From Pseudonocardia lacus (GTDB taxonomy: Bacteria; Actinomycetota; Actinomycetes; Mycobacteriales; Pseudonocardiaceae): 58,693 nt of DNA. Positions within the stretch are counted from its first letter, which is position 1; the number at the start of each line of letters is the position of its first letter. Under the pieces are notes generated by a model. The model was given only the letters and a program-made list of their open reading frames with translations, was not told the DNA's origin and searched no databases. Shown here in pieces: positions 1 through 58,693 of this stretch. The DNA lies in assembly GCF_018531445.1 (NCBI RefSeq), contig NZ_JAHDTH010000025.1, positions 1 to 58,693 of the forward strand, in the 5' to 3' direction. The translations under genes were made by a program, and so were the position numbers.

Positions 1-1023
1 GCCGAGCCGGCCCCGCCGGGCGGTGCCGAACCGGCGCCGGCCGTCGAGCGCGGCCGCGGTCGGCTCGCCGCCGGCGGCCTGCCCCGGTTCGTGCTGCGCC
101 GGCTGCTGCTGTTCGTCCCCACCGCCGTGGGCGCCGGCCTGCTGACCTTCCTCCTGGTCAAGATCATCCCGGGCGGACCGGCGTACGCGAAGCTCGGTGA
201 GGAAGCGACGCCGGAAGCCATCGCCGTGGTCGAGCGGCAGCTCGGCCTGGACCGGCCGCTGCCCGAGCAGTTCTTCGGCTGGCTGGGCAACGCGCTGGTC
301 GGCGACCTCGGCGTGTCCTTCCAGACCGGGCAGCCGGTGATCAACCTGATCGTCAACGCGCTGCCGGTGACGATCGAGCTGGTGGTGCTGGCGATCCTGG
401 GCACCATCGCGGTCGCGGTGCCGATCGGCGTGTACGCCGCCCGGCGGGCCGACCGCCCGGTCGGGCGGTGGATCCGCAGCACCTCGGGCCTCGGGCTGGC
501 GGTGCCGGACTTCTTCCTGGCCCTGGTGCTGATCAGCATCTTCTCGGTGGGTCTGGGCGTGCTGCCGCGGCTGGGCTACCCGCGGCTCACCGAGGACCCG
601 CTCGACAACCTCTATCACGTGATCCTGCCGGTGCTGCCGATGATCCTGGGCGGCAGCGCGATCGTGATCCGGCAGGTCGGCGCGGCCATGGTCGACGCGC
701 TGGCCAGCGACTACTGCCGCACGGCGCGGGCGATGGGCCTGCCCGAACGCGTGATCACCTGGCAGTACGCGTTCCGGGCGGCGCTGCCGACCGTGCTCAA
801 CGTGGTCGCGCTGCTGGCGCTGGGGCAGCTGGGCGTGACCCTGGTGCTGGAGAAGATCTTCGTGCTGCCCGGCATGGGCAGCGCCCTGATCAACGGCATC
901 GGCGTGCGCGACTACCCGCTGATCCTCGGGATCGTGCTGGTGTACGTGGCGATCGCGCTGGTGGTCAACCTGGTGGTGGACATCCTGGCCGGGATCGTCG
1001 ACCCGGCGAGCCGGGGGGCCTGA
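1..1023 (+). CDS. ABC transporter permease, DppB/OppB type (probably 5' partial)
   Basis: Inner-membrane permease of a peptide/nickel/opine-type ABC importer. The protein has about six hydrophobic segments, an EAA-like cytoplasmic loop (TARAMGLPERVITWQYAFRA) near residues 211-230 counted from the GTG at 91, and the family's C-terminal PGMGSALINGI segment. The frame is open to the left edge and encodes an Ala/Pro-rich leader. The only in-window start is GTG at 91, which has no clear ribosome binding site, so the true start may lie outside the window. The stop is 1 base before the next permease, so they are co-transcribed. The ATPase and binding-protein genes are not in the window. The substrate is unknown; the CoA-catabolic genes downstream suggest a small organic acid or peptide-like compound, which is inference. 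Confidence 0.9.
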   Translation, partial: AEPAPPGGAEPAPAVERGRGRLAAGGLPRFVLRRLLLFVPTAVGAGLLTFLLVKIIPGGPAYAKLGEEATPEAIAVVERQLGLDRPLPEQFFGWLGNALVGDLGVSFQTGQPVINLIVNALPVTIELVVLAILGTIAVAVPIGVYAARRADRPVGRWIRSTSGLGLAVPDFFLALVLISIFSVGLGVLPRLGYPRLTEDPLDNLYHVILPVLPMILGGSAIVIRQVGAAMVDALASDYCRTARAMGLPERVITWQYAFRAALPTVLNVVALLALGQLGVTLVLEKIFVLPGMGSALINGIGVRDYPLILGIVLVYVAIALVVNLVVDILAGIVDPASRGA

Positions 1024-1024
1024 C

Positions 1025-1930
1025 ATGACCACCACCGTCGCGAAGCACGCCGCGAAGAGCGGCGCCGCGGCCCGCACCGCCCAGCGCGACCGACCGCACC
1101 CCGGCCTGGTCGTCGCGGTCACCGTGCTCGGCGCGCTGCTGCTGGCCGCGTTGCTCGCCCCCTGGGTCGCGCCGTACGACCCGCTGGCCCAGGACCTGCT
1201 GAACCGCAACGGCGGACCGTCGGCGGCGCACCTGCTGGGCACCGACCAGTTCGGCCGCGACGTGCTGAGCCGGCTGATCTGGGGCGGGCGCAACGCCTTC
1301 GGCGGGGTCGTGATCGCCGTCGGCGTGACCACGGTGGTCGGCGTGAGCTGGGGGACGGTGGCCGGGTTCTGGCCGCGGTTCACCGGCACCGCGCTGATGC
1401 GCCTGGCCGACATCATGATCGCCTTCCCGACGATGGTGCTGGCGGTGGCCATCACCGGCTCGCTCGGGCCCGGCCTGACCACGTCGATGGTGGCGATCGG
1501 GCTGGTGCTCGCGCCCAACACCGCCCAGCTCACCCGCTCGGGCGTGCTGGCACTGCGCGAGCGGCAGTTCGTGCAGAGCGCCCGGCTCTCCGGGGTGCCG
1601 GCGCCCGTCGTGCTCCTGCGGCACGTGCTGCCGCTGGCGCTGCGGCCGGTGGTGGTGCAGCTGACCATCTACACCGGACTCGCCTTCGTCATCCAGGGCG
1701 TGCTGTCGTTCCTCGGGCTCGGCGTCGCGAAGCCGACGCCGAGCTGGGGCAGCGACCTCTCCGACGCCTACTCCCAGATCCTGTCCGCCCCGCTGCAGAT
1801 CATCGCCCCGGGCGTGCTGCTCGGCGTGGTCGTGCTGTGCGTCTACCGGATCGGCGACGCGCTGCGCGACCGGATGAGCTCCGGAGCGGTCCGCACCGAG
1901 AGGACCGAGGACGATGTCATCGTCGCTTGA
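1025..1930 (+). CDS. ABC transporter permease, DppC/OppC type
   Basis: Second permease subunit of the same importer (301 aa). After one N-terminal membrane segment (about residues 28-50) it has the family signature HLLGTDQFGRDVLSRL near residues 68-83, then five more hydrophobic segments with an EAA loop (SARLSGVPAPVVLLRHVLP) in the second half. ATG at 1025 follows the upstream stop directly. The 3' end overlaps the start of the first CoA-transferase gene by 17 bases, which ties transport and CoA chemistry into one transcription unit. Family assignment is firm; the substrate cannot be read from the sequence. Confidence 0.92.
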   Translation: MTTTVAKHAAKSGAAARTAQRDRPHPGLVVAVTVLGALLLAALLAPWVAPYDPLAQDLLNRNGGPSAAHLLGTDQFGRDVLSRLIWGGRNAFGGVVIAVGVTTVVGVSWGTVAGFWPRFTGTALMRLADIMIAFPTMVLAVAITGSLGPGLTTSMVAIGLVLAPNTAQLTRSGVLALRERQFVQSARLSGVPAPVVLLRHVLPLALRPVVVQLTIYTGLAFVIQGVLSFLGLGVAKPTPSWGSDLSDAYSQILSAPLQIIAPGVLLGVVVLCVYRIGDALRDRMSSGAVRTERTEDDVIVA

Positions 1931-3014
1931 CCCGGCCCCCCGCCCGCGCCCCCTCGACGGGCTCCGCGTCGTCGACCTCTCCTCGTCGGTCGCCGGCCAG
2001 TACGCCGGGCGCCTGCTGGCCATGCAGGGCGCGGACGTCGTGCTCGTCGAGCCGGCGGAGGGCACGCCGACGCGGCGCACTCCCCCGCTCTCGCCCGACG
2101 GCACCGAGTCCTACCTGTTCCGCCACCTCAACCAGGGCAAGCGGACGGCCGCCGCGCCGTTGGCCGAGCTGCTCGACGGCGCCGACGTGGTGCTGCGCGA
2201 CCAGGGGGCGCCGCTGCCGGTCCCGCCGGCCGCCACCGTGGTCGACTGCGAGCTGGGCGACTTCCCGCCCGACGGCCCGTACGCCGGGTGGCGGGGCTCG
2301 GAGATGGTGCACCAGGCCCTGTCCGGGGTCATGAACGCCACCGGCTCTGTCGACCGCGAACCGATCTACGGGCTGGGCCAGCGGGCCTCCTACGCCACCG
2401 GCACCACCGCCTACATCTCGGTGCTCGCCGCGCTGCACGAGCGCCGCCGCTCCGGGCGCGGCCAGCGGGTGCGGGCCAGCGTGTTCGAGTCCACCGCGGC
2501 CATGGGCCAGAACCTCGTCAGCCAGGCGAGCTACAACGGCACCGAGGAGACCCGGGCCGCCTACCCGGGCTTCCTGGCCGTGCTGCGCTGCCGCGACGCC
2601 TGGGTCGTGCTGTTCGCCATCCGCAACTGGCCCAGCCTGTGCCGCGTCTTCGGGCTGGACGAGCTGCTCGACGACCCGCGGTTCAGCACCTCCGGCGACC
2701 GGCTGGCGAACTGGCCTGCGGTCGTCGAGCGGCTCCGGGAACGGGCGGCGGCGATGGCGGCCGACGACGTGGTGGCCGGGCTGCAGCGCGGCCGGGTGAG
2801 CGCGGAGAAGGTGACCGGGCTGGCCGAGCTGGTCGAGTCCGAGCAGTGGCGGGTGCGCTCGATGCTGGGCGAGGTCGGGGACCCCGCCACCGGCACCGAG
2901 ACGGCGCTGCGCAGGCTGTTCGTCGTCGACGACGCCGACGGCCCGGTCGACGCGGACGTCCCCGGCCCGAGCCCGCGGCTCCCGGTCGGCGAGCCGGCGG
3001 GGAGCGCCCGGTGA
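1914..3014 (+). CDS. Family III (CaiB/BaiF) CoA-transferase subunit lacking the usual catalytic Asp
   Basis: CaiB/BaiF-type protein of 366 aa. It opens with the typical LDGLRVVDLSSSVAGQYAGR and AMQGADVVLVEP segments, then the mid-domain GRGQRVRASVFES. In the next protein the catalytic aspartate sits in LMDPTGG; the aligned stretch here reads SYATGT, with Tyr160 at the Asp position. This subunit is therefore probably non-catalytic by itself and may pair with the following CoA-transferase, as in known two-subunit family III enzymes such as benzylsuccinate CoA-transferase. It starts inside the upstream permease gene and overlaps the next gene by 4 bases (GTGA), supporting translational coupling. 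Confidence 0.88.
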   Translation: MSSSLDPAPRPRPLDGLRVVDLSSSVAGQYAGRLLAMQGADVVLVEPAEGTPTRRTPPLSPDGTESYLFRHLNQGKRTAAAPLAELLDGADVVLRDQGAPLPVPPAATVVDCELGDFPPDGPYAGWRGSEMVHQALSGVMNATGSVDREPIYGLGQRASYATGTTAYISVLAALHERRRSGRGQRVRASVFESTAAMGQNLVSQASYNGTEETRAAYPGFLAVLRCRDAWVVLFAIRNWPSLCRVFGLDELLDDPRFSTSGDRLANWPAVVERLRERAAAMAADDVVAGLQRGRVSAEKVTGLAELVESEQWRVRSMLGEVGDPATGTETALRRLFVVDDADGPVDADVPGPSPRLPVGEPAGSAR

Positions 3015-4297
3015 CCGCGGGCCCGCTGTCGGACGTGCGGGTGCTGGAGTTCAGCACCGCGTGGGCCGGGCCGTTCGCCGGTCGCTGCCTGGCCCACCTG
3101 GGCGCCGACGTGATCAAGGTGGAGGCACCCAGCCACCCGGACTCCTGGCGCGGCACCCGGGTCGGCGGGGCGCCCCGCTACTACCCCGACCTGGACCCGG
3201 GCGACGACCCGCAGAACCGCAACATGCTGTTCAACTCGCAGAACATCGACAAGCGCTCGATCGCGCTGGACCTCAAGGTGCCCGGTGCCGGCGAGGTCAT
3301 GCGGGACCTCGCCCGCACCGCCGACGTCGTGCTGGCCAACTTCACCCCCGGCGTGCTGGACCGGCTCGGCGCCGGCTTCACCGCCCTGAGCCGGGTCAAC
3401 CCGCGCATCGTGGTGGTCGAGATGCCGGCCTTCGGCCCCGGCGGGCCGATGTCGGGCCACCAGGGCATGGGCAAGACCATGGAGCCCGCCACCGGCATGA
3501 CCGGCCTGATGGGCTACCCGGAAGGCACCCCTGTGCTCACCGGCCCCGCGCTGATGGACCCCACCGGCGGCCTGAACGCCGTCGCCGCGGTGCTCACCGG
3601 CCTGGAGCTGCGGGAGCGCACCGGGAAGGGGTGCCGGGTCGAGGTCCCGCAGGTCGAGGCGGCGGCCCACTGGATCGGCGAGTACGTCCTGGAGCAGCTG
3701 GCCACCGGCGCGACCTGGCGCCCCGACGGCAACCACCGCGACGGCTGGGCCCCGCACGACGCGTTCCGCTGCCGCGGCGACGACGAGTGGGTCGCGATCG
3801 CGGTGGCGACCGACGACCAGTGGCGGGCGCTGTGCGCGGCGATGGGCCGCCCGGACCTCCTCGACCGCGGCGCGACCGCCGCGCAGCGGCTCGCCGACCA
3901 GGCCGCGCTGGGCGCCGAGATCGCCGCGTGGACCGCCGACCGCGACAAGGTCGAGGTCGCCGAGCGGCTGCAGGCGGCCGGGGTTCCGGCCGCGCCGGTG
4001 CTGGGCGGGCGGGAGATCGCCGCGAGCCCGGCGATGCGGCGGGCCGGGATGATCGCCGAGCTGGACCACCCGCTGGTCGGGCGCCGCGCGTACAGCGCCC
4101 TCGGGTTCCGGTTCGACCGCACACCCGGCGGCCACCGGCGAGCCGCGCCGCTGTTCGGCCAGCACAACGACGACGTCCTGGGCGGCCTGCTCGGCTACGA
4201 CGACGCCCGGATCGCGCGGCTCCGCGCCACCGGGGTGATCGCCGACCGCCCGACCGCGGACACCGACACCCCACGCACCCCCGCCCCGCCGACGTGA
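3011..4297 (+). CDS. Family III (CaiB/BaiF) CoA-transferase, catalytic subunit
   Basis: CoA-transferase of 428 aa that would move CoA from a donor thioester to a carboxylic acid substrate. Visible features are the N-terminal VRVLEFSTAWAGPFAGR and HLGADVIKVEAP motifs, the NKRS-like NIDKRSIALDLK segment, and the catalytic Asp183 in LMDPTGG. GTG at 3011 is chosen because it overlaps the upstream stop by 4 bases and gives the normal family N-terminus. The open frame runs upstream to 2288, but that part lies in the shadow of the previous gene. It probably forms a hetero-oligomer with that protein and starts the pathway completed by the acyl-CoA dehydrogenases and hydratase. The actual substrate is unknown. 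Confidence 0.93.
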   Translation: MTAGPLSDVRVLEFSTAWAGPFAGRCLAHLGADVIKVEAPSHPDSWRGTRVGGAPRYYPDLDPGDDPQNRNMLFNSQNIDKRSIALDLKVPGAGEVMRDLARTADVVLANFTPGVLDRLGAGFTALSRVNPRIVVVEMPAFGPGGPMSGHQGMGKTMEPATGMTGLMGYPEGTPVLTGPALMDPTGGLNAVAAVLTGLELRERTGKGCRVEVPQVEAAAHWIGEYVLEQLATGATWRPDGNHRDGWAPHDAFRCRGDDEWVAIAVATDDQWRALCAAMGRPDLLDRGATAAQRLADQAALGAEIAAWTADRDKVEVAERLQAAGVPAAPVLGGREIAASPAMRRAGMIAELDHPLVGRRAYSALGFRFDRTPGGHRRAAPLFGQHNDDVLGGLLGYDDARIARLRATGVIADRPTADTDTPRTPAPPT

Positions 4298-4310
4298 CCG
4301 GGAGACGCCG

Positions 4311-5567
4311 ATGAGCACCGGAACACCGATTGCACCAGCACCGTCACCGATCGACTACAGCCCGGCCGCGCAGGAGTTCCGGGCCGAGGTCCGCGACTGG
4401 CTCGCGGCGAACGCCCCCGACGAGATGCGCGGGGTGCAGGTCCCCCGCGAGCCGGCACCCGAACTGGCCGCGGCGCTCGCGCGCTGGGCGGACACCCTCG
4501 CCGAGGCCGGGTACATGTGCGTGGCCTGGCCGCGCGAGTACGGCGGGCGCGGCCTGTCCGGCGTCGAGGTCGCGATCATGAACGAGGAGTTCGCCCGCGC
4601 CGACGTGCCCCGGCTGACCCGCGGGATGGGCGAGGGCCTGGTCGGCCCGGCGATCATCGCGCACGCCACCGAGGAGCAGAAGGCCCGCTTCCTGCCCCCG
4701 ATCATCTCCGGGGAGCACGACTACTGCCAGGGCTTCTCCGAGCCGGAGGCCGGCTCGGACCTCGCCGGCCTGCGCACCCGCGGCGTGCTGGACGGCGACC
4801 ACCTGGTGATCAACGGCCAGAAGGTGTGGACCTCCGGGTTCTTCAAGGCCAACATGATCTTCACGCTGGTCCGGACCAACCCCGACGCCGCCAAGCACCG
4901 CGGGATCTCCTACGTGCTCGTCCCGATCACCGTGGACGGCGAGCCCAACGGGATCGAGTTCCGTCCGATCACCCGGATGACCGGGCTCGCGCACTTCTCC
5001 GAGACCTTCTTCACCGACACCCGCGCCCCGCTGGACAACGTCATCGGCGGCCTCGACAACGGCTGGCGGGTCGCGATGACGACCCTGGGCAGCGAGCGCG
5101 GCGGCCGCGCCACCACCCAGCACCTGGGCTTCATGCGCCAGTTCTGGCGGCTGGTCCGGGAGGTCCGCGAGCGCGGGCTGATCGACGACGTGCGCGTGCG
5201 CGAGCAGCTCGCCTGGGCCTACTCCCAGGTGGAGGTGCTGCGCTACACCGGGCTGCAGCTGGTCGCCGAGCTGGCCGCGGGCCGCTCCGGAGCCGGGCTC
5301 GGCAACGGCTCGACCACCAAGATCCGCTGGTCGGAGTACGAGCGCAGGCTGGCCGAGATCGCGATGGACCTGCTCGGTCCGGACGCCCTGGTCGTCGGCC
5401 CCGGCTACGAGCTCGACCACTGGCAGGAGGAACTGCTCGTGACCCGCTCGCACACCATCTGGGGCGGCACCGCCGAGGTCCAGCGCAACATCGTCGCCGA
5501 ACGGGTGCTCGGGCTGCCCAAGGACCCGGCGGTGGCGCCGGCCCGTGCCGCAGGAGGTGAGCGATGA
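4311..5567 (+). CDS. Acyl-CoA dehydrogenase (first subunit of a likely pair)
   Basis: FAD-dependent acyl-CoA dehydrogenase of 418 aa that introduces an alpha-beta double bond into an acyl-CoA. It has the N-terminal helical domain with WPREYGGRG, the substrate/FAD motif GFSEPEAGSDLA and INGQKVWTSG, and the C-terminal TIWGGTAEVQRNIVAERVLG. The position that carries the base in human MCAD (Tyr-Glu-Gly-Thr) is Gly here, as in one subunit of actinobacterial alpha2-beta2 dehydrogenases (ChsE/FadE pairs). The next gene is a second dehydrogenase overlapping by 4 bases, so a heteromeric enzyme is likely. ATG at 4311 follows GGGAGACGCCG. Confidence 0.93.
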   Translation: MSTGTPIAPAPSPIDYSPAAQEFRAEVRDWLAANAPDEMRGVQVPREPAPELAAALARWADTLAEAGYMCVAWPREYGGRGLSGVEVAIMNEEFARADVPRLTRGMGEGLVGPAIIAHATEEQKARFLPPIISGEHDYCQGFSEPEAGSDLAGLRTRGVLDGDHLVINGQKVWTSGFFKANMIFTLVRTNPDAAKHRGISYVLVPITVDGEPNGIEFRPITRMTGLAHFSETFFTDTRAPLDNVIGGLDNGWRVAMTTLGSERGGRATTQHLGFMRQFWRLVREVRERGLIDDVRVREQLAWAYSQVEVLRYTGLQLVAELAAGRSGAGLGNGSTTKIRWSEYERRLAEIAMDLLGPDALVVGPGYELDHWQEELLVTRSHTIWGGTAEVQRNIVAERVLGLPKDPAVAPARAAGGER

Positions 5568-6655
5568 GCCTCGCGGTCACCGCCGAGCAGCAGGAGCTGC
5601 GCGCCACCGTCCGCCGCTGGCTCGCCGACAGCGCGCCGATGGCCCGGGTGCGCGAGCTGATGGCCACCCCCACCGCGTTCGACCCGGCGCTCTGGCGCGG
5701 CCTGGCCGAGCTCGGTGTGCTCGACCTGGCCGTGCCCGAGCAGTACGGCGGCGCCGGCTACGGCGTGCAGGAACTGGCGCACGTGTTCGACGAGTGCGGC
5801 GCCGCGCTGCTGCCCGGCCCACTGCTGGCCACCCTGGGCCTGGCCCTGCCGCTGCTGCTGGCCACCGACGACGAGCGGGCCCGGGCCCGCCACCTGCCCG
5901 GCATCGCCGACGGCTCCACGGTGGCCACGGTCGCCTGGCTGGCCCCCGGCGCCGGCTGGGACTCCGCGGGCCGCTCGATGGGCGTGACCGGCGGGAAGCT
6001 CTCGGGCAGCGCGTCGACCGTGCTGGACGGCATGTCGGCCGACCTCGTGCTGGCCGTCGCCGGCACCGGCGACTCCGCCGTCGTCGTCGCCGTCGACCCC
6101 ACAGCGCCCGGGGTCACCCGCACCGCGCAGCCCACCCTCGACCAGACCCGGCCACTGGCCCAGCTGCACTTCGACGACGTGCCCTGCACCCCCGTCGGCA
6201 CCGGCGCGCACCTGCTGGAACGCGCCCTGGACACCGCCGGTGTGCTGCTCGCCGCCGAGATGGTCGGCGGTGCGCAGGCCTGCCTGGACATGAGCGTGGC
6301 CTACGCCAAGGTGCGCCAGCAGTTCGGTCGGCCGATCGGGTCGTTCCAGGCGGTCAAGCACAAGTGCGCCGAGGTCCTGGTGGAGCTGGAGGGCGCGCGG
6401 GCCGCCGCGGCGTACGCGGCCTGGGCGGCCGCGGAGAACCCGGCCGAGCTGCCGGTCGTCGCGCCGCTGGCCAAGGCCGTGGCCGGCGAGGCGTACTTCC
6501 GGGCCGCGGCCGACAACGTGCAGATCCACGGCGGCATCGGCTTCACCTGGGAGCACGACGCCCACCTGTACTTCAAGCGGGCCAAGACCTCGCTCATGCT
6601 CTTCGGCGACACCGGCGCGCACCGCCGCACCCTCGCCGACCGCATCGGACTGTGA
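5564..6655 (+). CDS. Acyl-CoA dehydrogenase (second subunit of a likely pair)
   Basis: Acyl-CoA dehydrogenase-family protein of 363 aa, shorter and more divergent than its neighbour. It keeps the N-terminal VPEQYGGAGYG segment, the C-domain YAKVRQQFGRPIGSFQAVKH motif, and the C-terminal QIHGGIGFTWEHDAHLYFKR, which is the form seen in the smaller partner of FadE/ChsE-type heterotetramers. The ATG overlaps the previous stop (ATGA), so both subunits are made from one message in step. It is expected to share FAD and substrate sites with the preceding protein. Family assignment is secure; the pairing is inferred from context. Confidence 0.92.
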   Translation: MSLAVTAEQQELRATVRRWLADSAPMARVRELMATPTAFDPALWRGLAELGVLDLAVPEQYGGAGYGVQELAHVFDECGAALLPGPLLATLGLALPLLLATDDERARARHLPGIADGSTVATVAWLAPGAGWDSAGRSMGVTGGKLSGSASTVLDGMSADLVLAVAGTGDSAVVVAVDPTAPGVTRTAQPTLDQTRPLAQLHFDDVPCTPVGTGAHLLERALDTAGVLLAAEMVGGAQACLDMSVAYAKVRQQFGRPIGSFQAVKHKCAEVLVELEGARAAAAYAAWAAAENPAELPVVAPLAKAVAGEAYFRAAADNVQIHGGIGFTWEHDAHLYFKRAKTSLMLFGDTGAHRRTLADRIGL

Positions 6656-6675
6656 CCACGACGAGGGAGTCAGCC

Positions 6676-7527
6676 ATGGCAGCACCGACCACCACCACCT
6701 ACGAGTCCATCCTGGTCGAGCGGGACGGCCCGGTGGGCATCGTCACGCTCAACCGGCCCGACGTGCTCAACTCCTGGGACTGGCTGATGTCGGAGGAGAT
6801 GGCGCACGCGTTCGCCGCCCTCGACGAGGACGACGACGTGCGGGCGATCGTGCTCACCGGCGCCGGCCGGGCGTTCTGCGCCGGCGCCGGGCTGCGTCCC
6901 GCCGGCCAGACCTTCGACGGCTCGCTGCGCCGCGAGGACGCGGCGGCCAAGGTCGCCGGGCCGAAGCGCAGCGCGGAGAAGCTGCGCACACCGGTCATCG
7001 CGGCCGTCAACGGCGCCGCCGTCGGCGCCGGTCTCACCATGGCGCTGCGCGCCGACATCGTCTACGTCGCCGAGGACGCCAAGCTGGGGTTCGTGTTCAA
7101 CCGGCGCGGTGTCGTCCCGGACGCCGACCTGATGTGGAGCGTCCCCCGCATGATCGGCTTCTCCCGGGCCATGGAGCTGCTGCTCACCGCGCGCATCTTC
7201 CGCGGCCGGGAGGCCGTCGAGGTCGGGCTGGCCACCAAGGCCCTGCCGGCGGCGGAGGTGCTGGCGGCGGCCGTGGCGACCGGCAAGGACATCGCCGAGA
7301 ACGTCGCCCCGGTGTCGGCCGCGATCACCAAGCTGGTGACCCGGGCGTTCCTGCAGGAGACCGACCAGGCCGCGGCGCTGGAGCTGGAGCGCCGACTGTT
7401 CCGCTGGGCCGGCCAGCACGCCGACGCACCAGAGGGTGTCACCGCGTTCACGGAGAAGCGCCCGCCGCACTGGACCCTGTCCAAGACCCGCGACTTCCCC
7501 ACCGAGCTGTTCGACGACGGCCGTTGA
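6676..7527 (+). CDS. Enoyl-CoA hydratase/isomerase (crotonase family)
   Basis: Crotonase-fold protein of 283 aa expected to hydrate or isomerise the enoyl-CoA made by the dehydrogenase pair just upstream. It has GIVTLNRPDVLNSW, the oxyanion-hole segment AFCAGAGL and the second oxyanion segment NGAAVGAGL, followed by FVFNRRGVVPDADLMW. The usual second catalytic glutamate region reads PDAD, so hydratase against isomerase chemistry is open. ATG at 6676 is preferred because GAGGGAG lies just upstream and it gives the family N-terminus; the frame is open further upstream only through overlap. It is the last enzyme gene of the operon. Confidence 0.92.
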   Translation: MAAPTTTTYESILVERDGPVGIVTLNRPDVLNSWDWLMSEEMAHAFAALDEDDDVRAIVLTGAGRAFCAGAGLRPAGQTFDGSLRREDAAAKVAGPKRSAEKLRTPVIAAVNGAAVGAGLTMALRADIVYVAEDAKLGFVFNRRGVVPDADLMWSVPRMIGFSRAMELLLTARIFRGREAVEVGLATKALPAAEVLAAAVATGKDIAENVAPVSAAITKLVTRAFLQETDQAAALELERRLFRWAGQHADAPEGVTAFTEKRPPHWTLSKTRDFPTELFDDGR

Positions 7528-7584
7528 CCGGGCGAGACCCGGTCCGCGCGTAGATTCCCGGGTGCAGCGGCGGAAGGAGGACCG

Positions 7585-8265
7585 GTGGTGACGTCGTCGG
7601 ACGCGGTGCCGGACGCGGTGCCGGACGCGGTGCCGCCGCGGCCCGGGAAGGGCGCGCCCGCCCCGGCCGAGCGCCGGGACGGGCGGGCCCTGCGATCCGA
7701 GCGGACCCGCCAGGCGCTCGTCGACGCGCACGTGGCCCTGCTGCTGGAGGGCGACCTGCAACCCACCGCGGCCCGCGTCGCGGAGCGCGCCGGCGTGTCG
7801 CTCGGCTCGTTCTGGTTCCACTTCAAGGACGTCGAGTCGCTGTTCGCCGAGTCCGGGGCCAAGATCGCGCAGGCGCAGGAGGCCGCGCGGGGGCAGATCC
7901 CGCTCGACCTGCCACTGGCCGAGCGGATCGAGCGGTTCTGCCGGCAGCGCGCCCGGATGCTGGAGGCCGGGGCGGGCATGTACCGGGCCGCGCAGGCGCG
8001 GCTGTCGTCCTCGCGCCAGCTCCAGATCAACCGGATCCGGCACACCGCCCGGCTCCGTTCCGAGCTCGAGGAGCTGTTCGCCGGGGAGATCGCGGCCGCC
8101 GGGCCCGCGGGCAACGAGCTGTCCAACGCGCTGCAACTGGCCTCGACCTGGCCGTCCTGGATGGGCTGCCGCGACTACCAGGGCCTGTCGCCGGAGGAGT
8201 CGACCGCGGTCATGCGGCGGACGATGACGGCGCTCCTGGCCGCGACGAGCACGGAGGACGGCTGA
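7585..8265 (+). CDS. TetR-family regulator, likely controls the CoA-catabolic operon
   Basis: TetR-type repressor of 226 aa. A Pro-rich head of about 30 residues, containing three DAVP repeats, precedes the DNA-binding domain. The helix-turn-helix is TAARVAERAGVSLGSFWFHF near residues 53-72. The C-terminal ligand domain is all-helical and has no recognisable specificity. GTG at 7585 has GGAGG five bases upstream. It sits 57 bases after the hydratase gene in the same direction and converges with the arsenic-island gene 5 bases later. Control of the preceding operon is inferred from position only. Confidence 0.88.
   Translation: MVTSSDAVPDAVPDAVPPRPGKGAPAPAERRDGRALRSERTRQALVDAHVALLLEGDLQPTAARVAERAGVSLGSFWFHFKDVESLFAESGAKIAQAQEAARGQIPLDLPLAERIERFCRQRARMLEAGAGMYRAAQARLSSSRQLQINRIRHTARLRSELEELFAGEIAAAGPAGNELSNALQLASTWPSWMGCRDYQGLSPEESTAVMRRTMTALLAATSTEDG
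7600..7635 (+). repeat. 12-bp in-frame tandem repeat, three copies
   Basis: The unit GACGCGGTGCCG is repeated three times exactly, encoding (Asp-Ala-Val-Pro)3 in the N-terminal tail of the TetR regulator. The length is a multiple of three, so copy-number change would alter the tail without a frameshift. Confidence 0.9.
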
Positions 8266-8270
8266 TCGGG

Positions 8271-9137
8271 TCAGACGTCGTCGGTGCGGCGGCGTTCGAG
8301 GAAGACGGTGTCGCGCCAGCGGTCGCGGTGCCGGCCGATGCGTTCGCGCAGGCCGAGGGTGCGGTAGCCGGCCGACTGGTGCAGGGCGATGCCGGCGCGG
8401 TTCTCCGGGAAGATCGAGGTCTGCAGGGTCCACAGCCCGGCCTCGTCGGCCGCGGTGACCTGCTTGTGGATCAGGGCCTTGCCGATGCCGCGGCCGCGGT
8501 GGCCCTCGCCGACGTAGATCGAGGTCTCGGCGACGCCGGTGTAGACCGGGCGCGTGGAGACGGGCCGGGCCGCGGCCCAACCGACGACCCGGCCGTCGAG
8601 TTCGGCGATCCACCGGTGCTCGGGTAGCCAGGAACGGTCGAGGGCGCGCCGGTCGGGCACCTCGGTCTCGAAGGTGGCGTCGCCGGTGGCGATCCCCTCG
8701 GCGTAGATGCGCCGCACGTCCGCCCAGTCGCCGGCGTCCATGGCCCGCACGGTGACGTCGTCGGGCAGGTCGGTCGGGCAGCACGGGCGCGGTCCGAGCA
8801 TGCCCATGACGGCGTCGGCGGCGTGCGGGAGCCCGGTGCAGCAGGCCGGGTTGACCGACACCAGGGTGGCGGTGCGTTCCTTGCGCAGGTGCACGAACCC
8901 GACGTCGGCGAGCTTGCGCAGGTGGTGCGAGCAGGTGGACTGGCTGATCCCCAGCTGCTCGGTCAGCTCCCCGACGGTCACCTCCCGCCCGCTCACGGCG
9001 ACGGCGTGCAGCAGCCGGACCCGCATGGGCTCGGCCAGGCACGCGAACCACTCGGCGTATCGCGCGGCATCGACCGGCGCGAGCTGGCCGGGTGTCGGCG
9101 CCGCGCTGATGTCGGAGAGAGGCAGGGTCGTGCTCAT
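8271..9137 (-). CDS. ArsR regulator fused to a GNAT acetyltransferase (ArsR-ArsN-like)
   Basis: Single protein of 288 aa with two domains. Residues about 20-115 form an ArsR winged helix (recognition helix QSTCSHHLRKL) with a likely As(III) thiol site from Cys69 and the pairs Cys99-Cys100 and Cys119-Cys120. Residues about 128-285 form a phosphinothricin-acetyltransferase-like GNAT domain with the acetyl-CoA loop GHRGRGIGK (212-220) and FPENRAGIALHQSAGY. ArsN1 enzymes of this type are known to acetylate the arsenical antibiotic arsinothricin. It is divergent from the flavin monooxygenase gene across a region with three operator copies, so it probably represses both directions. It is read as one continuous frame; no break is seen between domains. 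Confidence 0.92.
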   Translation of the reverse strand: MSTTLPLSDISAAPTPGQLAPVDAARYAEWFACLAEPMRVRLLHAVAVSGREVTVGELTEQLGISQSTCSHHLRKLADVGFVHLRKERTATLVSVNPACCTGLPHAADAVMGMLGPRPCCPTDLPDDVTVRAMDAGDWADVRRIYAEGIATGDATFETEVPDRRALDRSWLPEHRWIAELDGRVVGWAAARPVSTRPVYTGVAETSIYVGEGHRGRGIGKALIHKQVTAADEAGLWTLQTSIFPENRAGIALHQSAGYRTLGLRERIGRHRDRWRDTVFLERRRTDDV

Positions 9138-9146
9138 GCCGACCAG

Positions 9147-9225
9147 TATCGACGAACATCGATGGTTGCGTCAATCGACGCTCGTCGATACAGTCGGGCC
9201 GCATTGGATCGACGCACATCGATGG
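9147..9225. promoter_or_regulatory. Three ArsR-type operators in the divergent arsenic promoter
   Basis: Three copies of ATCGACG-NN-C(A/G)TCGAT lie between the ArsR-ArsN and monooxygenase starts: 9148-9163, 9174-9189 (perfect 7-bp arms, spacer CT) and 9208-9223. The third is 10 bases before the ATG at 9235 and overlaps its ribosome binding site. The same word recurs at 12770-12785. The form and place fit binding sites for the ArsR domains encoded here; binding is inferred. Confidence 0.75.
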
Positions 9226-9234
9226 AGGGACGCC

Positions 9235-10614
9235 ATGAGCGAGACCGCCCGCACGACGACACCCGACGAATCGCCCGTGGTGGTGATCGGCGCGGGTCCG
9301 GTGGGCCTGGCCGCCGCCGCGCAGCTGCTGGAGCGCGGGCTGCCGACGGTCGTCCTGGAAGCCGGCGCGACCGCGGGGGCCGCGGTGCGCGAGTGGCACC
9401 ACGTGCGGTTGTTCTCCCGCTGGGGCGAGCTGGTCGACACCGCGGCGGCGAAGGTGCTGGCCCCGACCGGCTGGCCGGAACCCGACCCCGACACGTACCC
9501 GACCGGTGCCGAGTGGGCGCAGCGCTACCTGCAGCCGCTGGCCGACGCCCTCGGCGACCGGGTCCACTACGGGGCCCGGGTCACCGGGGTCGCCCGGCGC
9601 GGCTGGGACCGGATCGTCGACGCCGCCCGCAGCACCGAGCCGCTGACCGTGCGGGTGCGGACCGCCGGCGGCGAGGCCAGGATCGCCGCGCGGGCCGTGG
9701 TCGACGCGTCCGGCACGTGGGAGCTGCCCAACCCGCTGGGGGCCGACGGGATGCCCGCGCTCGGCGAGGCCGCCGCAGCCGACCGCATCCGCTACCGCGT
9801 CCCCGACCTCACCGACCCCGCCGAGCGGATCCGCTACGCGGGAAAGCGGGTCGCGGTCGTGGGCAGCGGACACTCCGCGCTCACCGCGCTGGTCGCGTTC
9901 GCCGACCTCGCCGAGGTCACCCCCGGCACCCGCGTGGACTGGCTGCTGCGCCGCGGCCAGGTCGGCACCGCCTTCGGCGGCGGCGACGCCGACCAGCTCC
10001 CCGCCCGCGGCGCACTCGGGCAGCGCGCCCGCCGGGCCGCCGCGGCCGGGCACATCGGCACCGTCACCGGCTTCCGCACCAGCGCCGTGCACACCACCCC
10101 CGACGGGCTCGAACTGGAGTCCTTCGACGGCGCCCGCGTCGGCCCGGTCGACGAGGTCGTGGTGCTCACCGGGTTCCGTCCCGACCTGGGCCTGCTGTCC
10201 GAGGTCCGCCTCGACCTCGACCCGGTGCTGCAGGCCCCGCGCGCGCTGGCCCCGCTCGTGGACCCGAACGTGCACTCGTGCGGCACGGTCTACCCGCACG
10301 GCGCCGCCGAGCTGGCCCAGCCCGAGCCCGACCTGTACGTGGTGGGCATGAAGAGCTACGGCCGCGCACCGACGTTCCTCGCGCTGACCGGCTACGAACA
10401 GGTCCGCTCCGTCGCCGCGGCGATCGCCGGCGACCGGGCGGCCGCCGAGCGGGTCGAGCTGGTGCTGCCCGAGACCGGCGTCTGCGGCGGCGCCGGCCTA
10501 ATCGACCAGGCCGGCCCCGCCGAGACCGACGGCCCCGCGGCGGACGCCGGGGGTGGGTGCTGCGGGCCGGTCGCCCCGGTGCGACTCTCGCTCACCAGCG
10601 GCACACGCGGTTAG
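9235..10614 (+). CDS. Flavin-dependent monooxygenase/oxidoreductase of the arsenic island (ArsO-like)
   Basis: Protein of 459 aa with two dinucleotide-binding folds: VVVIGAGPVGLAAAAQL at residues about 15-31 (FAD) and VAVVGSGHSALTAL near 203-216 (NAD(P)H). This layout matches flavin-containing monooxygenases. The C-terminal tail is Cys-rich (GVCGGAG near 415, GGGCCGP near 440), which would suit thiol-reactive arsenicals. ATG at 9235 has GGAGG upstream; the frame extends further 5' only through the divergent gene. ArsO-type flavoproteins occur in other actinomycete ars operons (for example the Streptomyces arsRBOCT cluster), but their reaction is not well defined. It is followed by an MFS gene in the same direction. 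Confidence 0.85.
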   Translation: MSETARTTTPDESPVVVIGAGPVGLAAAAQLLERGLPTVVLEAGATAGAAVREWHHVRLFSRWGELVDTAAAKVLAPTGWPEPDPDTYPTGAEWAQRYLQPLADALGDRVHYGARVTGVARRGWDRIVDAARSTEPLTVRVRTAGGEARIAARAVVDASGTWELPNPLGADGMPALGEAAAADRIRYRVPDLTDPAERIRYAGKRVAVVGSGHSALTALVAFADLAEVTPGTRVDWLLRRGQVGTAFGGGDADQLPARGALGQRARRAAAAGHIGTVTGFRTSAVHTTPDGLELESFDGARVGPVDEVVVLTGFRPDLGLLSEVRLDLDPVLQAPRALAPLVDPNVHSCGTVYPHGAAELAQPEPDLYVVGMKSYGRAPTFLALTGYEQVRSVAAAIAGDRAAAERVELVLPETGVCGGAGLIDQAGPAETDGPAADAGGGCCGPVAPVRLSLTSGTRG

Positions 10615-10644
10615 CCACCCGTCCCGAGCGGAGTCCGAGTCCTG

Positions 10645-11910
10645 GTGCGATCCGAGCCCACCGACGCGGCGCCCGGCGCGCTCTCGCCCGCCGGGCTCCG
10701 CCGCGTCCTGGCCGTGCTCTGCGGCACCGAGATCACCAGCTGGGGAGTGCTCTACTACGCCTTCCCCGTGCTGGCCCCCGGCATCGCGGCCGACACGGGC
10801 TGGTCGATCGGCACCGTCACCGCGGCGTTCTCCCTCGGCCTGGTCGTCTCCGCGGTCGTCGGCATCCCCGCCGGGCGCCGGCTCGACCGCCACGGCCCGC
10901 GCCGGGTCATGACCGCCGGCTCGGTGATCGCCGTGCCCGCGGTCGTCGGGATCGCCACCGCCCCGACGCTGCCGTGGTTCTTCGCCTCCTGGGCGCTGGC
11001 CGGGGTGGCCATGGCCGGGGTGCTCTACCAGCCCGCGTTCGCCGCGCTCACGCGCTGGTGGGGACCGCGGCGGGTCACCGCCCTCACCGCCGTCACCCTG
11101 CTCGCCGGACTGGCCAGCACCATCTTCGCCCCGCTCACCGCCGCCCTGGCCGGGCCCCTCGGGTGGCGCGGCACCTACCTCGTCCTGGCCGGCGTGCTCG
11201 GCGTGCTCACCATCCCCGCGCACCTGTTCGGGCTGCGCGGCCCGTGGCCGGACGCCGACCCGGGCGAGACCCCCGCCCACCTCGACGCCGACCCGGCCCG
11301 CGTCACCCGCAGCCGGCCGTTCGTGCTGCTGGTCGCCGCGGTCGCGCTGGGCACGTTCTCGGCGTTCGCGGTGGTGGTCAACCAGGTGCCGCTGCTGATC
11401 GAGCGCGGGATGACCACCAGCGCCGCCGCCTGGGCGCTGGGCCTCGGCGGCCTCGGCCAGGTCCTCGGCCGGCTCGGCTACGCCCGCCTGTCCGCACACA
11501 CCGGCGTGCGCACCCGAACGGCGCTGGTCCTGGCCGCCACCGCCGCGACCACCGCCCTGCTCGCCGCCCTGCCGGGCCCGTCCGGACTGCTGATCGCCGT
11601 GGCGATGCTCACCGGCGCGGCCCGCGGGGTGCTCACGCTGCTGCAGGCCACCGCCGTCAGCGACCGCTGGGGCGCGGCGCACTACGGGCGCCTCGGTGCC
11701 GTCCTGTCCGCACCCGCCATGATCGCCACCGCCCTGGCCCCGTGGGCCGGTGCCGCGCTCTCCGAACTGCTCGGCGGCTACCCCGCGGTGTTCGGACTGC
11801 TCGCCGGGATCGCCGCGCTGGCCGCCGTGCTCGCGCTCGGCACCGTTCCGCGCCACCCGGCGAGCACCGCCCCCGCTCCGGAGGCGCCTCGGCCGGCCGG
11901 CGGCGAGTAG
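10645..11910 (+). CDS. MFS transporter of the arsenic island
   Basis: Major facilitator of 421 aa with about 12 hydrophobic segments and a central loop near residues 195-220. The loop 2-3 motif GRRLDRHGPRRVM (near residue 75) is the family signature. GTG at 10645 starts 30 bases after the monooxygenase stop, so the two are probably one message. As no Acr3 or ArsB gene is present in the island, this carrier is the only candidate exporter here. It could move a product of the monooxygenase, the acetyltransferase or ArsM, which is inference. It is not obviously ArsJ: the partner dehydrogenase of the ArsJ system is missing. Confidence 0.88.
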   Translation: MRSEPTDAAPGALSPAGLRRVLAVLCGTEITSWGVLYYAFPVLAPGIAADTGWSIGTVTAAFSLGLVVSAVVGIPAGRRLDRHGPRRVMTAGSVIAVPAVVGIATAPTLPWFFASWALAGVAMAGVLYQPAFAALTRWWGPRRVTALTAVTLLAGLASTIFAPLTAALAGPLGWRGTYLVLAGVLGVLTIPAHLFGLRGPWPDADPGETPAHLDADPARVTRSRPFVLLVAAVALGTFSAFAVVVNQVPLLIERGMTTSAAAWALGLGGLGQVLGRLGYARLSAHTGVRTRTALVLAATAATTALLAALPGPSGLLIAVAMLTGAARGVLTLLQATAVSDRWGAAHYGRLGAVLSAPAMIATALAPWAGAALSELLGGYPAVFGLLAGIAALAAVLALGTVPRHPASTAPAPEAPRPAGGE

Positions 11911-11937
11911 CCCGCGGTCAGCGCGCCGTCGCGGGCT
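11909..11937. terminator. Hairpin between the convergent MFS and arsM genes
   Basis: AGCCCGCG (11909-11916) pairs exactly with CGCGGGCT (11930-11937) across a 13-base loop. It lies in the 7-base gap between convergent genes and runs into the last codons of arsM, so it may serve both strands. No U-tract follows, as is common in high-GC actinomycetes. Confidence 0.5.
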
Positions 11938-12754
11938 TGCGGGCGCGGACGATGGCCGAGGCGGCGTGCTCGTGCACCCGGTGGGTCTCGACGATCTCGA
12001 CGTCGGCCAGGCCGGCGGCGGTCAGGGCCCGCTCGAACTCGGTGCGGGTCAGGGCGCCGGCCACGCACCCGGTCCACCGGGTCGTGTCGGCGCGGGTGGC
12101 CGCGTCCATGTCGGGGTCGGCGATCACGTCCGACACCGCGAACCGGCCGCCGGGGCGCAGCACCCGCGCGGCCTCGCGCAGCACAGCGGTCTTGTCCGCG
12201 GCCAGGTTGATCACGCAGTTGGAGATCACCACGTCCACGCCGGCGTCGGGCAGCGGGATGTCCTCCAGGTAGCCCTGCAGGAACTCGACGTTGTCCACCC
12301 CCGCCGCGGCGGCGTTGGCCCGGGCCAGCTCCAGCATCTCCGGGGTCATGTCCAGCCCGTAGGCGCGCCCGCCGGGCGCCACCCGCCGCGCCGAGATCAG
12401 CACGTCCGCCCCGGCGCCCGAGCCCAGGTCCAGCACCACCTCCCCGGGGCGCAGGTCCGCGACGGCGGTGGGCACCCCGCAGCCCAACGACGCCGACACC
12501 GCCGTCGGCGGCACTCCGGCGGCCTCGGCGGGGTCGTAGAGCCGCCCGCCGAAGGCGACCTCCACCGGTCCGCAGCCACCCCCGGGTCCGCAGCAGCCGT
12601 CGCTCTCCAGGGCGTGGACCTCGACGGCGCGGGCCTCGTCGGGAGCGCCGGCCGCGGCACGGACCGCGGCGGCGGCGTAGCGGGCCCGCACGACATCGCG
12701 GATCTCCTGCGGCGTCGCGGTCGAGCCGGTGGCCGGCTGGTTCTGGTCGGGCAC
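11918..12754 (-). CDS. arsM: Arsenite S-adenosylmethionine methyltransferase ArsM
   Basis: Methyltransferase of 278 aa that would convert As(III) to methylated arsenicals. The SAM site is DLGSGAGAD at 109-117, and ISNCVINL at 177-184 is diagnostic for ArsM. Conserved cysteines appear at Cys54/55/61 (DGCCGPGGGCGP), Cys92 (SLGCGVP), Cys180 and Cys230 (RWTGCVAG), matching the arsenic-binding set of this family. GTG at 12754 is chosen because a longer frame to 12886 would cross the operators and the divergent arsR. It is divergent from arsR across 74 bases that hold two operator-like palindromes. Confidence 0.93.
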   Translation of the reverse strand: MPDQNQPATGSTATPQEIRDVVRARYAAAAVRAAAGAPDEARAVEVHALESDGCCGPGGGCGPVEVAFGGRLYDPAEAAGVPPTAVSASLGCGVPTAVADLRPGEVVLDLGSGAGADVLISARRVAPGGRAYGLDMTPEMLELARANAAAAGVDNVEFLQGYLEDIPLPDAGVDVVISNCVINLAADKTAVLREAARVLRPGGRFAVSDVIADPDMDAATRADTTRWTGCVAGALTRTEFERALTAAGLADVEIVETHRVHEHAASAIVRARKPATAR

Positions 12755-12769
12755 GTCGCACCCCCGTGT

Positions 12770-12820
12770 ATCGACGAATGTCGAATCAGAGGTTGCTCGC
12801 TTGCATCGACAGCTGTCAAG
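12770..12820. promoter_or_regulatory. Two operator-like palindromes between arsM and arsR
   Basis: ATCGACGAATGTCGAA (12770-12785) matches the 9.1-9.2 kb operator word, and ATCGACAGCTGTCAAG (12805-12820) contains the perfect palindrome GACAGCTGTC (12808-12817). Both lie in the short gap between divergent arsM and arsR. This fits autoregulation by ArsR and possible cross-talk with the ArsR-ArsN fusion. Confidence 0.65.
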
Positions 12821-12828
12821 GTAGACGC

Positions 12829-13200
12829 GTGTCGAATCGGAGCCGGGTGGTCGCCGAGCCGGCCGACGTGGTCGGCTGCTGTTCACCGCTGGCGCGCGAG
12901 CCCCTCGACGCCGAGCAGGCCGTCGACCTGTCCCGATCGTTCAAAGCGCTCGGCGACCCCGTCCGGCTGCGCCTGCTGTCCCTGATCGCCTCCCACGAGG
13001 GCGGCGAGGCGTGCGTGTGCGAGCTGACCGACACCTTCGAGGTCACCGGCCCGACGATCTCCCACCACCTCAAGGTGCTGCGCGAGGCCGGGCTGATCAC
13101 CGGCGAGCGCCGCGGCACCTGGGTCTACTACCGCGCCGACCCCGACGCCCTGCGCCGGCTCTCCGACGTGCTCGCCACCGGCCGGCCCATCCCGGCGTGA
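12829..13200 (+). CDS. arsR: ArsR-family arsenic-responsive repressor
   Basis: Winged-helix repressor of 123 aa. The classical metal motif appears as ACVCELTD (Cys62-Val-Cys64) in helix alpha-3, with a further N-terminal Cys17-Cys18 pair; together they can hold As(III) as in known CVC-type ArsR proteins. The recognition region is TGPTISHHLKVLREAGL. GTG at 12829 is preferred over the in-frame ATG at 12766, which would place the N-terminus across both operators. The arsC gene follows 16 bases later in the same direction. Confidence 0.92.
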   Translation: MSNRSRVVAEPADVVGCCSPLAREPLDAEQAVDLSRSFKALGDPVRLRLLSLIASHEGGEACVCELTDTFEVTGPTISHHLKVLREAGLITGERRGTWVYYRADPDALRRLSDVLATGRPIPA

Positions 13201-13216
13201 ACCCCAGGGAGCCATC

Positions 13217-13624
13217 GTGACGACCGTCCCCGAAGTGCTCTTCGTCTGCGTCCACAACGCCGGCCGCTCCCAGATGGCCGCCGCCCTGCTCGACCACCAC
13301 GCCCACGGCACCGTCACGGTCCGCTCCGCCGGATCGGCCCCCGCCGACACCGTCAACCCCGCCGTCCGCGAGGTCATGGCCGAGATCGGCCTCGACATCG
13401 CCGGCGAGTACCCCAAGCCCCTCACCGACGACGCCGTCCGGGCCGCGGACGTCGTCATCACCATGGGCTGCGGGGACGCCTGCCCCGTCTTCGCCGGCAA
13501 GCGCTACCTCGACTGGGAGCTCGCCGACCCCGCCGGCAAGACCGTCGACCAGATCCGGCCCATCCGCGACGAGATCGACCGCCGCGTCCGCGCACTGCTC
13601 ACCGAGCTCGTTCCGGCGATCTGA
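13217..13624 (+). CDS. arsC: Arsenate reductase, low-molecular-weight phosphatase type
   Basis: Protein of 135 aa that reduces As(V) to As(III) by a thiol cascade. The P-loop CVHNAGRS begins at Cys11, and Cys85 and Cys89 (GCGDACP) stand where the resolving cysteines of the thioredoxin-linked ArsC family lie. Asp104 in WELADPAG is the likely general acid. GTG at 13217 follows CAGGGAGCCATC. It is co-directional with arsR. Its As(III) product would be the substrate of ArsM in this island. Confidence 0.93.
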   Translation: MTTVPEVLFVCVHNAGRSQMAAALLDHHAHGTVTVRSAGSAPADTVNPAVREVMAEIGLDIAGEYPKPLTDDAVRAADVVITMGCGDACPVFAGKRYLDWELADPAGKTVDQIRPIRDEIDRRVRALLTELVPAI

Positions 13625-13779
13625 CGCCGTCGTACCCGCCGGCCGCGCGATGCCGGGCGCGGCGACGTGATCACCGGCGAAGAATTCCGGGACGGCGGTC
13701 GGATCCGGCGGCCTCCCGGTCGTCTCACTGGTAGCGGCCCCGTGCCGCGGGACGACCGACCACCAGGAGGAGCACCACG

Positions 13780-14274
13780 ATGACGACACCGGCCAAGCCC
13801 GACCCCGTTCCCGACACGTACCGGCGGGTGACGCCGTGCCTGGTCGTGCAGGGCGCCGCGAAGGCGCTGCAGTTCTACGCCGAGGTCTTCGGCGCGACCG
13901 AGCGCATGCGGTTCCCGGGCCCGGGTGGCAGCATCCCCCACGCGGAGATCGTGATCGGGGACGCGGTGGTCATCGTCGAGGACGAGGACCCGCAGCGGGG
14001 CACGACCGCCCCACCGGCCGGCGGGCTTCCCGGCACCCCGGTGTTCCAGTTCGTCTACGTCGAGGACGTGGACGCCGTGGTGGCCCGGGCTGCCGCCCTG
14101 GGCGCAACCGTGCGGCGCGCCCCGCAGGACCAGTTCTACGGTGACCGGGACGGCTTCATCGTGGACCCGTTCGGGCACGGCTGGGTCGTCGCGACCCACG
14201 TCGAGGACGTGGGTCCGCAGGAGATGGCGCGTCGGATGGCGGCGTGGACCGAGCCGGCGCAGGCGGAGGAGTGA
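13780..14274 (+). CDS. VOC-superfamily (PhnB-like) protein
   Basis: Small cytosolic VOC-fold protein of 164 aa: TPCLVVQGAAKALQFYAEVF at residues about 18-37, then PHAEIVIGDAVVIVEDED, and C-terminal DRDGFIVDPFGHGWVVATH. Such proteins are often listed as glyoxalase/bleomycin-resistance-like without known substrate. AGGAGGAG lies directly upstream. It is 3 bases before the YCII/ECF pair and probably belongs to that unit, since ECF42-type clusters often include VOC and YCII proteins. Confidence 0.88.
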   Translation: MTTPAKPDPVPDTYRRVTPCLVVQGAAKALQFYAEVFGATERMRFPGPGGSIPHAEIVIGDAVVIVEDEDPQRGTTAPPAGGLPGTPVFQFVYVEDVDAVVARAAALGATVRRAPQDQFYGDRDGFIVDPFGHGWVVATHVEDVGPQEMARRMAAWTEPAQAEE

Positions 14275-14277
14275 CCC

Positions 14278-14619
14278 GTGAAGTACGTGCTGATGTTCGC
14301 CGACACCGAGCAGTTCGCCGCCGACCTGGCCGCCATGGGAGAGGGTGAGCGGGCGCGCGCCTACGCCCGCGTGCAGGAGTGGTTCGCCGAGAACCAGGAC
14401 AAGATCACCCACCACGCGCACCTGATGCCGCCGGAGACCGCCACCACCGTGCGGTTGGACGGCGGCGAGCCGTTGACCACGGACGGGCCGTACGTGGAGG
14501 GCAAGGAGGTGGTCAGCGGCTACGCCGAGATCGACGTGGCCGACCTGGACGAAGCGCTGCGGCTGGCCAGGACGTGGCCGGCGTGTCCGGTGGTGGAGAT
14601 CCGGCCCATCGCCTCATGA
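14278..14619 (+). CDS. YCII/DGPF-domain protein
   Basis: Protein of 113 aa with the YCII-related (DGPF) fold. The conserved motif appears as TTDGPYVEGKEVVSGY near residues 62-77, and the N-terminus KYVLMFADTEQ is typical. DGPF proteins are known genomic partners of ECF42 sigma factors, and the next gene is such a sigma factor with a 4-base overlap (ATGA). A role as a partner or target of that sigma factor is inferred. Confidence 0.9.
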   Translation: MKYVLMFADTEQFAADLAAMGEGERARAYARVQEWFAENQDKITHHAHLMPPETATTVRLDGGEPLTTDGPYVEGKEVVSGYAEIDVADLDEALRLARTWPACPVVEIRPIAS

Positions 14620-15812
14620 CCCGAGCGGGGCACGCCGAGCTGGCCCGCGTGGTGCGCGACCACGCGGGCCGGCTCGCCGCCGCCCTCGTCCACCTCGTCG
14701 GCGACTTCTCCGCCGCCGAGGACCTGGTCCAGGACGCCATCGAGGCCGCGCTGGCCCACTGGCCGGTCGAGGGCATCCCCGATCGCCCGGACGCCTGGCT
14801 CTACGCCGTGGCCCGCCGCCGCGGCCTGGACGTGCTGCGCCGGGAGAGCCGGCACCGCCAGAAGCTGGCGCTGGTGGCGTGGCCCGCCGAGCCGCTGCCC
14901 GACGACCGGCTCCGGTTGATCTTCACCTGCTGCCACCCCGCGCTGCCCCGCTCCGCCCAGGTCGCGCTCACCCTGCGGGTGGTGTGCGGCCTGACCACCG
15001 CCCAGATCGCCAAGGCGTTCCTCGTCCCGGAGAGCACCGTCGGGCAGCGCATCACCCGCGCGAAGCGCAAGATCAGCGACGCCGGCATCCCGTACCGGAT
15101 CCCCGCCGACGACGAGCTCCGCGACCGCCTCGGCGTGGTCCTCGCCGTGATCTACCTGCTGTTCAACGAGGGCTACCTGTCCAGCGGCGGCCAGCAGGCG
15201 CAGTCCCGCGACCTCGCCGACGACGCCGAGTTCCTCGCGGCCCTGCTGCACCTGCTCATGCCCACCGAACCCGAGGTCGCCGGGCTGCTCGCACTGATCC
15301 GGCTGCACCGGGCGCGGCGCGCGGCCCGCTTCGACGAGGACGACGAGATCATCCAGCTCCAGCACCAGGACCGCTCCCGATGGGACCACGACGCCATCGC
15401 CGACGCCTCCCGGCTGATCGGGCGCGCCGCCGCCCTCCGGCGACCCGGGCCCTGCCAGCTGCAAGCCGCCATCGTCGCCTGCCACGCCGAGGCCGAACGC
15501 TGGGAGGACACCGACTGGACCCAGATCGTCGTGCTCTACGACATGCTGCTGCACCTCGCCCCGACCCCGGTGACCCGGCTGCACCGCGCGATCGCCCTGC
15601 GCTACGTCACCGGACCGGCCGCCGCGCTGCGCGAAGTGGACGCCCTCAGCGACGACCTGGGCGACTACCACCTGTTCCACGCCACCCGCGCGGAACTCCT
15701 CCGCGACCTCGGCCACGCCGACCGGGCACGAGCGGCGGACGAACGCGCCCTCACCCTCACCGCCAACCCGGCCGAGCGGTCGTTGCTCCGCCAGCGGCTC
15801 AGCTGGGCCTGA
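14616..15812 (+). CDS. ECF sigma factor, ECF42-like with long C-terminal extension
   Basis: Sigma-70-type extracytoplasmic-function sigma factor of 398 aa. Sigma-2 lies at about residues 10-75 (FSAAEDLVQDAIEAAL) and sigma-4 near 110-160 (LTTAQIAKAFLVPESTVGQR). The remaining 230 residues form the TPR-like C-terminal extension of this group (VIYLLFNEGYLSSGG, then LHRAIALRYV). No anti-sigma factor gene adjoins, as expected when the extension takes over control. The start overlaps the YCII stop. Confidence 0.92.
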   Translation: MTRAGHAELARVVRDHAGRLAAALVHLVGDFSAAEDLVQDAIEAALAHWPVEGIPDRPDAWLYAVARRRGLDVLRRESRHRQKLALVAWPAEPLPDDRLRLIFTCCHPALPRSAQVALTLRVVCGLTTAQIAKAFLVPESTVGQRITRAKRKISDAGIPYRIPADDELRDRLGVVLAVIYLLFNEGYLSSGGQQAQSRDLADDAEFLAALLHLLMPTEPEVAGLLALIRLHRARRAARFDEDDEIIQLQHQDRSRWDHDAIADASRLIGRAAALRRPGPCQLQAAIVACHAEAERWEDTDWTQIVVLYDMLLHLAPTPVTRLHRAIALRYVTGPAAALREVDALSDDLGDYHLFHATRAELLRDLGHADRARAADERALTLTANPAERSLLRQRLSWA

Positions 15813-15836
15813 CGGACCTCGACACTCCGCGCGGGA

Positions 15837-15946
15837 CCGCATCCATGCGGAAGTCCGTGCGATTGTCCATGAACGTCCGGCCACGGCCCCGACCACTCGA
15901 ACCGCCCGGCGCGCACACCGCCGAGGACGACGTACGCGGACTTCCG
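15837..15946. terminator. Inverted repeats between convergent sigma-factor and VOC genes
   Basis: CCGCATCCATGCGG (15837-15850) is a short stem. CGGAAGTCCG (15848-15857) is the exact reverse complement of CGGACTTCCG (15937-15946). They occupy the 140-base gap between convergent genes and may act as a two-way terminator. No U-tract was seen. Confidence 0.4.
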
Positions 15947-15952
15947 GACCGA

Positions 15953-16354
15953 TCAGCCGAGGCTGAGCTGCCAGGACACCCCGAACCGGTCGTTGGCCCA
16001 ACCGAACGGGCCGAACCCGTAGTCGTCGAGCGGCATCAGTGCGATGCCGCCTTCGGAGAGGCCGGCCCACAGCTTCTCCAACTCCTCGCGCGACCCGCAG
16101 CGCACGAACAGCGACAGCGACGGGGTGAAGTCGAACTCGTGCACGGCCGGGCTGTCCAGGCAGCGCAGCTGCTGGCCGGCCACCCGGAACACACCCTGCT
16201 TGATACCGCCCTCCGGGCCCGGCTCGCCGGGGCCGAAGCGCTCGACGACGAGCACCTCGCCGTCGTCGAACAGCCCGGTGTAGAAGGTCATGGCCTCCTC
16301 GGCCTCGCCCTTCTGGAACATCAGGAACGGGGTCAGCTTCTGCAGTTCGGGCAC
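15953..16354 (-). CDS. VOC-superfamily (PhnB/3-demethylubiquinone methyltransferase-like) protein
   Basis: Protein of 133 aa with the PhnB-type VOC fold: KLTPFLMFQKGEAEEAMTFY at the start, then QQLRCLDSPAVHEFDFTPS and the terminal GPFGWANDRFGVSWQLS. GTG at 16354 is chosen because GAGGAG lies eight bases upstream and the upstream gene ends at 16360; a much longer open frame exists but is shadow. It is the third gene of a regulator/SRPBCC/VOC operon. The substrate is unknown. Confidence 0.87.
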   Translation of the reverse strand: MPELQKLTPFLMFQKGEAEEAMTFYTGLFDDGEVLVVERFGPGEPGPEGGIKQGVFRVAGQQLRCLDSPAVHEFDFTPSLSLFVRCGSREELEKLWAGLSEGGIALMPLDDYGFGPFGWANDRFGVSWQLSLG

Positions 16355-16359
16355 GGGGA

Positions 16360-17016
16360 TCAGCTCCTCTGGGTCGCGGCCAGCCAGGCGGTCCAGCCGG
16401 CGGTCAGCGCCATGGGGTCGGCGCCTGGGGTGTAGTCGTGGTGGCCGATGGCGGGCGGCAGCCCGATCGGCGAGCGGTCGTGGAACCGGACCAGCGCGCT
16501 CGCGGTGCGCAGGCCCACGTGGTGCGCGGTGCGGATGTCGACGGTGCCGGTCAGACCGGCGACGTGCACCCGGTCGCCCTCGGCCGGGTCCCCGATCGCG
16601 GCCCGGACCCGCTCCCACGCGTCCGGGGCGGCCGGGGCCTCGGCCTCGGCGTAGACGGCGGGCCGGTCGGGGAAGTGGTGCAGGTACTGGCCAAGGGTGT
16701 GCAGGTAGAGGTGCCAGCCCGCGCTGGTCATCGCGTCGAACTCGTCGCCCCATTCCTCCTCGACGATCCCGCTGTGCACGAACCGCAGGACCGTCGTGCT
16801 CCCGTCCGCCGCTTCGAGCAGGTACTCCATCGCCTGGGTGCCGAACCGCACGGCGAACCGGTTCGGCGGGTCGGTCTCGGCCGCGACGCCGGCGCCGCCC
16901 TCCGGGCCGGGCATGAACCACCCGGCCTGGCCCTCCGGGGTGGCGATGGCCCGCCACACCTGCTCGATCGGGACGGGGAACGCGACCTCGCGGCGGATCT
17001 CGAACGGTCGGCTCAC
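16360..17016 (-). CDS. SRPBCC/AHSA1-domain protein
   Basis: Protein of 218 aa with an AHSA1-like hydrophobic-pocket fold at the N-terminus (REVAFPVPIEQVWRAI, then GQAGWFMPGPE) and a second, less familiar half. Such proteins commonly follow an ArsR-type regulator in actinobacteria, as here. The GTG overlaps the regulator stop by 4 bases. Ligand and reaction are unknown. Confidence 0.85.
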   Translation of the reverse strand: MSRPFEIRREVAFPVPIEQVWRAIATPEGQAGWFMPGPEGGAGVAAETDPPNRFAVRFGTQAMEYLLEAADGSTTVLRFVHSGIVEEEWGDEFDAMTSAGWHLYLHTLGQYLHHFPDRPAVYAEAEAPAAPDAWERVRAAIGDPAEGDRVHVAGLTGTVDIRTAHHVGLRTASALVRFHDRSPIGLPPAIGHHDYTPGADPMALTAGWTAWLAATQRS

Positions 17017-17609
17017 GGCCGCTCCTCGGGGGGCATCGCCGGGTGCAGGGCCACGACCAGCCGGTGCGGGCGCGCACCCGCGTCCTCGCCGCGGTGGTAG
17101 CGGGCGACGAGCGCACCGACCGCCTCGCCCAGTTCGCGGGCGAAGGCGGCCCGGTCGGCCGCGGTCGCGAAATGGACGTCGCCGTCGATGCCGAACGTGG
17201 CCACCCGGCTGCGACCGGCCGCGCCGATCAGCCGGCTCACGTCGCGCAGCAGTCGGGCCGCGAGGGCGAGCAGCCATTGGGCGGAGAGCTTGTCCGGCTC
17301 GTCGTCCGGGTCGGGGGCAAGGGCCGCCCAGGCCCGCGGGGAGACCACGAACGCCCGGGCCGTGGCGCGCAGCACGCGTTCGGTCATGTTGCCCTTGCGC
17401 CGCTCCTCGACGAGTTCGACCAGCCCGTGCGCCTCCAGCGCGCGCAGGTGGTGGTTCACCAACTGCCGGCTCAGACCCAGCGCGGCCGCGAGCGTCGTGG
17501 CCGAGCCGGGCTCGCGCAGCGCGCCCAGTAGCCGGGCGCGCAACGGGGCGAGGGCCGCCGCGGCCGCCGCCTCGTCCTCGATGACCATCGTGCCCGTCGA
17601 CACCTCCAT
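17013..17609 (-). CDS. ArsR-like helix-turn-helix regulator of the SRPBCC/VOC operon
   Basis: Regulator of 198 aa. The winged helix lies at about residues 20-80 (ATTLAAALGLSRQLVNHHLR, wing EERRKGNMTERVL). The C-terminal half resembles the helical ligand-binding part of the SRPBCC-linked regulators. There is no metal-binding CVC motif, so it is not an arsenic sensor. A perfect palindrome 17 bases upstream of its ATG is a good autoregulatory operator. Confidence 0.88.
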   Translation of the reverse strand: MEVSTGTMVIEDEAAAAAALAPLRARLLGALREPGSATTLAAALGLSRQLVNHHLRALEAHGLVELVEERRKGNMTERVLRATARAFVVSPRAWAALAPDPDDEPDKLSAQWLLALAARLLRDVSRLIGAAGRSRVATFGIDGDVHFATAADRAAFARELGEAVGALVARYHRGEDAGARPHRLVVALHPAMPPEERP

Positions 17610-17625
17610 GCGCCCAGCATCTCGC

Positions 17626-17643
17626 TGACAGCAGACGCTGTCA
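17626..17643 (-). promoter_or_regulatory. Operator palindrome overlapping a -35 box
   Basis: TGACAGC-AGAC-GCTGTCA is a perfect 7-bp inverted repeat. On the minus strand it shares bases with a consensus TTGACA -35 (17644-17639). A weak -10 would lie near 17616-17621. The arrangement suits repression by the ArsR-like regulator encoded immediately downstream. Confidence 0.65.
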
Positions 17644-17767
17644 AGAAAATAGAGACTTTCGGTGCGACCGCCTCTCGGGAGGACCGTCGTGCGAGGACGA
17701 GGTCACGCCGAGCGGGCCGTGGTCCCCGCTCCCCGGACACGCCGGAACGGTTCACTCGGCCGATCCC

Positions 17768-18589
17768 TCACGCGGGCCCGGCCAGCGCGGCCCGGGTCCG
17801 CAGGCCGGCCAGGAACGCGGCCGGGGAGGCGCCGGCGAACTGGTGGAACTCGCGGATCAGGTGGGCCTGGTCGGCGTACCCGCACTCGTCGGCGATCCGG
17901 TCCCAGCGCGGGGCCGGGTGGGTGGCCATGCGGCGCCACACCGCATCGAAGCGGGCCAGCCGGGCGGCGGTCTTCGGGGCCAGGCCGACCTGCTGCTTGA
18001 ACCTGCTGATCAGGTGCCGGTGGCTCCAGCCGACCTCGTCGGCCAGCCGGCCGACCGGCAGCCTGCCGCCGGTGGCGGTCAGCCGCCGCCACGCCCAGAC
18101 GACCTCCGGTGCGGGTCGCGGGCCGTCCTCGGCCCGCCGCAGCAGGTAGGCGTCCAGCAGCGCGGACTGCCGGCGCCGGTCCGCGGTGTGGCGGAGCTGG
18201 TCGGCCAGCCGCCGGACGCCGCTGCCGAGCACGTCGGTCAGGTCCATGACCTGACCGCTGATCGCGCCGGTGGGCAGACCGAGCCGGTAGGCGCCCAGCC
18301 ACGTCAGCCACTGCTGCATGGCCGGGTGCGCGGGGGCGTCCGGGTGCACGTGGCAGACGTCGTGGGCGCCGATGAGGAGTTCCGGGGGGTGCCACGCCGA
18401 GTCGTCCAGCTTCAGGACGATGCCGACGCCCGCGGTGGCCGGACTGATCAGGTCGTGGGGCGGCCCGGCGGGCTCGGTGAAGCCGGCGTAGCCGCGGGCG
18501 AGCAGCCCGCGCAGCCGCGGGTGCGGCGAGCCGCCGGCGCGTGGCGCACGGGACCGCTCGGAGACCAGCACGATCCTCGTCCCGGACAC
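17768..18589 (-). CDS. AraC-family transcriptional regulator
   Basis: Regulator of 273 aa with an AraC-type double helix-turn-helix in the last 100 residues (VGRLADEVGWSHRHLISRFK and IADECGYADQAHLIREFHQF). GTG at 18589 is preferred to the ATG at 18673 because GGGAGG lies about 10 bases upstream. It is divergent from the phosphotransferase gene. It is clearly paralogous to the AraC protein at 21124-21957; both share LGAYRL/LGAYQL, DLTDVLG/DLRDVLG and VGLAPK-AAR. Confidence 0.88.
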   Translation of the reverse strand: MSGTRIVLVSERSRAPRAGGSPHPRLRGLLARGYAGFTEPAGPPHDLISPATAGVGIVLKLDDSAWHPPELLIGAHDVCHVHPDAPAHPAMQQWLTWLGAYRLGLPTGAISGQVMDLTDVLGSGVRRLADQLRHTADRRRQSALLDAYLLRRAEDGPRPAPEVVWAWRRLTATGGRLPVGRLADEVGWSHRHLISRFKQQVGLAPKTAARLARFDAVWRRMATHPAPRWDRIADECGYADQAHLIREFHQFAGASPAAFLAGLRTRAALAGPA

Positions 18590-18749
18590 CGCACGTGACC
18601 TCCCTGCGCTGCTGGACCGTCGGCCGTGGTCGGGGTGGTCCGCCAGTGCAGCGCCGGCCGAAGCGCTTGGCAACCCGCCAGGTCAATTTCCTTCAAGACC
18701 CTCCCGCGGACCGGTGCCTATCGTCGCCGTGGTCCGAGGGAGGTGCGGT

Positions 18750-19835
18750 GTGACCGGTCGTGGTGGTTCGGGGGACGCCCATCCCCTGCCGTTGACCGCG
18801 GACGAGGTCACGGCCGGGTGGTTGAGCGCGGCGCTCCGCACCCGCCACCCGCGCGCCGTGGTCGGCCGGGCCGAGCCGGTGCAGCTCATCGACGGGACCG
18901 CCACCAAGGTCCTGCTGCGACTGGCCTACGACCCCCACGGTCCTCGTGCCGGGCTGCCCGACCGGATGTGCGTCAAGGGCGGGTTCGGCGCGTACCGCGA
19001 GTACCTCGGCGGCATGGGCCTCTACAGCGGCGAGGTCCGCTTCTACAACGAGATCGCGCCGCTGTACGAGCTGACCTGCCCGACGAGCTACTTCGGCCTG
19101 ACCCAGACCGATCCCGTCCAGGGCATCGTCGCGCTGGAGGACCTGGGGGCGCGAGGTGCCACCTTCGCGCGTGCCACGAGGCCGCTGGGCGTCGAGCTGG
19201 CCCGGGCCGGCCTCGACGCCCTCGCGGCCCTGCACGGCCAGTCGTGGCAGGACGACCGTCCCCGGCAGCTCGGTGTCGACCTGCTGCTGCCCACCGCCAC
19301 CGAGCCGATCCTGCGGGACTTCCTCACCGCGTTGCCGGAGCGGTTCGCCGCACCGCGCGGCTTCGCCGCACCGGTCGTCCTGCACGACCCGGACCGGCTT
19401 CGCGCGGCGTTCACGACCTACCGGGCCGAGGCACAGCGCGCCGCCGCCTGCGTGGTCCACGGCGACGCGCACATCGGCAACGCCTACGTCGAGCCCGACG
19501 GGCGCGTGGGCTTCCTCGACTGGCAGACGGTCGCGATCGGGCCCTGGGTGCACGACGTCAACTACTTCCTCGTCTCCGCGCTCGACGTGCCCGACCGGCG
19601 GGCCCACGAGCGCGACCTGCTCGGCCACTACCTGAAGGCGCTCGCCACGTTCGGGGTGTCGGCGCCCGGGCCGGACGAGGCGTGGAGCGGCTACCGACAG
19701 GCAACGGTCCACGGCTTCCTGAGCTGGCTGTGCAACCTGGACCGCTGGCAGCCGGCCGAGGTGAACACCGCGACCTACGCGCGCTTCGGCATGGCGATGG
19801 TCGATCACGACACGTACGCCGCACTGGGGGTGTGA
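18750..19835 (+). CDS. Phosphotransferase of the APH/ecdysteroid-kinase-like superfamily
   Basis: Kinase-fold protein of 361 aa. The catalytic loop is VVHGDAHIGN (HGDxHxxN) near residues 234-243, with the metal-binding Asp in GFLDWQ shortly after; the N-lobe has DGTATKVLLRLAY. Relatives phosphorylate small molecules such as aminoglycosides, macrolides or steroid-like hydroxyls. GTG at 18750 is chosen because GAGGGAGG ends six bases upstream. The stop overlaps the next ATG by one base, linking it to the acyl-CoA-dehydrogenase-like flavoprotein, so a role in lipid or steroid-like catabolism is more likely than antibiotic resistance (inference). Confidence 0.87.
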   Translation: MTGRGGSGDAHPLPLTADEVTAGWLSAALRTRHPRAVVGRAEPVQLIDGTATKVLLRLAYDPHGPRAGLPDRMCVKGGFGAYREYLGGMGLYSGEVRFYNEIAPLYELTCPTSYFGLTQTDPVQGIVALEDLGARGATFARATRPLGVELARAGLDALAALHGQSWQDDRPRQLGVDLLLPTATEPILRDFLTALPERFAAPRGFAAPVVLHDPDRLRAAFTTYRAEAQRAAACVVHGDAHIGNAYVEPDGRVGFLDWQTVAIGPWVHDVNYFLVSALDVPDRRAHERDLLGHYLKALATFGVSAPGPDEAWSGYRQATVHGFLSWLCNLDRWQPAEVNTATYARFGMAMVDHDTYAALGV

Positions 19836-21028
19836 TGTCCATCCGGGACCGCGCAGTGGTGGGCGGCGTCGCGGTCGCGCCGGACCCGTCCCACCGCGAC
19901 CCGGTGTCCGACGTCCGGGCGGCGGTCGAGGTCGCGTTGCCGCTGGTGCGCGAGCGTGCCCACGCCGCGGGCGCCGGTCGCCGGCTGCCGGAGGAGGTGG
20001 TCCGGGCGCTGCGCCGGACCGGGCTGTACCGCCTGCTGCTGCCGACCGAGCTGGGTGGGGCACAGGCGCCCGTCGTGGCCGTGATGGACGTCCTGGAACG
20101 GATCGCGGCCGTCGACGGAAGCACGGCGTGGTGCGCCATGATCGGGGCGGGCAGCAACGCGTTCGCCGGCTACCTGCCCGAGTCCGGCGCCCGTCGCGTG
20201 TTCGCCGACCCCGACCAGGGCAACGCGACCATGCTCGCGCCGGTCGGTCGCCTGGTCGGCGACCGCGGGCGGCTGCGGCTGTCCGGACGGTGGCCGTTCG
20301 CCAGCAACTGCCTGCACAGCGCGTGGATCGGGCTGGGCGCGCTGTCCGAGGGGCCCGATCCGACGCCGCGGATGGTCTTCGTCGACCTGCGGTCCGTCAC
20401 CGTCGAGGACACCTGGGACGCCGTCGGCCTGCGCGCCACGGGCAGCCACCACGTGAGCGTCGCCGACGTGCCGGTCGCCGACGACGAGCACTGCGCGACC
20501 GGCGACCGGCCGTGGCCGGAGGGGCCGCTGTGGCGGCTGCCGCTGCACACCGTCCTGGTGCCCCTGCTGGCCTCGGTCCCCCTGGGCATCGCCCGCGGCG
20601 CGCTCGACCACATCGCGGGCGCAACCGGCGCCGGCAGCACCGGCCTGCGCGGCCGCCTCGTCGACGACCCCGTGGCCATGAGCGACTTCGCCGTCGCCGA
20701 CACCCGCTTGCGGGCGGCCCGCGCGGCGCTGCGCGAGGCCGTCGCCGAGGCGCTCGACCGGGCGGAGCAGCACGAGCCGATCGACCAGCACCTGCGGGCG
20801 CGGATCTTCCTGGCCGGGCTGCACGCCGGCGACGTCGGCGTGGAGACGACGTCGCTCGCGCACCGGCTCAGCGGAGCCGCGGCCGCGGCCGCCGGCCACC
20901 CGGTCCTGCGCGCGCTCACCGACGTGCAGGCGGCGCGCCAGCACCTGCTGCTCGCCCACCGCCACCGCCCCGAGCTCGGCCGGGCCGTGGCCGGCAACCC
21001 CGTGCGCTACCCGCCGTTCCTGCCCTGA
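19835..21028 (+). CDS. Acyl-CoA-dehydrogenase-fold flavoprotein, HsaA/DszC-like monooxygenase group
   Basis: Protein of 397 aa with acyl-CoA dehydrogenase architecture but without the usual acyl-CoA motifs. It has VRALRRTGLYRLLLPTELGG, IAAVDGSTAWCAMIGAGSNA, GRWPFASNCLHSAWIGLGA and LRATGSHHVSVADVPV. That set is typical of the flavin-dependent group D monooxygenases (HsaA, DszC, p-hydroxyphenylacetate type) that need a separate flavin reductase. No reductase gene is nearby. The exact substrate is unknown. Confidence 0.85.
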   Translation: MSIRDRAVVGGVAVAPDPSHRDPVSDVRAAVEVALPLVRERAHAAGAGRRLPEEVVRALRRTGLYRLLLPTELGGAQAPVVAVMDVLERIAAVDGSTAWCAMIGAGSNAFAGYLPESGARRVFADPDQGNATMLAPVGRLVGDRGRLRLSGRWPFASNCLHSAWIGLGALSEGPDPTPRMVFVDLRSVTVEDTWDAVGLRATGSHHVSVADVPVADDEHCATGDRPWPEGPLWRLPLHTVLVPLLASVPLGIARGALDHIAGATGAGSTGLRGRLVDDPVAMSDFAVADTRLRAARAALREAVAEALDRAEQHEPIDQHLRARIFLAGLHAGDVGVETTSLAHRLSGAAAAAAGHPVLRALTDVQAARQHLLLAHRHRPELGRAVAGNPVRYPPFLP

Positions 21029-21123
21029 TCGGCGAGCGTCGGCGAGGTGGCCAGGTGCGTTCGAGGATCCGACCGCCGGAACCGGATCGTGCCGTCGCCG
21101 GGGGCCGGGGCCACAATCGAGGC

Positions 21124-21957
21124 ATGCGGGCAGCCGGTCCCGCCGCGCGAGCGGCCTGGTACCTGGAGAACGAGCGGCACTCGTGGCGCGTGCCGCACCG
21201 GCCGCCGCACCCGCGCATGCGCCAGTACGTCGCCCGCGACTACGAGGGCTCGACCGAGCAGATCGGCAGCCATCGCCTCCTGCTGCCGGCGACGACATCG
21301 GTGACACTCGTCGTGAAGGTGCTGGACTCGCCGTACCGGCCGGCGGAGTTCGTGCGCGGGCCGGCCGACACGTTCCACCTGCTCGACGGGGTATGCGCCC
21401 CGGCCTACCTGCAGATCATGCTGAACCCGCTGGGCGCCTACCAGTTGCTGGGCGTCCCGCTCGACGAGCTGCGCGGTCGCGTCGCGGACCTGCGCGACGT
21501 GCTCGGCCCCGCCGGCGCCCGGTTCGCCGACCGGGTCCGCGACGCGGTGACGTGGCGGCAGCGCTTCGCGATCGTCGACGAGGTCCTCGGCGGTCGGGCG
21601 GCGACGGCGACGCCGCCGTCACCGGAGGTCGCCAGGGCGTGGTCGATCCTGGTGGCCTCCGGCGGCCGGGCGCGGGTCGGCCGGATCGCCGCCGAGGTCG
21701 GCTGGAGCCACGAGCACCTGACCCGGCGGTTCACCACCCAGGTCGGCCTGGCGCCGAAGGCCGCCGCCCGGGTGATCCGGTTCGGTCGCGCTGCCGACCG
21801 ACTCGGGAGCGGCGGGTCCTCGCTGGCCGGGCTGGCCACCGAGTCCGGCTACGCCGACCAGGCCCACCTCACCCGCGACTTCCGCGCCCTGGCCGGGGTG
21901 ACGCCCACCGACTTCCTGGCTCGGCTCCGCACGGCGGCGCCCCCCGACCCCGGGTGA
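21124..21957 (+). CDS. AraC-family transcriptional regulator (paralogue of 17768-18589)
   Basis: Regulator of 277 aa with the C-terminal AraC domain (IAAEVGWSHEHLTRRFTTQV and LATESGYADQAHLTRDFRAL). The N-terminal ligand domain has the same core as the other AraC protein on the far side of the phosphotransferase/flavoprotein pair. ATG at 21124 is 95 bases after the flavoprotein stop. The frame is open further upstream only by shadow. It may be co-transcribed with the pair or have its own promoter; none is obvious. Confidence 0.88.
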   Translation: MRAAGPAARAAWYLENERHSWRVPHRPPHPRMRQYVARDYEGSTEQIGSHRLLLPATTSVTLVVKVLDSPYRPAEFVRGPADTFHLLDGVCAPAYLQIMLNPLGAYQLLGVPLDELRGRVADLRDVLGPAGARFADRVRDAVTWRQRFAIVDEVLGGRAATATPPSPEVARAWSILVASGGRARVGRIAAEVGWSHEHLTRRFTTQVGLAPKAAARVIRFGRAADRLGSGGSSLAGLATESGYADQAHLTRDFRALAGVTPTDFLARLRTAAPPDPG

Positions 21958-22031
21958 GCACATCGCCGACCGTCCCAGCCGCGTCGATCATGTGATTCGG
22001 CCACCTCGCAGCCGTGGGTGGGTCGCCGCGC

Positions 22032-22961
22032 TCACCTTCGACGACGGCCCCGCTGATCGAGCAGGGCGAGCAGACCCGCGAACGCGAGGACGAGGCCGGC
22101 GAGCAGGCCGGTGAGGTGTGCGGTGCCCGCGAGACCGGACGCACCGCTGTAGGCGTCGACGCCGACGACCAGGAGCAGGTGGTAGAGCCCCCACGTGAAC
22201 GGGACCGCGCTGCCGGTCCACACCGCGATGACGGCGCCCGCCCGAGCGGCCGGTGAACCGCCGACCAGGGTCACCAGTCCGGCCGCGCCGAGCAGCGCGA
22301 ACACCGCGATGGGCGCGTGCACCAGGGTGGTGGCCACGTCGTCGGTCGTCGTGGCGGTGGCGAGGTGCAGGCCCGCCGCCAGTACCGCCGTGCCGGCGCC
22401 GACGGCGGTCAGCCGGCGCAGCAGCGGATGAGCCCTCCCTCGCGGCGCGCTCACCACCCCGGACCAGCGGCTCCGTGCGTGCAGCCCGAACGCGGCGACC
22501 AGGAAGACGCCCTGCCAGGCGAACCCGCCGTAGACCAGCAGCCCCACCCACGGCGCCAGCGACCCGTCGCCCAACCCGGCCCCGACACCGGCCGACACCA
22601 GTGTCGCGGGCAGGTTGACCAGCGCGATCGGGACGAGCAGCCCGGTGCCGGCCCAGGCAGGCGGCAGCAGCAGCCAGGCGGGCAGCCGATACCCCCAGCC
22701 GTGGGTCAACGCCATGGCCAGGACGATCACCAGGACGTCCAGCGCCGCGGTGATCGCGTTGCCCGCGACCCTGGCGGGATCGGTGAGCATCCCCGGATCG
22801 GCCAGGCCGACGTCGACCCGCGCGAGCCAGAGCGCCTTCAGCGCCAGGTAGGGCAGCACCCCGACGGCGACCGCCCATCCGGTGGCCCGGTGCAGGATCG
22901 GCGTGCGCGGTCGCGACCTCGGCCGGACGGGATGCGGGGTGGTCGTCGTGGTCGCGCTCAT
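22032..22961 (-). CDS. Multi-spanning membrane protein, function unknown
   Basis: Integral membrane protein of 309 aa with about eight hydrophobic segments (for example VLVIVLAMALTHGWGYRL, LLVYGGFAWQGVFLVAAFGL and LTGLLAGLVLAFAGLLALL) and a basic C-terminus RRRR. No transporter or enzyme signature was recognised. ATG at 22961 gives a short Thr/Pro-rich cytoplasmic tail; a longer frame to 23078 is less likely. A perfect 16-bp palindrome lies 58 bases upstream. It is divergent from the monooxygenase unit. Confidence 0.75.
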   Translation of the reverse strand: MSATTTTTPHPVRPRSRPRTPILHRATGWAVAVGVLPYLALKALWLARVDVGLADPGMLTDPARVAGNAITAALDVLVIVLAMALTHGWGYRLPAWLLLPPAWAGTGLLVPIALVNLPATLVSAGVGAGLGDGSLAPWVGLLVYGGFAWQGVFLVAAFGLHARSRWSGVVSAPRGRAHPLLRRLTAVGAGTAVLAAGLHLATATTTDDVATTLVHAPIAVFALLGAAGLVTLVGGSPAARAGAVIAVWTGSAVPFTWGLYHLLLVVGVDAYSGASGLAGTAHLTGLLAGLVLAFAGLLALLDQRGRRRR

Positions 22962-23018
22962 GGCCTCGATGCTGCCGTCGCCGCTCCACCGCGGCCTCCC
23001 GCTCCAGCGCGATCCGAC

Positions 23019-23034
23019 TCCCCCGCGCGGGGGA
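23019..23034. promoter_or_regulatory. 16-bp perfect palindrome upstream of the membrane-protein gene
   Basis: TCCCCCGCGCGGGGGA reads the same on both strands and lies in the 302-base divergent gap. Being GC-rich it could arise by chance, but its length and position suggest an operator. Confidence 0.4.
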
Positions 23035-23167
23035 CCGCGCCGGTCCGGAGGCCGTGGTCGGGCCGGGGCCGAGATCACTGAGGTCGTCCGGGGCCCGGCC
23101 GGACGGCGGCGTCCCGCCGAGCTGGTCGAGCAGCTCCCGCCGCGTCGCCCACTCGGGTCCCCCCACC

Positions 23168-23187
23168 CCGACTACCCGCTCGGGTGG
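23168..23187 (+). promoter_or_regulatory. Putative regulator box upstream of the BVMO operon
   Basis: CCGACTACCCGCTCGGGT (23168-23185) is identical over 18 bases to a site at 28964-28981 upstream of the MalT/LuxR-like regulator. The core CTACCCG-CT-CGGGTGG is an imperfect inverted repeat. It lies about 77 bases before the ATG at 23264, where an activator could contact RNA polymerase. The rest of the 22962-23263 gap shows only the palindrome at 23019. Confidence 0.7.
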
Positions 23188-23263
23188 GTGTCGGGACCCG
23201 GTCGCGCCGCATGCTGTGACGGCCGACACGGCAGCACACGCCGACGAAGGAGCAGCAGCGACG

Positions 23264-24901
23264 ATGACGTCCGCCACGCAGACCGCGCCACCCGCGACCG
23301 GTGAGACACTCGAACTGGACGCCGTGATCCTCGGCGCCGGCGTAGCCGGCCTGTACCAGCTCCACCAACTGCGCCAGCAGGGCTTGCGCGTGCGCGTCTT
23401 CGACCGGGCCGGCGACGTGGGCGGCACGTGGTGGTGGAACCGCTACCCCGGCGCCCGCTTCGACAGCGAGGCCTACATCTACCAGTACCTGTTCGACGAG
23501 GACCTCTACAAGGACTGGAGCTGGAGCGAGAAGTTCCCCGGCCAGCCGGAGATCGAGCGCTGGATGGGCTACGTCGCCGACCGGCTCGACCTGCGCCGCG
23601 ACATCCGGTTCTCCACCACGATCACCAGCGCCCACTACGACGAGGACCGCGGTCGCTGGACCATCCGCACCGACCGCGGCGACGTCGTCGACGCGCAGTT
23701 CTTCGTCAGCTGCGCCGGGATGCTGTCCGCGCCGCTGGAGGAGGTCTTCCCGGGCCAGTCCGACTTCGCCGGGCGGATCTTCCACACCTCCCGGTGGCCG
23801 GCCGAGGGCGTCGAGCTGGCCGGGAAGCGGGTCGGGGTGGTCGGCATCGGGGCCACCGGCATCCAGGTGATCCAGACCGTGGCCGACCAGGTCGCCCACC
23901 TGACCGTGTTCGCGCGCACCCCGCAGTACGTGCTGCCGATGAAGAGCCCGGCCTACGGGGAGGCCGAGCAGGCCGCCTACAAGGCCCGCTTCGCCGAGCT
24001 CAAGGCGACGATCCCGCACACCTTCACCGGCTTCGAGTACGACTTCGAGCACGTGTGGGCCGAGTGCACGCCCGAGCAGCGCCGCGACGTGCTGGAGGAG
24101 ATCTACGCCGACGGCTCGCTGAAGCTGTGGCTGGCGAGCTTCGGGGAGATGTTCTTCTCCCAGGAGGTCAACGACGAGGTCTCCGAGTTCGTCCGGGAGA
24201 AGATGCGCGCCCGGCTCAAGGACCCGCGGCTGATCGACGTCCTGGTGCCCACCGACTACGGCTTCGGCACCCACCGGGTGCCGCTGGAGCGCGACTACCT
24301 GGAGGTCTACCACCGGGAGAACGTCGAGCTGGTCGGGGTGCGCGACAACCCGATCACCCGGATCACGCCGACGGGGATCGAGCTCGCCGACGGCACCGTG
24401 CACGAGCTGGACGTCATCGTGCTGGCCACCGGGTTCGACGCCGGCACCGGGTCGCTGACCCGCATCGACGTGCGCGGGCGCGGTGGGCGCAGCCTCACCG
24501 AGGACTGGGGCCGCGACATCCGCTCGATGATGGGCCTGCAGGTGCACGGCTACCCGAACCTGCTCACCACCGCGGTCCCGCTGGCCCCGTCGGCGGCGCT
24601 GTGCAACATGACCACCTGCCTGCAGCAGCAGACCGAGTGGATCAGCGACGCGATCCGGCACGTCCGCGACCGCGGGCTGTCCACGATCGAGGCGACCGCG
24701 GAGGGCGAGGCCGCATGGGTCACCCACCACGACGAGACCGCGGGCGCGACCCTGATCGCGAACACGACCGGCTGGTACCTCGGCTCCAACGTTCCCGGCA
24801 AGCCGCGCCGGGTGCTGTCCTACACCGGCGGCGTGGGCACCTACCGGCAGAAGTGCGACGAGGTGGCGCGCGCCGGCTATCCCGGCTTCGATATCCGCTG
24901 A
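23264..24901 (+). CDS. Baeyer-Villiger monooxygenase (flavin-containing)
   Basis: Type I BVMO of 545 aa that inserts oxygen next to a ketone carbonyl using NADPH and O2. It has the FAD motif VILGAGVAGL (residues 21-30), GGTWWWNRYPGARFD, the type I BVMO fingerprint FAGRIFHTSRW near residues 167-177, and a second Rossmann motif VGVVGIGATGIQV. The ATGF sequence VLATGFDAGTGS is in the C-terminal third. Length matches cyclohexanone- and steroid-type BVMOs. An esterase gene follows 37 bases later, giving the usual pair for ketone breakdown through an ester or lactone. Confidence 0.94.
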   Translation: MTSATQTAPPATGETLELDAVILGAGVAGLYQLHQLRQQGLRVRVFDRAGDVGGTWWWNRYPGARFDSEAYIYQYLFDEDLYKDWSWSEKFPGQPEIERWMGYVADRLDLRRDIRFSTTITSAHYDEDRGRWTIRTDRGDVVDAQFFVSCAGMLSAPLEEVFPGQSDFAGRIFHTSRWPAEGVELAGKRVGVVGIGATGIQVIQTVADQVAHLTVFARTPQYVLPMKSPAYGEAEQAAYKARFAELKATIPHTFTGFEYDFEHVWAECTPEQRRDVLEEIYADGSLKLWLASFGEMFFSQEVNDEVSEFVREKMRARLKDPRLIDVLVPTDYGFGTHRVPLERDYLEVYHRENVELVGVRDNPITRITPTGIELADGTVHELDVIVLATGFDAGTGSLTRIDVRGRGGRSLTEDWGRDIRSMMGLQVHGYPNLLTTAVPLAPSAALCNMTTCLQQQTEWISDAIRHVRDRGLSTIEATAEGEAAWVTHHDETAGATLIANTTGWYLGSNVPGKPRRVLSYTGGVGTYRQKCDEVARAGYPGFDIR

Positions 24902-24938
24902 CCAGCAGACCCTCCGCATCGACCGAAGGAGTTCGACC

Positions 24939-26120
24939 ATGGGTTCAGGGTTCGACGGCGCCGCAACCGCCGCCATCGACGAGGTGCTGGCCGGCGCGGT
25001 CCGCACCGGCGCGGTACCGCACGTCGCGGCCATCGTCGCCGACCGCGACGGCGTCCTCTACGAGGGCGGCGCGGGGGTGCGGGTCGCCGGGGAGAGCGAC
25101 GACCCGGTGACCACCGGCACCCAGTTCCGGATCATGTCCATGACCAAGATGGTGGCGACGGTCGCCGCATTGCAGCAGGTCGAGCGGGGTGAGCTGGAGC
25201 TGGACGCGCCCGTCGACACGTTCCTGCCCGAGTTCGCCGACCTGCAGGTGCTGGAGGGCTTCGACGGCGACACCCCGAAGCTGCGCCCGGCCGGCAACCG
25301 GGCCACCGTGCGCAACCTGATCACCCACACCTCGGGGTTGGCGTACTGGTTCTGGGACGCCGACCTGGCCCGCTACGAGAAGGTCACCGGCCTGCCCAAC
25401 GTCGTCCCGGGCTCGCTGGAGGCGTTCACGGCGCCACTGGTCACCGACCCGGGCACCCGCTTCGTCTACGGCATCAACACCGACTGGTTGGGCAGGGTCG
25501 TCGAGAAGGTCGCCGGCACCACCCTGGACGTCGTGGTCAAGGACGGGATCACCGGCCCGCTCGGCATGGACGACACCATGTTCCGCCTCGACGCGCAGCG
25601 CTACGCCAACTGCGTCTCCGTGCACGTCCGGGGCGAGGACGGGGCGTGGACGTCGGCCGGGGAGATCCTCAACCAGGAGCCGGCGTGGTGGGCCGGCGGG
25701 CACGGGCTGTACTCCACCCCGCGCGACTACATCCGGTTCGAGCGGGCCCTGCTGCGCGGCGGCGAGCTGGACGGCGCACGGATCCTGCGCCAGGAGACCG
25801 TCGACGCGGCGTTCACCAACCAGATCGGCGACCTCGACTTCCCGGCCGAGATCCCGACCGCCGACCCGCCGATCACCGCCTCGCTGAACGTGGGCCCGGG
25901 CTGGAAGTGGGGCTACGGGCTGCTGCTCAACACCGTCGACGTGCCGGGCGCGCGGCGGGCCGGTACCGGGGCATGGGCCGGGCTGTTCAACACGCACTTC
26001 TTCATCGACCGCACCAGCGGGATCTGCGCGTCGATCTACACCAACTCGCTGCCGTTCATCACCGAGGAGGCGTGGCAGACCTACGCCGACTTCGAGGCCG
26101 CCGTCTACGCGGCGCTCTGA
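24939..26120 (+). CDS. Serine hydrolase of the beta-lactamase/EstB esterase family
   Basis: Class C beta-lactamase-fold hydrolase of 393 aa. The nucleophile motif SxxK is seen in IMSMTKMV near residues 66-71, and the second motif Tyr-x-Asn in FVYGINTDW near residue 177. The GGHGLYST segment is where the third motif of EstB-like esterases lies. There is no signal peptide, so it is cytosolic and not a true beta-lactamase. GGAG lies before ATG 24939. Next to the BVMO, it most likely opens the ester or lactone product. Confidence 0.92.
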   Translation: MGSGFDGAATAAIDEVLAGAVRTGAVPHVAAIVADRDGVLYEGGAGVRVAGESDDPVTTGTQFRIMSMTKMVATVAALQQVERGELELDAPVDTFLPEFADLQVLEGFDGDTPKLRPAGNRATVRNLITHTSGLAYWFWDADLARYEKVTGLPNVVPGSLEAFTAPLVTDPGTRFVYGINTDWLGRVVEKVAGTTLDVVVKDGITGPLGMDDTMFRLDAQRYANCVSVHVRGEDGAWTSAGEILNQEPAWWAGGHGLYSTPRDYIRFERALLRGGELDGARILRQETVDAAFTNQIGDLDFPAEIPTADPPITASLNVGPGWKWGYGLLLNTVDVPGARRAGTGAWAGLFNTHFFIDRTSGICASIYTNSLPFITEEAWQTYADFEAAVYAAL

Positions 26121-26126
26121 CCGTCT

Positions 26127-26170
26127 CCGGGGCGGGCCGCTGTCCGGCTCAGGACAGCAGCCCGCCCCGG
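26127..26170. terminator. Strong bidirectional hairpin overlapping the regulator 3' end
   Basis: Arms of 19 bases (26127-26145 and 26152-26170) pair with a single mismatch around the loop GGCTCA. The loop contains the stop codon of the minus-strand regulator, so one arm is inside its last codons. It lies between convergent genes and can terminate both. Confidence 0.8.
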
Positions 26171-28866
26171 CGCGCGAGCGACACGGCCTCGGCCCGGTTG
26201 GTGGCGCCGAGCTTGCTGTAGATGTTCTTCAGGTACCACTTGACGGTGTTGACGGTGACCGTCAGCGAACGCGCGATCTGCTGGTTGCTGCGGCCGAGGT
26301 CGAGCATGCCCAGCACGGCCAGCTCGCGGCCGGTCAGGTCGACAGCGGCCCGCTCCCCCGCCGGCTCGGCGCCGGTGCGGGCGAGCAGCGCGGCCAGCTC
26401 GCCGGGGGCGATCGGCGCACCGGTCCCGCCGTCGGGCCAGGTGTCGGCCTCGGCCCGGGTCACCAGCCGGCCCAGCACCGCGGCGACCTCCGGGCCACCG
26501 TCCAGGACCGGCTGGCACAGCCCGGCCGGGAGCGCGTGGGCCAACGCGGCGGCGAGGCTGCGCTCCGCCGCCATCTGCCGCGCCGCGCGCTCCTGGACCA
26601 CGCTCAGCTGCACGGTCGCGCTGACCGCCGCCCGGAGCTGTCCGCGCCGCCGCAGGTCGGCGATCAGCTCCTCCAGCAACGCCGTTGCGCCCTCGTGGTC
26701 GCCCTCGGCGGAGCGGACGGCGGCCAGCGAGGCGGTCCGGATCTGGTCGATCACCACCCCGATCCCGCCCGATCGGCCCGTGCCGTCGGGAAGGTCCTGC
26801 GCGGCCCGGCGCGCCTCGCGCAGCCGGCCGGCGGCCAGCAGTTGCCGGATCCGCTCGGCCTCGATGGCCGCCCGCAGCCGGGTCAGGCCGAGCCGCTCGG
26901 CGACCTTGGTCCCCTCGGCCAGCAGCTCCCCGGACTCGGCCGCGGCCCCTCGGTCGGCCCGGATGCGGGCGAGCAGGGCGTAGCTGGCGACCATGAAGTC
27001 GACGACTCCGCTCTCCGCGCCCAGCTCCCGGCTGTCCTCCAGCAGCCGCTCGGCCTCGTCGAGCTCGCCGCGCTCGTAGTGCAGCTCGCCGAGCAGGGCG
27101 CCGGCCAGCCGGGCCGCGTGCGATCGCCGCCCGGCCGACTCCCTGGCCAGCGCGACCGCGCCCTGCAACTGCTCCTCGGCGGCGGGCAGGTCCAGCTGGG
27201 CGAGTGCGGCGATGCCGGCGAAGCAGCGCCCGTAGACCCCGGCGAAGGGCCCGATCGTCCGCTCGTGGAACGGCCGGGCCCACGCCTGGCGGTCGCGCGC
27301 CGCCCGGTACCGCATGGCGTGGATGTCGCAGAACGCCTGGATGTTCGCCGCCACCGCCACGATCCACGGCCGGTAGGCCGCCGACCGCGTGAGGCTGCGC
27401 TCGACGAGCTCCTCGGCCCGGTCGGTGCGGTCGCCGTAGATGTCGATGCACGCCTGCACGACGTCGGCCTCGCTGTGCATCTCCTCGTGCTCGGGGCCGA
27501 CCGGCACGGCGAGGTGGAGGTCGTCGAGGGCGAGTTGCGCGTCGTGCGGGCGCTGCAGCAGGCAGTTCGCCCAGGCGACGGCCATCAGCAGCCGCGGGCG
27601 GTCGTGCGTGGCGCGGGCCGGCAGCCGGCCGGTGAGCCCGAGCAGGCTGACCATGCGGCTGTGCTCGACCAGCGCCATCGCGTGCGACTCCACCAGGTCG
27701 GTGGCCCGGCCCGGGTCGCCCGCGGCCAACGCGTGCGCCACCGCCTCGGGCACGAGATCGTGCGCGGAGAACCAGTCCGATGCGCACCGGTGCAGCCCGG
27801 GCACCCGCTCCGGGCGGTCGCGCTCCAGCCGTCGCCGCAGGTGGTCGGCGAACAGGTGGTGGTAGCGGAACCACGTGCGCTCGGCGTCGAGCGGGCGCAG
27901 GAACAGGTCGCGCCGCTCCAGCTCCTCCAGCATCGCCTGCCCGTCGCCGCGCCCGGCGAGCGCCCCGGCCAGCTCCCCGCAGAGCCGGTCGCAGACCGAC
28001 GTGGCCAGCAGGAAGTCCAAGATCTCGCCCGGCAGGGCGTCGAGCACGTTCTCGGCGAGGTACTCGCCGATCGAGTGGTGGCGCCCGGAGAAGTCCCGGA
28101 TCAGCGCGGCCGGGTCGGCGCTGTCGCGCAGCGACAACGAGACCAGCTGCAGGGCCGCGACCCACCCGTCGGTGCCCTCCGACAACCGCGCCACCTCGTC
28201 GCCCCGCAGGGTCAGTCCGTTGAGGTCCACCAGGAACGCCCTGGCCTCGTCGAGGTCGAAGCGCAGCGCCGCCGCGTCCACCTCGGTCAGCTGCTGGCGC
28301 ACCCGCAGCCGGCTCAGCGGCAGCCGCGGCCGGGTGCGGCTGGTGAGCAGCAGCGAGAGGTTCGGCGGCGCGAAGTCCAGCAGGTGGACCAGTGCCCGGT
28401 GCACCCGCGCGTCGTCGATCACGTGCCAGTCGTCGAAGGTCAGCACGAACCGGGCGGGGTGCCCGCCGATCAGCTCCAGCACCGCCGACAGCGTGTAGCG
28501 CTGGGCGTCCTCGACCCCCTGCTCGATCAGCTCCCGCAGGTCGTCGAGGGTGTCCGCGCTCTCCGGCAGCGCCCGGCGCACCGCCTGCAGCAGGTGCGAG
28601 AGGAACCAGTGCGGGTCGTTGTCGTCGCGGTGCAACCCGAGCCACGCGACCGCCGCACCACCGTCCTCCAGCACCCGCAGCCACTGCACGGCCAGGGTGG
28701 TCTTCCCGTACCCGGCCGGGGCCTGGATGACGGTGAGCTGGCGCCCGGAATCGGCGCGCAGGACCGCGAGCAGGCGCCGCCGCTCGATGACGTTGCGGAC
28801 GTAGGTCGGCGCCCGGAACCGGCTCGACGCGTCCGGCGGGTGCGCGGGTCGCGGGGCAGGCGTCAT
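26149..28866 (-). CDS. MalT/LAL-type ATP-dependent LuxR regulator
   Basis: Large regulator of 905 aa. An AAA/STAND NTPase lies at the N-terminus with Walker A APAGYGKTT at residues 49-57 and Walker B-like LTFDDWHVI near 140. A helical TPR-like sensor arm fills the middle. The C-terminal LuxR helix-turn-helix is LTGRELAVLGMLDLGRSNQQ at about 844-863, continuing to TVKWYLKNIYSKLG. MalT-type proteins switch on when ligand and ATP are bound. It converges on the BVMO/esterase operon, and an identical DNA element lies upstream of both units, so it is the likely activator of that operon. Confidence 0.93.
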   Translation of the reverse strand: MTPAPRPAHPPDASSRFRAPTYVRNVIERRRLLAVLRADSGRQLTVIQAPAGYGKTTLAVQWLRVLEDGGAAVAWLGLHRDDNDPHWFLSHLLQAVRRALPESADTLDDLRELIEQGVEDAQRYTLSAVLELIGGHPARFVLTFDDWHVIDDARVHRALVHLLDFAPPNLSLLLTSRTRPRLPLSRLRVRQQLTEVDAAALRFDLDEARAFLVDLNGLTLRGDEVARLSEGTDGWVAALQLVSLSLRDSADPAALIRDFSGRHHSIGEYLAENVLDALPGEILDFLLATSVCDRLCGELAGALAGRGDGQAMLEELERRDLFLRPLDAERTWFRYHHLFADHLRRRLERDRPERVPGLHRCASDWFSAHDLVPEAVAHALAAGDPGRATDLVESHAMALVEHSRMVSLLGLTGRLPARATHDRPRLLMAVAWANCLLQRPHDAQLALDDLHLAVPVGPEHEEMHSEADVVQACIDIYGDRTDRAEELVERSLTRSAAYRPWIVAVAANIQAFCDIHAMRYRAARDRQAWARPFHERTIGPFAGVYGRCFAGIAALAQLDLPAAEEQLQGAVALARESAGRRSHAARLAGALLGELHYERGELDEAERLLEDSRELGAESGVVDFMVASYALLARIRADRGAAAESGELLAEGTKVAERLGLTRLRAAIEAERIRQLLAAGRLREARRAAQDLPDGTGRSGGIGVVIDQIRTASLAAVRSAEGDHEGATALLEELIADLRRRGQLRAAVSATVQLSVVQERAARQMAAERSLAAALAHALPAGLCQPVLDGGPEVAAVLGRLVTRAEADTWPDGGTGAPIAPGELAALLARTGAEPAGERAAVDLTGRELAVLGMLDLGRSNQQIARSLTVTVNTVKWYLKNIYSKLGATNRAEAVSLARRGGLLS

Positions 28867-28963
28867 CGGCGCACCTCATCGGGCTCGGGCGAGTCCGTGC
28901 TCAGCACCGATCGTCGCGCCTCGCCGGCCCGTGGGCAACGCCGTCGCCGCGGGTCGGACCACG

Positions 28964-28983
28964 CCGACTACCCGCTCGGGTAG
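28964..28983 (-). promoter_or_regulatory. Putative regulator box upstream of the MalT/LuxR-like gene
   Basis: Contains the perfect palindrome CTACCCG-CT-CGGGTAG (28968-28983). It shares 18 identical bases with 23168-23185. It lies about 100 bases upstream of the regulator's ATG, consistent with autoregulation. Confidence 0.7.
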
Positions 28984-28996
28984 TGGGACCGGCCGC

Positions 28997-29340
28997 TCAC
29001 GCGCGTCGACTGCTGCCCGGCACCGCGGGAGAACCGCCCATCGGGCCTCGGAAGCCGAGGCCTGGGACGGGGCGCTCGCGGGTGCGCGGGCGCGGCCGGG
29101 CGGGCCGCACCGGGGGCAGTTCGTCCCCGGCGACGACGCGGTTGCGGATGGTGCCGATGCCCTCGACGGTCATCTCGACGCCGTCGCCGGGGCGCAGCGG
29201 GGGCGGGTCCTGGCCGCCGCGCCGGCCCCAGAGCAAGGCCGGGCAGCCGCCGTTGCCGCAGGTCCCGGAGCCGAGCACGTCGCCGGCGCGGACCCAGGTG
29301 CCGCGGGAGGCGTAGGCGAGCAGCGCATGCGCCCATCCCC
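28997..29340 (-). pseudogene. C-terminal remnant of a fumarylacetoacetate-hydrolase-family protein
   Basis: One minus-strand frame encodes GWAHALLAYASRGTWVRAGD, VLGSGTCGNGG, then LRPGDGVEMTVEGIGTIRNR, matching the C-terminal third of FAH-family hydrolases. No matching N-terminal part or start codon is present: the frame upstream is nonsense that overlaps another coding-like frame. It is best read as a decayed fragment left beside the BVMO module. Confidence 0.6.
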
Positions 29341-29520
29341 TCACACCGGCGGTGGCACGAACAGGCCCTTGTCGGGGTCGTTGAACGACCGGGAGGCCAC
29401 GAACTCGTTCATGGCGTCGGCCGTGGCCCACTGGTCGGACACCTCGGGCCGGGTGAAGTCGTAGAGGTGCGGGTACCAGGTGTCCTCGTCGATCGTCTCC
29501 AACTCGGTCGTGACGGGACA
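29341..29520 (-). pseudogene. Unidentified coding-like fragment without a start
   Basis: The frame ending at 29341 reads TTELETIDEDTWYPHLYDFT, followed by RPEVSDQWATADAMNEF and ending GLFVPPPV. The composition is protein-like, but no ATG, GTG or TTG with a ribosome binding site begins it, and the family was not recognised. With the adjoining FAH fragment in another frame it suggests gene decay or a deletion junction. Confidence 0.4.
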
Positions 29521-29618
29521 TGCGCGCGGACGATCCGCCCGATCGCGATGGGCGCAGAGCAGGACCCGCTCCCGGCCGGGCTCCTCGACCGGGGGCACCC
29601 CGTGTCCACGAGTCGGGG

Positions 29619-30308
29619 TCAGCGGCCCGGCGGGTCCGGGTCGAGCCGCGTGGTCGGGGCGACCCCTGCGTCGAAGACGGTGCAGTGGCGGGTCAGGGTG
29701 CGCTCGACGGTGTCGAAGCGCCGCCGCAGCGCGGTCTCGATCCGGCCGAGCGCGGCCTCGTCGAGCAGCAGGGGTCGCGCGGCCCGGCTGGGCGCGCGCC
29801 CGCCGTGCCAGCTCAGCAGCAGCCGGCCGCCGGGGCGCAGCAGCCGACGCAGCTCGCCGGCACCGGAGTCGAGATCGGGCCAGATCGCCACGGTGTTGAC
29901 CGAGACGACGACGTCGGCGCACCCGTCGGGCAGGCCGGTGGTGGCGGCGTCTCCGGGTCGGACCTCCAGCCGGTCGGCGGCGATGGCCGCGGCGTTGGCC
30001 CGGATCGCCAGCGCCCGCATGTCCACCGACGGCTCGACGCCCACCACCCGCCGCACGTCCGCACGGGCAGCGAGCAGCCCGAGCAGCACCCCGGGCCCGG
30101 GGCCGATCTCGACCACCTCGACCGCCGCGTCCACCCCGCTGGCCGCCAGCAGCGCCAGCACCTCCCGCTGCTGGCCGCGGTTGAGCAGGCGCATCAGCCG
30201 CCCGCCCAGCCGACCGAGGCGCCCGGCCGGTAGCGCGGCGAAGCGGTTGGGGGTGGTCCCCGTGGACCAGGACGGAGCGGGCGATGCGGGAGTGGCCGGA
30301 GCGCTCAT
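29619..30308 (-). CDS. Class I SAM-dependent methyltransferase
   Basis: Methyltransferase of 229 aa. Motif I is VEIGPGPGVLLGL near residues 67-79, followed by VVGVEPSVDM and the post-motif ADVVVSVNTVAIW, then the RRLLRPGGRLLLSWH strand. The N-terminus (RLMRLLNRGQQREVL) resembles methyltransferases of unknown small-molecule substrate. ATG at 30308 is preferred to the in-frame GTG three codons upstream. No operon partner: the region downstream holds only the remnants above. Confidence 0.85.
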   Translation of the reverse strand: MSAPATPASPAPSWSTGTTPNRFAALPAGRLGRLGGRLMRLLNRGQQREVLALLAASGVDAAVEVVEIGPGPGVLLGLLAARADVRRVVGVEPSVDMRALAIRANAAAIAADRLEVRPGDAATTGLPDGCADVVVSVNTVAIWPDLDSGAGELRRLLRPGGRLLLSWHGGRAPSRAARPLLLDEAALGRIETALRRRFDTVERTLTRHCTVFDAGVAPTTRLDPDPPGR

Positions 30309-30606
30309 GGATACCACGGTGGGTGCTCGAAGACCCTCGATGTCAAGCCCGGGGCCATCGGCGGGGCAGCCCGCCGGAGCGGGCCGGCCCTTCGGAGATC
30401 CGCTTCACCCGGACCGCGCACCCCCCGGGCCGGCCGACCAGATCCGCAACCCGGCGGACCCGATTTGGGGCGCACTTCGCAGCCCTGGACGTGTTATCGC
30501 AGCGCGCCGGCGGGCTGCGAGAACACCCCTGACGCTGCGCGGACGCCACCACCTCTGCGAGCCACCGGGCCGCAGCGCGACAAGCCGCTAGCCGCGAACC
30601 ACGAGT

Positions 30607-30658
30607 GAACGTTGCGTTTCGTAGGAACGACCCGTACGTTATAAGAAACGTAGCGTTC
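30607..30658 (+). promoter_or_regulatory. Promoter with paired TetR-type operators for the MFS/RPH/TetR operon
   Basis: Two copies of the palindrome AACGTNGCGTT, at 30608-30618 and 30647-30657, flank a -10-like TATAAG (30640-30645). Extended to GAACGTTGCGTTTC and GAAACGTAGCGTTC, the two also form a large inverted repeat. The second copy would cover the transcription start. The TetR encoded third in the operon is the likely ligand. The rest of the 30309-30672 gap shows nothing recognisable. Confidence 0.75.
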
Positions 30659-30672
30659 TCTAGGAGGCCAGG

Positions 30673-32163
30673 ATGGCCGGTTCCGCGGACCGGGTGCTGC
30701 CGGGCCTCATGCTCGTGATGCTGCTCGGCGCCCTCGACCAGACCGCGATGGCGCCGGCCCTTCCCGCCGTGGCCGCGGACCTCGGGCGGTTCGACCTGAT
30801 GCCGGCCGTGATCACCGCCTACCTCGCCGCGGCCACCGTGGTGATGCCGCTGCACGGCAAGCTCGGGGACCGGTTCGGGCGCAAGCCCGTGCTGATGGGC
30901 GCGATCGGGGTGTTCGTGCTGGGCGCGGTCCTGTGCGCCACGGCGACCTCGATGTCGGCGCTCGTGGTCTGGCGGGTGGTGCAGGGTGTGGGCGGCGGCG
31001 GGCTGATGATCGGGGCGCAGGCCGTGCTCGGCGAGGTGGTGAGCCCGCGGGAGCGGGGGCGCTACCTGGGCCTGCTCGGCGCCGTGTACGTCGTGGCCGC
31101 GGTGGGCGGGCCGCTGCTCGGCGGGCTGGCGGTCGACCACCTCAGCTGGCGCTGGATCTTCGCGCTCTACCCGCCGCTCGGCCTGGTCGCGCTGGTCGTC
31201 GTCGCCCGCACGCTGCGGCTGCCGGCGCCGCGGGAGCGCCCGCCGTTCGACGTGCTCGGCGCGGTGCTCCTCTCGCTCGCCGTGATCGGCATCGTCCTGC
31301 TCAGCAGCGGCATGGGCGGGGCCACCCCGCTGGTCGCGGCGGCGACGGGGCTGGCCGTCGTCGGCTGGCTGCTCACCGCCCGCACGGCCGCCGACCCGGT
31401 GCTGCCGCTGCGGCTGGTGCGCACCCGCGCCATCGCGATCCCGATCGCCGTCAGCGCGCTCATCGGATTCGCCCTGTTCGGCACGATCAGCTACCTGCCG
31501 GCGTTCCTCCAGGTGGCCAGGGGCGCCTCCGCCACGCAGGCCGGCCTGGTGATCACCGCGCTGATGGCGGGCGTCATCGTCACCACGACGGTGTCCGGCC
31601 GGCTGATCACCCGCACCGGCCGCTACAAGGCCTTCCCCGTCACCGGGACCGCGGTGGCCGCGCTCGGACTGGCGCTGCTGGGCACCGTCGGCCCGACGAC
31701 GCCGCTGCCGCTCGTGCTCGGCGCGCTGCTGCTGATCGGGCTGGGGATCGGGATGGTCATGCAGGTGATGGTGCTGGTCGCGCAGAACGGCGCCGAGCAC
31801 CGCGACCTCGGAGCGGCCACCTCCGCGGTGACGTTCCTGCGCCAGATCGGCGCGAGCACCGGCGTCGCCGCGATCGGCGCGCTGATCACGTCCCGGTTCG
31901 CCGCCGCGCTGCCCGCCGGCATCGACCCGCGGGTGGCGATGCGCCTCGACCCGGACCAGCTCGCCGACCTGCCCGCCGCCGTGCGCGACGCGTTCGGCGC
32001 CGCCGTCCCGCCGGTGTTCGGGTTCGTCGCACCCCTGCTCGCACTCGCCTGCGTGCTGTCCATCGCGCTCCCCGCGCAGCCGCTGCGGGAGACCGCGCAC
32101 GTCCGCCACTCATCGGGAAGCGACCCGTCAGGGAGCGACCCGTCAGGAAGGAGCCCACGATGA
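30673..32163 (+). CDS. MFS drug exporter, DHA2/EmrB-QacA type
   Basis: Proton-coupled exporter of 496 aa with about 14 hydrophobic segments. It carries the DHA2 motifs LDQTAMAPALPAVAADLG, the loop 2-3 signature GKLGDRFGRKPVL and QGVGGGGLMIGAQAV. GGAGG lies six bases upstream of ATG 30673. It overlaps the next gene by 4 bases (ATGA). The C-terminal tail has the repeated GSDPSG. With the following rifampin-phosphotransferase-like enzyme and TetR it forms an export-plus-inactivation resistance operon. Confidence 0.93.
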   Translation: MAGSADRVLPGLMLVMLLGALDQTAMAPALPAVAADLGRFDLMPAVITAYLAAATVVMPLHGKLGDRFGRKPVLMGAIGVFVLGAVLCATATSMSALVVWRVVQGVGGGGLMIGAQAVLGEVVSPRERGRYLGLLGAVYVVAAVGGPLLGGLAVDHLSWRWIFALYPPLGLVALVVVARTLRLPAPRERPPFDVLGAVLLSLAVIGIVLLSSGMGGATPLVAAATGLAVVGWLLTARTAADPVLPLRLVRTRAIAIPIAVSALIGFALFGTISYLPAFLQVARGASATQAGLVITALMAGVIVTTTVSGRLITRTGRYKAFPVTGTAVAALGLALLGTVGPTTPLPLVLGALLLIGLGIGMVMQVMVLVAQNGAEHRDLGAATSAVTFLRQIGASTGVAAIGALITSRFAAALPAGIDPRVAMRLDPDQLADLPAAVRDAFGAAVPPVFGFVAPLLALACVLSIALPAQPLRETAHVRHSSGSDPSGSDPSGRSPR

Positions 32164-34667
32164 CCCGTGTCCCCACCCGCAGCGGCACCCGGTTCGTGCT
32201 TCCGCTCACCGCCGTCGACCGCGACGACCTCGCGGTCGCCGGGGGCAAGGGGGCCAACCTCGGCGAGCTGCTCCGGGCCGGGTTCCCGGTGCCGGACGGT
32301 GCGGTCGTCACCACGGACGCCTACGCCGCGGTCGTCGAGCACGCCGGTCTCGCGCCGGCCGTCGCGGCCGCGGCCGAGGACGCCGGAGCCGCGGTGCGCG
32401 CGGCCTTCGCCGCGGTCGAGATCCCCGAGGAGCTGCGCGGCGAGATCCTCGACGCCCGCGCGCTGCTCGGCGACGGCCCGGTGGCGGTCCGGTCCAGCGC
32501 CACCGCCGAGGACCTGCCGGGCGCGGCGTTCGCCGGGCAGCAGGACACCTTCCTGAACGTCGTCGGCCCCGACGCGCTGCTCGACGCGGTGCGCCGCTGC
32601 TGGGGCTCGCTGTGGACCGAGCGGGCCATCGCCTACCGGGCGCAGCGCGACATCGACCCGGCCGCGGTGCGGATCGCGGTCGTGGTGCAGCGGATGGTGC
32701 CGGCCGCGTTCGCCGGCGTGCTGTTCACCGCGAACCCGGTCAGCGGCGCCCGCGACGAACTGGTCGTCGACGCCAGCAGCGGGCTCGGCGAGGCGGTGGT
32801 GTCCGGACTGGTCACCCCCGACCACTACGTGCTCGATGCGGACGGGCACGTCCGCGAGCGACGTGCGGGACTGCGCGAGGTCGTCGTGCGCGGAGTCGAG
32901 GGCGGGGGCGTCGAGCACCGCAGCGGCGAGGCGCCCGAGGAGCTCCCCGACGCCGTGCTCGCCGAGCTGGCCGCCATCGGGCGGCAGGTCGCGGCCCACT
33001 TCGGCAGGCCGCAGGACGTCGAGTGGGCGTGGGCCGACGGGCGGGTCCGGGTGGTGCAGGCGCGCCCGATGACCGCGCTCCCCCCGCCACCGCTGCGCCT
33101 GACCCGCATCCAGCGCTTCACCGGGCCGCAGATCGCCGAGATGCTGCCGGTCCGGCCCTACCCGATGGACATGAGCGGCTGGATCGGGCCCGGCGTGGGG
33201 CACATGGTCGAGCGGATGCTCGCGGAGATCCCGGGGCTGCGCGTCGCCTTCGCCGACGTGCTCCCGGAGTCCGACGGCGTCGTGGACCGGTTCGTCCCGC
33301 CATCCCCGCGGCTGACCCGCAAGGTGCTCACCGCGCCCGCGCGGAACCTGCCGCGGATCCACCGGTTCCGCCCCGCGGAGTGGACCCGTGACCCGCGGTT
33401 CGACCGCTTCGACCGGGCGGTGCGCGAGCTCGCCGGGCTCGACGTGGGTGCGCTGGGCTGGGCGGAGCTGCGCGGGCTCCCGCGGCGGGTGCTCGCGGTC
33501 ACCGAGCTCATCACCGACCTGCGGGTGGACTACCTGCCCCGGGTCGGGATCGACCTGCTGCGGTTGCGCGTGGTGCAACTGCTGCTGCGCCGCCGCGCCG
33601 TGTCCGGATTGACCCTGGGCGCGCGGACCCGCACCGAGGACGCCAACCGGGCCCTGCTGGGGCTCGCCGAGCAGGTGCGCGCCGATGCCGCGTTGCGCAC
33701 CGTCTTCGGGCTCGAACCACCCGCGCTCGCCGAGCGCATCGAGCAGGATCCCGCCTTCACCGCGTTCCGCGCCACGCTCGCGGCGTTCCTCGACGAGTAC
33801 GGGCACCGCGAGACGGCGAGCCTGCTGCTGATGTCCGCGCCGACCTGGGGCGAAGCGCCCGCCACGGTGCTGGGCCTGGTGAAGGTCCTGGTGGAGGACG
33901 CCCCGCCGGCGCCGGCGGCCGACCGCGCCGAGCAGGCCGAGCGGCTGCTGGTGTCGCACCCGCTCGTGCGCGCGACCCGCTCCGGCCCACGCCTGCGCCG
34001 GCTGCTGGCCGCCGCCCGCACCGGCATCGCCCTCCGCGAGGACACCCACTTCCACGCCACCCGGGGGCTGCCGGTGCTGCGCCGGGCCGTGCTCGAGATG
34101 GGGCGCCGGCTGGCCGCCGCGGGCGTGCTGCGCGCCGCGGACGACGTGCTGCACCTGCGCCTGGAGGAGCTGGAGTGCCTCGGCGACCCCACCGCGCTCG
34201 CCGCTGCCGACGCCGAGCGGGTGCGCGCCGCGGCGCGGACCCGCGCGGCCCGCCGGGCCGAGCTGGCGGGGGTACCGCTCATCACCCGGTCGGTGCTGTT
34301 CGCCGGCCGGACGGTCGACGGCGACGCCCTGGTCACCGGCACCCCGGCCAGCGGCGGACGAGCGACGGGACCGGTGCGGGTGATCCGCGAGCCGGCCGAG
34401 TTCGGCCGGTTGCGCAGCGGCGACGTGCTCGTCTGCCCGTACACGAACCCGTCGTGGACGCCGCTGTTCCAGCGGGCGGCCGCGGTCGTCGTCGACACCG
34501 GGGGCATCGGGTCGCACGCCGCGATCGTCGCCCGCGAGTACGGGATCCCGGCCGTCATGGGCTCGGCGACCGGCACGGGGGTGCTGGTCGACGGGCAGAT
34601 CGTGACGGTCGACGGCGACACCGGCCGGGTGACCGCGGCCCCGACTTCCGGCACGCTGGACCGGTGA
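32160..34667 (+). CDS. Rifampin phosphotransferase-like / PEP-synthase-related enzyme
   Basis: Protein of 835 aa with RPH order: N-terminal ATP-binding (PPDK_N) domain at about 15-315 (VAGGKGANLGELLRAGFPVP, VRSSATAEDLPGAAFAGQQD), a central helical substrate domain to about 740, and a C-terminal swivelling His domain with GGIGSHAAIVAREYGIPAVM near 779-798. That domain holds the phosphate-carrying His. RPH enzymes phosphorylate rifamycins at the 21-hydroxyl using the ATP beta-phosphate; length and His motif fit RPH (about 860 aa). Other phosphotransferases of this fold are possible. ATG at 32160 overlaps the MFS stop. Confidence 0.88.
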   Translation: MTRVPTRSGTRFVLPLTAVDRDDLAVAGGKGANLGELLRAGFPVPDGAVVTTDAYAAVVEHAGLAPAVAAAAEDAGAAVRAAFAAVEIPEELRGEILDARALLGDGPVAVRSSATAEDLPGAAFAGQQDTFLNVVGPDALLDAVRRCWGSLWTERAIAYRAQRDIDPAAVRIAVVVQRMVPAAFAGVLFTANPVSGARDELVVDASSGLGEAVVSGLVTPDHYVLDADGHVRERRAGLREVVVRGVEGGGVEHRSGEAPEELPDAVLAELAAIGRQVAAHFGRPQDVEWAWADGRVRVVQARPMTALPPPPLRLTRIQRFTGPQIAEMLPVRPYPMDMSGWIGPGVGHMVERMLAEIPGLRVAFADVLPESDGVVDRFVPPSPRLTRKVLTAPARNLPRIHRFRPAEWTRDPRFDRFDRAVRELAGLDVGALGWAELRGLPRRVLAVTELITDLRVDYLPRVGIDLLRLRVVQLLLRRRAVSGLTLGARTRTEDANRALLGLAEQVRADAALRTVFGLEPPALAERIEQDPAFTAFRATLAAFLDEYGHRETASLLLMSAPTWGEAPATVLGLVKVLVEDAPPAPAADRAEQAERLLVSHPLVRATRSGPRLRRLLAAARTGIALREDTHFHATRGLPVLRRAVLEMGRRLAAAGVLRAADDVLHLRLEELECLGDPTALAAADAERVRAAARTRAARRAELAGVPLITRSVLFAGRTVDGDALVTGTPASGGRATGPVRVIREPAEFGRLRSGDVLVCPYTNPSWTPLFQRAAAVVVDTGGIGSHAAIVAREYGIPAVMGSATGTGVLVDGQIVTVDGDTGRVTAAPTSGTLDR

Positions 34668-35299
34668 GCGTACCGGCCGGGACCGTCGCGGGAGCCGACG
34701 ACGACCACCGCAAGCGGCCCCGCCGACGCGGGGCCGCCCTGCAGACCGCGATCCTCGACGCGGTGCTCGCCGAGCTCGCCGAGGTGGGCTACGCGCGGCT
34801 GTCGGTGGAGCGGGTGGCCGAGCGCGCCGGCGCGAGCAAGGCGTCGCTGTACCGGCGGTGGCCCAGCAAGGTCGAGCTGGTGATGGACGCGGTGTACCAC
34901 GTCCTGCCCGACCAGGGGGCACCGCCGGACACCGGGAGCCTGCGCGGCGACCTCCTCGCCATGATGCGCGCGGTCGCCGAGCAGCTGGCCGGCCCGGCGG
35001 GTCAGGCGCTGGGCGGCGTGCTCAGCGACGCGCTCGGCGACCCCGACAAGGCCAGGCGGGTGCGCGCCTACGCCCGCGGCACCAGCCAGGTGGGCATGCA
35101 CGAGATCGTGCGCCGCGCGGTCGCCCGCGGCGAGGTGGACGTCGCCGCGCTCAGCGAGCGGCGACTCGAGACCGGGCACGCACTGCTGCGCCACCACTTC
35201 ATCACCCGGGGCGTCCCGATCCCGGACCAGGTGATCGTCGAGATCGCGGACGAGGTGGTCATCCCGCTCCTGCGGCTGCCGGGAGCCGCTGACCGGTGA
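34664..35299 (+). CDS. TetR-family regulator of the MFS/RPH operon
   Basis: Repressor of 211 aa. A basic leader (KRPRRRGAAL) precedes the helix-turn-helix LSVERVAERAGASKASLYRR near residues 46-65. The C-terminal domain is the common TetR_C type (AMMRAVAEQLAGPAGQ). GTG overlaps the RPH stop by 4 bases, so it is the last gene of a three-gene operon. Being inside the operon and matching the paired operators at 30.6 kb, it probably gives drug-induced feedback control. Confidence 0.9.
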   Translation: MSVPAGTVAGADDDHRKRPRRRGAALQTAILDAVLAELAEVGYARLSVERVAERAGASKASLYRRWPSKVELVMDAVYHVLPDQGAPPDTGSLRGDLLAMMRAVAEQLAGPAGQALGGVLSDALGDPDKARRVRAYARGTSQVGMHEIVRRAVARGEVDVAALSERRLETGHALLRHHFITRGVPIPDQVIVEIADEVVIPLLRLPGAADR

Positions 35300-35308
35300 G
35301 GGCAGGCC

Positions 35309-35360
35309 GTCCCCCTGAGGAGGGACGACCTGGCCGTCGGTCCCCCTGGGGAGGGAGGAC
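35309..35360 (+). promoter_or_regulatory. Two direct copies of a GC-rich palindromic box, 31 bp apart
   Basis: GTCCCCCTGAGGAGGGACGAC (35309-35329 region) and its near copy beginning at 35340 (TCCCCCTGGGGAGGGA core) each form an imperfect inverted repeat. The 31-base period is about three helical turns, as in tandem activator boxes. They sit just before the membrane-protein gene at 35391. Confidence 0.6.
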
Positions 35361-35390
35361 CCGGCTGCGCGACAGCTGTTGACTACCGGG

Positions 35391-35978
35391 ATGACCGCCT
35401 CCGCAACCGATCGTCACCCGGCCCCCGCGCGACCCGGCGCCGGCATCACCGCGACAGGTCGTCTCATGGCCCTGTGCTGCATCGGGTTCGCGGTCGTCAA
35501 CATCGTCTTCGAGCTGACCGGCCACTTCGACGGAGGTCCCTACGCCGAGTACTCCGCCGGGATCGCGGTGATGAACTGGCTCGTCGTCGGGCTCAAAGCG
35601 GTGGGTGCGGCGGTGGCGCTGTTGTCGGTCGCCGGCCGCGCGAGGTTCGTTCCCCCGGTGGTCCTCGGCGTGCTGGTGTGGGGGGCGTTCGCGATGCTCG
35701 CCGTGTACGCCCTGGGCAGCGTGGGGCAGGCGATCGGCATGGCCTCGGGTCTGGCGGGCAGCGCCGACCAGATCGACCTGGCCGGAGTCGCCTACGTGCT
35801 CTTCTTCCTGGTGGTGGCGACCGGCTACGGCGTCCTGGCGCTCTCGTACACGCGGCGCTACGAACTCCGGAAGGGCGTCGTCGTCCTCGGCGCGCTCGGC
35901 GCACCTGTGGCGTTGGGCGTGATCCTGCTGGTCGTGCCCGCGCTGCTGGCCGCCGCCGGCGTCATGCCCGCGTCCTGA
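35391..35978 (+). CDS. Membrane protein of unknown function
   Basis: Integral membrane protein of 195 aa with five to six hydrophobic segments (LMALCCIGFAVVNIVFELTG, VVGLKAVGAAVALLSVA, VLGVLVWGAFAMLAVYALG, VAYVLFFLVVATGYGVLAL, VALGVILLVVPALLAAAGV). No family motif was recognised. ATG at 35391 lacks a clear ribosome binding site; a TTG four codons earlier or the ATG at 35466 are alternatives. The tandem boxes just upstream suggest tight regulation. Confidence 0.75.
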   Translation: MTASATDRHPAPARPGAGITATGRLMALCCIGFAVVNIVFELTGHFDGGPYAEYSAGIAVMNWLVVGLKAVGAAVALLSVAGRARFVPPVVLGVLVWGAFAMLAVYALGSVGQAIGMASGLAGSADQIDLAGVAYVLFFLVVATGYGVLALSYTRRYELRKGVVVLGALGAPVALGVILLVVPALLAAAGVMPAS

Positions 35979-35993
35979 GCTCGATCACCGCGT

Positions 35994-36024
35994 TCGTCGG
36001 GCGGGCGAGCAGGCCCGTCGACGA
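35994..36024. terminator. Possible hairpin between convergent membrane-protein genes
   Basis: TCGTCGGGC (35994-36002) can pair with GCCCGTCGACGA (36013-36024) if two bases bulge. It lies in the short convergent gap. No U-tract was seen. Confidence 0.35.
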
Positions 36025-36037
36025 GCCGGTCCGAAGG

Positions 36038-36622
36038 TCACGTGCTCGGCGTTCGCTGCTCGTCGCGCAGCAGCACGCCGTGGAGCACGAGCCCGGAGAG
36101 CGCGCAGAAGGTGATCGCCCCGTAGGCGCCGAAGATCGTGAACTGGTCCGCGACGGCGATGCCGCCGAGCGTCGTGACGGTCCAGCCGAGACCCCAGAGG
36201 ACCGGGGTGGTGAGGCCCCAGAGCCAGCGCGGGTGCGTCGTCGGGGACAGGGCGAGGACCTGCGCGACGCCCAGCGGGACGCCGGTCAGGACACCCATCA
36301 GCGCCAGGTCGCCCAGGGAGGTGCGGTAGCCGACCGCGGCGGCGCCGACCCCCAGCCCGACGGCCATGCCGAGGGCGGTGGCCGGGATCCAGCGGCGGCG
36401 GAGGGCTCCGCGGGCCGCGAGGTACTGCCCGGCGCCGAGGACGAGCCCGGTCACCGCGCCGCCGAGGACGGCGGCGCGGAGGTCGTCGACGGGGCCGGCG
36501 ACCGCCCGACCGGCGAGTCCGGCGACGGGGAAGGCGAGGAAGCCCACCATCCACAGGGCCCACGGTCGCAGCAGGCGGGTGCGGGTGGTGGTCATGAGCG
36601 CGGCGGTGCGTCGGGTGTTCAC
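36038..36622 (-). CDS. Membrane protein of unknown function
   Basis: Protein of 194 aa with five to six hydrophobic segments, rich in Gly/Ala (AVLGGAVTGLVLGAGQYLAA, LGMAVGLGVGAAAVGY, WLWGLTTPVLWGLGWTVTTL). GTG at 36622 is chosen because it overlaps the upstream stop by 4 bases and follows GGGAGAGC. It forms a two-gene unit with the small protein upstream, divergent from the SARP-like regulator. Confidence 0.75.
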   Translation of the reverse strand: MNTRRTAALMTTTRTRLLRPWALWMVGFLAFPVAGLAGRAVAGPVDDLRAAVLGGAVTGLVLGAGQYLAARGALRRRWIPATALGMAVGLGVGAAAVGYRTSLGDLALMGVLTGVPLGVAQVLALSPTTHPRWLWGLTTPVLWGLGWTVTTLGGIAVADQFTIFGAYGAITFCALSGLVLHGVLLRDEQRTPST

Positions 36623-36978
36623 AGGTGCTCTCCCGTTTCCGGAGCGTCGGTGCAACTCGCGGCGATGTGCGCGGCGAGCAGGCTGTCGGGGTGGTCGGCC
36701 AGGTGGTCGCGGGCCAGCAGGAGCACCCGGTCGACCTCACCGCGCAGGTGCGCCGCGGCGATCTCGACGAGTTGGCGGTCACGTCCGCTGCGCGCCGCCC
36801 GGGCCGCCCGGGCGAGCAGCGGCGCCCAGGCCGGGACGACGAGCGCGGCGGCCACGAGGACGGCCGGCTCGTCGCTGCCACCGGCACGCTCGACGAGCAC
36901 ACCGCTCGCCGCCCGGTCGCCGGCGATGAACCGCCGGATCAGCCGGTCCGAACTGGTCGTCTGCACGTCGGCGAGCAT
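36619..36978 (-). CDS. Small hypothetical protein
   Basis: Soluble, mostly helical protein of 119 aa (SDRLIRRFIAGDRAASGVL, then HLRGEVDRVLLLARDHLADH). The family was not recognised. The helical pattern with DHLADHPDSLLAAHIA hints at a TPR-like or bulk-sensing fold, which is weak. ATG at 36978 is used; GTG at 36981 is equally possible. Translationally coupled to the membrane protein downstream and 53 bases from the divergent regulator. Confidence 0.65.
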   Translation of the reverse strand: MLADVQTTSSDRLIRRFIAGDRAASGVLVERAGGSDEPAVLVAAALVVPAWAPLLARAARAARSGRDRQLVEIAAAHLRGEVDRVLLLARDHLADHPDSLLAAHIAASCTDAPETGEHL

Positions 36979-37034
36979 CACGACCGGCGCTGACGACCCA
37001 CTGACGATCGTCTGACGCGCCTACGCTGGCCGGC

Positions 37035-39815
37035 ATGCTCACCGTCGCGGTGCTCGGACGGGTGGAGGCGCGCGACGACGGCGTTCCCGCGGTGGTCCCC
37101 GGCGGGCTGACCACCGAACTGCTGGTGCGGCTCGCGCTCGACGCCGGGCGACCGGTGCGCGCCGAGCGCCTCCTCGACGACCTCTGGTCCGACCCGGCGG
37201 GCGCGCGGCGCAACACCCTACAGGCCAAGGTCTCCCAGCTGCGCCGGGCCCTGGGCGACCCGGCGGCGCTCACCGGCGGCGCCGCCGGCTACACCCTCGT
37301 GGTCGACCCCCGGGCCGTCGACGCGCTGGAGGCGCTGCGGCTCGCCGACGCGGGCGCCGCGCTGCTCGCCGCGGGCGACGCGGCCGCGGCACTCGCCACC
37401 TGCCGCGCGGGCCTCGCGCTGTTCGGGCCCGAGGTGCTGCCCGCCGCGGGCGGGGCGGACTGGGTGCTCCCCCACCGCGCGCGGCTGGAGGAGGCCCGCC
37501 TGCACCTGGTGGAGGACGGGCTGGCCGCGCGGCTCGCCCTCGGGGCTGCCGGCGAGCTCACCGGCGAGCTGGAGTCGCTGGTCGCCGTGCATCCGCTGCG
37601 CGAGCGGTTGTGGGGGCTGTTGATCACGGCGCTGTACCGCTCCGGCCGGCAGTCCGACGCGCTGGCCGCGCACCGCCGGGTGACCGCGTTGCTCGCCGAC
37701 GAGCTCGGCGTCGACCCCGGCCCCGAGCTGCGGGCGCTGGAGCGGCAGGTGCTGGCCCACGACCGCGGCCTGGACCCGGCGGCCGCCGATCGCCGCCGCG
37801 GGAACCTCCCCGCGCTGACCACGTCACTCGTCGGCCGCACGACCGAGCTCGGCGCCCGGCTCGCCGACCTGGCCGCCCACCGGCTCGTCACGCTGGTGGG
37901 CCCGGCCGGCGTGGGCAAGACCCGCCTCGCCACCGAGATCGCCCGTGGCAGCCCGGCGCCGGACGGGGCGTGGCTGGTGCGCCTGGAGGGCGTCCGGACC
38001 GCGGCGGAACTGCCCGCCGCCCTCGCCGACGCGCTGCCGGGCAAGGACGGCGCGGACGGGCTGCGGGGCGCCGAGCTGCTGCTCGTCCTCGACAACTGCG
38101 AGCACCTGGTGGAGCCGATCGGTGCGCTCGTCGGCGCGGTGCTCGACACGGCTCCCGGTGTGCGCGTGCTGGTCACGAGCCAGCGGCCGCTCGGGCTCGA
38201 CGGCGAGGTCGTGCGGGCGCTCGGCCCGCTGCCGGAGGCCGACGCGGTCACGCTGTTCGCGCGGCGGGCCGCCGAGCGCCGGCCGTCGTTCACCCTCACC
38301 GTCGACACCGCGCCCGACGTGGCGCAGCTGTGTCGCGCGCTGGACCGCCTGCCGCTGGCGATCGAACTCGCCGCGGCCCGGGCCCGGATCCTGACCGTCC
38401 CCGAGATCATCCGCCGGCTCGACGACCGCTTCGCGCTGCTCGCCGACCCCACCTCCGCCCGACCCGAGCGCCGGCGCACCCTCGCGGCCGCGCTGTCCTG
38501 GAGCTACGACCTGCTCTTCCCCGACGACCAGCGCGGCCTGTGGGCACTGGCCCAGTTCCCCGGTGGGGCCACGCTGGCCGGCGTGGAGCACGTGCTGGCC
38601 GCGCTCGACGTCCCCGCCGCATCGGCCGTCGACGTGGTGGAACGCCTGGTCGACCGCTCGCTGGTCATCGTCGACCCCGTCCCGGACGGCACCACCCGCT
38701 ACCGCCTGCTCGACAGCGTCCGGGCCTTCGCCGACGACCGGGCCGCCGCGGCCGGCGCCGCCGGCACCGCCGCGGACGCGGTTCTCGACTGGGTCGGCGG
38801 GGTCGCCGACACGGTGGCCCGACGGGTCCGCGGACACGGCCAGGCCGCGCACGTGGCCGTCACCGCCGCCGAGCGCGCGACGATCGACGCCGCGCTGGGG
38901 CATGCCCGCGTCCACGATCCCGTCGCGGGCCTGCGCGTCGCCGTCGGCTTCGGCTGGGCCTGGGTGCTGCTCGACGACGCCGCGGCCGCCGCCCGATTGC
39001 GCGCCGCACACACGGCCGCGAGCTCGGCTCCCCCGGATCTCCGCGTCACCGCCCTGCTGCTGGAGAGCTGGCTGGAGGCCATGTCGGGTGACCTCGGCTC
39101 CGCGCGCCTCGCACTCGACGCGGCGACCGCCCTCGCCGCCGACGACGCGCGGCTCCGGGAACTCGCCCGCTGGCACGGGGGTTTCGTGCTGCTGCAGGAG
39201 GGCCGGTTCCGCGAGGCGTTGGACGACCTGCGGCACAGCCGCGCCGCCTCCGCCCCGGACGGCTCGACCTGGCACGAGGGTGGGAGCCACCTCCTCGCGG
39301 CGTTCGCGCACCTCGCCCTCGGCGACACCGTGGCCGCTCGGGAGGCCGGCGAGGACGCGATCCGCATCCTCGAACCCCTGGGCGACGCCTGGGGTCTGCT
39401 GCACGCCGAGGGACTGCTCGGGCGGGTCGCCCGAACCGAGCACCGCTTCGACGACGCGGCACGACACCACGCGCACGCCGCCGTTTCGGCCTCCGGTCTC
39501 GGCTTCCCGGGTGCGGCCGCGTTGCACACGGCCGACCTCGGCCGGGCCCAGCACAGCAGCGGCGACCCCGCCGCGGCCGAGACCCTGAGACGGGCCATCG
39601 CCGGCGCCGAGCACGAAGGCGATCTCCGCATGCTCGCCGAGACCCGCGTGAGCCTGGCCGAGGTCCACCTGTCCTGCGGCGACCGGGCCGCGGCGCACGA
39701 CCTCCTGGTCGCCGCCGACCGCTGGTTCACCGAATCCGGAGCAGGCGATGGCGCCGCCCTCGCCGCCGGCCTGCTGGCCACCCTGCGCGCCGAGGACGGC
39801 GACCCGCCCGCCTGA
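37035..39815 (+). CDS. AfsR/SARP-like regulator with BTAD, NTPase and TPR regions
   Basis: Large regulator of 926 aa. An OmpR-type winged helix occupies about residues 1-95 (LLDDLWSDPAGARRNTLQAK), and a BTAD domain about 95-245 (LITALYRSGRQSDALAAHRR, ELGVDPGPELRALE). A STAND NTPase follows with Walker A VGPAGVGKTRLA near 290 and LVLDNCEHL near 350. The rest is TPR-like. AfsR-type proteins activate pathway genes, often for secondary metabolism, but no biosynthetic cluster is visible here. The nearest targets would be the divergent membrane-protein pair. Confidence 0.93.
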   Translation: MLTVAVLGRVEARDDGVPAVVPGGLTTELLVRLALDAGRPVRAERLLDDLWSDPAGARRNTLQAKVSQLRRALGDPAALTGGAAGYTLVVDPRAVDALEALRLADAGAALLAAGDAAAALATCRAGLALFGPEVLPAAGGADWVLPHRARLEEARLHLVEDGLAARLALGAAGELTGELESLVAVHPLRERLWGLLITALYRSGRQSDALAAHRRVTALLADELGVDPGPELRALERQVLAHDRGLDPAAADRRRGNLPALTTSLVGRTTELGARLADLAAHRLVTLVGPAGVGKTRLATEIARGSPAPDGAWLVRLEGVRTAAELPAALADALPGKDGADGLRGAELLLVLDNCEHLVEPIGALVGAVLDTAPGVRVLVTSQRPLGLDGEVVRALGPLPEADAVTLFARRAAERRPSFTLTVDTAPDVAQLCRALDRLPLAIELAAARARILTVPEIIRRLDDRFALLADPTSARPERRRTLAAALSWSYDLLFPDDQRGLWALAQFPGGATLAGVEHVLAALDVPAASAVDVVERLVDRSLVIVDPVPDGTTRYRLLDSVRAFADDRAAAAGAAGTAADAVLDWVGGVADTVARRVRGHGQAAHVAVTAAERATIDAALGHARVHDPVAGLRVAVGFGWAWVLLDDAAAAARLRAAHTAASSAPPDLRVTALLLESWLEAMSGDLGSARLALDAATALAADDARLRELARWHGGFVLLQEGRFREALDDLRHSRAASAPDGSTWHEGGSHLLAAFAHLALGDTVAAREAGEDAIRILEPLGDAWGLLHAEGLLGRVARTEHRFDDAARHHAHAAVSASGLGFPGAAALHTADLGRAQHSSGDPAAAETLRRAIAGAEHEGDLRMLAETRVSLAEVHLSCGDRAAAHDLLVAADRWFTESGAGDGAALAAGLLATLRAEDGDPPA

Positions 39816-40145
39816 CCCCGTCTGCGCTGCTCGAACACCGATGGCGGGCACCCGACTGCGAGCGCGGACGAAGCCGCTGCGGGGTTGCGCAGCGGGTGGC
39901 ACCGGAGGAGGGTGCGCGCACCGGCGGACCCCGCCGGGCCGGCGCCCGAGGCACGCAGGCCCAGAAGTGCCGGGGATGGCCCATCTGACCAGCCCCGATG
40001 GCGCCCGCCACGGCCCACATGAGCACGGTCGTGTCGTGCACACCGCAGACACGGGCTCGATGCGGCCCGGGCGTACGCGGACGGACATGACGCCGCTCGC
40101 GCCACCGAACCGGCGCACCCGCCGCAGACACGGAAGGACCATCAC
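39816..40145. other. 330-base gap without a recognised gene
   Basis: Lies between the SARP-like regulator and the DUF4389 gene. It should hold the promoter of the latter (GGAAGGACC before ATG 40146), but no convincing -35/-10 pair, repeat or small gene was found. Confidence 0.5.
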
Positions 40146-40925
40146 ATGAACTCGACGAACCCGCCCACCACCGACGTCCCCGCCGACGCGGACCGGTCGT
40201 ACCCGATCAGCGTGCACGCCGGTCGCGACGGCCCACTCTCGCGCTGGCTGTGGCTGGTCAAATGGCTGCTGGTCGTGCCGCACGTCCTGATGCTGATCCC
40301 GTTGTGGATCGGCTTCTGCCTGCTCAGCCTCGTCGCACTGGTCGCGATCGTCATCACCGGCCGCTACCCACGAGCCATCTTCGACTTCAACGTCGGAGTG
40401 CTGCGCTGGAGCTGGCGGGTGGGCTACTACTCCTACAGCGCGTTGGGCACCGACCGCTACCCGCCGTTCACCCTCGCCGACGTCGCCGACTACCCCGCCC
40501 GCCTGGACGTCACGTACCCGGAGCGGCTGCACCGCGGTCTCGCCCTGGTGAAGTGGCTGCTCGCCATCCCGCACCTGATCATCCTCGGGATCCTGTTCGG
40601 CGGCGGGGGCTGGCTCAGCGGACAGGCCGGCGCCGAGGCCTGGACCTGGGGCGGCGGGGGTCTGGTCGGCCTCCTCGTCCTGATCGCCGCGATCGCGCTC
40701 ACCGTCACCGGCGACTACCCGCGCCCGCTGTTCGACATCATCGTCGGGTTCAACCGCTGGGCTCTGCGGGTCGCCGGCTACACCGCGCTGATGACCGACC
40801 GCTACCCGCCCTTCCGACTCGATCTCGGTGGCGACGAACGCACCACCGACGCCGCCTCCGCCACCGACGCCGCCACCGACACCGATCCGAGCAGCCGGCC
40901 GGCCGCCCACGACGCCGCGGTCTGA
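40146..40925 (+). CDS. DUF4389-domain membrane protein
   Basis: Membrane protein of 259 aa with two tandem DUF4389-like units, each with paired hydrophobic segments and a repeated signature: ITGRYPRAIFDFNVGVLRW then YSALGTDRYPPF, and VTGDYPRPLFDIIVGFNRW then YTALMTDRYPPF. Function is unknown in the family; homologues are common in actinobacteria as multi-gene sets. The C-terminus is Ala/Thr/Asp-rich and probably disordered. Stands alone between two gene-free gaps. Confidence 0.87.
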   Translation: MNSTNPPTTDVPADADRSYPISVHAGRDGPLSRWLWLVKWLLVVPHVLMLIPLWIGFCLLSLVALVAIVITGRYPRAIFDFNVGVLRWSWRVGYYSYSALGTDRYPPFTLADVADYPARLDVTYPERLHRGLALVKWLLAIPHLIILGILFGGGGWLSGQAGAEAWTWGGGGLVGLLVLIAAIALTVTGDYPRPLFDIIVGFNRWALRVAGYTALMTDRYPPFRLDLGGDERTTDAASATDAATDTDPSSRPAAHDAAV

Positions 40926-41412
40926 CATACGGCGATCACCTGCGCACCACGGCGTCGGGCCCGGCCGTGCATCGTCAGCGCGTGGCGGGTCGGCCCGGAG
41001 GCGCATCGGATATCGGCCGGGGTCCCGCGCCACGTCGCCGACACCATCGCGCGGGACCTCGACGGGGCGGCTCGGCGGTGACGCGTTCGCCGTCGTCCCG
41101 GCGGACCGGGAGCCCACCGCCGACGTCGCGCTGGAATCGGTTCATGACCTGGCCCGCGGGGTGCGCGCCGGACGTCGTGCCGGAGAACGTGACCATCGGC
41201 ACGTGTGTCCGCGCACCTCGCGCTCCTAGCGTCTCGGCAGCACGACACACCCGCCGCCGTACCTCGGCAGCATCCGCGAGCAGCTCCACCGTCACGAGGC
41301 AGAGCGCCGGCAACGGCGTTTCCTGTCACCCCCGCAGGCGATGACCGATGAGATCCGGCCCCGATCCCGAGTCACCACCGGGTAGGGAGTCCCGAGTGAT
41401 GAAGGAACGACC
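40926..41412. other. 487-base gap without a supportable gene
   Basis: Several open frames cross this stretch on both strands, but none has family motifs. One minus-strand frame (40975-41313) begins in a plausible way (MPALCLVTVELLADAAEVR) and then becomes Arg/Pro-rich, so it may be a decayed gene. The right end holds the promoter of the next gene; no clear box was found. Confidence 0.45.
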
Positions 41413-42246
41413 ATGAGCTACGAACTGAGTGCCGAACGCGCCCGGCGAGCGCTGAAGCAGCACACCGGAGGGCTGGCGGAGTCCGCTCGCGCGGCCGGTC
41501 CCGATGCACCGGTGCCGACGGCGTCGGACTGGAGCGCCGCTGACGTGGTCGAGCACCTCGGCCAGACCCAGCACTGGGTGGCCGAGATCCTGGAGCGCCG
41601 CATCGCCGACCCGACCCAGCTGCCCACCGAGATGGCGGCGATGCCGGCCGACCCGCAGTCCTGGCCGGCCTGGCTCGGCGACAGCGCTGACCGGGCGGCC
41701 GCGGCCGCTTCCGGCGCGGCGCTCGAGGCACCGGTGTTCAACGCTGCGGGCGACGAACGGACCGGGGGGCAGTTCTGGCTGCACAGCCTCCTCAACGAAG
41801 CGGTGGTCCACGGTTTCGACGCGGCCTCGGCCGCCGCCGGGTCCGCCGAGGCCGCCGCCGGCAGCTACGACATCGACGCGGATGTCGCCGCGGAGCTGAT
41901 CACCAACCACCTGGCGATGCTCACCTCGCTGACATGGGCGGCCCGACGCTCGGACTCCGCCGACGCGCTGCGCGGCACCGGGCAGACCCTGCACTGGCAC
42001 GCCACGGACGAGCCGACCCTCGGCACGTCCCGCGACTGGTTCATCGAACGCGGGCCCGGCGGTGCGAGCTGGCGGCACGCGAACGACGCGGCGGACGTGA
42101 CGGTCCACGGACCGGCCGGTTCGCTGCTGTTGATCCTGACCCGCCGCCTTCCCCCGACCGGTGGGCACGCCGGCGACGTCGCGATCGAGGGAGATGCCGA
42201 CCTGGTTCGACACTGGGTCCAGCACACGGCCCACGTGGCCGACTGA
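41413..42246 (+). CDS. Maleylpyruvate-isomerase N-terminal (DinB-like metal-binding) family protein
   Basis: Protein of 277 aa of the actinobacterial TIGR03083/MDMPI group. The N-terminal four-helix domain has SDWSAADVVEHLGQTQHW, where the first metal His lies in VEHLG, and WLHSLLNEAVVHGFDA, which supplies further His ligands. A small beta C-terminal domain follows (ADVTVHGPAGSLLLIL). Mycothiol-dependent isomerases belong here, but most members have no known reaction. It is monocistronic and converges with the XRE regulator. Confidence 0.88.
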   Translation: MSYELSAERARRALKQHTGGLAESARAAGPDAPVPTASDWSAADVVEHLGQTQHWVAEILERRIADPTQLPTEMAAMPADPQSWPAWLGDSADRAAAAASGAALEAPVFNAAGDERTGGQFWLHSLLNEAVVHGFDAASAAAGSAEAAAGSYDIDADVAAELITNHLAMLTSLTWAARRSDSADALRGTGQTLHWHATDEPTLGTSRDWFIERGPGGASWRHANDAADVTVHGPAGSLLLILTRRLPPTGGHAGDVAIEGDADLVRHWVQHTAHVAD

Positions 42247-42288
42247 GCACTGGTCCACGGCGTCGCCTGCACAGCTGATCAGCCCGGC

Positions 42289-43140
42289 TCAGGCTCCCGG
42301 AGCGGCGGGGATCCCGCGAGCGACGCGGAGGAACTCCAGCTTCTCGGCGTCGACGGACCCGGTCGCCACCGTGTAGACGACGATCCGCAGGCTGCTGCCG
42401 GGCACGGTGAGGACGTCGCAGTCGCAGGTGATGTCCCCCACCAGCGGGTGCTCGACGGTCTTGCGCGCCGAGACGTGCCGGCCCACCGCGCCCTGGTCCC
42501 ACAGCCGGTTGAAGTGCGCGCTCCTCGTGCGCATCTCCCCCACCAGCGCGGCGAGGCCCGCGTCGCGGGGGTGGTCGACGAGCGCCCCGCGCAGGTCGGC
42601 GACCAGCGCGCTCCCCAGCGCGTCGTCCTCGGCGTGGCGCACCGGCCACGACGCGAGCCCGCTCGGGCCGTCGACGAACACCGCGCGGACGAGGTTGAGC
42701 CGCTCGGGGTCGCGACCGCTCGGGTCCCCGATCAGCGCCGCCCAGGCCGGGGTCCACATCACCAGCGTCCAGTCGGCGCTGAACACCCCGACCGGGAACT
42801 CGTGGAGGCGGGCGAGCACGCGCTGCACCCCGGCGGGCACGTGCGTCGAGATCGTTCCCGCGGCGGGCGGCAGGAGGCCGGCGAGGCGGTAGGCGTGGTC
42901 GCGTTCGGCTGGCTGCAGCTGCAGCGCCCTGGCCAGGGCCGCGACCACCTGCGCCGACGGGCTCGTCGCCCGCCCCTGCTCCAGGCGGACGACGTAGTCC
43001 ACCGACAGGCCGGCCAGGTCGGCCAGTTCCTCCCGCCGCAGCCCCGGGGCCCGGCGCCGGGAGCGCCCGGGCAGGCCGACGTCGTGCGGGGAGAGCCGGT
43101 CGCGCCAGCGGCGCAGGGCCACGGCCAGGGTCTCGTCCAC
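42289..43140 (-). CDS. XRE-type helix-turn-helix regulator with MmyB-like ligand domain
   Basis: Regulator of 283 aa. The Xre domain lies at about residues 10-85 (GLRREELADLAGLSVDYVVR, LEQGRATSPS). The MmyB-like domain follows (VFSADWTLVMWTPAWAALIG, SARKTVEHPLVGDITCDCDV), which in relatives binds a fatty-acid-like ligand. GTG at 43140 gives the normal N-terminus. It is divergent from an SDR gene, a very common actinobacterial pairing in which the regulator controls the dehydrogenase. Confidence 0.9.
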   Translation of the reverse strand: MDETLAVALRRWRDRLSPHDVGLPGRSRRRAPGLRREELADLAGLSVDYVVRLEQGRATSPSAQVVAALARALQLQPAERDHAYRLAGLLPPAAGTISTHVPAGVQRVLARLHEFPVGVFSADWTLVMWTPAWAALIGDPSGRDPERLNLVRAVFVDGPSGLASWPVRHAEDDALGSALVADLRGALVDHPRDAGLAALVGEMRTRSAHFNRLWDQGAVGRHVSARKTVEHPLVGDITCDCDVLTVPGSSLRIVVYTVATGSVDAEKLEFLRVARGIPAAPGA

Positions 43141-43242
43141 CCGGCCATGGTGCCTCGACCGCGCGTCGGCAGCCTGGTACTGCCCGTCCCCCCGTCGCGC
43201 GGGGCACTGGCTCGCCCGCTGCCGTCCCCGCACGGTGGAGCG

Positions 43243-43938
43243 GTGACCACCACCTTCATCACCGGGGCCAACCGCTCGCTCGGCTTCGAGACCGCGCGCC
43301 GCCTGCGCGACGCCGGCCACACCGTCGTCCTCGGCGCCCGCGACCCGGAACGCGGCCGAGCCGCCGCGGACGCCCTCGGCGCGCGCTTCGTGCACCTCGA
43401 CGTCACCGACGACGCCTCGGTCGCCGCGGCCGTCGCCGACGTCGCCGCCCACGAGGGCGTGGTCGACGTCCTGGTCAACAACGCGGGGGTCAACCAGCCG
43501 CCCAAGCCCGCCGACGAGCTCACCGCCGCCGACGCCGCCGCCGTGTTCGACGTCAACGTGATCGGCGTCGTCCGGGTGACGCGCGCGTTCCTGCCGCTGC
43601 TGCGGGCGTCGGCGAACCCCGTCGTCGTCAACGTCTCCAGCGGGATGGGCTCGTTCGCCGTGACCCATGACCCCGACCGGGTCGAGTCCACGTTCGCCGC
43701 CCCGCTCTACACGGCCTCGAAGTCGGCATTGACGATGCTCACCACGCAGTACGCCAAGGCATGGCCGGACATCAAGGTCAACGCCGCCGATCCCGGCTAC
43801 ACCGCGACCGACTTCAACGGGCACAGCGGTCCGCAGACGGTGACCGAGGGGACCGACGCCGTCGTCGAGCTCGCCACGATCGGCGCCCAGGGACCGACGG
43901 GGCAGTTCCGCGACCGCCACGGCGTCGTCGCCTGGTGA
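43243..43938 (+). CDS. Short-chain dehydrogenase/reductase (SDR)
   Basis: NAD(P)-dependent oxidoreductase of 231 aa. The nucleotide site is TGANRSLGFE at about residues 7-16, NNAG appears in VLVNNAGVNQ, and the active-site pair Tyr-x-x-x-Lys in YTASKSALTM with the preceding Ser in NVSSGMG. GTG at 43243 has GGTGGAG upstream. Probably regulated by the divergent XRE/MmyB protein across the 102-base gap, which contains the GC-rich inverted stretch TGCCCGTCCCCCC...GGGGCA. The substrate is unknown. Confidence 0.92.
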   Translation: MTTTFITGANRSLGFETARRLRDAGHTVVLGARDPERGRAAADALGARFVHLDVTDDASVAAAVADVAAHEGVVDVLVNNAGVNQPPKPADELTAADAAAVFDVNVIGVVRVTRAFLPLLRASANPVVVNVSSGMGSFAVTHDPDRVESTFAAPLYTASKSALTMLTTQYAKAWPDIKVNAADPGYTATDFNGHSGPQTVTEGTDAVVELATIGAQGPTGQFRDRHGVVAW

Positions 43939-44402
43939 TCCTCGGCCGACACGATCGTGATGCGTGTGGGCGGTGGCGGCGTATCGCAACCCGGGCGCGG
44001 GTCTTCGACGCCGGCGCCTTCTTCGACCTGCGCTTCGACGACTTCGCCCGGCTGGCCGGGGTGGGCACCGGCACGCTGTACCGCCACTTCCCCACCCGGG
44101 AGGCCCCGGCCGAGGCGGTCTACCACGGGGAAGTCGCCGCGCTGTGCGACCGCGCCCGCCAGTTGCAGGCCACGCTGCCCGCGGCGAAGGCCTTGGCGAC
44201 CTTCCTGCGCGACATGGTCGACCACATCGCCGTCCACGAGGGCCTGGCCCGGACGCTGGCCACGCTCATGGCCGATCGCTCTGGCGCCCTCGCCGAGGGC
44301 GGCCGGGCGCTGGAGGAGGCCGTCACCGACCGCCCCCGTTGGCGGGCCGAGGCCGACGACGTCATCACCCTCGTGCTGGACGGGCTGCGCCGCCCGCGAT
44401 GA
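43935..44402 (+). CDS. TetR-family regulator with shortened N-terminus (possibly degenerate)
   Basis: Encodes a TetR helix-turn-helix, LRFDDFARLAGVGTGTLYRH followed by FPTREAPAEAVYHGEVA, and a typical C-terminal domain. The protein read from GTG 43935 is only 155 aa, and the segment before the helix-turn-helix (ATRARVFDAGAFFDLRF) is a few residues shorter than usual. This GTG overlaps the SDR stop by 4 bases, so it can be translated by coupling. It may be functional in a short form or recently truncated. Confidence 0.6.
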   Translation: MILGRHDRDACGRWRRIATRARVFDAGAFFDLRFDDFARLAGVGTGTLYRHFPTREAPAEAVYHGEVAALCDRARQLQATLPAAKALATFLRDMVDHIAVHEGLARTLATLMADRSGALAEGGRALEEAVTDRPRWRAEADDVITLVLDGLRRPR

Positions 44403-44417
44403 CGAGGCGGATACCGG

Positions 44418-44933
44418 CTACCGAGGACCGGCGGCCGCCGATCCGGCTCCGCCGGGCGTCCAGTCCGGTGGCGGGCCGACCAGCTCGAGCCCGAACCGGT
44501 GGTGGATCGCGGCGAGGGCCGCCGGATCGGGCTCACCGCCGGCCGCGAGCAACTCCTCCTCGGCCTCGATCCACTCGGACTCGGCAGCGGGGGAGATCAG
44601 GGTCAACCAGCGGACGGGCCGCGACGCCAGATTGGCGAGCGCGTGCGTGGTCCCACGCGGGATCAGCACGAACGCGCCGGCGGGGGCATCCACCCGCTGC
44701 CCGTCGGCCAACACCGCGAGCTCCCCGGCCAGCACGTAAAAGGCCTCTTCGGCGCGTCGGTGGATGTGCAGCGGCACCCGTCGGAAGTCGGGCGGGGCGA
44801 TGTTCTCGCGCACCGCGTAGGCGCCATCGGTGTCCCGGCGCCCCACTGTGACCACGGTCTGCTCGCCGTTGAGCCGGGTCACAGCCCGTCCTGCACCCGG
44901 CCCGACGACGACGACCGGACTGCCTCGTCGCAT
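44418..44933 (-). CDS. Cupin-domain protein
   Basis: Single-domain cupin of 171 aa. Cupin motif 1 is PLHIHRRAEEAFYVLAGE near residues 54-71, with His-x-His and the Glu metal ligands. Motif 2 is PAGAFVLIPRGTTHALANL. A helical C-terminal tail of about 50 residues follows. Members bind a metal and act as isomerases, dioxygenases or storage-like proteins; no specific reaction is implied. Confidence 0.87.
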   Translation of the reverse strand: MRRGSPVVVVGPGAGRAVTRLNGEQTVVTVGRRDTDGAYAVRENIAPPDFRRVPLHIHRRAEEAFYVLAGELAVLADGQRVDAPAGAFVLIPRGTTHALANLASRPVRWLTLISPAAESEWIEAEEELLAAGGEPDPAALAAIHHRFGLELVGPPPDWTPGGAGSAAAGPR

Positions 44934-45171
44934 GTCCCGATGCTCGTCGACCCGTCAAGCCCCCGGGCGGGACCGGGCGCGCCGACGTCGGACATCCTGA
45001 TGAGGGCGTTCACCGTGTTCAGCGGCTCGACCGGGAGCGCACCGCGACCCGATCCGGGCGCGGATCAGCAAGCGGCGTGCGTCCGGCGGCAACGACGCAG
45101 CCGACGACATCGAGACTGCGACGATGCACCGGATCCGACCGTGCACGGGCGATCGGTACTACGGTCGCGCC

Positions 45172-45357
45172 ATGGCCACTCGACTCGTCAGACCCGGTTC
45201 CGGGAAGTTGATCGCCGGGGTGTGCGCCGCGCTCGCGGACCGGTTCGGCCTGTCCCGCGGGTTCGTCCGCCTCGTCTTCGTGATCTTCGGGCTGGTCGGG
45301 GCCGGTGAGCTGGCCTACATCATCTTGTGGATCATCATCCCGAAGGAGCGGCGGTAG
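45172..45357 (+). CDS. PspC-domain membrane protein
   Basis: Small protein of 61 aa made almost only of a PspC domain: RPGSGKLIAGVCAALADRFG, then VRLVFVIFGLVGAGELAYII and the terminal WIIIPKERR. One hydrophobic helix anchors it in the membrane. PspC proteins take part in envelope-stress responses; no PspA or sensor gene lies nearby. ATG at 45172 is used; an upstream in-frame ATG at 45124 is less likely. Confidence 0.85.
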   Translation: MATRLVRPGSGKLIAGVCAALADRFGLSRGFVRLVFVIFGLVGAGELAYIILWIIIPKERR

Positions 45358-45456
45358 GCGGCGGGGGTTCGCCGATACCCTCCCCCGACATCGAGGTCGT
45401 GGCCCAGGCGGGAGACGGGTGCCATGCGCAGCCGGAGCTCGCGAGGAACTCAGCGG

Positions 45457-47025
45457 TCAAGGCCGGCCCGCCACCCGGCGCAGGATCCCGGCCGGGTCGG
45501 CCGGCGCCTCGTCGCCCGCCCACGCCACGTACTGGTCCGGGCGGACCAGGACCAGCCCGGCCCGGTACGCCCCGAGCGGCCCGTCGCGGGTGTCCCGGAC
45601 GACGGTCAGCGGTAGCCGCACGGCTTCGGCCGCCGCCGCGAAGCCGGTCGGGTCGGCGTCCAGGGCCAGCAGGGTGCAGCCCCTGCCGAGCGCGTCGAAG
45701 ACGTCACGGCCGTCCGACAGCGGCCCGGGCGCGAGGTGGTGGCCCGCCCGCGCGGCGAACGAGTGCGCACCCCGGGCGCCGGACGTGCCGCCGGCCGGGC
45801 CGACCACGACCGGGGAGCCCTCGTAGTGCGGCTCGACCTCGCGCAGCCGGGTCGCGGTCTCGTCGAGCAGCGTGCGCAGGCCGGCCGCGAAGCCGTCCCC
45901 GTCGCGGCCGGGGTCGTGCGCCCGGAGGAACGCCGCCTCCTGCCGGATCGTCGCGGCGATGACGTTCTCGGCGATGTCGTCGACGACCGCCCGGCGCTCC
46001 GCGGTGTAGGAGTCGAGCAGGGCGTCGCCCGCCCATCCGTCCAGCACCGCGGACAGCTTCCACCCGAGGTTGACCGCGTCCTCCAGCCCGGTGTTGAGCC
46101 CGAACCCGCCGTAGGGCGGGTGGGTGTGGGCGGCGTCGCCGGCCAGGAAGACCCGCCCCGACCGGTAGCTGTCGGCGATCCGGACCCGCAGGTCCCACCA
46201 GCCCGTGTGCTCGATCTCGCAGGCGAACTCGAAGCCGGCGGCCTCGTGCAGGACCCGCCGCACGTCCAGGTCGGCCGCGGCGGCGCGGGGCACCGGGGCG
46301 TGGAAGAAGAACCCGCTCGCCGGGTCGACGCGGCCGAAGAACCGCCAGAAGCCGCGCAGGTCCGGGTGCATGATCCGGTACGTCGCCTGCTCGGGGAACC
46401 GGCGCAGGGCCCGGTCCAGCTCCGGCGACCGGAACACCACCAGCGCCATCAGCGCGTCGAAGTCGGTGCCGTGGCGCGCGATGCCGCTGCGCTCGCGCAC
46501 CAGCGAACGCCCGCCGTCGCAGCCGACGAGGTAGTCGCCCCGCAGCACCGACCGCTCCCCCTCGTTCTCCACGAGCACCCGGACGCCGTCGGCGTCCGCA
46601 CCGACCTCGACGGCCCGCCAACCGAGGAGGACGTCGATCGGCTCGACCTCCGCGATCCGCTCGCGCAGCACCCGCTCGGTGCGGTACTGCGGCAGCCGGC
46701 CGTTCGCCTGCGCGTAGTAGGCGCTCACCGCCTCGCGGCCGCGCGGAGCCAGCCAGTGCTCACCCCGCAGGTCCCCGTACACCGTCACCATCCCGGTGGG
46801 GCACCCCGGCGGCATCACCGCCGCGGCCCGCACCCGCTCGGCCACACCCCACGACCGGAAGTGCTCGAAACTGCGCTGGGTGAGGTTCTGCCCCTTGGGG
46901 ATGGTGCCGAGCCCGGTCCGCCGCTCGACCAGCGCGCACCGCACACCGCGCAACCCCAGTTCGAGCGCGAGCCCGGCACCGACCGGGCCGGCCCCCACGA
47001 TCACCACCCGGTGCCCGTCCGCCAT
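45457..47025 (-). CDS. FAD-dependent aromatic hydroxylase (class A, PheA/TfdB-like)
   Basis: Class A flavoprotein monooxygenase of 522 aa. FAD motif VVIVGAGPVGAGLALELGLR lies at residues 6-25, the DG motif in LVGCDGGRSLVRE near 155-170, and the GD motif in VFLAGDAAHTHPPYGGFGLN near 280. The C-terminal 130 residues form the thioredoxin-like domain of phenol-hydroxylase-type enzymes. ATG at 47025 follows GGGGGACGC. It is divergent from the IclR regulator and probably hydroxylates an aromatic compound handled by this cluster. Confidence 0.93.
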   Translation of the reverse strand: MADGHRVVIVGAGPVGAGLALELGLRGVRCALVERRTGLGTIPKGQNLTQRSFEHFRSWGVAERVRAAAVMPPGCPTGMVTVYGDLRGEHWLAPRGREAVSAYYAQANGRLPQYRTERVLRERIAEVEPIDVLLGWRAVEVGADADGVRVLVENEGERSVLRGDYLVGCDGGRSLVRERSGIARHGTDFDALMALVVFRSPELDRALRRFPEQATYRIMHPDLRGFWRFFGRVDPASGFFFHAPVPRAAAADLDVRRVLHEAAGFEFACEIEHTGWWDLRVRIADSYRSGRVFLAGDAAHTHPPYGGFGLNTGLEDAVNLGWKLSAVLDGWAGDALLDSYTAERRAVVDDIAENVIAATIRQEAAFLRAHDPGRDGDGFAAGLRTLLDETATRLREVEPHYEGSPVVVGPAGGTSGARGAHSFAARAGHHLAPGPLSDGRDVFDALGRGCTLLALDADPTGFAAAAEAVRLPLTVVRDTRDGPLGAYRAGLVLVRPDQYVAWAGDEAPADPAGILRRVAGRP

Positions 47026-47083
47026 GCGTCCCCCTGATCGCGACGGACCCGCGGGGCCGCGCCATGCAGGCAGGCTAGCCACG

Positions 47084-47122
47084 ATTCCGCATCCCACGAA
47101 GGAACTCACCTAGAATTCCCGC
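47084..47122. promoter_or_regulatory. Divergent promoter region with IclR half-sites; leaderless start for iclR-type gene
   Basis: A -10-like TAGAAT (47111-47116) ends only six bases before the IclR ATG at 47123, so transcription would begin at or next to the start codon. The words ATTCCGC (47084-47090) and GAATTCCCGC (47113-47122) repeat in this short region, and GCGGAAT recurs at 47961-47967 upstream of the ABC operon. They are candidate IclR half-sites. Confidence 0.5.
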
Positions 47123-47932
47123 ATGTCGAATCCGCCTCGCCGCAGGACGCCTGCCGCTCCGGCCTCCGACGGCGCGACGTCGACGTCCGTGGACAACGCG
47201 CTGTGGCTGCTGCAACTCGTCGGGGAGCACCAGGCGTTGCGCGTGGCCGAGGCGGCCGACCTGCTCGGGGTCGCCCGCTCGACCGCACACCGCCTCCTGA
47301 CGGCGCTGCGCAGGCGGGGCTTCGTGATGCAGGACCGCCCCAACGGGGCGTACCGGCCGGGTCCGGCGCTCTACGAGATCGGCCTGGCCGCGGTGAGCCG
47401 CATCGACATCCGCCGCGTCGCCCGTCCCGTGCTCGAACACATCCAGGACACGACGCAGGAGACCGCGAGCCTCGCCGTGCTGGAGGGGACGATGGTGCGC
47501 TTCCTCGACTGCGTCGAGAGCCCGCGCTCGGTCCGGGTCGGCAACCGCATCGGGGTGGTCCGGCCCGCGCACGCGTCCGCGGTCGGCAAGGCGATCCTGG
47601 CCGGGTTGTCCGACGCGGAACTGGACCGGCGCTACCCCGGCGCCGAGTTGCCGCCCGCCACCACCTCCGCCGCCCTCACCGAGGTCGCCGCGCTGCGTGC
47701 CGAGATCGCGGTCGTCCGGACGCAGGGCTACGCGCTGAACTGGGAGGAGAGCACCGACGGGGTGTGCGCGGTCGCGGTGGCGCTGCGCGACACCGTCGGC
47801 CAACCGCTGGCCGGGCTGGGCGTGGCCGCCCCGAGCAGTCGGGTGACCAGCCTGGACGGGATCCGCGCGTTCGCCCCGGCCGTGCAGCGCGGCGCCGAGA
47901 TGGTGCTGGAGCGGCTGCGCGCGCCCGAATAG
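47123..47932 (+). CDS. IclR-family transcriptional regulator
   Basis: Regulator of 269 aa. The N-terminal winged helix (RVAEAADLLGVARSTAHRLL near residues 40-59) is followed by the GAF-like IclR effector domain (ETASLAVLEGTMVRFLDCVE, PAHASAVGKAILAGLSD, and GVCAVAVALRD). IclR proteins commonly sense aromatic acids. It lies between the hydroxylase it faces and the ABC operon downstream, and probably controls both. No ribosome binding site precedes its ATG, in line with a leaderless message. Confidence 0.92.
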   Translation: MSNPPRRRTPAAPASDGATSTSVDNALWLLQLVGEHQALRVAEAADLLGVARSTAHRLLTALRRRGFVMQDRPNGAYRPGPALYEIGLAAVSRIDIRRVARPVLEHIQDTTQETASLAVLEGTMVRFLDCVESPRSVRVGNRIGVVRPAHASAVGKAILAGLSDAELDRRYPGAELPPATTSAALTEVAALRAEIAVVRTQGYALNWEESTDGVCAVAVALRDTVGQPLAGLGVAAPSSRVTSLDGIRAFAPAVQRGAEMVLERLRAPE

Positions 47933-47960
47933 CCCGTGCTCGGAGCGATCGTTCGACCTA

Positions 47961-48022
47961 GCGGAATTAGCTCCCACATGAGTCCGCATGCGTGGACATC
48001 TCTCCCGCCGCGACCCTAGTGT
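47961..48022 (+). promoter_or_regulatory. Promoter and putative IclR operator of the ABC operon
   Basis: TGGACA (47993-47998) and TAGTGT (48017-48022) form a -35/-10 pair with an 18-base spacer. GTCC-N8-GGAC (47982-47997) overlaps the -35, and GCGGAAT (47961-47967) repeats the word seen in the IclR/hydroxylase gap. The leader then has GGGAGG before ATG 48052. Confidence 0.55.
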
Positions 48023-48051
48023 GACCGGCATCTCGCCCTCGGGAGGCCGAC

Positions 48052-49008
48052 ATGCGCAACCGTCTGACGCCGTGCGTGCTGGCCGCCGTCGCGGTGCTGG
48101 CCGCCGCCTGCGGTGGCGCCACGGGCCCCGACGGCGGCGAGCTGACCGAGGTGACCGTGGGCATCGTGCCGTTCAGCCCGAACGCCGTGCTGTTCATGGC
48201 CATGGAACGCGGGATGTTCGCCGAGCGCGGTCTCAGCGTGACCGTGGAGCCCGCGGCCTCGCCCGTCCCGGTCGTGGCCTCGCTGGTCGCCGAGCAGGCC
48301 GAGTTCGGCTTCGTCACCACGCCGGTGCTGATCAACGCGAACCGGGAGGGCACGCCGATCAAGTGCGTGAGCCCGATCGACGGCCAGGTCAGCCCGGACC
48401 GTGACTCCAGCGCGCTGGTCGCCGCGGCCGGCAGCGGCATCGACTCGCTCGACGACCTGTCCGGCCGGACGGTCGCCGTCGTGCAGTTGGCCAGCATCAA
48501 CCTGATCGGCGCCAGGAAGCTCATCGAGGACGCCGGGGCCACCGGCACCGAGTACATCGCGATGCCCTTCCCGCAGATGCCGCAGGCGCTCGCCGACGGG
48601 CGGGTCGACGCCGCGGTGATCACCTCGCCCTACGTGGAGACCGCGCTCGACGCCGGAGCGGTCACGCTGGCCAACCCGAGCTCGGACCTCTTCCCCACCG
48701 GAACGATCTACTGCTACGCCGCGACGGACGCGTACCTCACCGCGAACCCCGAGGTCGCGCGCAGCTTCCAGGAGGTCATGACCGAGGCGATCACCTACGC
48801 CAAGGACCACGAGGACGAGGCGAAGGCGACGCTGGTCGAGCACCTCGGGCTCAGCCCCGAGCAGGCGCAGGCGCAGATCATCCCGAGCAACTACGTGCCG
48901 GAGATCAACCTGGACTCGATCGCGGCCATCCAGGAGCTGATGCGCGCGCAGGGCGCGATCGAGGGCACCGTGGACCCGGCCGACACGGTCTGGCAGCCGC
49001 CGCGATAA
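48052..49008 (+). CDS. ABC importer substrate-binding lipoprotein, NMT1/SsuA type
   Basis: Secreted binding protein of 318 aa with a lipoprotein signal peptide (LAAVAVLAAACGG, lipobox Cys20). The mature part has the NMT1/THI5 fold: VGIVPFSPNAVLFMAMERGM, FAERGLSVTV and QAEFGFVTTPVLINA. Such proteins collect taurine, sulfonates, pyrimidines, nitriles or aromatic acids for SsuC/SsuB-type importers. It is the first gene of the ABC operon. Specificity cannot be read, but the flanking hydroxylase and ThDP enzyme point to an aromatic or 2-oxo acid. Confidence 0.92.
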   Translation: MRNRLTPCVLAAVAVLAAACGGATGPDGGELTEVTVGIVPFSPNAVLFMAMERGMFAERGLSVTVEPAASPVPVVASLVAEQAEFGFVTTPVLINANREGTPIKCVSPIDGQVSPDRDSSALVAAAGSGIDSLDDLSGRTVAVVQLASINLIGARKLIEDAGATGTEYIAMPFPQMPQALADGRVDAAVITSPYVETALDAGAVTLANPSSDLFPTGTIYCYAATDAYLTANPEVARSFQEVMTEAITYAKDHEDEAKATLVEHLGLSPEQAQAQIIPSNYVPEINLDSIAAIQELMRAQGAIEGTVDPADTVWQPPR

Positions 49009-49031
49009 CCGCCCCGGGCAGGAGGGATGAC

Positions 49032-49844
49032 GTGAGCGCCGACAGCGGCCGGGTGGGCGCGCGCTGGTCGTCGATCGCGGCGCGGACGGCGGTCGTCGTC
49101 GCCGTGCTCGCGGGCTGGGAGTACCTCAGCGCCTCCGGCTCGCTGGACGCGAGCTCGTTCCCGAGCATGACGGACACGATGGCGGAGCTGGCGCGCCAAC
49201 TGGTGTCCGCCGACCTGTGGACCGCGCTCTGGCACACCGTGCGGGGCTGGGCGACCGGCCTGGCGATCGGCGCCTCGCTGGCCGTCCTGGTCGGCACCCT
49301 GCTCGGCCTGAACCGCTTCGCCTACCTCAGCGTCATCCCCGTCGTCGAGTTCCTCAAGACGGTCCCGGTCATCGCGATCCTGCCGCTGGCCATCGTCGTC
49401 TGGGGCGCCACGCTGCAGATGAAGGTCTTCCTCGTCGCGTTCGGGGTGTTCTGGCCGCTGACCATCCAGGTCATCTACGGGGTCCGCGCGGTCGACCCGG
49501 TCGTCCGGGACACGGCCGTCGTGCTGCGGCTGCGGGGGGTGCGCCGGTTCGTCGGCGTGACCCTGCCCAGTGCCGCGCCGTTCATCGCGACCGGTCTGCG
49601 GGTCGCCGCGGCCGTCGGGCTGATCCTGACGATCATCGCCGAGCTCATCGGCGGCGCGAAGGGCCTGGGCCTGAGCATCCTCACGACGGTGAACGCCGGT
49701 CCGCAGCGGCTGCCGGCGACGTACGCGCTCATCCTCGTCACCGGGGTGGCCGGGGTGGTCGTGACCAGCGCGTTCGCCCGCCTCGAGCGCCGCGTCCTGC
49801 ACTGGCACGAGAGCCAGCGCAACCTCGCGCCGACGGGGGTGTGA
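49032..49844 (+). CDS. ABC transporter permease, SsuC/TauC type
   Basis: Permease of 270 aa with six hydrophobic segments. The binding-protein-dependent loop appears as VLRLRGVRRFVGVTLPSAAP near residues 158-177, and VVEFLKTVPVIAILPLAIVV in the centre is characteristic of SsuC-like permeases. GTG at 49032 has GGAGGG upstream. It is followed by a second, different permease, so the channel is probably a heterodimer. Confidence 0.92.
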   Translation: MSADSGRVGARWSSIAARTAVVVAVLAGWEYLSASGSLDASSFPSMTDTMAELARQLVSADLWTALWHTVRGWATGLAIGASLAVLVGTLLGLNRFAYLSVIPVVEFLKTVPVIAILPLAIVVWGATLQMKVFLVAFGVFWPLTIQVIYGVRAVDPVVRDTAVVLRLRGVRRFVGVTLPSAAPFIATGLRVAAAVGLILTIIAELIGGAKGLGLSILTTVNAGPQRLPATYALILVTGVAGVVVTSAFARLERRVLHWHESQRNLAPTGV

Positions 49845-49848
49845 GGCG

Positions 49849-50652
49849 ATGTCGAGTGGGGTGACCGGCGCGGTCGCGCTGCGGTGGGTCTGGTCGAACG
49901 TCTGGCGGCTGTGGTTCTCCGCCGCGGTCCTGGTGCTCTGGTGGGTGCTCTCGGCGGACAGCACGTCGACGTTCTTCCCGCCGCTGCAGCGCATCCTGGA
50001 GCGCCTGCACGCGCTGTGGATCGTCGGTGACGCCCGCAGCGAGCTGTGGTCGAGCCTGGGCCACTTCGCCGTCGGCTACACCGTCGCCGGGGTCGTCGGC
50101 GTCGGCGTCGGCGCGCTGCTGTGGAAGTTCCGCCGCATCGGGGACGCGGTGTCCCCCGTGCTGTACTTCGTCTACGTGATCCCGACGGCGGCGCTGCTGC
50201 CGGCGATCGTGGCGATCATGGGCATCGGATCGGCCATGAAGATCACCATCATCGTGCTGGCCGCGGTGTGGCCGACGATGCTCAACACCCTGGACGGGAT
50301 GCGCGGCGTCGACCCGCTCAAGCTCGACACGGCGAAGGTCCTGCACATGTCCGCGCTCCGGACGGTCCGGACGGTCGTGGTGCCCGCGGCGATGCCCCAG
50401 GTCATGGCCGGGCTGCGGCACAGCCTGCAGGTCGCGGTGATCATGATGGTGGTCAGCGAGCTGATCGCGTCGCAGTCGGGCATCGGCTTCTTCATCCTGG
50501 AGGCGCAGCAGCGCTTCGCCATCACCGAGATGTGGACGGGGATCATCGTCCTCGCCCTGGTCGGGAGCGTGCTGACGGTCGTCTTCATCGCCGTCGAGCG
50601 CGTCGTGCTGGCCTGGTACATCGGCGCTCGCGCCGTCGAGCGGAAGGGTTGA
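49849..50652 (+). CDS. ABC transporter permease, SsuC/TauC type (second subunit)
   Basis: Permease of 267 aa, paralogous to the preceding one. It has LYFVYVIPTAALLPAIVAIM in the centre, the cytoplasmic loop VLHMSALRTVRTVVVPAAMP, and SGIGFFILEAQQRF near the C-terminus. The gap to the previous stop is 4 bases. Two distinct permease genes in an NMT1-type system are less common than one and suggest a heteromeric membrane domain. Confidence 0.92.
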   Translation: MSSGVTGAVALRWVWSNVWRLWFSAAVLVLWWVLSADSTSTFFPPLQRILERLHALWIVGDARSELWSSLGHFAVGYTVAGVVGVGVGALLWKFRRIGDAVSPVLYFVYVIPTAALLPAIVAIMGIGSAMKITIIVLAAVWPTMLNTLDGMRGVDPLKLDTAKVLHMSALRTVRTVVVPAAMPQVMAGLRHSLQVAVIMMVVSELIASQSGIGFFILEAQQRFAITEMWTGIIVLALVGSVLTVVFIAVERVVLAWYIGARAVERKG

Positions 50653-50656
50653 GCCG

Positions 50657-51487
50657 TTGCCGCGACCAGAGGTGGCCGGCCCCGACCCGTCGGTCGCGGC
50701 GGCGAAGCGGGCCGGCGAACCGGTGCTGTCGGTCCGCACCCTCGCGAAGGCCTACGACGCCGGCACGTCGAGGGAGAAGCTCGCCATCGCCGAGGTGTCC
50801 TTCGACGTGGCCAGGGGCGAGTTCGTCTGCGTGGTCGGGCCCAGCGGCGCGGGCAAGACGACGCTGCTGCGCTGCCTGAGCGGGCTGCTCGGACCGACCT
50901 CGGGCGAGGTCCGGTTCGAGGGCACGCCGCTGCGGGCGGTCCCCGACCGGCTCAGCGTCGTCTTCCAGGACTACAGCCGCTCGCTGTTCCCGTGGCTCAC
51001 CGTCAACCGCAACGTCGCGGTGCCGCTGCGGGTCGCCGGCGTCGGGAAGCAGCAGCGGGAGGCGCGGATCCAGGAGGTGCTGCACGCCGTCCGGCTCGGC
51101 GACGTCGGCCGCAGCTACCCGTGGCAGCTCTCCGGCGGCATGCAGCAGCGGGTGGCGATCGCCCGGGCGCTGGCCCAGCAGCCGGACATGCTGCTCATGG
51201 ACGAGCCGTTCGCCTCGGTCGACGCCCAGACGCGCTTCGACCTGGAGGACCTGATCCTCGAGGTGCGCCGCGAGCTCGACATCACCGTCGTGCTCGTCAC
51301 CCACGACATCGACGAGGCGGTGTACCTCGCCGACCGGATCGTCGTGCTCACCGGGGCCCCGAGCCGCGTCCAGGAGATCGTCGACGTGCCGCTGGAGCGG
51401 CCGCGCACCCAGCTCGGCACACGGTCGAGCGAGGCGTTCGGCCGCCTGCGCCGCCACCTGATGGAGCTCGTCACCACCTCGTCCTGA
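50657..51487 (+). CDS. ABC transporter ATP-binding protein, SsuB/TauB type
   Basis: ATPase of 276 aa with Walker A GPSGAGKTT near residues 62-70, Q-loop VVFQDYSRSLFPW, signature LSGGMQQRVAIARAL, Walker B MLLMDEPF and the H-loop THDIDEAV. The start is TTG at 50657, 4 bases after the permease stop; a GTG five codons downstream is an alternative. It completes the importer begun at 48052. Confidence 0.93.
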   Translation: MPRPEVAGPDPSVAAAKRAGEPVLSVRTLAKAYDAGTSREKLAIAEVSFDVARGEFVCVVGPSGAGKTTLLRCLSGLLGPTSGEVRFEGTPLRAVPDRLSVVFQDYSRSLFPWLTVNRNVAVPLRVAGVGKQQREARIQEVLHAVRLGDVGRSYPWQLSGGMQQRVAIARALAQQPDMLLMDEPFASVDAQTRFDLEDLILEVRRELDITVVLVTHDIDEAVYLADRIVVLTGAPSRVQEIVDVPLERPRTQLGTRSSEAFGRLRRHLMELVTTSS

Positions 51488-51512
51488 CCGTCCGCGCGAG
51501 GAGACCCCGACC

Positions 51513-53126
51513 ATGCCCCGACCCGCCGAGGCCCTGCTCGACGTGATCAGCGACTGGGGCGTGGACCGGCTGTTCACCTGCCCGGGCAGCACCGAGGCCG
51601 CCGTGCTGGACGCACTCGTCCTGCGCACCGACGTCGAACTGGTGCTCACCACCCACGAGGGCGTCGCCGTGTCGATGGCCGACGGGCTCGCCCGCGTCAC
51701 CCGCCGTCCCACCGTGGCCTACCTGCACGCGAACGTCGGGCTGACCAATGGACTCAGCAATCTGGGCGCCGCCCAGCTCGCCTACTCCCCCGTCGTCGTG
51801 CTCAACGGGCTCAAGCCGTCGTCGATCCAGGCCCGGGAGGGCTTCACCACCGCCCGCCGGATGCGTGACCTCGTGCACCAGTACGTGAAGTCCGACTGGC
51901 AGTCGCTCACCGCCCCGGCGATCCCCGAGGACGTCAACCGCGCCTTCCGCACGGCCGTGACGGAGCCGGCGGGTCCGGTCTGGGTGGCGCTGAGCCAGGA
52001 CCTGATGGAGAGCACCACCGACGTCGCCGTGCCGGACACGGCGTCCTACCGGTTCGACTCCCGGGTGCGGCCGGCGCCCGACGCCGTCCGCGCCGCGGCC
52101 GACCTGCTCGCCGCCGCCGAGCGGCCCGTCCTGGTGGCCGGCAGCGAGCTCGCCCGCGTCGGCGCCGTCGACGCCTTGGTGCGCCTCGCCGAACGGCTCG
52201 GGGCACCGGTCCTGCACGAGGACCGGCGCGGGTTCGAGCGCCCCGGTTTCCCGACCGACCACCCGCACTTCCGCGGCCAGTACGAGGTGGGGAACCCGCT
52301 GGTGCGCCGGGCCGACCTGCTCGCCTTCCTGGGCGCCCGCGTGTTCAACGAGTTCGAGCCCGCCCGCGTCCCCCCGCTGCCGGCCGGAGTGCCGGTCGTG
52401 CACAGCCACATCGACCCCAAGCACGTCGGGATGATCTACGGCGTCGACGCGGCGCTGATCGGCGACCAGCGACTGGTGCTCGAAGCCCTGTTCGACGCAC
52501 TGCCCCCGGTCCCGTCGCGCGAGGTCCCACCGGCCGCGCCGGCCGTGCCCCGCACGCCGTCGGCGCCGGGCGGCCCGCTCCAGCCCGCGGACGTCGTCGA
52601 CGTCATCACCGACTCGCTGCGCGGCTCGGCCATCGTCGGCGACGCCACCACCGCGGGCGGGATCCTGCAGCAGCGGGCGCACCAGCACACCGGCGACGAC
52701 TACTTCGTCTCGACGTCGGGCTCGCTCGGGTGGGGCATGGGCGCCGCGCTCGGCATCGCGATGGGCATGCCGCACCGGCACGTCGCGGCGGTGCTCGGCG
52801 ACGGCGTGTTCCAGTTCGGCCTGCCGGCCCTGTGGTCGGCGGCCCGCGGCGGCCTGCCCGTCACCTACGTGGTCATGAACAACCAGAGCTACGCCGCCGT
52901 CGGCGCGGCGCTGCGCCGCTACGGCGGCGAGGCGGTCGCGCGGCAGCGCTACCCCGGCGTGGACATCGCCGGCCCCCGGATCGCCGACATCAGCACCGCG
53001 TTCGGCGTGCCCGGTCGGCGGGTCGACAACCTCGCCGATCTGCGGGAGTGCCTCGACACCGCCCGCACGGTCGACCACCCCACCCTCGTCGAGGTGATGA
53101 CCGACCCGGCGGCGTTCGGTCCCTAG
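51513..53126 (+). CDS. Thiamine-diphosphate enzyme, benzoylformate-decarboxylase-like
   Basis: ThDP-dependent enzyme of 537 aa. The PYR domain has the activating Glu in TTHEGVAVSMADGLA near residue 50 and the benzoylformate-decarboxylase-type His in YLHANVGLTNGLSNL near 71. The ThDP/Mg motif is GDGVFQFG followed after about 20 residues by MNNQSYAAV. It probably decarboxylates an aromatic or branched 2-oxo acid to the aldehyde, although acetolactate-synthase- or oxalyl-CoA-like roles cannot be excluded. It is the last gene of the ABC operon, 25 bases after the ATPase stop. Confidence 0.9.
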   Translation: MPRPAEALLDVISDWGVDRLFTCPGSTEAAVLDALVLRTDVELVLTTHEGVAVSMADGLARVTRRPTVAYLHANVGLTNGLSNLGAAQLAYSPVVVLNGLKPSSIQAREGFTTARRMRDLVHQYVKSDWQSLTAPAIPEDVNRAFRTAVTEPAGPVWVALSQDLMESTTDVAVPDTASYRFDSRVRPAPDAVRAAADLLAAAERPVLVAGSELARVGAVDALVRLAERLGAPVLHEDRRGFERPGFPTDHPHFRGQYEVGNPLVRRADLLAFLGARVFNEFEPARVPPLPAGVPVVHSHIDPKHVGMIYGVDAALIGDQRLVLEALFDALPPVPSREVPPAAPAVPRTPSAPGGPLQPADVVDVITDSLRGSAIVGDATTAGGILQQRAHQHTGDDYFVSTSGSLGWGMGAALGIAMGMPHRHVAAVLGDGVFQFGLPALWSAARGGLPVTYVVMNNQSYAAVGAALRRYGGEAVARQRYPGVDIAGPRIADISTAFGVPGRRVDNLADLRECLDTARTVDHPTLVEVMTDPAAFGP

Positions 53127-53152
53127 CCGGCCAGCATCAGCGGCGGGCCGGC
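53126..53152. terminator. Hairpin between convergent ThDP-enzyme and E1-beta genes
   Basis: GCCGGCC (53126-53132) pairs exactly with GGCCGGC (53146-53152) across a 13-base loop. It begins at the stop of the plus-strand gene and occupies the gap between convergent operons. Confidence 0.5.
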
Positions 53153-53159
53153 GTACCCA

Positions 53160-54131
53160 TCAGCGCCCCAGCACGCGCCGGACGGCCGCCACGACCGAGG
53201 CGGCGTCGGGCAGGTAGGCGTCCTCCAGGCCGGGGCTGAGCGGGATCGGCTGGAACGGCGCCCCGACCCGTTCGACCGGGGCGTCGAGGTCGTCGAACGC
53301 CGCCTTCTGCACCGTGGCGGCGATCTCCGCGCCGAACCCGCCGTGCGCGACGGCCTCGTGCGCGACGACCAGGTGGTGGGTGCGCCGCACGGAGTCGAGC
53401 ACCGCGGGCAGGTCCAGCGGGACCAGCGTGCGCGGGTCGACGACCTCCACCTCGACGCCCTCCGCGGCCAGTTGGTCGGCCGCGTCCAGCGACTCCGACA
53501 CCATCCGCGACATCGCCAGCACCGTCACGTCCCGGCCCGGCCGCAGGGTCGCCGCCACGCCGATCGGCACCGGCTCGACGACCTCGGGCAGCTGCTCCCT
53601 GCGCGGGTAGAGGATCTTGTTCTCCACCACGACGACCGGGTCCGGGTCGGCGATCGCCGAGGCCAGCAGGCCGGCCGCGTCCACGGCCCGGCTCGGCATC
53701 ACCACCTTCAGCCCGGGCACGTGGCACAGCCAGCTCTCCAGGCTCTGCGAGTGCTGCGCCGCGCCCCGCTGCCCGGCCCCGCCCTGGGTGCGCAGCACCA
53801 TCGGCACGCCGAGCTGGCCGCCGGACATGAACCGGGCCTTGGCGGCCTGGTTGACCAGCTGGTCGAGGGCCAGGGTCAGGAAATCCACGTACATGATCTC
53901 CAGCACCGGGCGCAGCCCGGACTGGGCGGCGCCGATCGCGACGCCGCAGATCGCCGCCTCGCTGATCGGGGTGTCCAGCACCCGGCCGGCGCCGAACTCC
54001 TCGGCCAGGCCGGTGGTGACGGTGAACGGACCGCCCACCGAGACGTCCTCGCCCAGCACCACCACCGACGGGTCCGCGCGCATGGCGGTGGCCAGGGCCG
54101 CACCGATCGCCCGGGCGTAGGTGGTGATCAC
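53160..54131 (-). CDS. 2-oxoacid dehydrogenase E1 beta subunit (second pair)
   Basis: Transketolase-type E1 beta of 323 aa: VVLGEDVSVGGPFTVTTGLA near residues 24-43, RVLDTPISEAAICGVAIGAA, YVDFLTLALDQLVNQAAKAR and HHLVVAHEAVAHGGFGAEI. It pairs with the E1 alpha encoded just before it to decarboxylate a 2-oxo acid and pass the acyl group to E2. GTG at 54131 overlaps the alpha stop by 4 bases. It is the last gene of the operon. Confidence 0.93.
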   Translation of the reverse strand: MITTYARAIGAALATAMRADPSVVVLGEDVSVGGPFTVTTGLAEEFGAGRVLDTPISEAAICGVAIGAAQSGLRPVLEIMYVDFLTLALDQLVNQAAKARFMSGGQLGVPMVLRTQGGAGQRGAAQHSQSLESWLCHVPGLKVVMPSRAVDAAGLLASAIADPDPVVVVENKILYPRREQLPEVVEPVPIGVAATLRPGRDVTVLAMSRMVSESLDAADQLAAEGVEVEVVDPRTLVPLDLPAVLDSVRRTHHLVVAHEAVAHGGFGAEIAATVQKAAFDDLDAPVERVGAPFQPIPLSPGLEDAYLPDAASVVAAVRRVLGR

Positions 54132-55084
54132 CGGCCGTACACCAGCGATGCGGCCAGGGCGGCGTCGGGGAACGGGCTCTCCCGGGCCGCCAGCACGGCC
54201 CGCTCCACCTCGTCGCGGGCGGCCCGCTCGAACCCGGGCAGCTCGTCCGGGTCGAGGCGACCGTCGCCGGTCGCCGCCCGCTGCAGGCGCGCGATGGGGT
54301 CGCGCTCGCGCCACTCGGCCGACGACACGGCCTCCCGGTAGCGGTCGGGGTCGCCCTCGTAGTGCCCGCGCAGCCGGTGGGTGAGGCACTCCAGCAACGC
54401 CGGCCCCTCCCCCGCCCGCACCGCCGGGAGCAGCCCGGCCACGGCGTCCCACACCGCGTCGACGTCGTTGCCGTCCACGGTGCCCCCGGCCAGCCCGAAG
54501 GGGGCGACCACGTCGCGGACCCGTTCCACCGGGGTGTGCGCCGAGCGCGGGCTGAACTCGGCGAAGCCGTTGTTCTCGCATACCAGTAGCACCGGCAGCC
54601 GCCACAGCGCGGCCAGGTTGACCGACTCGGCGAACAGGCCGGCCTGCACCGCGCCGTCGCCGAAGAACACCACCGCCACCGCGTCGCGGCCGGCCGCGCG
54701 CAGCGCCAGCGCGCTGCCCAGTGCCAACGGGATGTTGCCGCCCACCACCCCGGTGGCGCCCAGGAACCCGTGCTCGACGTCGACCAGGTGCATCGACCCG
54801 CCCATCCCCCGGCACAGCCCGTCGCGGCGGCCCATCAGCTCAGCCAGCGCGCGCGCCATCGACGCGCCCTTGGCCAGCGCGTGGCCGTGCGCCCGGTGCC
54901 CGCTGTAGACGGCGTCGGCGGTGCGCAACTGCCCGCAGACGGCGGCGGCCACGCCCTCCTGGCCGATCGAGAGGTGGATCAGCCCGTGCACCTCGTCGGC
55001 CCGCTTGAGCTGCCCGACGCGCTCCTCGAAGGCCCGGATGCGCCACATCATGGCCAGCACCGCCCGGGTCTGCTCGGCGTCCAC
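54128..55084 (-). CDS. 2-oxoacid dehydrogenase E1 alpha subunit (second pair)
   Basis: E1 alpha of 318 aa. The ThDP motif is GDGAVQAGLFAESVNLAA followed by LLVCENNGFAEFSP. Also seen are HLSIGQEGVAAAV, YSGHRAHGHALAKG and GLCRGMGGSMHLVD. The short length and absence of an N-terminal extension resemble acetoin-dehydrogenase-type E1 alpha. It differs from the other alpha subunit in the variable loop after NN. GTG at 55084 begins two bases after the stop of the first E1 beta. Confidence 0.93.
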   Translation of the reverse strand: MDAEQTRAVLAMMWRIRAFEERVGQLKRADEVHGLIHLSIGQEGVAAAVCGQLRTADAVYSGHRAHGHALAKGASMARALAELMGRRDGLCRGMGGSMHLVDVEHGFLGATGVVGGNIPLALGSALALRAAGRDAVAVVFFGDGAVQAGLFAESVNLAALWRLPVLLVCENNGFAEFSPRSAHTPVERVRDVVAPFGLAGGTVDGNDVDAVWDAVAGLLPAVRAGEGPALLECLTHRLRGHYEGDPDRYREAVSSAEWRERDPIARLQRAATGDGRLDPDELPGFERAARDEVERAVLAARESPFPDAALAASLVYGR

Positions 55085-55086
55085 GC

Positions 55087-56070
55087 TCAGACCCGGGTCC
55101 CGGAGTGTTCGACGACCCGGCGCACCGCGGCGACGACCTTCGCCTCGTCGGGCAGCACGTGCTCCTCCATCGGCCTGCTGTAGGCGATCCCCGCGTCCAG
55201 CCCGGTGACCTGCACGATCGGGGCGCGCAGCGCGTCGAACCCGGCCTCGGCCACCTCGGCGGCGAGCACCGCGGCGACCGAGGCGTGCCGGGTGGCCTGG
55301 TCGACCAGCACCAGCCGCCCGGTGCGCCGCACCGAGGCCAGCACGGTGGCGGTGTCCAGCGGGGCGATCGTGCGCGGGTCGATCACCTCGGCCTCGATGC
55401 CGTCGGCGGCCAGCGTCGCGGCCGCCGCCAGCGCCATCGGCACGGTCCAGCCGGTGGCGACCAGCGTGACGTCGGCGCCCGGCCGGCGGATCACGGCCTG
55501 CCCGAAGGGCACCAGGTGCTCGCCGTCGGGCACCTCACCGCGGTCCAGGGTCAGCAGGTAGTGGTGCAGGAACAGCACGGGGTTGTCGTCGCGGATCGCG
55601 GTGGCCATCAGCCCCTTCGCGTCGGCCGGGGTGGAGGGCAGGGCGACCTTCAGCCCGGGCACGCCCATGAACATCCCGTAGATCGAGCCGGTGTGCTGGC
55701 CCGCCCAGCCAGCGGTGAACCCGTAGCCGGCCTTGAGCACCATCGGCACCCGCACCCGCCCGCCGCTCATGTGGTGGAACCGGTTGCCCTCGTTGACCAC
55801 CTGATCCATGGCGACCAGCAGGAACTCCGCCATCGTGGCGTCCACTACCGGGCGCATCCCGGCCAGTGCGGCGCCGACGGCCATCCCGATCTCGGCGGTC
55901 TCCGAGATCGGGGTGACCCGCACCCGGTTCTCGCCGTAGCGCTGCACGAACGGGTCGTCGGGTCGGCCGCCGACGCTCTGCCCGAGCAGCAGCACCCGCT
56001 CGTCGCGGGCCATCTCCTGGTCGATCGCCTCCATCACGGCGCCGATGTAGGTGGTCTCGTGGGTGCTCAT
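55087..56070 (-). CDS. 2-oxoacid dehydrogenase E1 beta subunit (first pair)
   Basis: E1 beta of 327 aa: RVLLLGQSVGGRPDDPF, RVRVTPISETAEIGMAVGAA, AEFLLVAMDQVVNEGNRFHH, and GRLVLVDQATRHASVAAVLA. The sequence GQSVGG replaces the common GEDV at residues about 30-33, so the conserved Asp/Glu pair near the ThDP site is altered compared with the second beta subunit. ATG at 56070 overlaps the alpha stop by 4 bases. Confidence 0.92.
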   Translation of the reverse strand: MSTHETTYIGAVMEAIDQEMARDERVLLLGQSVGGRPDDPFVQRYGENRVRVTPISETAEIGMAVGAALAGMRPVVDATMAEFLLVAMDQVVNEGNRFHHMSGGRVRVPMVLKAGYGFTAGWAGQHTGSIYGMFMGVPGLKVALPSTPADAKGLMATAIRDDNPVLFLHHYLLTLDRGEVPDGEHLVPFGQAVIRRPGADVTLVATGWTVPMALAAAATLAADGIEAEVIDPRTIAPLDTATVLASVRRTGRLVLVDQATRHASVAAVLAAEVAEAGFDALRAPIVQVTGLDAGIAYSRPMEEHVLPDEAKVVAAVRRVVEHSGTRV

Positions 56071-57122
56071 GCCGGGGCCTCCGCGTACACGTGCTCCAGT
56101 GCGGCCGCCGGCTCCGGGAACGGGGCGGCCAGGGCGGTGTCGACCGCGTGCTGCATCTCCTCGGCGGCGTCCGCGGCGATCGAGCGGGCCGGCGCGTCGC
56201 CGAGCACGCCCGCGGCGACCAGCGCGGCCCGGAAGCGCGGCACCGGGTCGCCGCGCTTGGCCGCCTCGTACTCCTCGACCGCGCCGAACCGGGAGATCGC
56301 CTCGTGCTCCGGGTAGTGCAGCGGCACCCCCGGTGGGGCGATCGAGTTGCCGTGCGCGGAGAGGCGGTACACCCGCGACTCCACCAGCGTGGGTCCCTCC
56401 CCCGCCCGGGCCCGCGCGACGGCCGCCGACAGCGCGTCGTACACGGCCAGCGGGTCGCCGCCGTCGACGGTGACGCCGGGCATCGAGTACGCCTTGGCCT
56501 TGGTGGCCAGCGGCTCGCCGGCGGCGGCGTTCGCGTCCTCCTGCTCGGTGCGCACCCCCGCGCTGAAGCTGTTGTTCTCCAGGACGTAGACCACCGGCAG
56601 CTTCCACAGCGCGGCGATGTTGAGCGACTCGTGGAACGCGCCCTGCTTGCTGGCGCCGTCGCCGAAGAAGCCCAGGACGACGTCGCGGTCGCCGCGGATC
56701 TGCGCCGCCCACGCCGCGCCGGTGGCGTGCGGGATGCCCTGGCCGACGATGCCGGAGGTGCCCAGGAACCCGCGCTCGGGGTCGCACAGGTGCATCGAGC
56801 CGCCGTACCCCCCGCAGGTGCCGGTCGCCCGCCCGTAGATCTCGGCCATCATCGCGGCGGTGTCGCTGCCCAGCGCGATGGGGTAGCCGTGGCAGCGGTA
56901 GGTGGCGGTCAGCTGGTCGCCGGGGCGCAGCGCGGCCACCGACCCGACGATCGAGGCCTCGGCCCCGTCGGCCAGGTGGGTGTGCCCGCGGATCACCCCC
57001 GGGTGCTCGGCGAAGGTCCGCTTGACCCGCTCCTCGAACTCGCGGATGCGCACCATCTGCCGGTACAGCTCGACCAGCCGGTCGGGGGCCAGGCCCCGAG
57101 GATCGAACGCCGGGTCGGTCAC
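56067..57122 (-). CDS. 2-oxoacid dehydrogenase E1 alpha subunit (first pair)
   Basis: E1 alpha of 351 aa with the ThDP motif GDGASKQGAFHESLNIAA followed by VVYVLENNSFSAGVRTEQED. Other family segments are GHTHLADGAEASIVGSVAAL, YRCHGYPIALGSD and GGYGGSMHLCDPERGFLGT. It is about 30 residues longer than the second alpha subunit. GTG at 57122 has GGGAGGAA upstream and overlaps the TIM-barrel gene stop by 4 bases. Confidence 0.93.
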   Translation of the reverse strand: MTDPAFDPRGLAPDRLVELYRQMVRIREFEERVKRTFAEHPGVIRGHTHLADGAEASIVGSVAALRPGDQLTATYRCHGYPIALGSDTAAMMAEIYGRATGTCGGYGGSMHLCDPERGFLGTSGIVGQGIPHATGAAWAAQIRGDRDVVLGFFGDGASKQGAFHESLNIAALWKLPVVYVLENNSFSAGVRTEQEDANAAAGEPLATKAKAYSMPGVTVDGGDPLAVYDALSAAVARARAGEGPTLVESRVYRLSAHGNSIAPPGVPLHYPEHEAISRFGAVEEYEAAKRGDPVPRFRAALVAAGVLGDAPARSIAADAAEEMQHAVDTALAAPFPEPAAALEHVYAEAPA

Positions 57123-58003
57123 GGGGTTCCTCCCTGTCCCGCGCCGGCCAGGTCGAGCTGGGCGCGGGTGGTCTCGACGGTGCGCCGGAACATCTCCGGC
57201 ATCGGCAGGGCGCGCAGGTCGTCGGAGAGCACCTCGACCCCCCACGGGCCGCGGTAGCCCAGCCCGGTCAGCGCCCGGACGTAGCCGGGGATGTCGAACT
57301 CGCCCTCGCCGGGCAGCCGGCGGAACCGGGTGGTCTCCACGCTGTGGTCGGGCATGTCGGCGCGCATCCCGTCGCTGAGCTCGACGTAGCCGAGCAGGTC
57401 GGCCGGGACGGTGGCCAGCTCGTCGGGCGCGATCCGCATCTTGCCCAGGTGCCAGGTGTCCAGGGCGATCCCGCCGTTGGCGGCGCCGGCCCCACCCACG
57501 ATCCGCACCACCGCCTCGATCGAGCCGGCGTTGACGTCGAAGGGCATCAGCTCGTAGGCCAGCGGCGCGCCGTGGCGTCCGGCCGCGTCCGCGCACAGCT
57601 CGGCGAAGGCCGTGGTGAGCTGGTCGAGCCCGGCCTCGGTGCGCTTGAGGTTGCCCAGCTTGATGTGGTGCGCGCCGAGCTCGGCCGCGGCGCCGAACAG
57701 CAGGTCGCGCTGCTGGTCGGAGGCGGTGCGCCGGGGGTCGCCGGGCGGGACGAACCAGTCGTTGAGGAACTCCAGCTCCAGCACCTCCAGCCCGTGGTCG
57801 ACGAAGATCGAACGCAGCTCGGCGAGGCTGTGGGTCCGCAGCAGGTGCTCCAGGTCGGCGTGCCACAGGCCGAGCCCGCGCATCCCGACCCCGGCGGCCT
57901 CGGCGCAGCGCTCGGGCCAGCCGAACAGGCTCCACTCCCGGCCGGTGCCGATCTGCACCGGCCCGGCCGTGGTCCAGTACGAGCCGAGCACGTCGACGGT
58001 CAT
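57119..58003 (-). CDS. Sugar-phosphate isomerase/epimerase-like TIM-barrel protein
   Basis: Xylose-isomerase-like (AP endonuclease 2 fold) protein of 294 aa. The metal-site pattern is visible: Glu in APLAYELMPFD, Asp-x-x-His in IALDTWHLGKM, and the last Glu in WGVEVLSDDL; HHIKLGNLKRTEAGL is the barrel strand before them. Relatives include hydroxypyruvate isomerase, tagatose epimerase and inosose enzymes. ATG at 58003 follows AGGAGGTCCC. It sits between E2 and E1 alpha with 4-base overlaps on both sides, so its product probably feeds the dehydrogenase, which is unusual for this complex. Confidence 0.9.
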   Translation of the reverse strand: MTVDVLGSYWTTAGPVQIGTGREWSLFGWPERCAEAAGVGMRGLGLWHADLEHLLRTHSLAELRSIFVDHGLEVLELEFLNDWFVPPGDPRRTASDQQRDLLFGAAAELGAHHIKLGNLKRTEAGLDQLTTAFAELCADAAGRHGAPLAYELMPFDVNAGSIEAVVRIVGGAGAANGGIALDTWHLGKMRIAPDELATVPADLLGYVELSDGMRADMPDHSVETTRFRRLPGEGEFDIPGYVRALTGLGYRGPWGVEVLSDDLRALPMPEMFRRTVETTRAQLDLAGAGQGGTP

Positions 58004-58693
58004 GGGACCTCCTCCTGCGGGTCGAGCACCAGGGCGAGGGGCTGGTCGAGCAGGGCGGTGAGCCGGGTGAGGAACCGGGCGGCGGTGGCCCCGTCGAGGA
58101 CGCGGTGATCGCAGGTCAGCGCCACCGTCATCACCGAACGCACGACCACGGCGCCCTCGCGCACCACGGCGGTGTCGCGGGCGGCGCCCACGGCCAGGAT
58201 CGCGGCCTGCGGCGGGTTGACCACCGCGGTGAACGCGCGGACGCCGAACGCGCCCAGGTTCGACACGGTGAAGCTCGCCCCGCCCAGCTCGGCGGGCGTG
58301 CACCGGCCGGCCCGGGCCCGCGCGGCGAGGTCGCGGGTGGCCGCGCCGACCGCGGACAGGCTGCGGGTGCCGGCGTCGGTGACGGTCGGGACGAGCAGCC
58401 CGTCGGGGGTGTCCACCGCCATCCCGACGTGCACCCGCTCGTGGGCGACGACCTCCCCGTCGCGCCACTCGGCGTTCACCGCGGGGTGCTCGCGCAGCGC
58501 CCGCCCGGCGGCGGTGACGACCAGGTCGGTCACCGTGGGCACGGCGGCCCCGGGGACCTCGGCGATCCGCGCCCGCAGCTCGGCGCAGCCGGTCATGTCG
58601 ACCTCGGCCATGAGCACGAAGGTGGGGACCCCGCCCGCGGCGGCCAGCCGCTCGGCGGCGACGCGCTGGGCCCGGGTGCGCTCGACGACCGCG
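58000..58693 (-). CDS. 2-oxoacid dehydrogenase E2, acyltransferase domain (5' end outside window)
   Basis: C-terminal part, 231 codons, of a dihydrolipoamide acyltransferase. It reads from TRAQRVAAERLAAAGGVPTF at the window edge through MAEVDMTGCAELRARI, NLGAFGVRAFTAVVNPPQAA and the catalytic CDHRVLDGATAARFL (His-x-x-x-Asp-Gly). The lipoyl and E1/E3-binding domains must lie beyond the right edge. It is the acceptor for the acyl groups made by the two E1 pairs downstream. No E3 gene is in the window. Confidence 0.92.
   Translation of the reverse strand, partial: AVVERTRAQRVAAERLAAAGGVPTFVLMAEVDMTGCAELRARIAEVPGAAVPTVTDLVVTAAGRALREHPAVNAEWRDGEVVAHERVHVGMAVDTPDGLLVPTVTDAGTRSLSAVGAATRDLAARARAGRCTPAELGGASFTVSNLGAFGVRAFTAVVNPPQAAILAVGAARDTAVVREGAVVVRSVMTVALTCDHRVLDGATAARFLTRLTALLDQPLALVLDPQEEVP

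Follow-up and report, generated by a model that had tools for sequence, protein, structure and literature searches.

The systems closest to the locus analysed here act on organoarsenicals by oxidation followed by export. According to passages of one published account, ArsV oxidises methylarsenite and ArsW, ArsP or ArsK extrudes the product (PMC10080717), while excerpts of another source describe ArsO as a flavin-containing monooxygenase encoded in ars clusters, also those of Actinobacteria, and give the adjacent Cys101-102 as the signature of MAs(III)-selective ArsR proteins (PMC6514093). For the acetyltransferase ArsN1 of Pseudomonas putida (PpArsN1), parts of the relevant report describe acetylation of arsinothricin, with Arg75 and Arg77 contacting this compound (PMC6465285), and ArsRM of Brevundimonas sp. 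M20 is, again from excerpts, reported to be bifunctional (PMC10190100).

The window, that is, the whole stretch of DNA analysed, comprises 58,693 nt of the soil actinomycete Pseudonocardia lacus (GCF_018531445.1, NZ_JAHDTH010000025.1). Open reading frames and family profiles confirm all six genes listed by the initial annotation between positions 8271 and 13624 (Table 1), and the island that they form consists of two units, A (8271-11910) and B (11918-13624). PADLOC returned HTH and FAD matches only, which have no bearing on the island. From sequence, we favor, with a probability of roughly 0.6, the reading that the operon of the flavin monooxygenase (FMO) and the MFS carrier in unit A is of the ArsV/ArsW kind, placed under a fused regulator, and would serve the oxidation and export of a trivalent organoarsenical, with unit B being separate. 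The initial annotation had suggested that the island would be a new detoxification route; the ArsV-ArsW/ArsK pair, however, is already published, and the FMO-MFS chemistry is probably known from other bacteria.

Table 1. Features of the two units of the arsenic island (positions in the window)
Feature	Position	Strand	Basis or remark
ArsR-GNAT fusion, 288 aa	8271..9137	-	Pfam HTH_20/HTH_5 and Acetyltransf_1
Candidate operator 1, ATCGACGAACATCGAT	9148..9163		One of just 3 exact-pattern sites in 8.06 Mb
Candidate operator 2, ATCGACGCTCGTCGAT	9174..9189		Exact-pattern site; perfect half-sites
Candidate operator 3, ATCGACGCACATCGAT	9208..9223		Directly before the FMO ribosome-binding site
Inferred ArsV-type flavin monooxygenase, 459 aa	9235..10614	+	Homology, neighbours, Cys conservation
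Predicted MFS exporter related to ArsK	10645..11910	+	NF033733, 155 bits (cut-off 400)
ArsM, As(III) S-adenosylmethionine methyltransferase	11918..12754	-	GTG start at 12754; NF008823
Candidate second-class operator, ATCGACGAATGTCGAA	12770..12785		1 mismatch
Weaker operator-like site, ATCGACAGCTGTCAAG	12805..12820		2 mismatches to the first class
Candidate second-class operator across the ArsR start, GTAGACGCGTGTCGAA	12821..12836		1 mismatch
ArsR, CVC type (GEACVCE), N-terminal GCC	~12829..13200	+	GTG start by comparison with relatives
ArsC, LMWPc (thiol) type	13217..13624	+	PF01451

The FMO carries the dinucleotide motifs GAGPVG and GSGHSA, with which such monooxygenases bind FAD and NADPH, and G19, G21, P22, G24, G210, G212, S214 and A215 are conserved in its family, as are Cys349 and Cys417 (both 84/84), Cys443 (82/84) and Cys442 (76/84). 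It is 49% identical over 441 aa to the FMO encoded beside ArsK in Ensifer adhaerens E-60, where the operon order is GNAT-arsR-FMO-arsK, and a homologue stands in an arsR-FMO-MFS operon of Neotabrizicola (Paracoccaceae), the identities to the two spanning 49-50%; the three proteins are about equidistant from one another. An ArsV gene by definition adjoins ArsR and an arsK- or arsW-like MFS gene, and the FMO gene has such neighbours. As the comparison covered these relatives, its putative membership of ArsV rests on the neighbours and on the review passages. Profile scores and sequence comparison led us to reject ArsJ and thioredoxin reductase as identities, and ArsO was rejected on its model score (NF040505, 54.1 bits vs. 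a cut-off of 425, with the best stretch in the N-terminal half). A role of the FMO in thiol redox, in which it would partner ArsC in the manner of a thioredoxin or mycothiol reductase, is also highly improbable. The idea draws on the automatic name 'thioredoxin reductase', frequent among the jgi records listed, on the best solved-structure match (E = 1e-9, to a chain bearing that name), and on a weak YpdA match of 47.7 bits; however, this score is far beneath the cut-off of 339.9, the enzyme has no CxxC, and ArsC belongs to the other unit.

The divergently encoded regulator combines an ArsR domain (~20-100), Cys-Cys pairs at 99/100 and 119/120, and an ArsN1-like acetyltransferase (~130-283). 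Of the 80 named FMO loci retained, 52 have such a fusion facing the FMO gene, a recurrence beyond chance. Both pairs are invariant (53/53 fusions), and CC119/120, considered as a possible counterpart of the Cys101-102 signature, aligns with the ECC of the Ensifer ArsR, although the earlier-domain cysteine of the latter (LICRANY) is missing from the fusion, where the earlier cysteine is shifted. Between the fusion and FMO genes lie three palindromes, ATCGAY-N4-RTCGAT. The exact pattern occurs three times in the whole 8.06-Mb genome, every time here, and the reversed control gives 0; the 26-bp spacing from operator 1 to operator 2 was seen 49 times in the 52 fused loci. The 73 intergenic regions between divergent genes hold 186 sites with at most two mismatches, a density of 13.0 per kb, whereas the remainder of the same loci holds 87 (0.06 per kb). 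Our search found no description of an ArsR-ArsN or ArsR-GNAT fusion in the parts of the literature it covered, and both this sensor fusion and the three-site switch on the DNA may not have been described yet.

The label 'ArsN1' for the acetyltransferase half is approximate: family A is the closest curated model, but its score of 119.6 bits falls short of the cut-off, 170 (family B, 70.7 against 210). The same model is the best in NCBIfam for the 10 other fusions scanned of the 52, and all 11 scored fusions (117-147 bits) fall under the cut-off. Taken together with the acetylation of arsinothricin that the excerpts report for PpArsN1 (PMC6465285), this ranking might suggest that the fusion is a resistance enzyme with its own repressor, and that the FMO and MFS proteins handle arsinothricin or its reduced form. 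We regard this as distinctly unlikely, given the missed cut-offs, the plain-ArsR loci in which FMO and MFS also occur with GNAT absent, and one locus (L076) that retains FMO, MFS and operators although its fusion no longer has the substrate loop. Further, by motif position only, Arg75 of PpArsN1 corresponds to Ser194 of the fusion (Ser in 52/53) and Arg77 to Arg196, the latter being conserved in 90% or more of 31 sequences; because of the apparent Ser and the missed ArsN1 cut-offs, acetylation of arsinothricin by the fusion is hypothetical. A more tentative extension, which we consider possible but doubtful, is that the fusion is a dual sensor-enzyme that would repress the ArsV-MFS operon cooperatively from three sites, sense trivalent organoarsenicals through its cysteine pairs and, once off the DNA, acetylate an amino-acid-like arsenical antibiotic, perhaps an undiscovered actinobacterial one rather than arsinothricin. 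If so, the specific task of the module would be protection from arsenical natural products, and it would have spread across Actinobacteria as an addition to Acr3.

The MFS gene starts 30 bp past the FMO stop, and its product is 33% identical to the Ensifer ArsK and likewise to the Neotabrizicola MFS protein; ArsW was not among its profile matches. A recognised MFS gene directly follows the FMO gene in 49 of 80 loci; in the other 31, some of which lie at contig ends, none does. In all three matches outside Actinobacteria (L080, on a 3.3-kb contig, L081 and L083), FMO and MFS occur together, and no GNAT match was found in these three loci. Since the pair is kept there, the MFS protein probably exports the flavoprotein's product, and the earlier proposal of organoarsenical handling with export of a modified product thus remains probable. 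Literature searches pairing ArsO or ArsK with MFS turned up nothing relevant.

That the island lacks an As(III) pump, as first annotated, holds for the island itself (tblastn finds no Acr3 remnant in the window, the best match having E = 5.6) but not for the genome, where contig C151 carries arsR-acr3-arsC-arsC adjoining arsM, with a clear Acr3 (PF01758, E = 7e-54). The claim is weakened also by the island MFS protein, which is the top ArsK-model match of the genome (the next reaches 64 bits), albeit below the cut-off. Contig C151 may stem from contamination (put at 4.38% for the assembly; GC, 0.715 vs. 0.747; tetranucleotide correlation 0.986 vs. 0.992-0.997 for pieces of the window). Among Pseudonocardia genomes, Acr3 is held by 31 of 34 with the FMO vs. 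14 of 28 without it (Fisher p = 0.0004, kinship ignored), and it lies within the fetched flank of 28 of the 52 fused loci. We therefore reject a route without an As(III) pump, and the proposed Acr3-free strategy with it: the FMO-MFS unit accompanies Acr3 and does not replace it. A PF02040 match on contig C465 was rejected as the missing ArsB, with no neighbouring ars gene seen by eye in the 4.2-kb stretch.

These counts also bear on an inorganic route, in which the FMO acts on As(III)/Sb(III), the MFS protein is an ArsK-type As(III) exporter and unit A is a second inorganic resistance operon. Going by the titles of the respective studies, ArsK reportedly covers As(III), Sb(III), trivalent roxarsone and methylarsenite, and ArsV organoarsenicals and antimonite, so that these ranges, like the rank of the MFS protein against the ArsK model, would accommodate such a role. 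The score far under the cut-off argues against it, however, and a further As(III) exporter would be redundant because Acr3 accompanies about half of the fused loci and most FMO-bearing genomes of the genus; we consider this route unlikely.

ArsM, the second ArsR and ArsC make up unit B, which stands apart from unit A and has candidate operators of another, second class. ArsM passes NF008823 (281.3 bits vs. 263, scanned from 12742), has an 81% identical second copy on C151, and carries, in GCCGPGGGCG, SLGCGVP, SNCVIN and TGCVAG, what we take to be the functional ArsM cysteines. The second ArsR, scanned from 12823, scores 105.6 bits against NF041413 (cut-off 155) and 98.7 against NF033788 (cut-off 55). 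In several relatives (L007, L009, L013, L020, L061 and L079) acr3 lies between arsR and arsC. Asked whether the Acr3 elsewhere shares an operator with the island, the data give a divided answer: on C151 the start of arsR-acr3 has a second-class site that deviates at 2 positions, and such sites lie upstream of ArsR2-Acr3 in 14 of the 30 regions examined, but the operator of the ArsR-GNAT fusion is absent there. Past the unit, a VOC protein (13780-14274) was rejected as ArsI, having a single cysteine; a YCII protein and a sigma-factor-like frame, the latter assigned by eye, follow.

From the genes present and their homology, the recurrence of their neighbourhood, the operator-like sites, the conservation of cysteines and the Acr3 elsewhere, we propose the following for the ArsV/ArsW-kind operon. 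The fusion would repress its own gene and the FMO-MFS operon, thereby co-regulating them, through the three palindromes. The presumed ligand of the fusion is a trivalent arsenical, in all likelihood an organoarsenical such as methylarsenite, and its binding to the invariant cysteine pairs would release the fusion. The ArsV-type enzyme would then hold the arsenical on its conserved cysteines and oxidise it with NADPH and O2, the presumed direction of the chemistry, to a less toxic pentavalent form, which the ArsK/ArsW-like MFS protein would export; the GNAT half would probably acetylate an amino-acid-like arsenical as well. In unit B, ArsM and ArsR-ArsC would be controlled by the second ArsR, and the unit may be a former arsR-acr3-arsC operon that lost acr3, complemented by the Acr3 on C151. 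Our results suggest that Actinobacteria commonly use the ArsV-type strategy of oxidation and export described for Paracoccus and Ensifer; the actinobacterial relatives listed are annotated, for example, as thioredoxin reductase or as NAD(P)-binding protein. They also correct the view that such islands replace Acr3 and point to a fusion of ArsR and an acetyltransferase whose operator is compact and easy to test.

Compared with the described systems, unit A shares with ArsV-ArsW of Paracoccus sp. SY and ArsK of Ensifer adhaerens ST2 a flavin monooxygenase adjoining ArsR and an MFS exporter, its FMO being about half identical to those of the Ensifer and Paracoccaceae operons of this layout, through which, rather than a characterised ArsV, the comparison runs. 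It differs in a regulator that is GNAT-fused and divergent, in a three-site operator, and in an MFS protein of far lower identity. ArsK is the best curated match of that protein, which follows the FMO as in Ensifer but scores 155 bits vs. 400, and ArsO is likewise a flavin monooxygenase of ars clusters, although the FMO of the window reaches only ~54 bits vs. 425. With ArsN1 the acetyltransferase shares the GNAT fold and the ars context, family A being the closest curated model; in contrast, it is fused behind ArsR, is below the cut-off, has Ser at the Arg75 position by motif, and carries an FPEN segment where PAT-type proteins carry a VIG segment. Finally, as in ArsRM and the ArsR-ArsC fusions, a repressor and a detoxifying enzyme are united in one chain, the partner here being an acetyltransferase.

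All six genes that the initial annotation had placed in an arsenic island were found where it had put them (see table). The MFS gene, which encodes an ArsK-related carrier, starts 30 bp past the stop codon of the inferred ArsV-type flavoprotein gene (FMO), and the ArsM gene is convergent with the MFS gene and divergent from the gene for the second, CVC-type ArsR. The claimed lack of an As(III) pump holds for the island, a search of the window for an Acr3 remnant having found none (best match E = 5.6), but not for the genome (8.06 Mb in 501 contigs, contamination 4.38), which carries one strong Acr3 on an 11.4-kb contig, C151. The gene order there is ArsR, Acr3, ArsC, ArsC, with an ArsM gene facing them whose product is 81-82% identical to the ArsM of the window, and the composition of C151 is close, though not identical, to that of the window. 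Since a phage-type integrase and a DDE transposase share the contig, the acr3-arsC-arsM cluster of C151 may be a mobile arsenic element. A second match to PF01758 (SBF) elsewhere in the genome (G000:C484:15550-16101, stretch L002; E = 1.5e-30) stayed outside the matches that the Acr3 protein, used as query, gave at E 1e-60.

Features of the FMO module in the window and of the mobility genes on the Acr3-bearing contig
Feature	Position	Strand	Remark
ArsR-GNAT fusion	8271-9137	minus	divergent from FMO
FMO	start 9235	plus	97 bp from fusion gene
DDE transposase	L003 (C151) 228-1034		
Tyrosine-type phage integrase	L003 (C151) 1588-2748		

A scan of genome contigs with the FMO matched 340 stretches; 100 of these code for a relative, of which the top 80 were retained, and their neighbouring genes were sought by tblastn (E 1e-5). 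Because these best 80 of 100 are close relatives, the following shares are not population frequencies: an ArsR-GNAT fusion lies opposite the FMO in 52 loci, an MFS gene directly after it in 49, Acr3 within the fetched flank in 38, and an ArsM match in six, two of which are only 33-35% identical and perhaps represent other methyltransferases. Of the 28 loci in which no fusion was recognised opposite the FMO, many are Streptomyces with a plain ArsR, L032 is truncated by a contig end and L017 has the fusion displaced. Eleven loci (L015, L017, L035, L036, L044, L047, L055, L056, L064, L074 and L076) carry downstream of the FMO another flavoprotein that shares about 30% identity with it, and in eight of these it stands immediately behind the MFS gene.

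The six-gene set is present whole in Pseudonocardia sp. TRM90224 (L013), together with Acr3. In this and five further loci (L007, L009, L020, L061 and L079) acr3 sits between arsR and arsC, whereas the gap between these genes in the window is only 16 bp, and hence the arrangement in the window would most simply reflect, as we infer, the loss of acr3. Across the genus (62 genomes), the FMO module accompanies Acr3: the FMO, for which at most 26 candidates were scored in each genome, occurs in 34 genomes including the window's, Acr3 in 45 and both together in 31, leaving three (G012, G042 and G051) with the FMO but without Acr3. By comparison of both tables of matches, 24 of the 34 have Acr3 no farther than 10 kb from the FMO, in G017 as a partial match. 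That match, in the stretch G017:C1:7132541-7135678, adjoins the FMO and covers 177 of 372 residues with one internal stop; acr3 may be decaying there.

The regulatory sites are predicted to fall into two classes. The first, the palindrome ATCGAC-N4-GTCGAT, was derived from the window and counted in the 80 other loci; all 73 loci with a divergent ArsR and FMO have at least one site (up to two mismatches) between these genes, and their divergent intergenic regions hold 186 such sites (13.0 per kb) vs. 87 (0.06 per kb) elsewhere in the same loci. At up to three mismatches, 42 of the 52 fused loci have three sites, three have two and seven have four or five, with a spacing of 26 bp seen 49 times, followed by 33, 32 and 34 bp. 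Genome-wide, exact ATCGAY-N4-RTCGAT occurs only at 9148, 9174 and 9208; with exact first-class sites confined to the window, there is no sign that the fusion controls the Acr3 of C151. The second class (ATAGAC-N4-GTCGAA, up to two mismatches) lies at 12770 and 12821 in the window, with one mismatch each, while at two mismatches it also picks the perfect 9174 site and a distant one at 35541. It precedes ArsR2-Acr3 in 14 of 30 regions, mostly Pseudonocardia and including C151, and is absent at this tolerance from the other 16, mostly other genera, many of which carry different palindromes. The only match on C151, with two mismatches, is at the ArsR start, and thus its Acr3 may belong to the regulon of the second ArsR. 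An Acr3 elsewhere under the same operator, named initially as a refuting result, has a candidate in the second class and none in the fusion-type operator.

In the fusion (n = 53, 52 loci and the window), CC99/100 and CC119/120 are invariant, while Cys33 is kept in 51 and Cys69 in 37. The nearest model to the GNAT half is ArsN1 family A, and all 11 fusions scored, of the 53, stay below its cut-off. No match passes this cut-off across 150 genomes of the host's family, where 13 of the 20 best matches fall in open frames 276-323 aa long, roughly as long as the fusion. In L076 (9089-9904) the GNAT half is shortened and the substrate loop gone, with operators, FMO and MFS kept, which points to repression as the fusion's core role.

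The FMO belongs to a large family (at least 8000 relatives; every scored candidate matched), and its matches to solved structures are weak; the best, to flavin monooxygenases and to a chain labelled thioredoxin reductase (7a76), cover mostly the FAD-binding part. Cys349 and Cys417 are present in all 84 sequences compared (80 loci, the window and three plasmids), Cys443 in 82 and Cys442 in 76. The MFS is the genome's top match to the ArsK model (155 bits, runner-up 64) yet fails its cut-off of 400; Cys26 is the single cysteine common to 40 of 44 MFS sequences. On a Staphylococcus arlettae plasmid (L086, 5875-7281) an FMO homologue (42%) lies by merR1-merA, without an annotated adjoining MFS.

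The gene arsV is reportedly usually found beside arsK or another transporter gene. The review PMC10080717 credits ArsV of Paracoccus sp. SY with the oxidation of methylarsenite and ArsW with the extrusion of methylarsenate, and it counts arsK of Ensifer adhaerens ST2 among methylarsenite efflux genes. PMC6205960 mentions arsN fused to arsC or arsD and ArsR fused to ArsC, and PMC10190100 a bifunctional ArsRM; our search, confined largely to open-access papers, showed no paper on an ArsR-GNAT fusion in the passages covered. A genome note on Pseudarthrobacter AG30 (PMC6256500) describes both ars operons as including an ArsN-like acetyltransferase and an FAD oxidoreductase, and ars clusters of Amycolatopsis and Arthrobacter contain MFS genes (PMC6514093), so components of the module are already on record. 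In Ensifer adhaerens E-60 the FMO homologue lies between ArsR and a protein passing the ArsK cut-off (513 bits), with a separate GNAT gene upstream of ArsR-FMO-ArsK. In Neotabrizicola the homologue is flanked by ArsR and an MFS that fits the ArsK model best, at 220 bits against the cut-off of 400. FMO identity is 49% between the window and Ensifer, 50% between the window and Neotabrizicola, and 50% between the latter two. The Neotabrizicola plasmid operon (L087, 7347-10769) adjoins arsJ and its GAPDH, which places two distinct MFS export strategies side by side. Judged against these operons, the FMO-MFS pair is probably not the new detoxification route proposed initially: the unit is probably a version of the ArsV-MFS system that actinobacteria carry, in which the putative repressor is an ArsR-GNAT fusion and the predicted operator is triple. 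It stands next to an arsM/arsR-arsC unit without acr3, in a genome whose Acr3 lies elsewhere.
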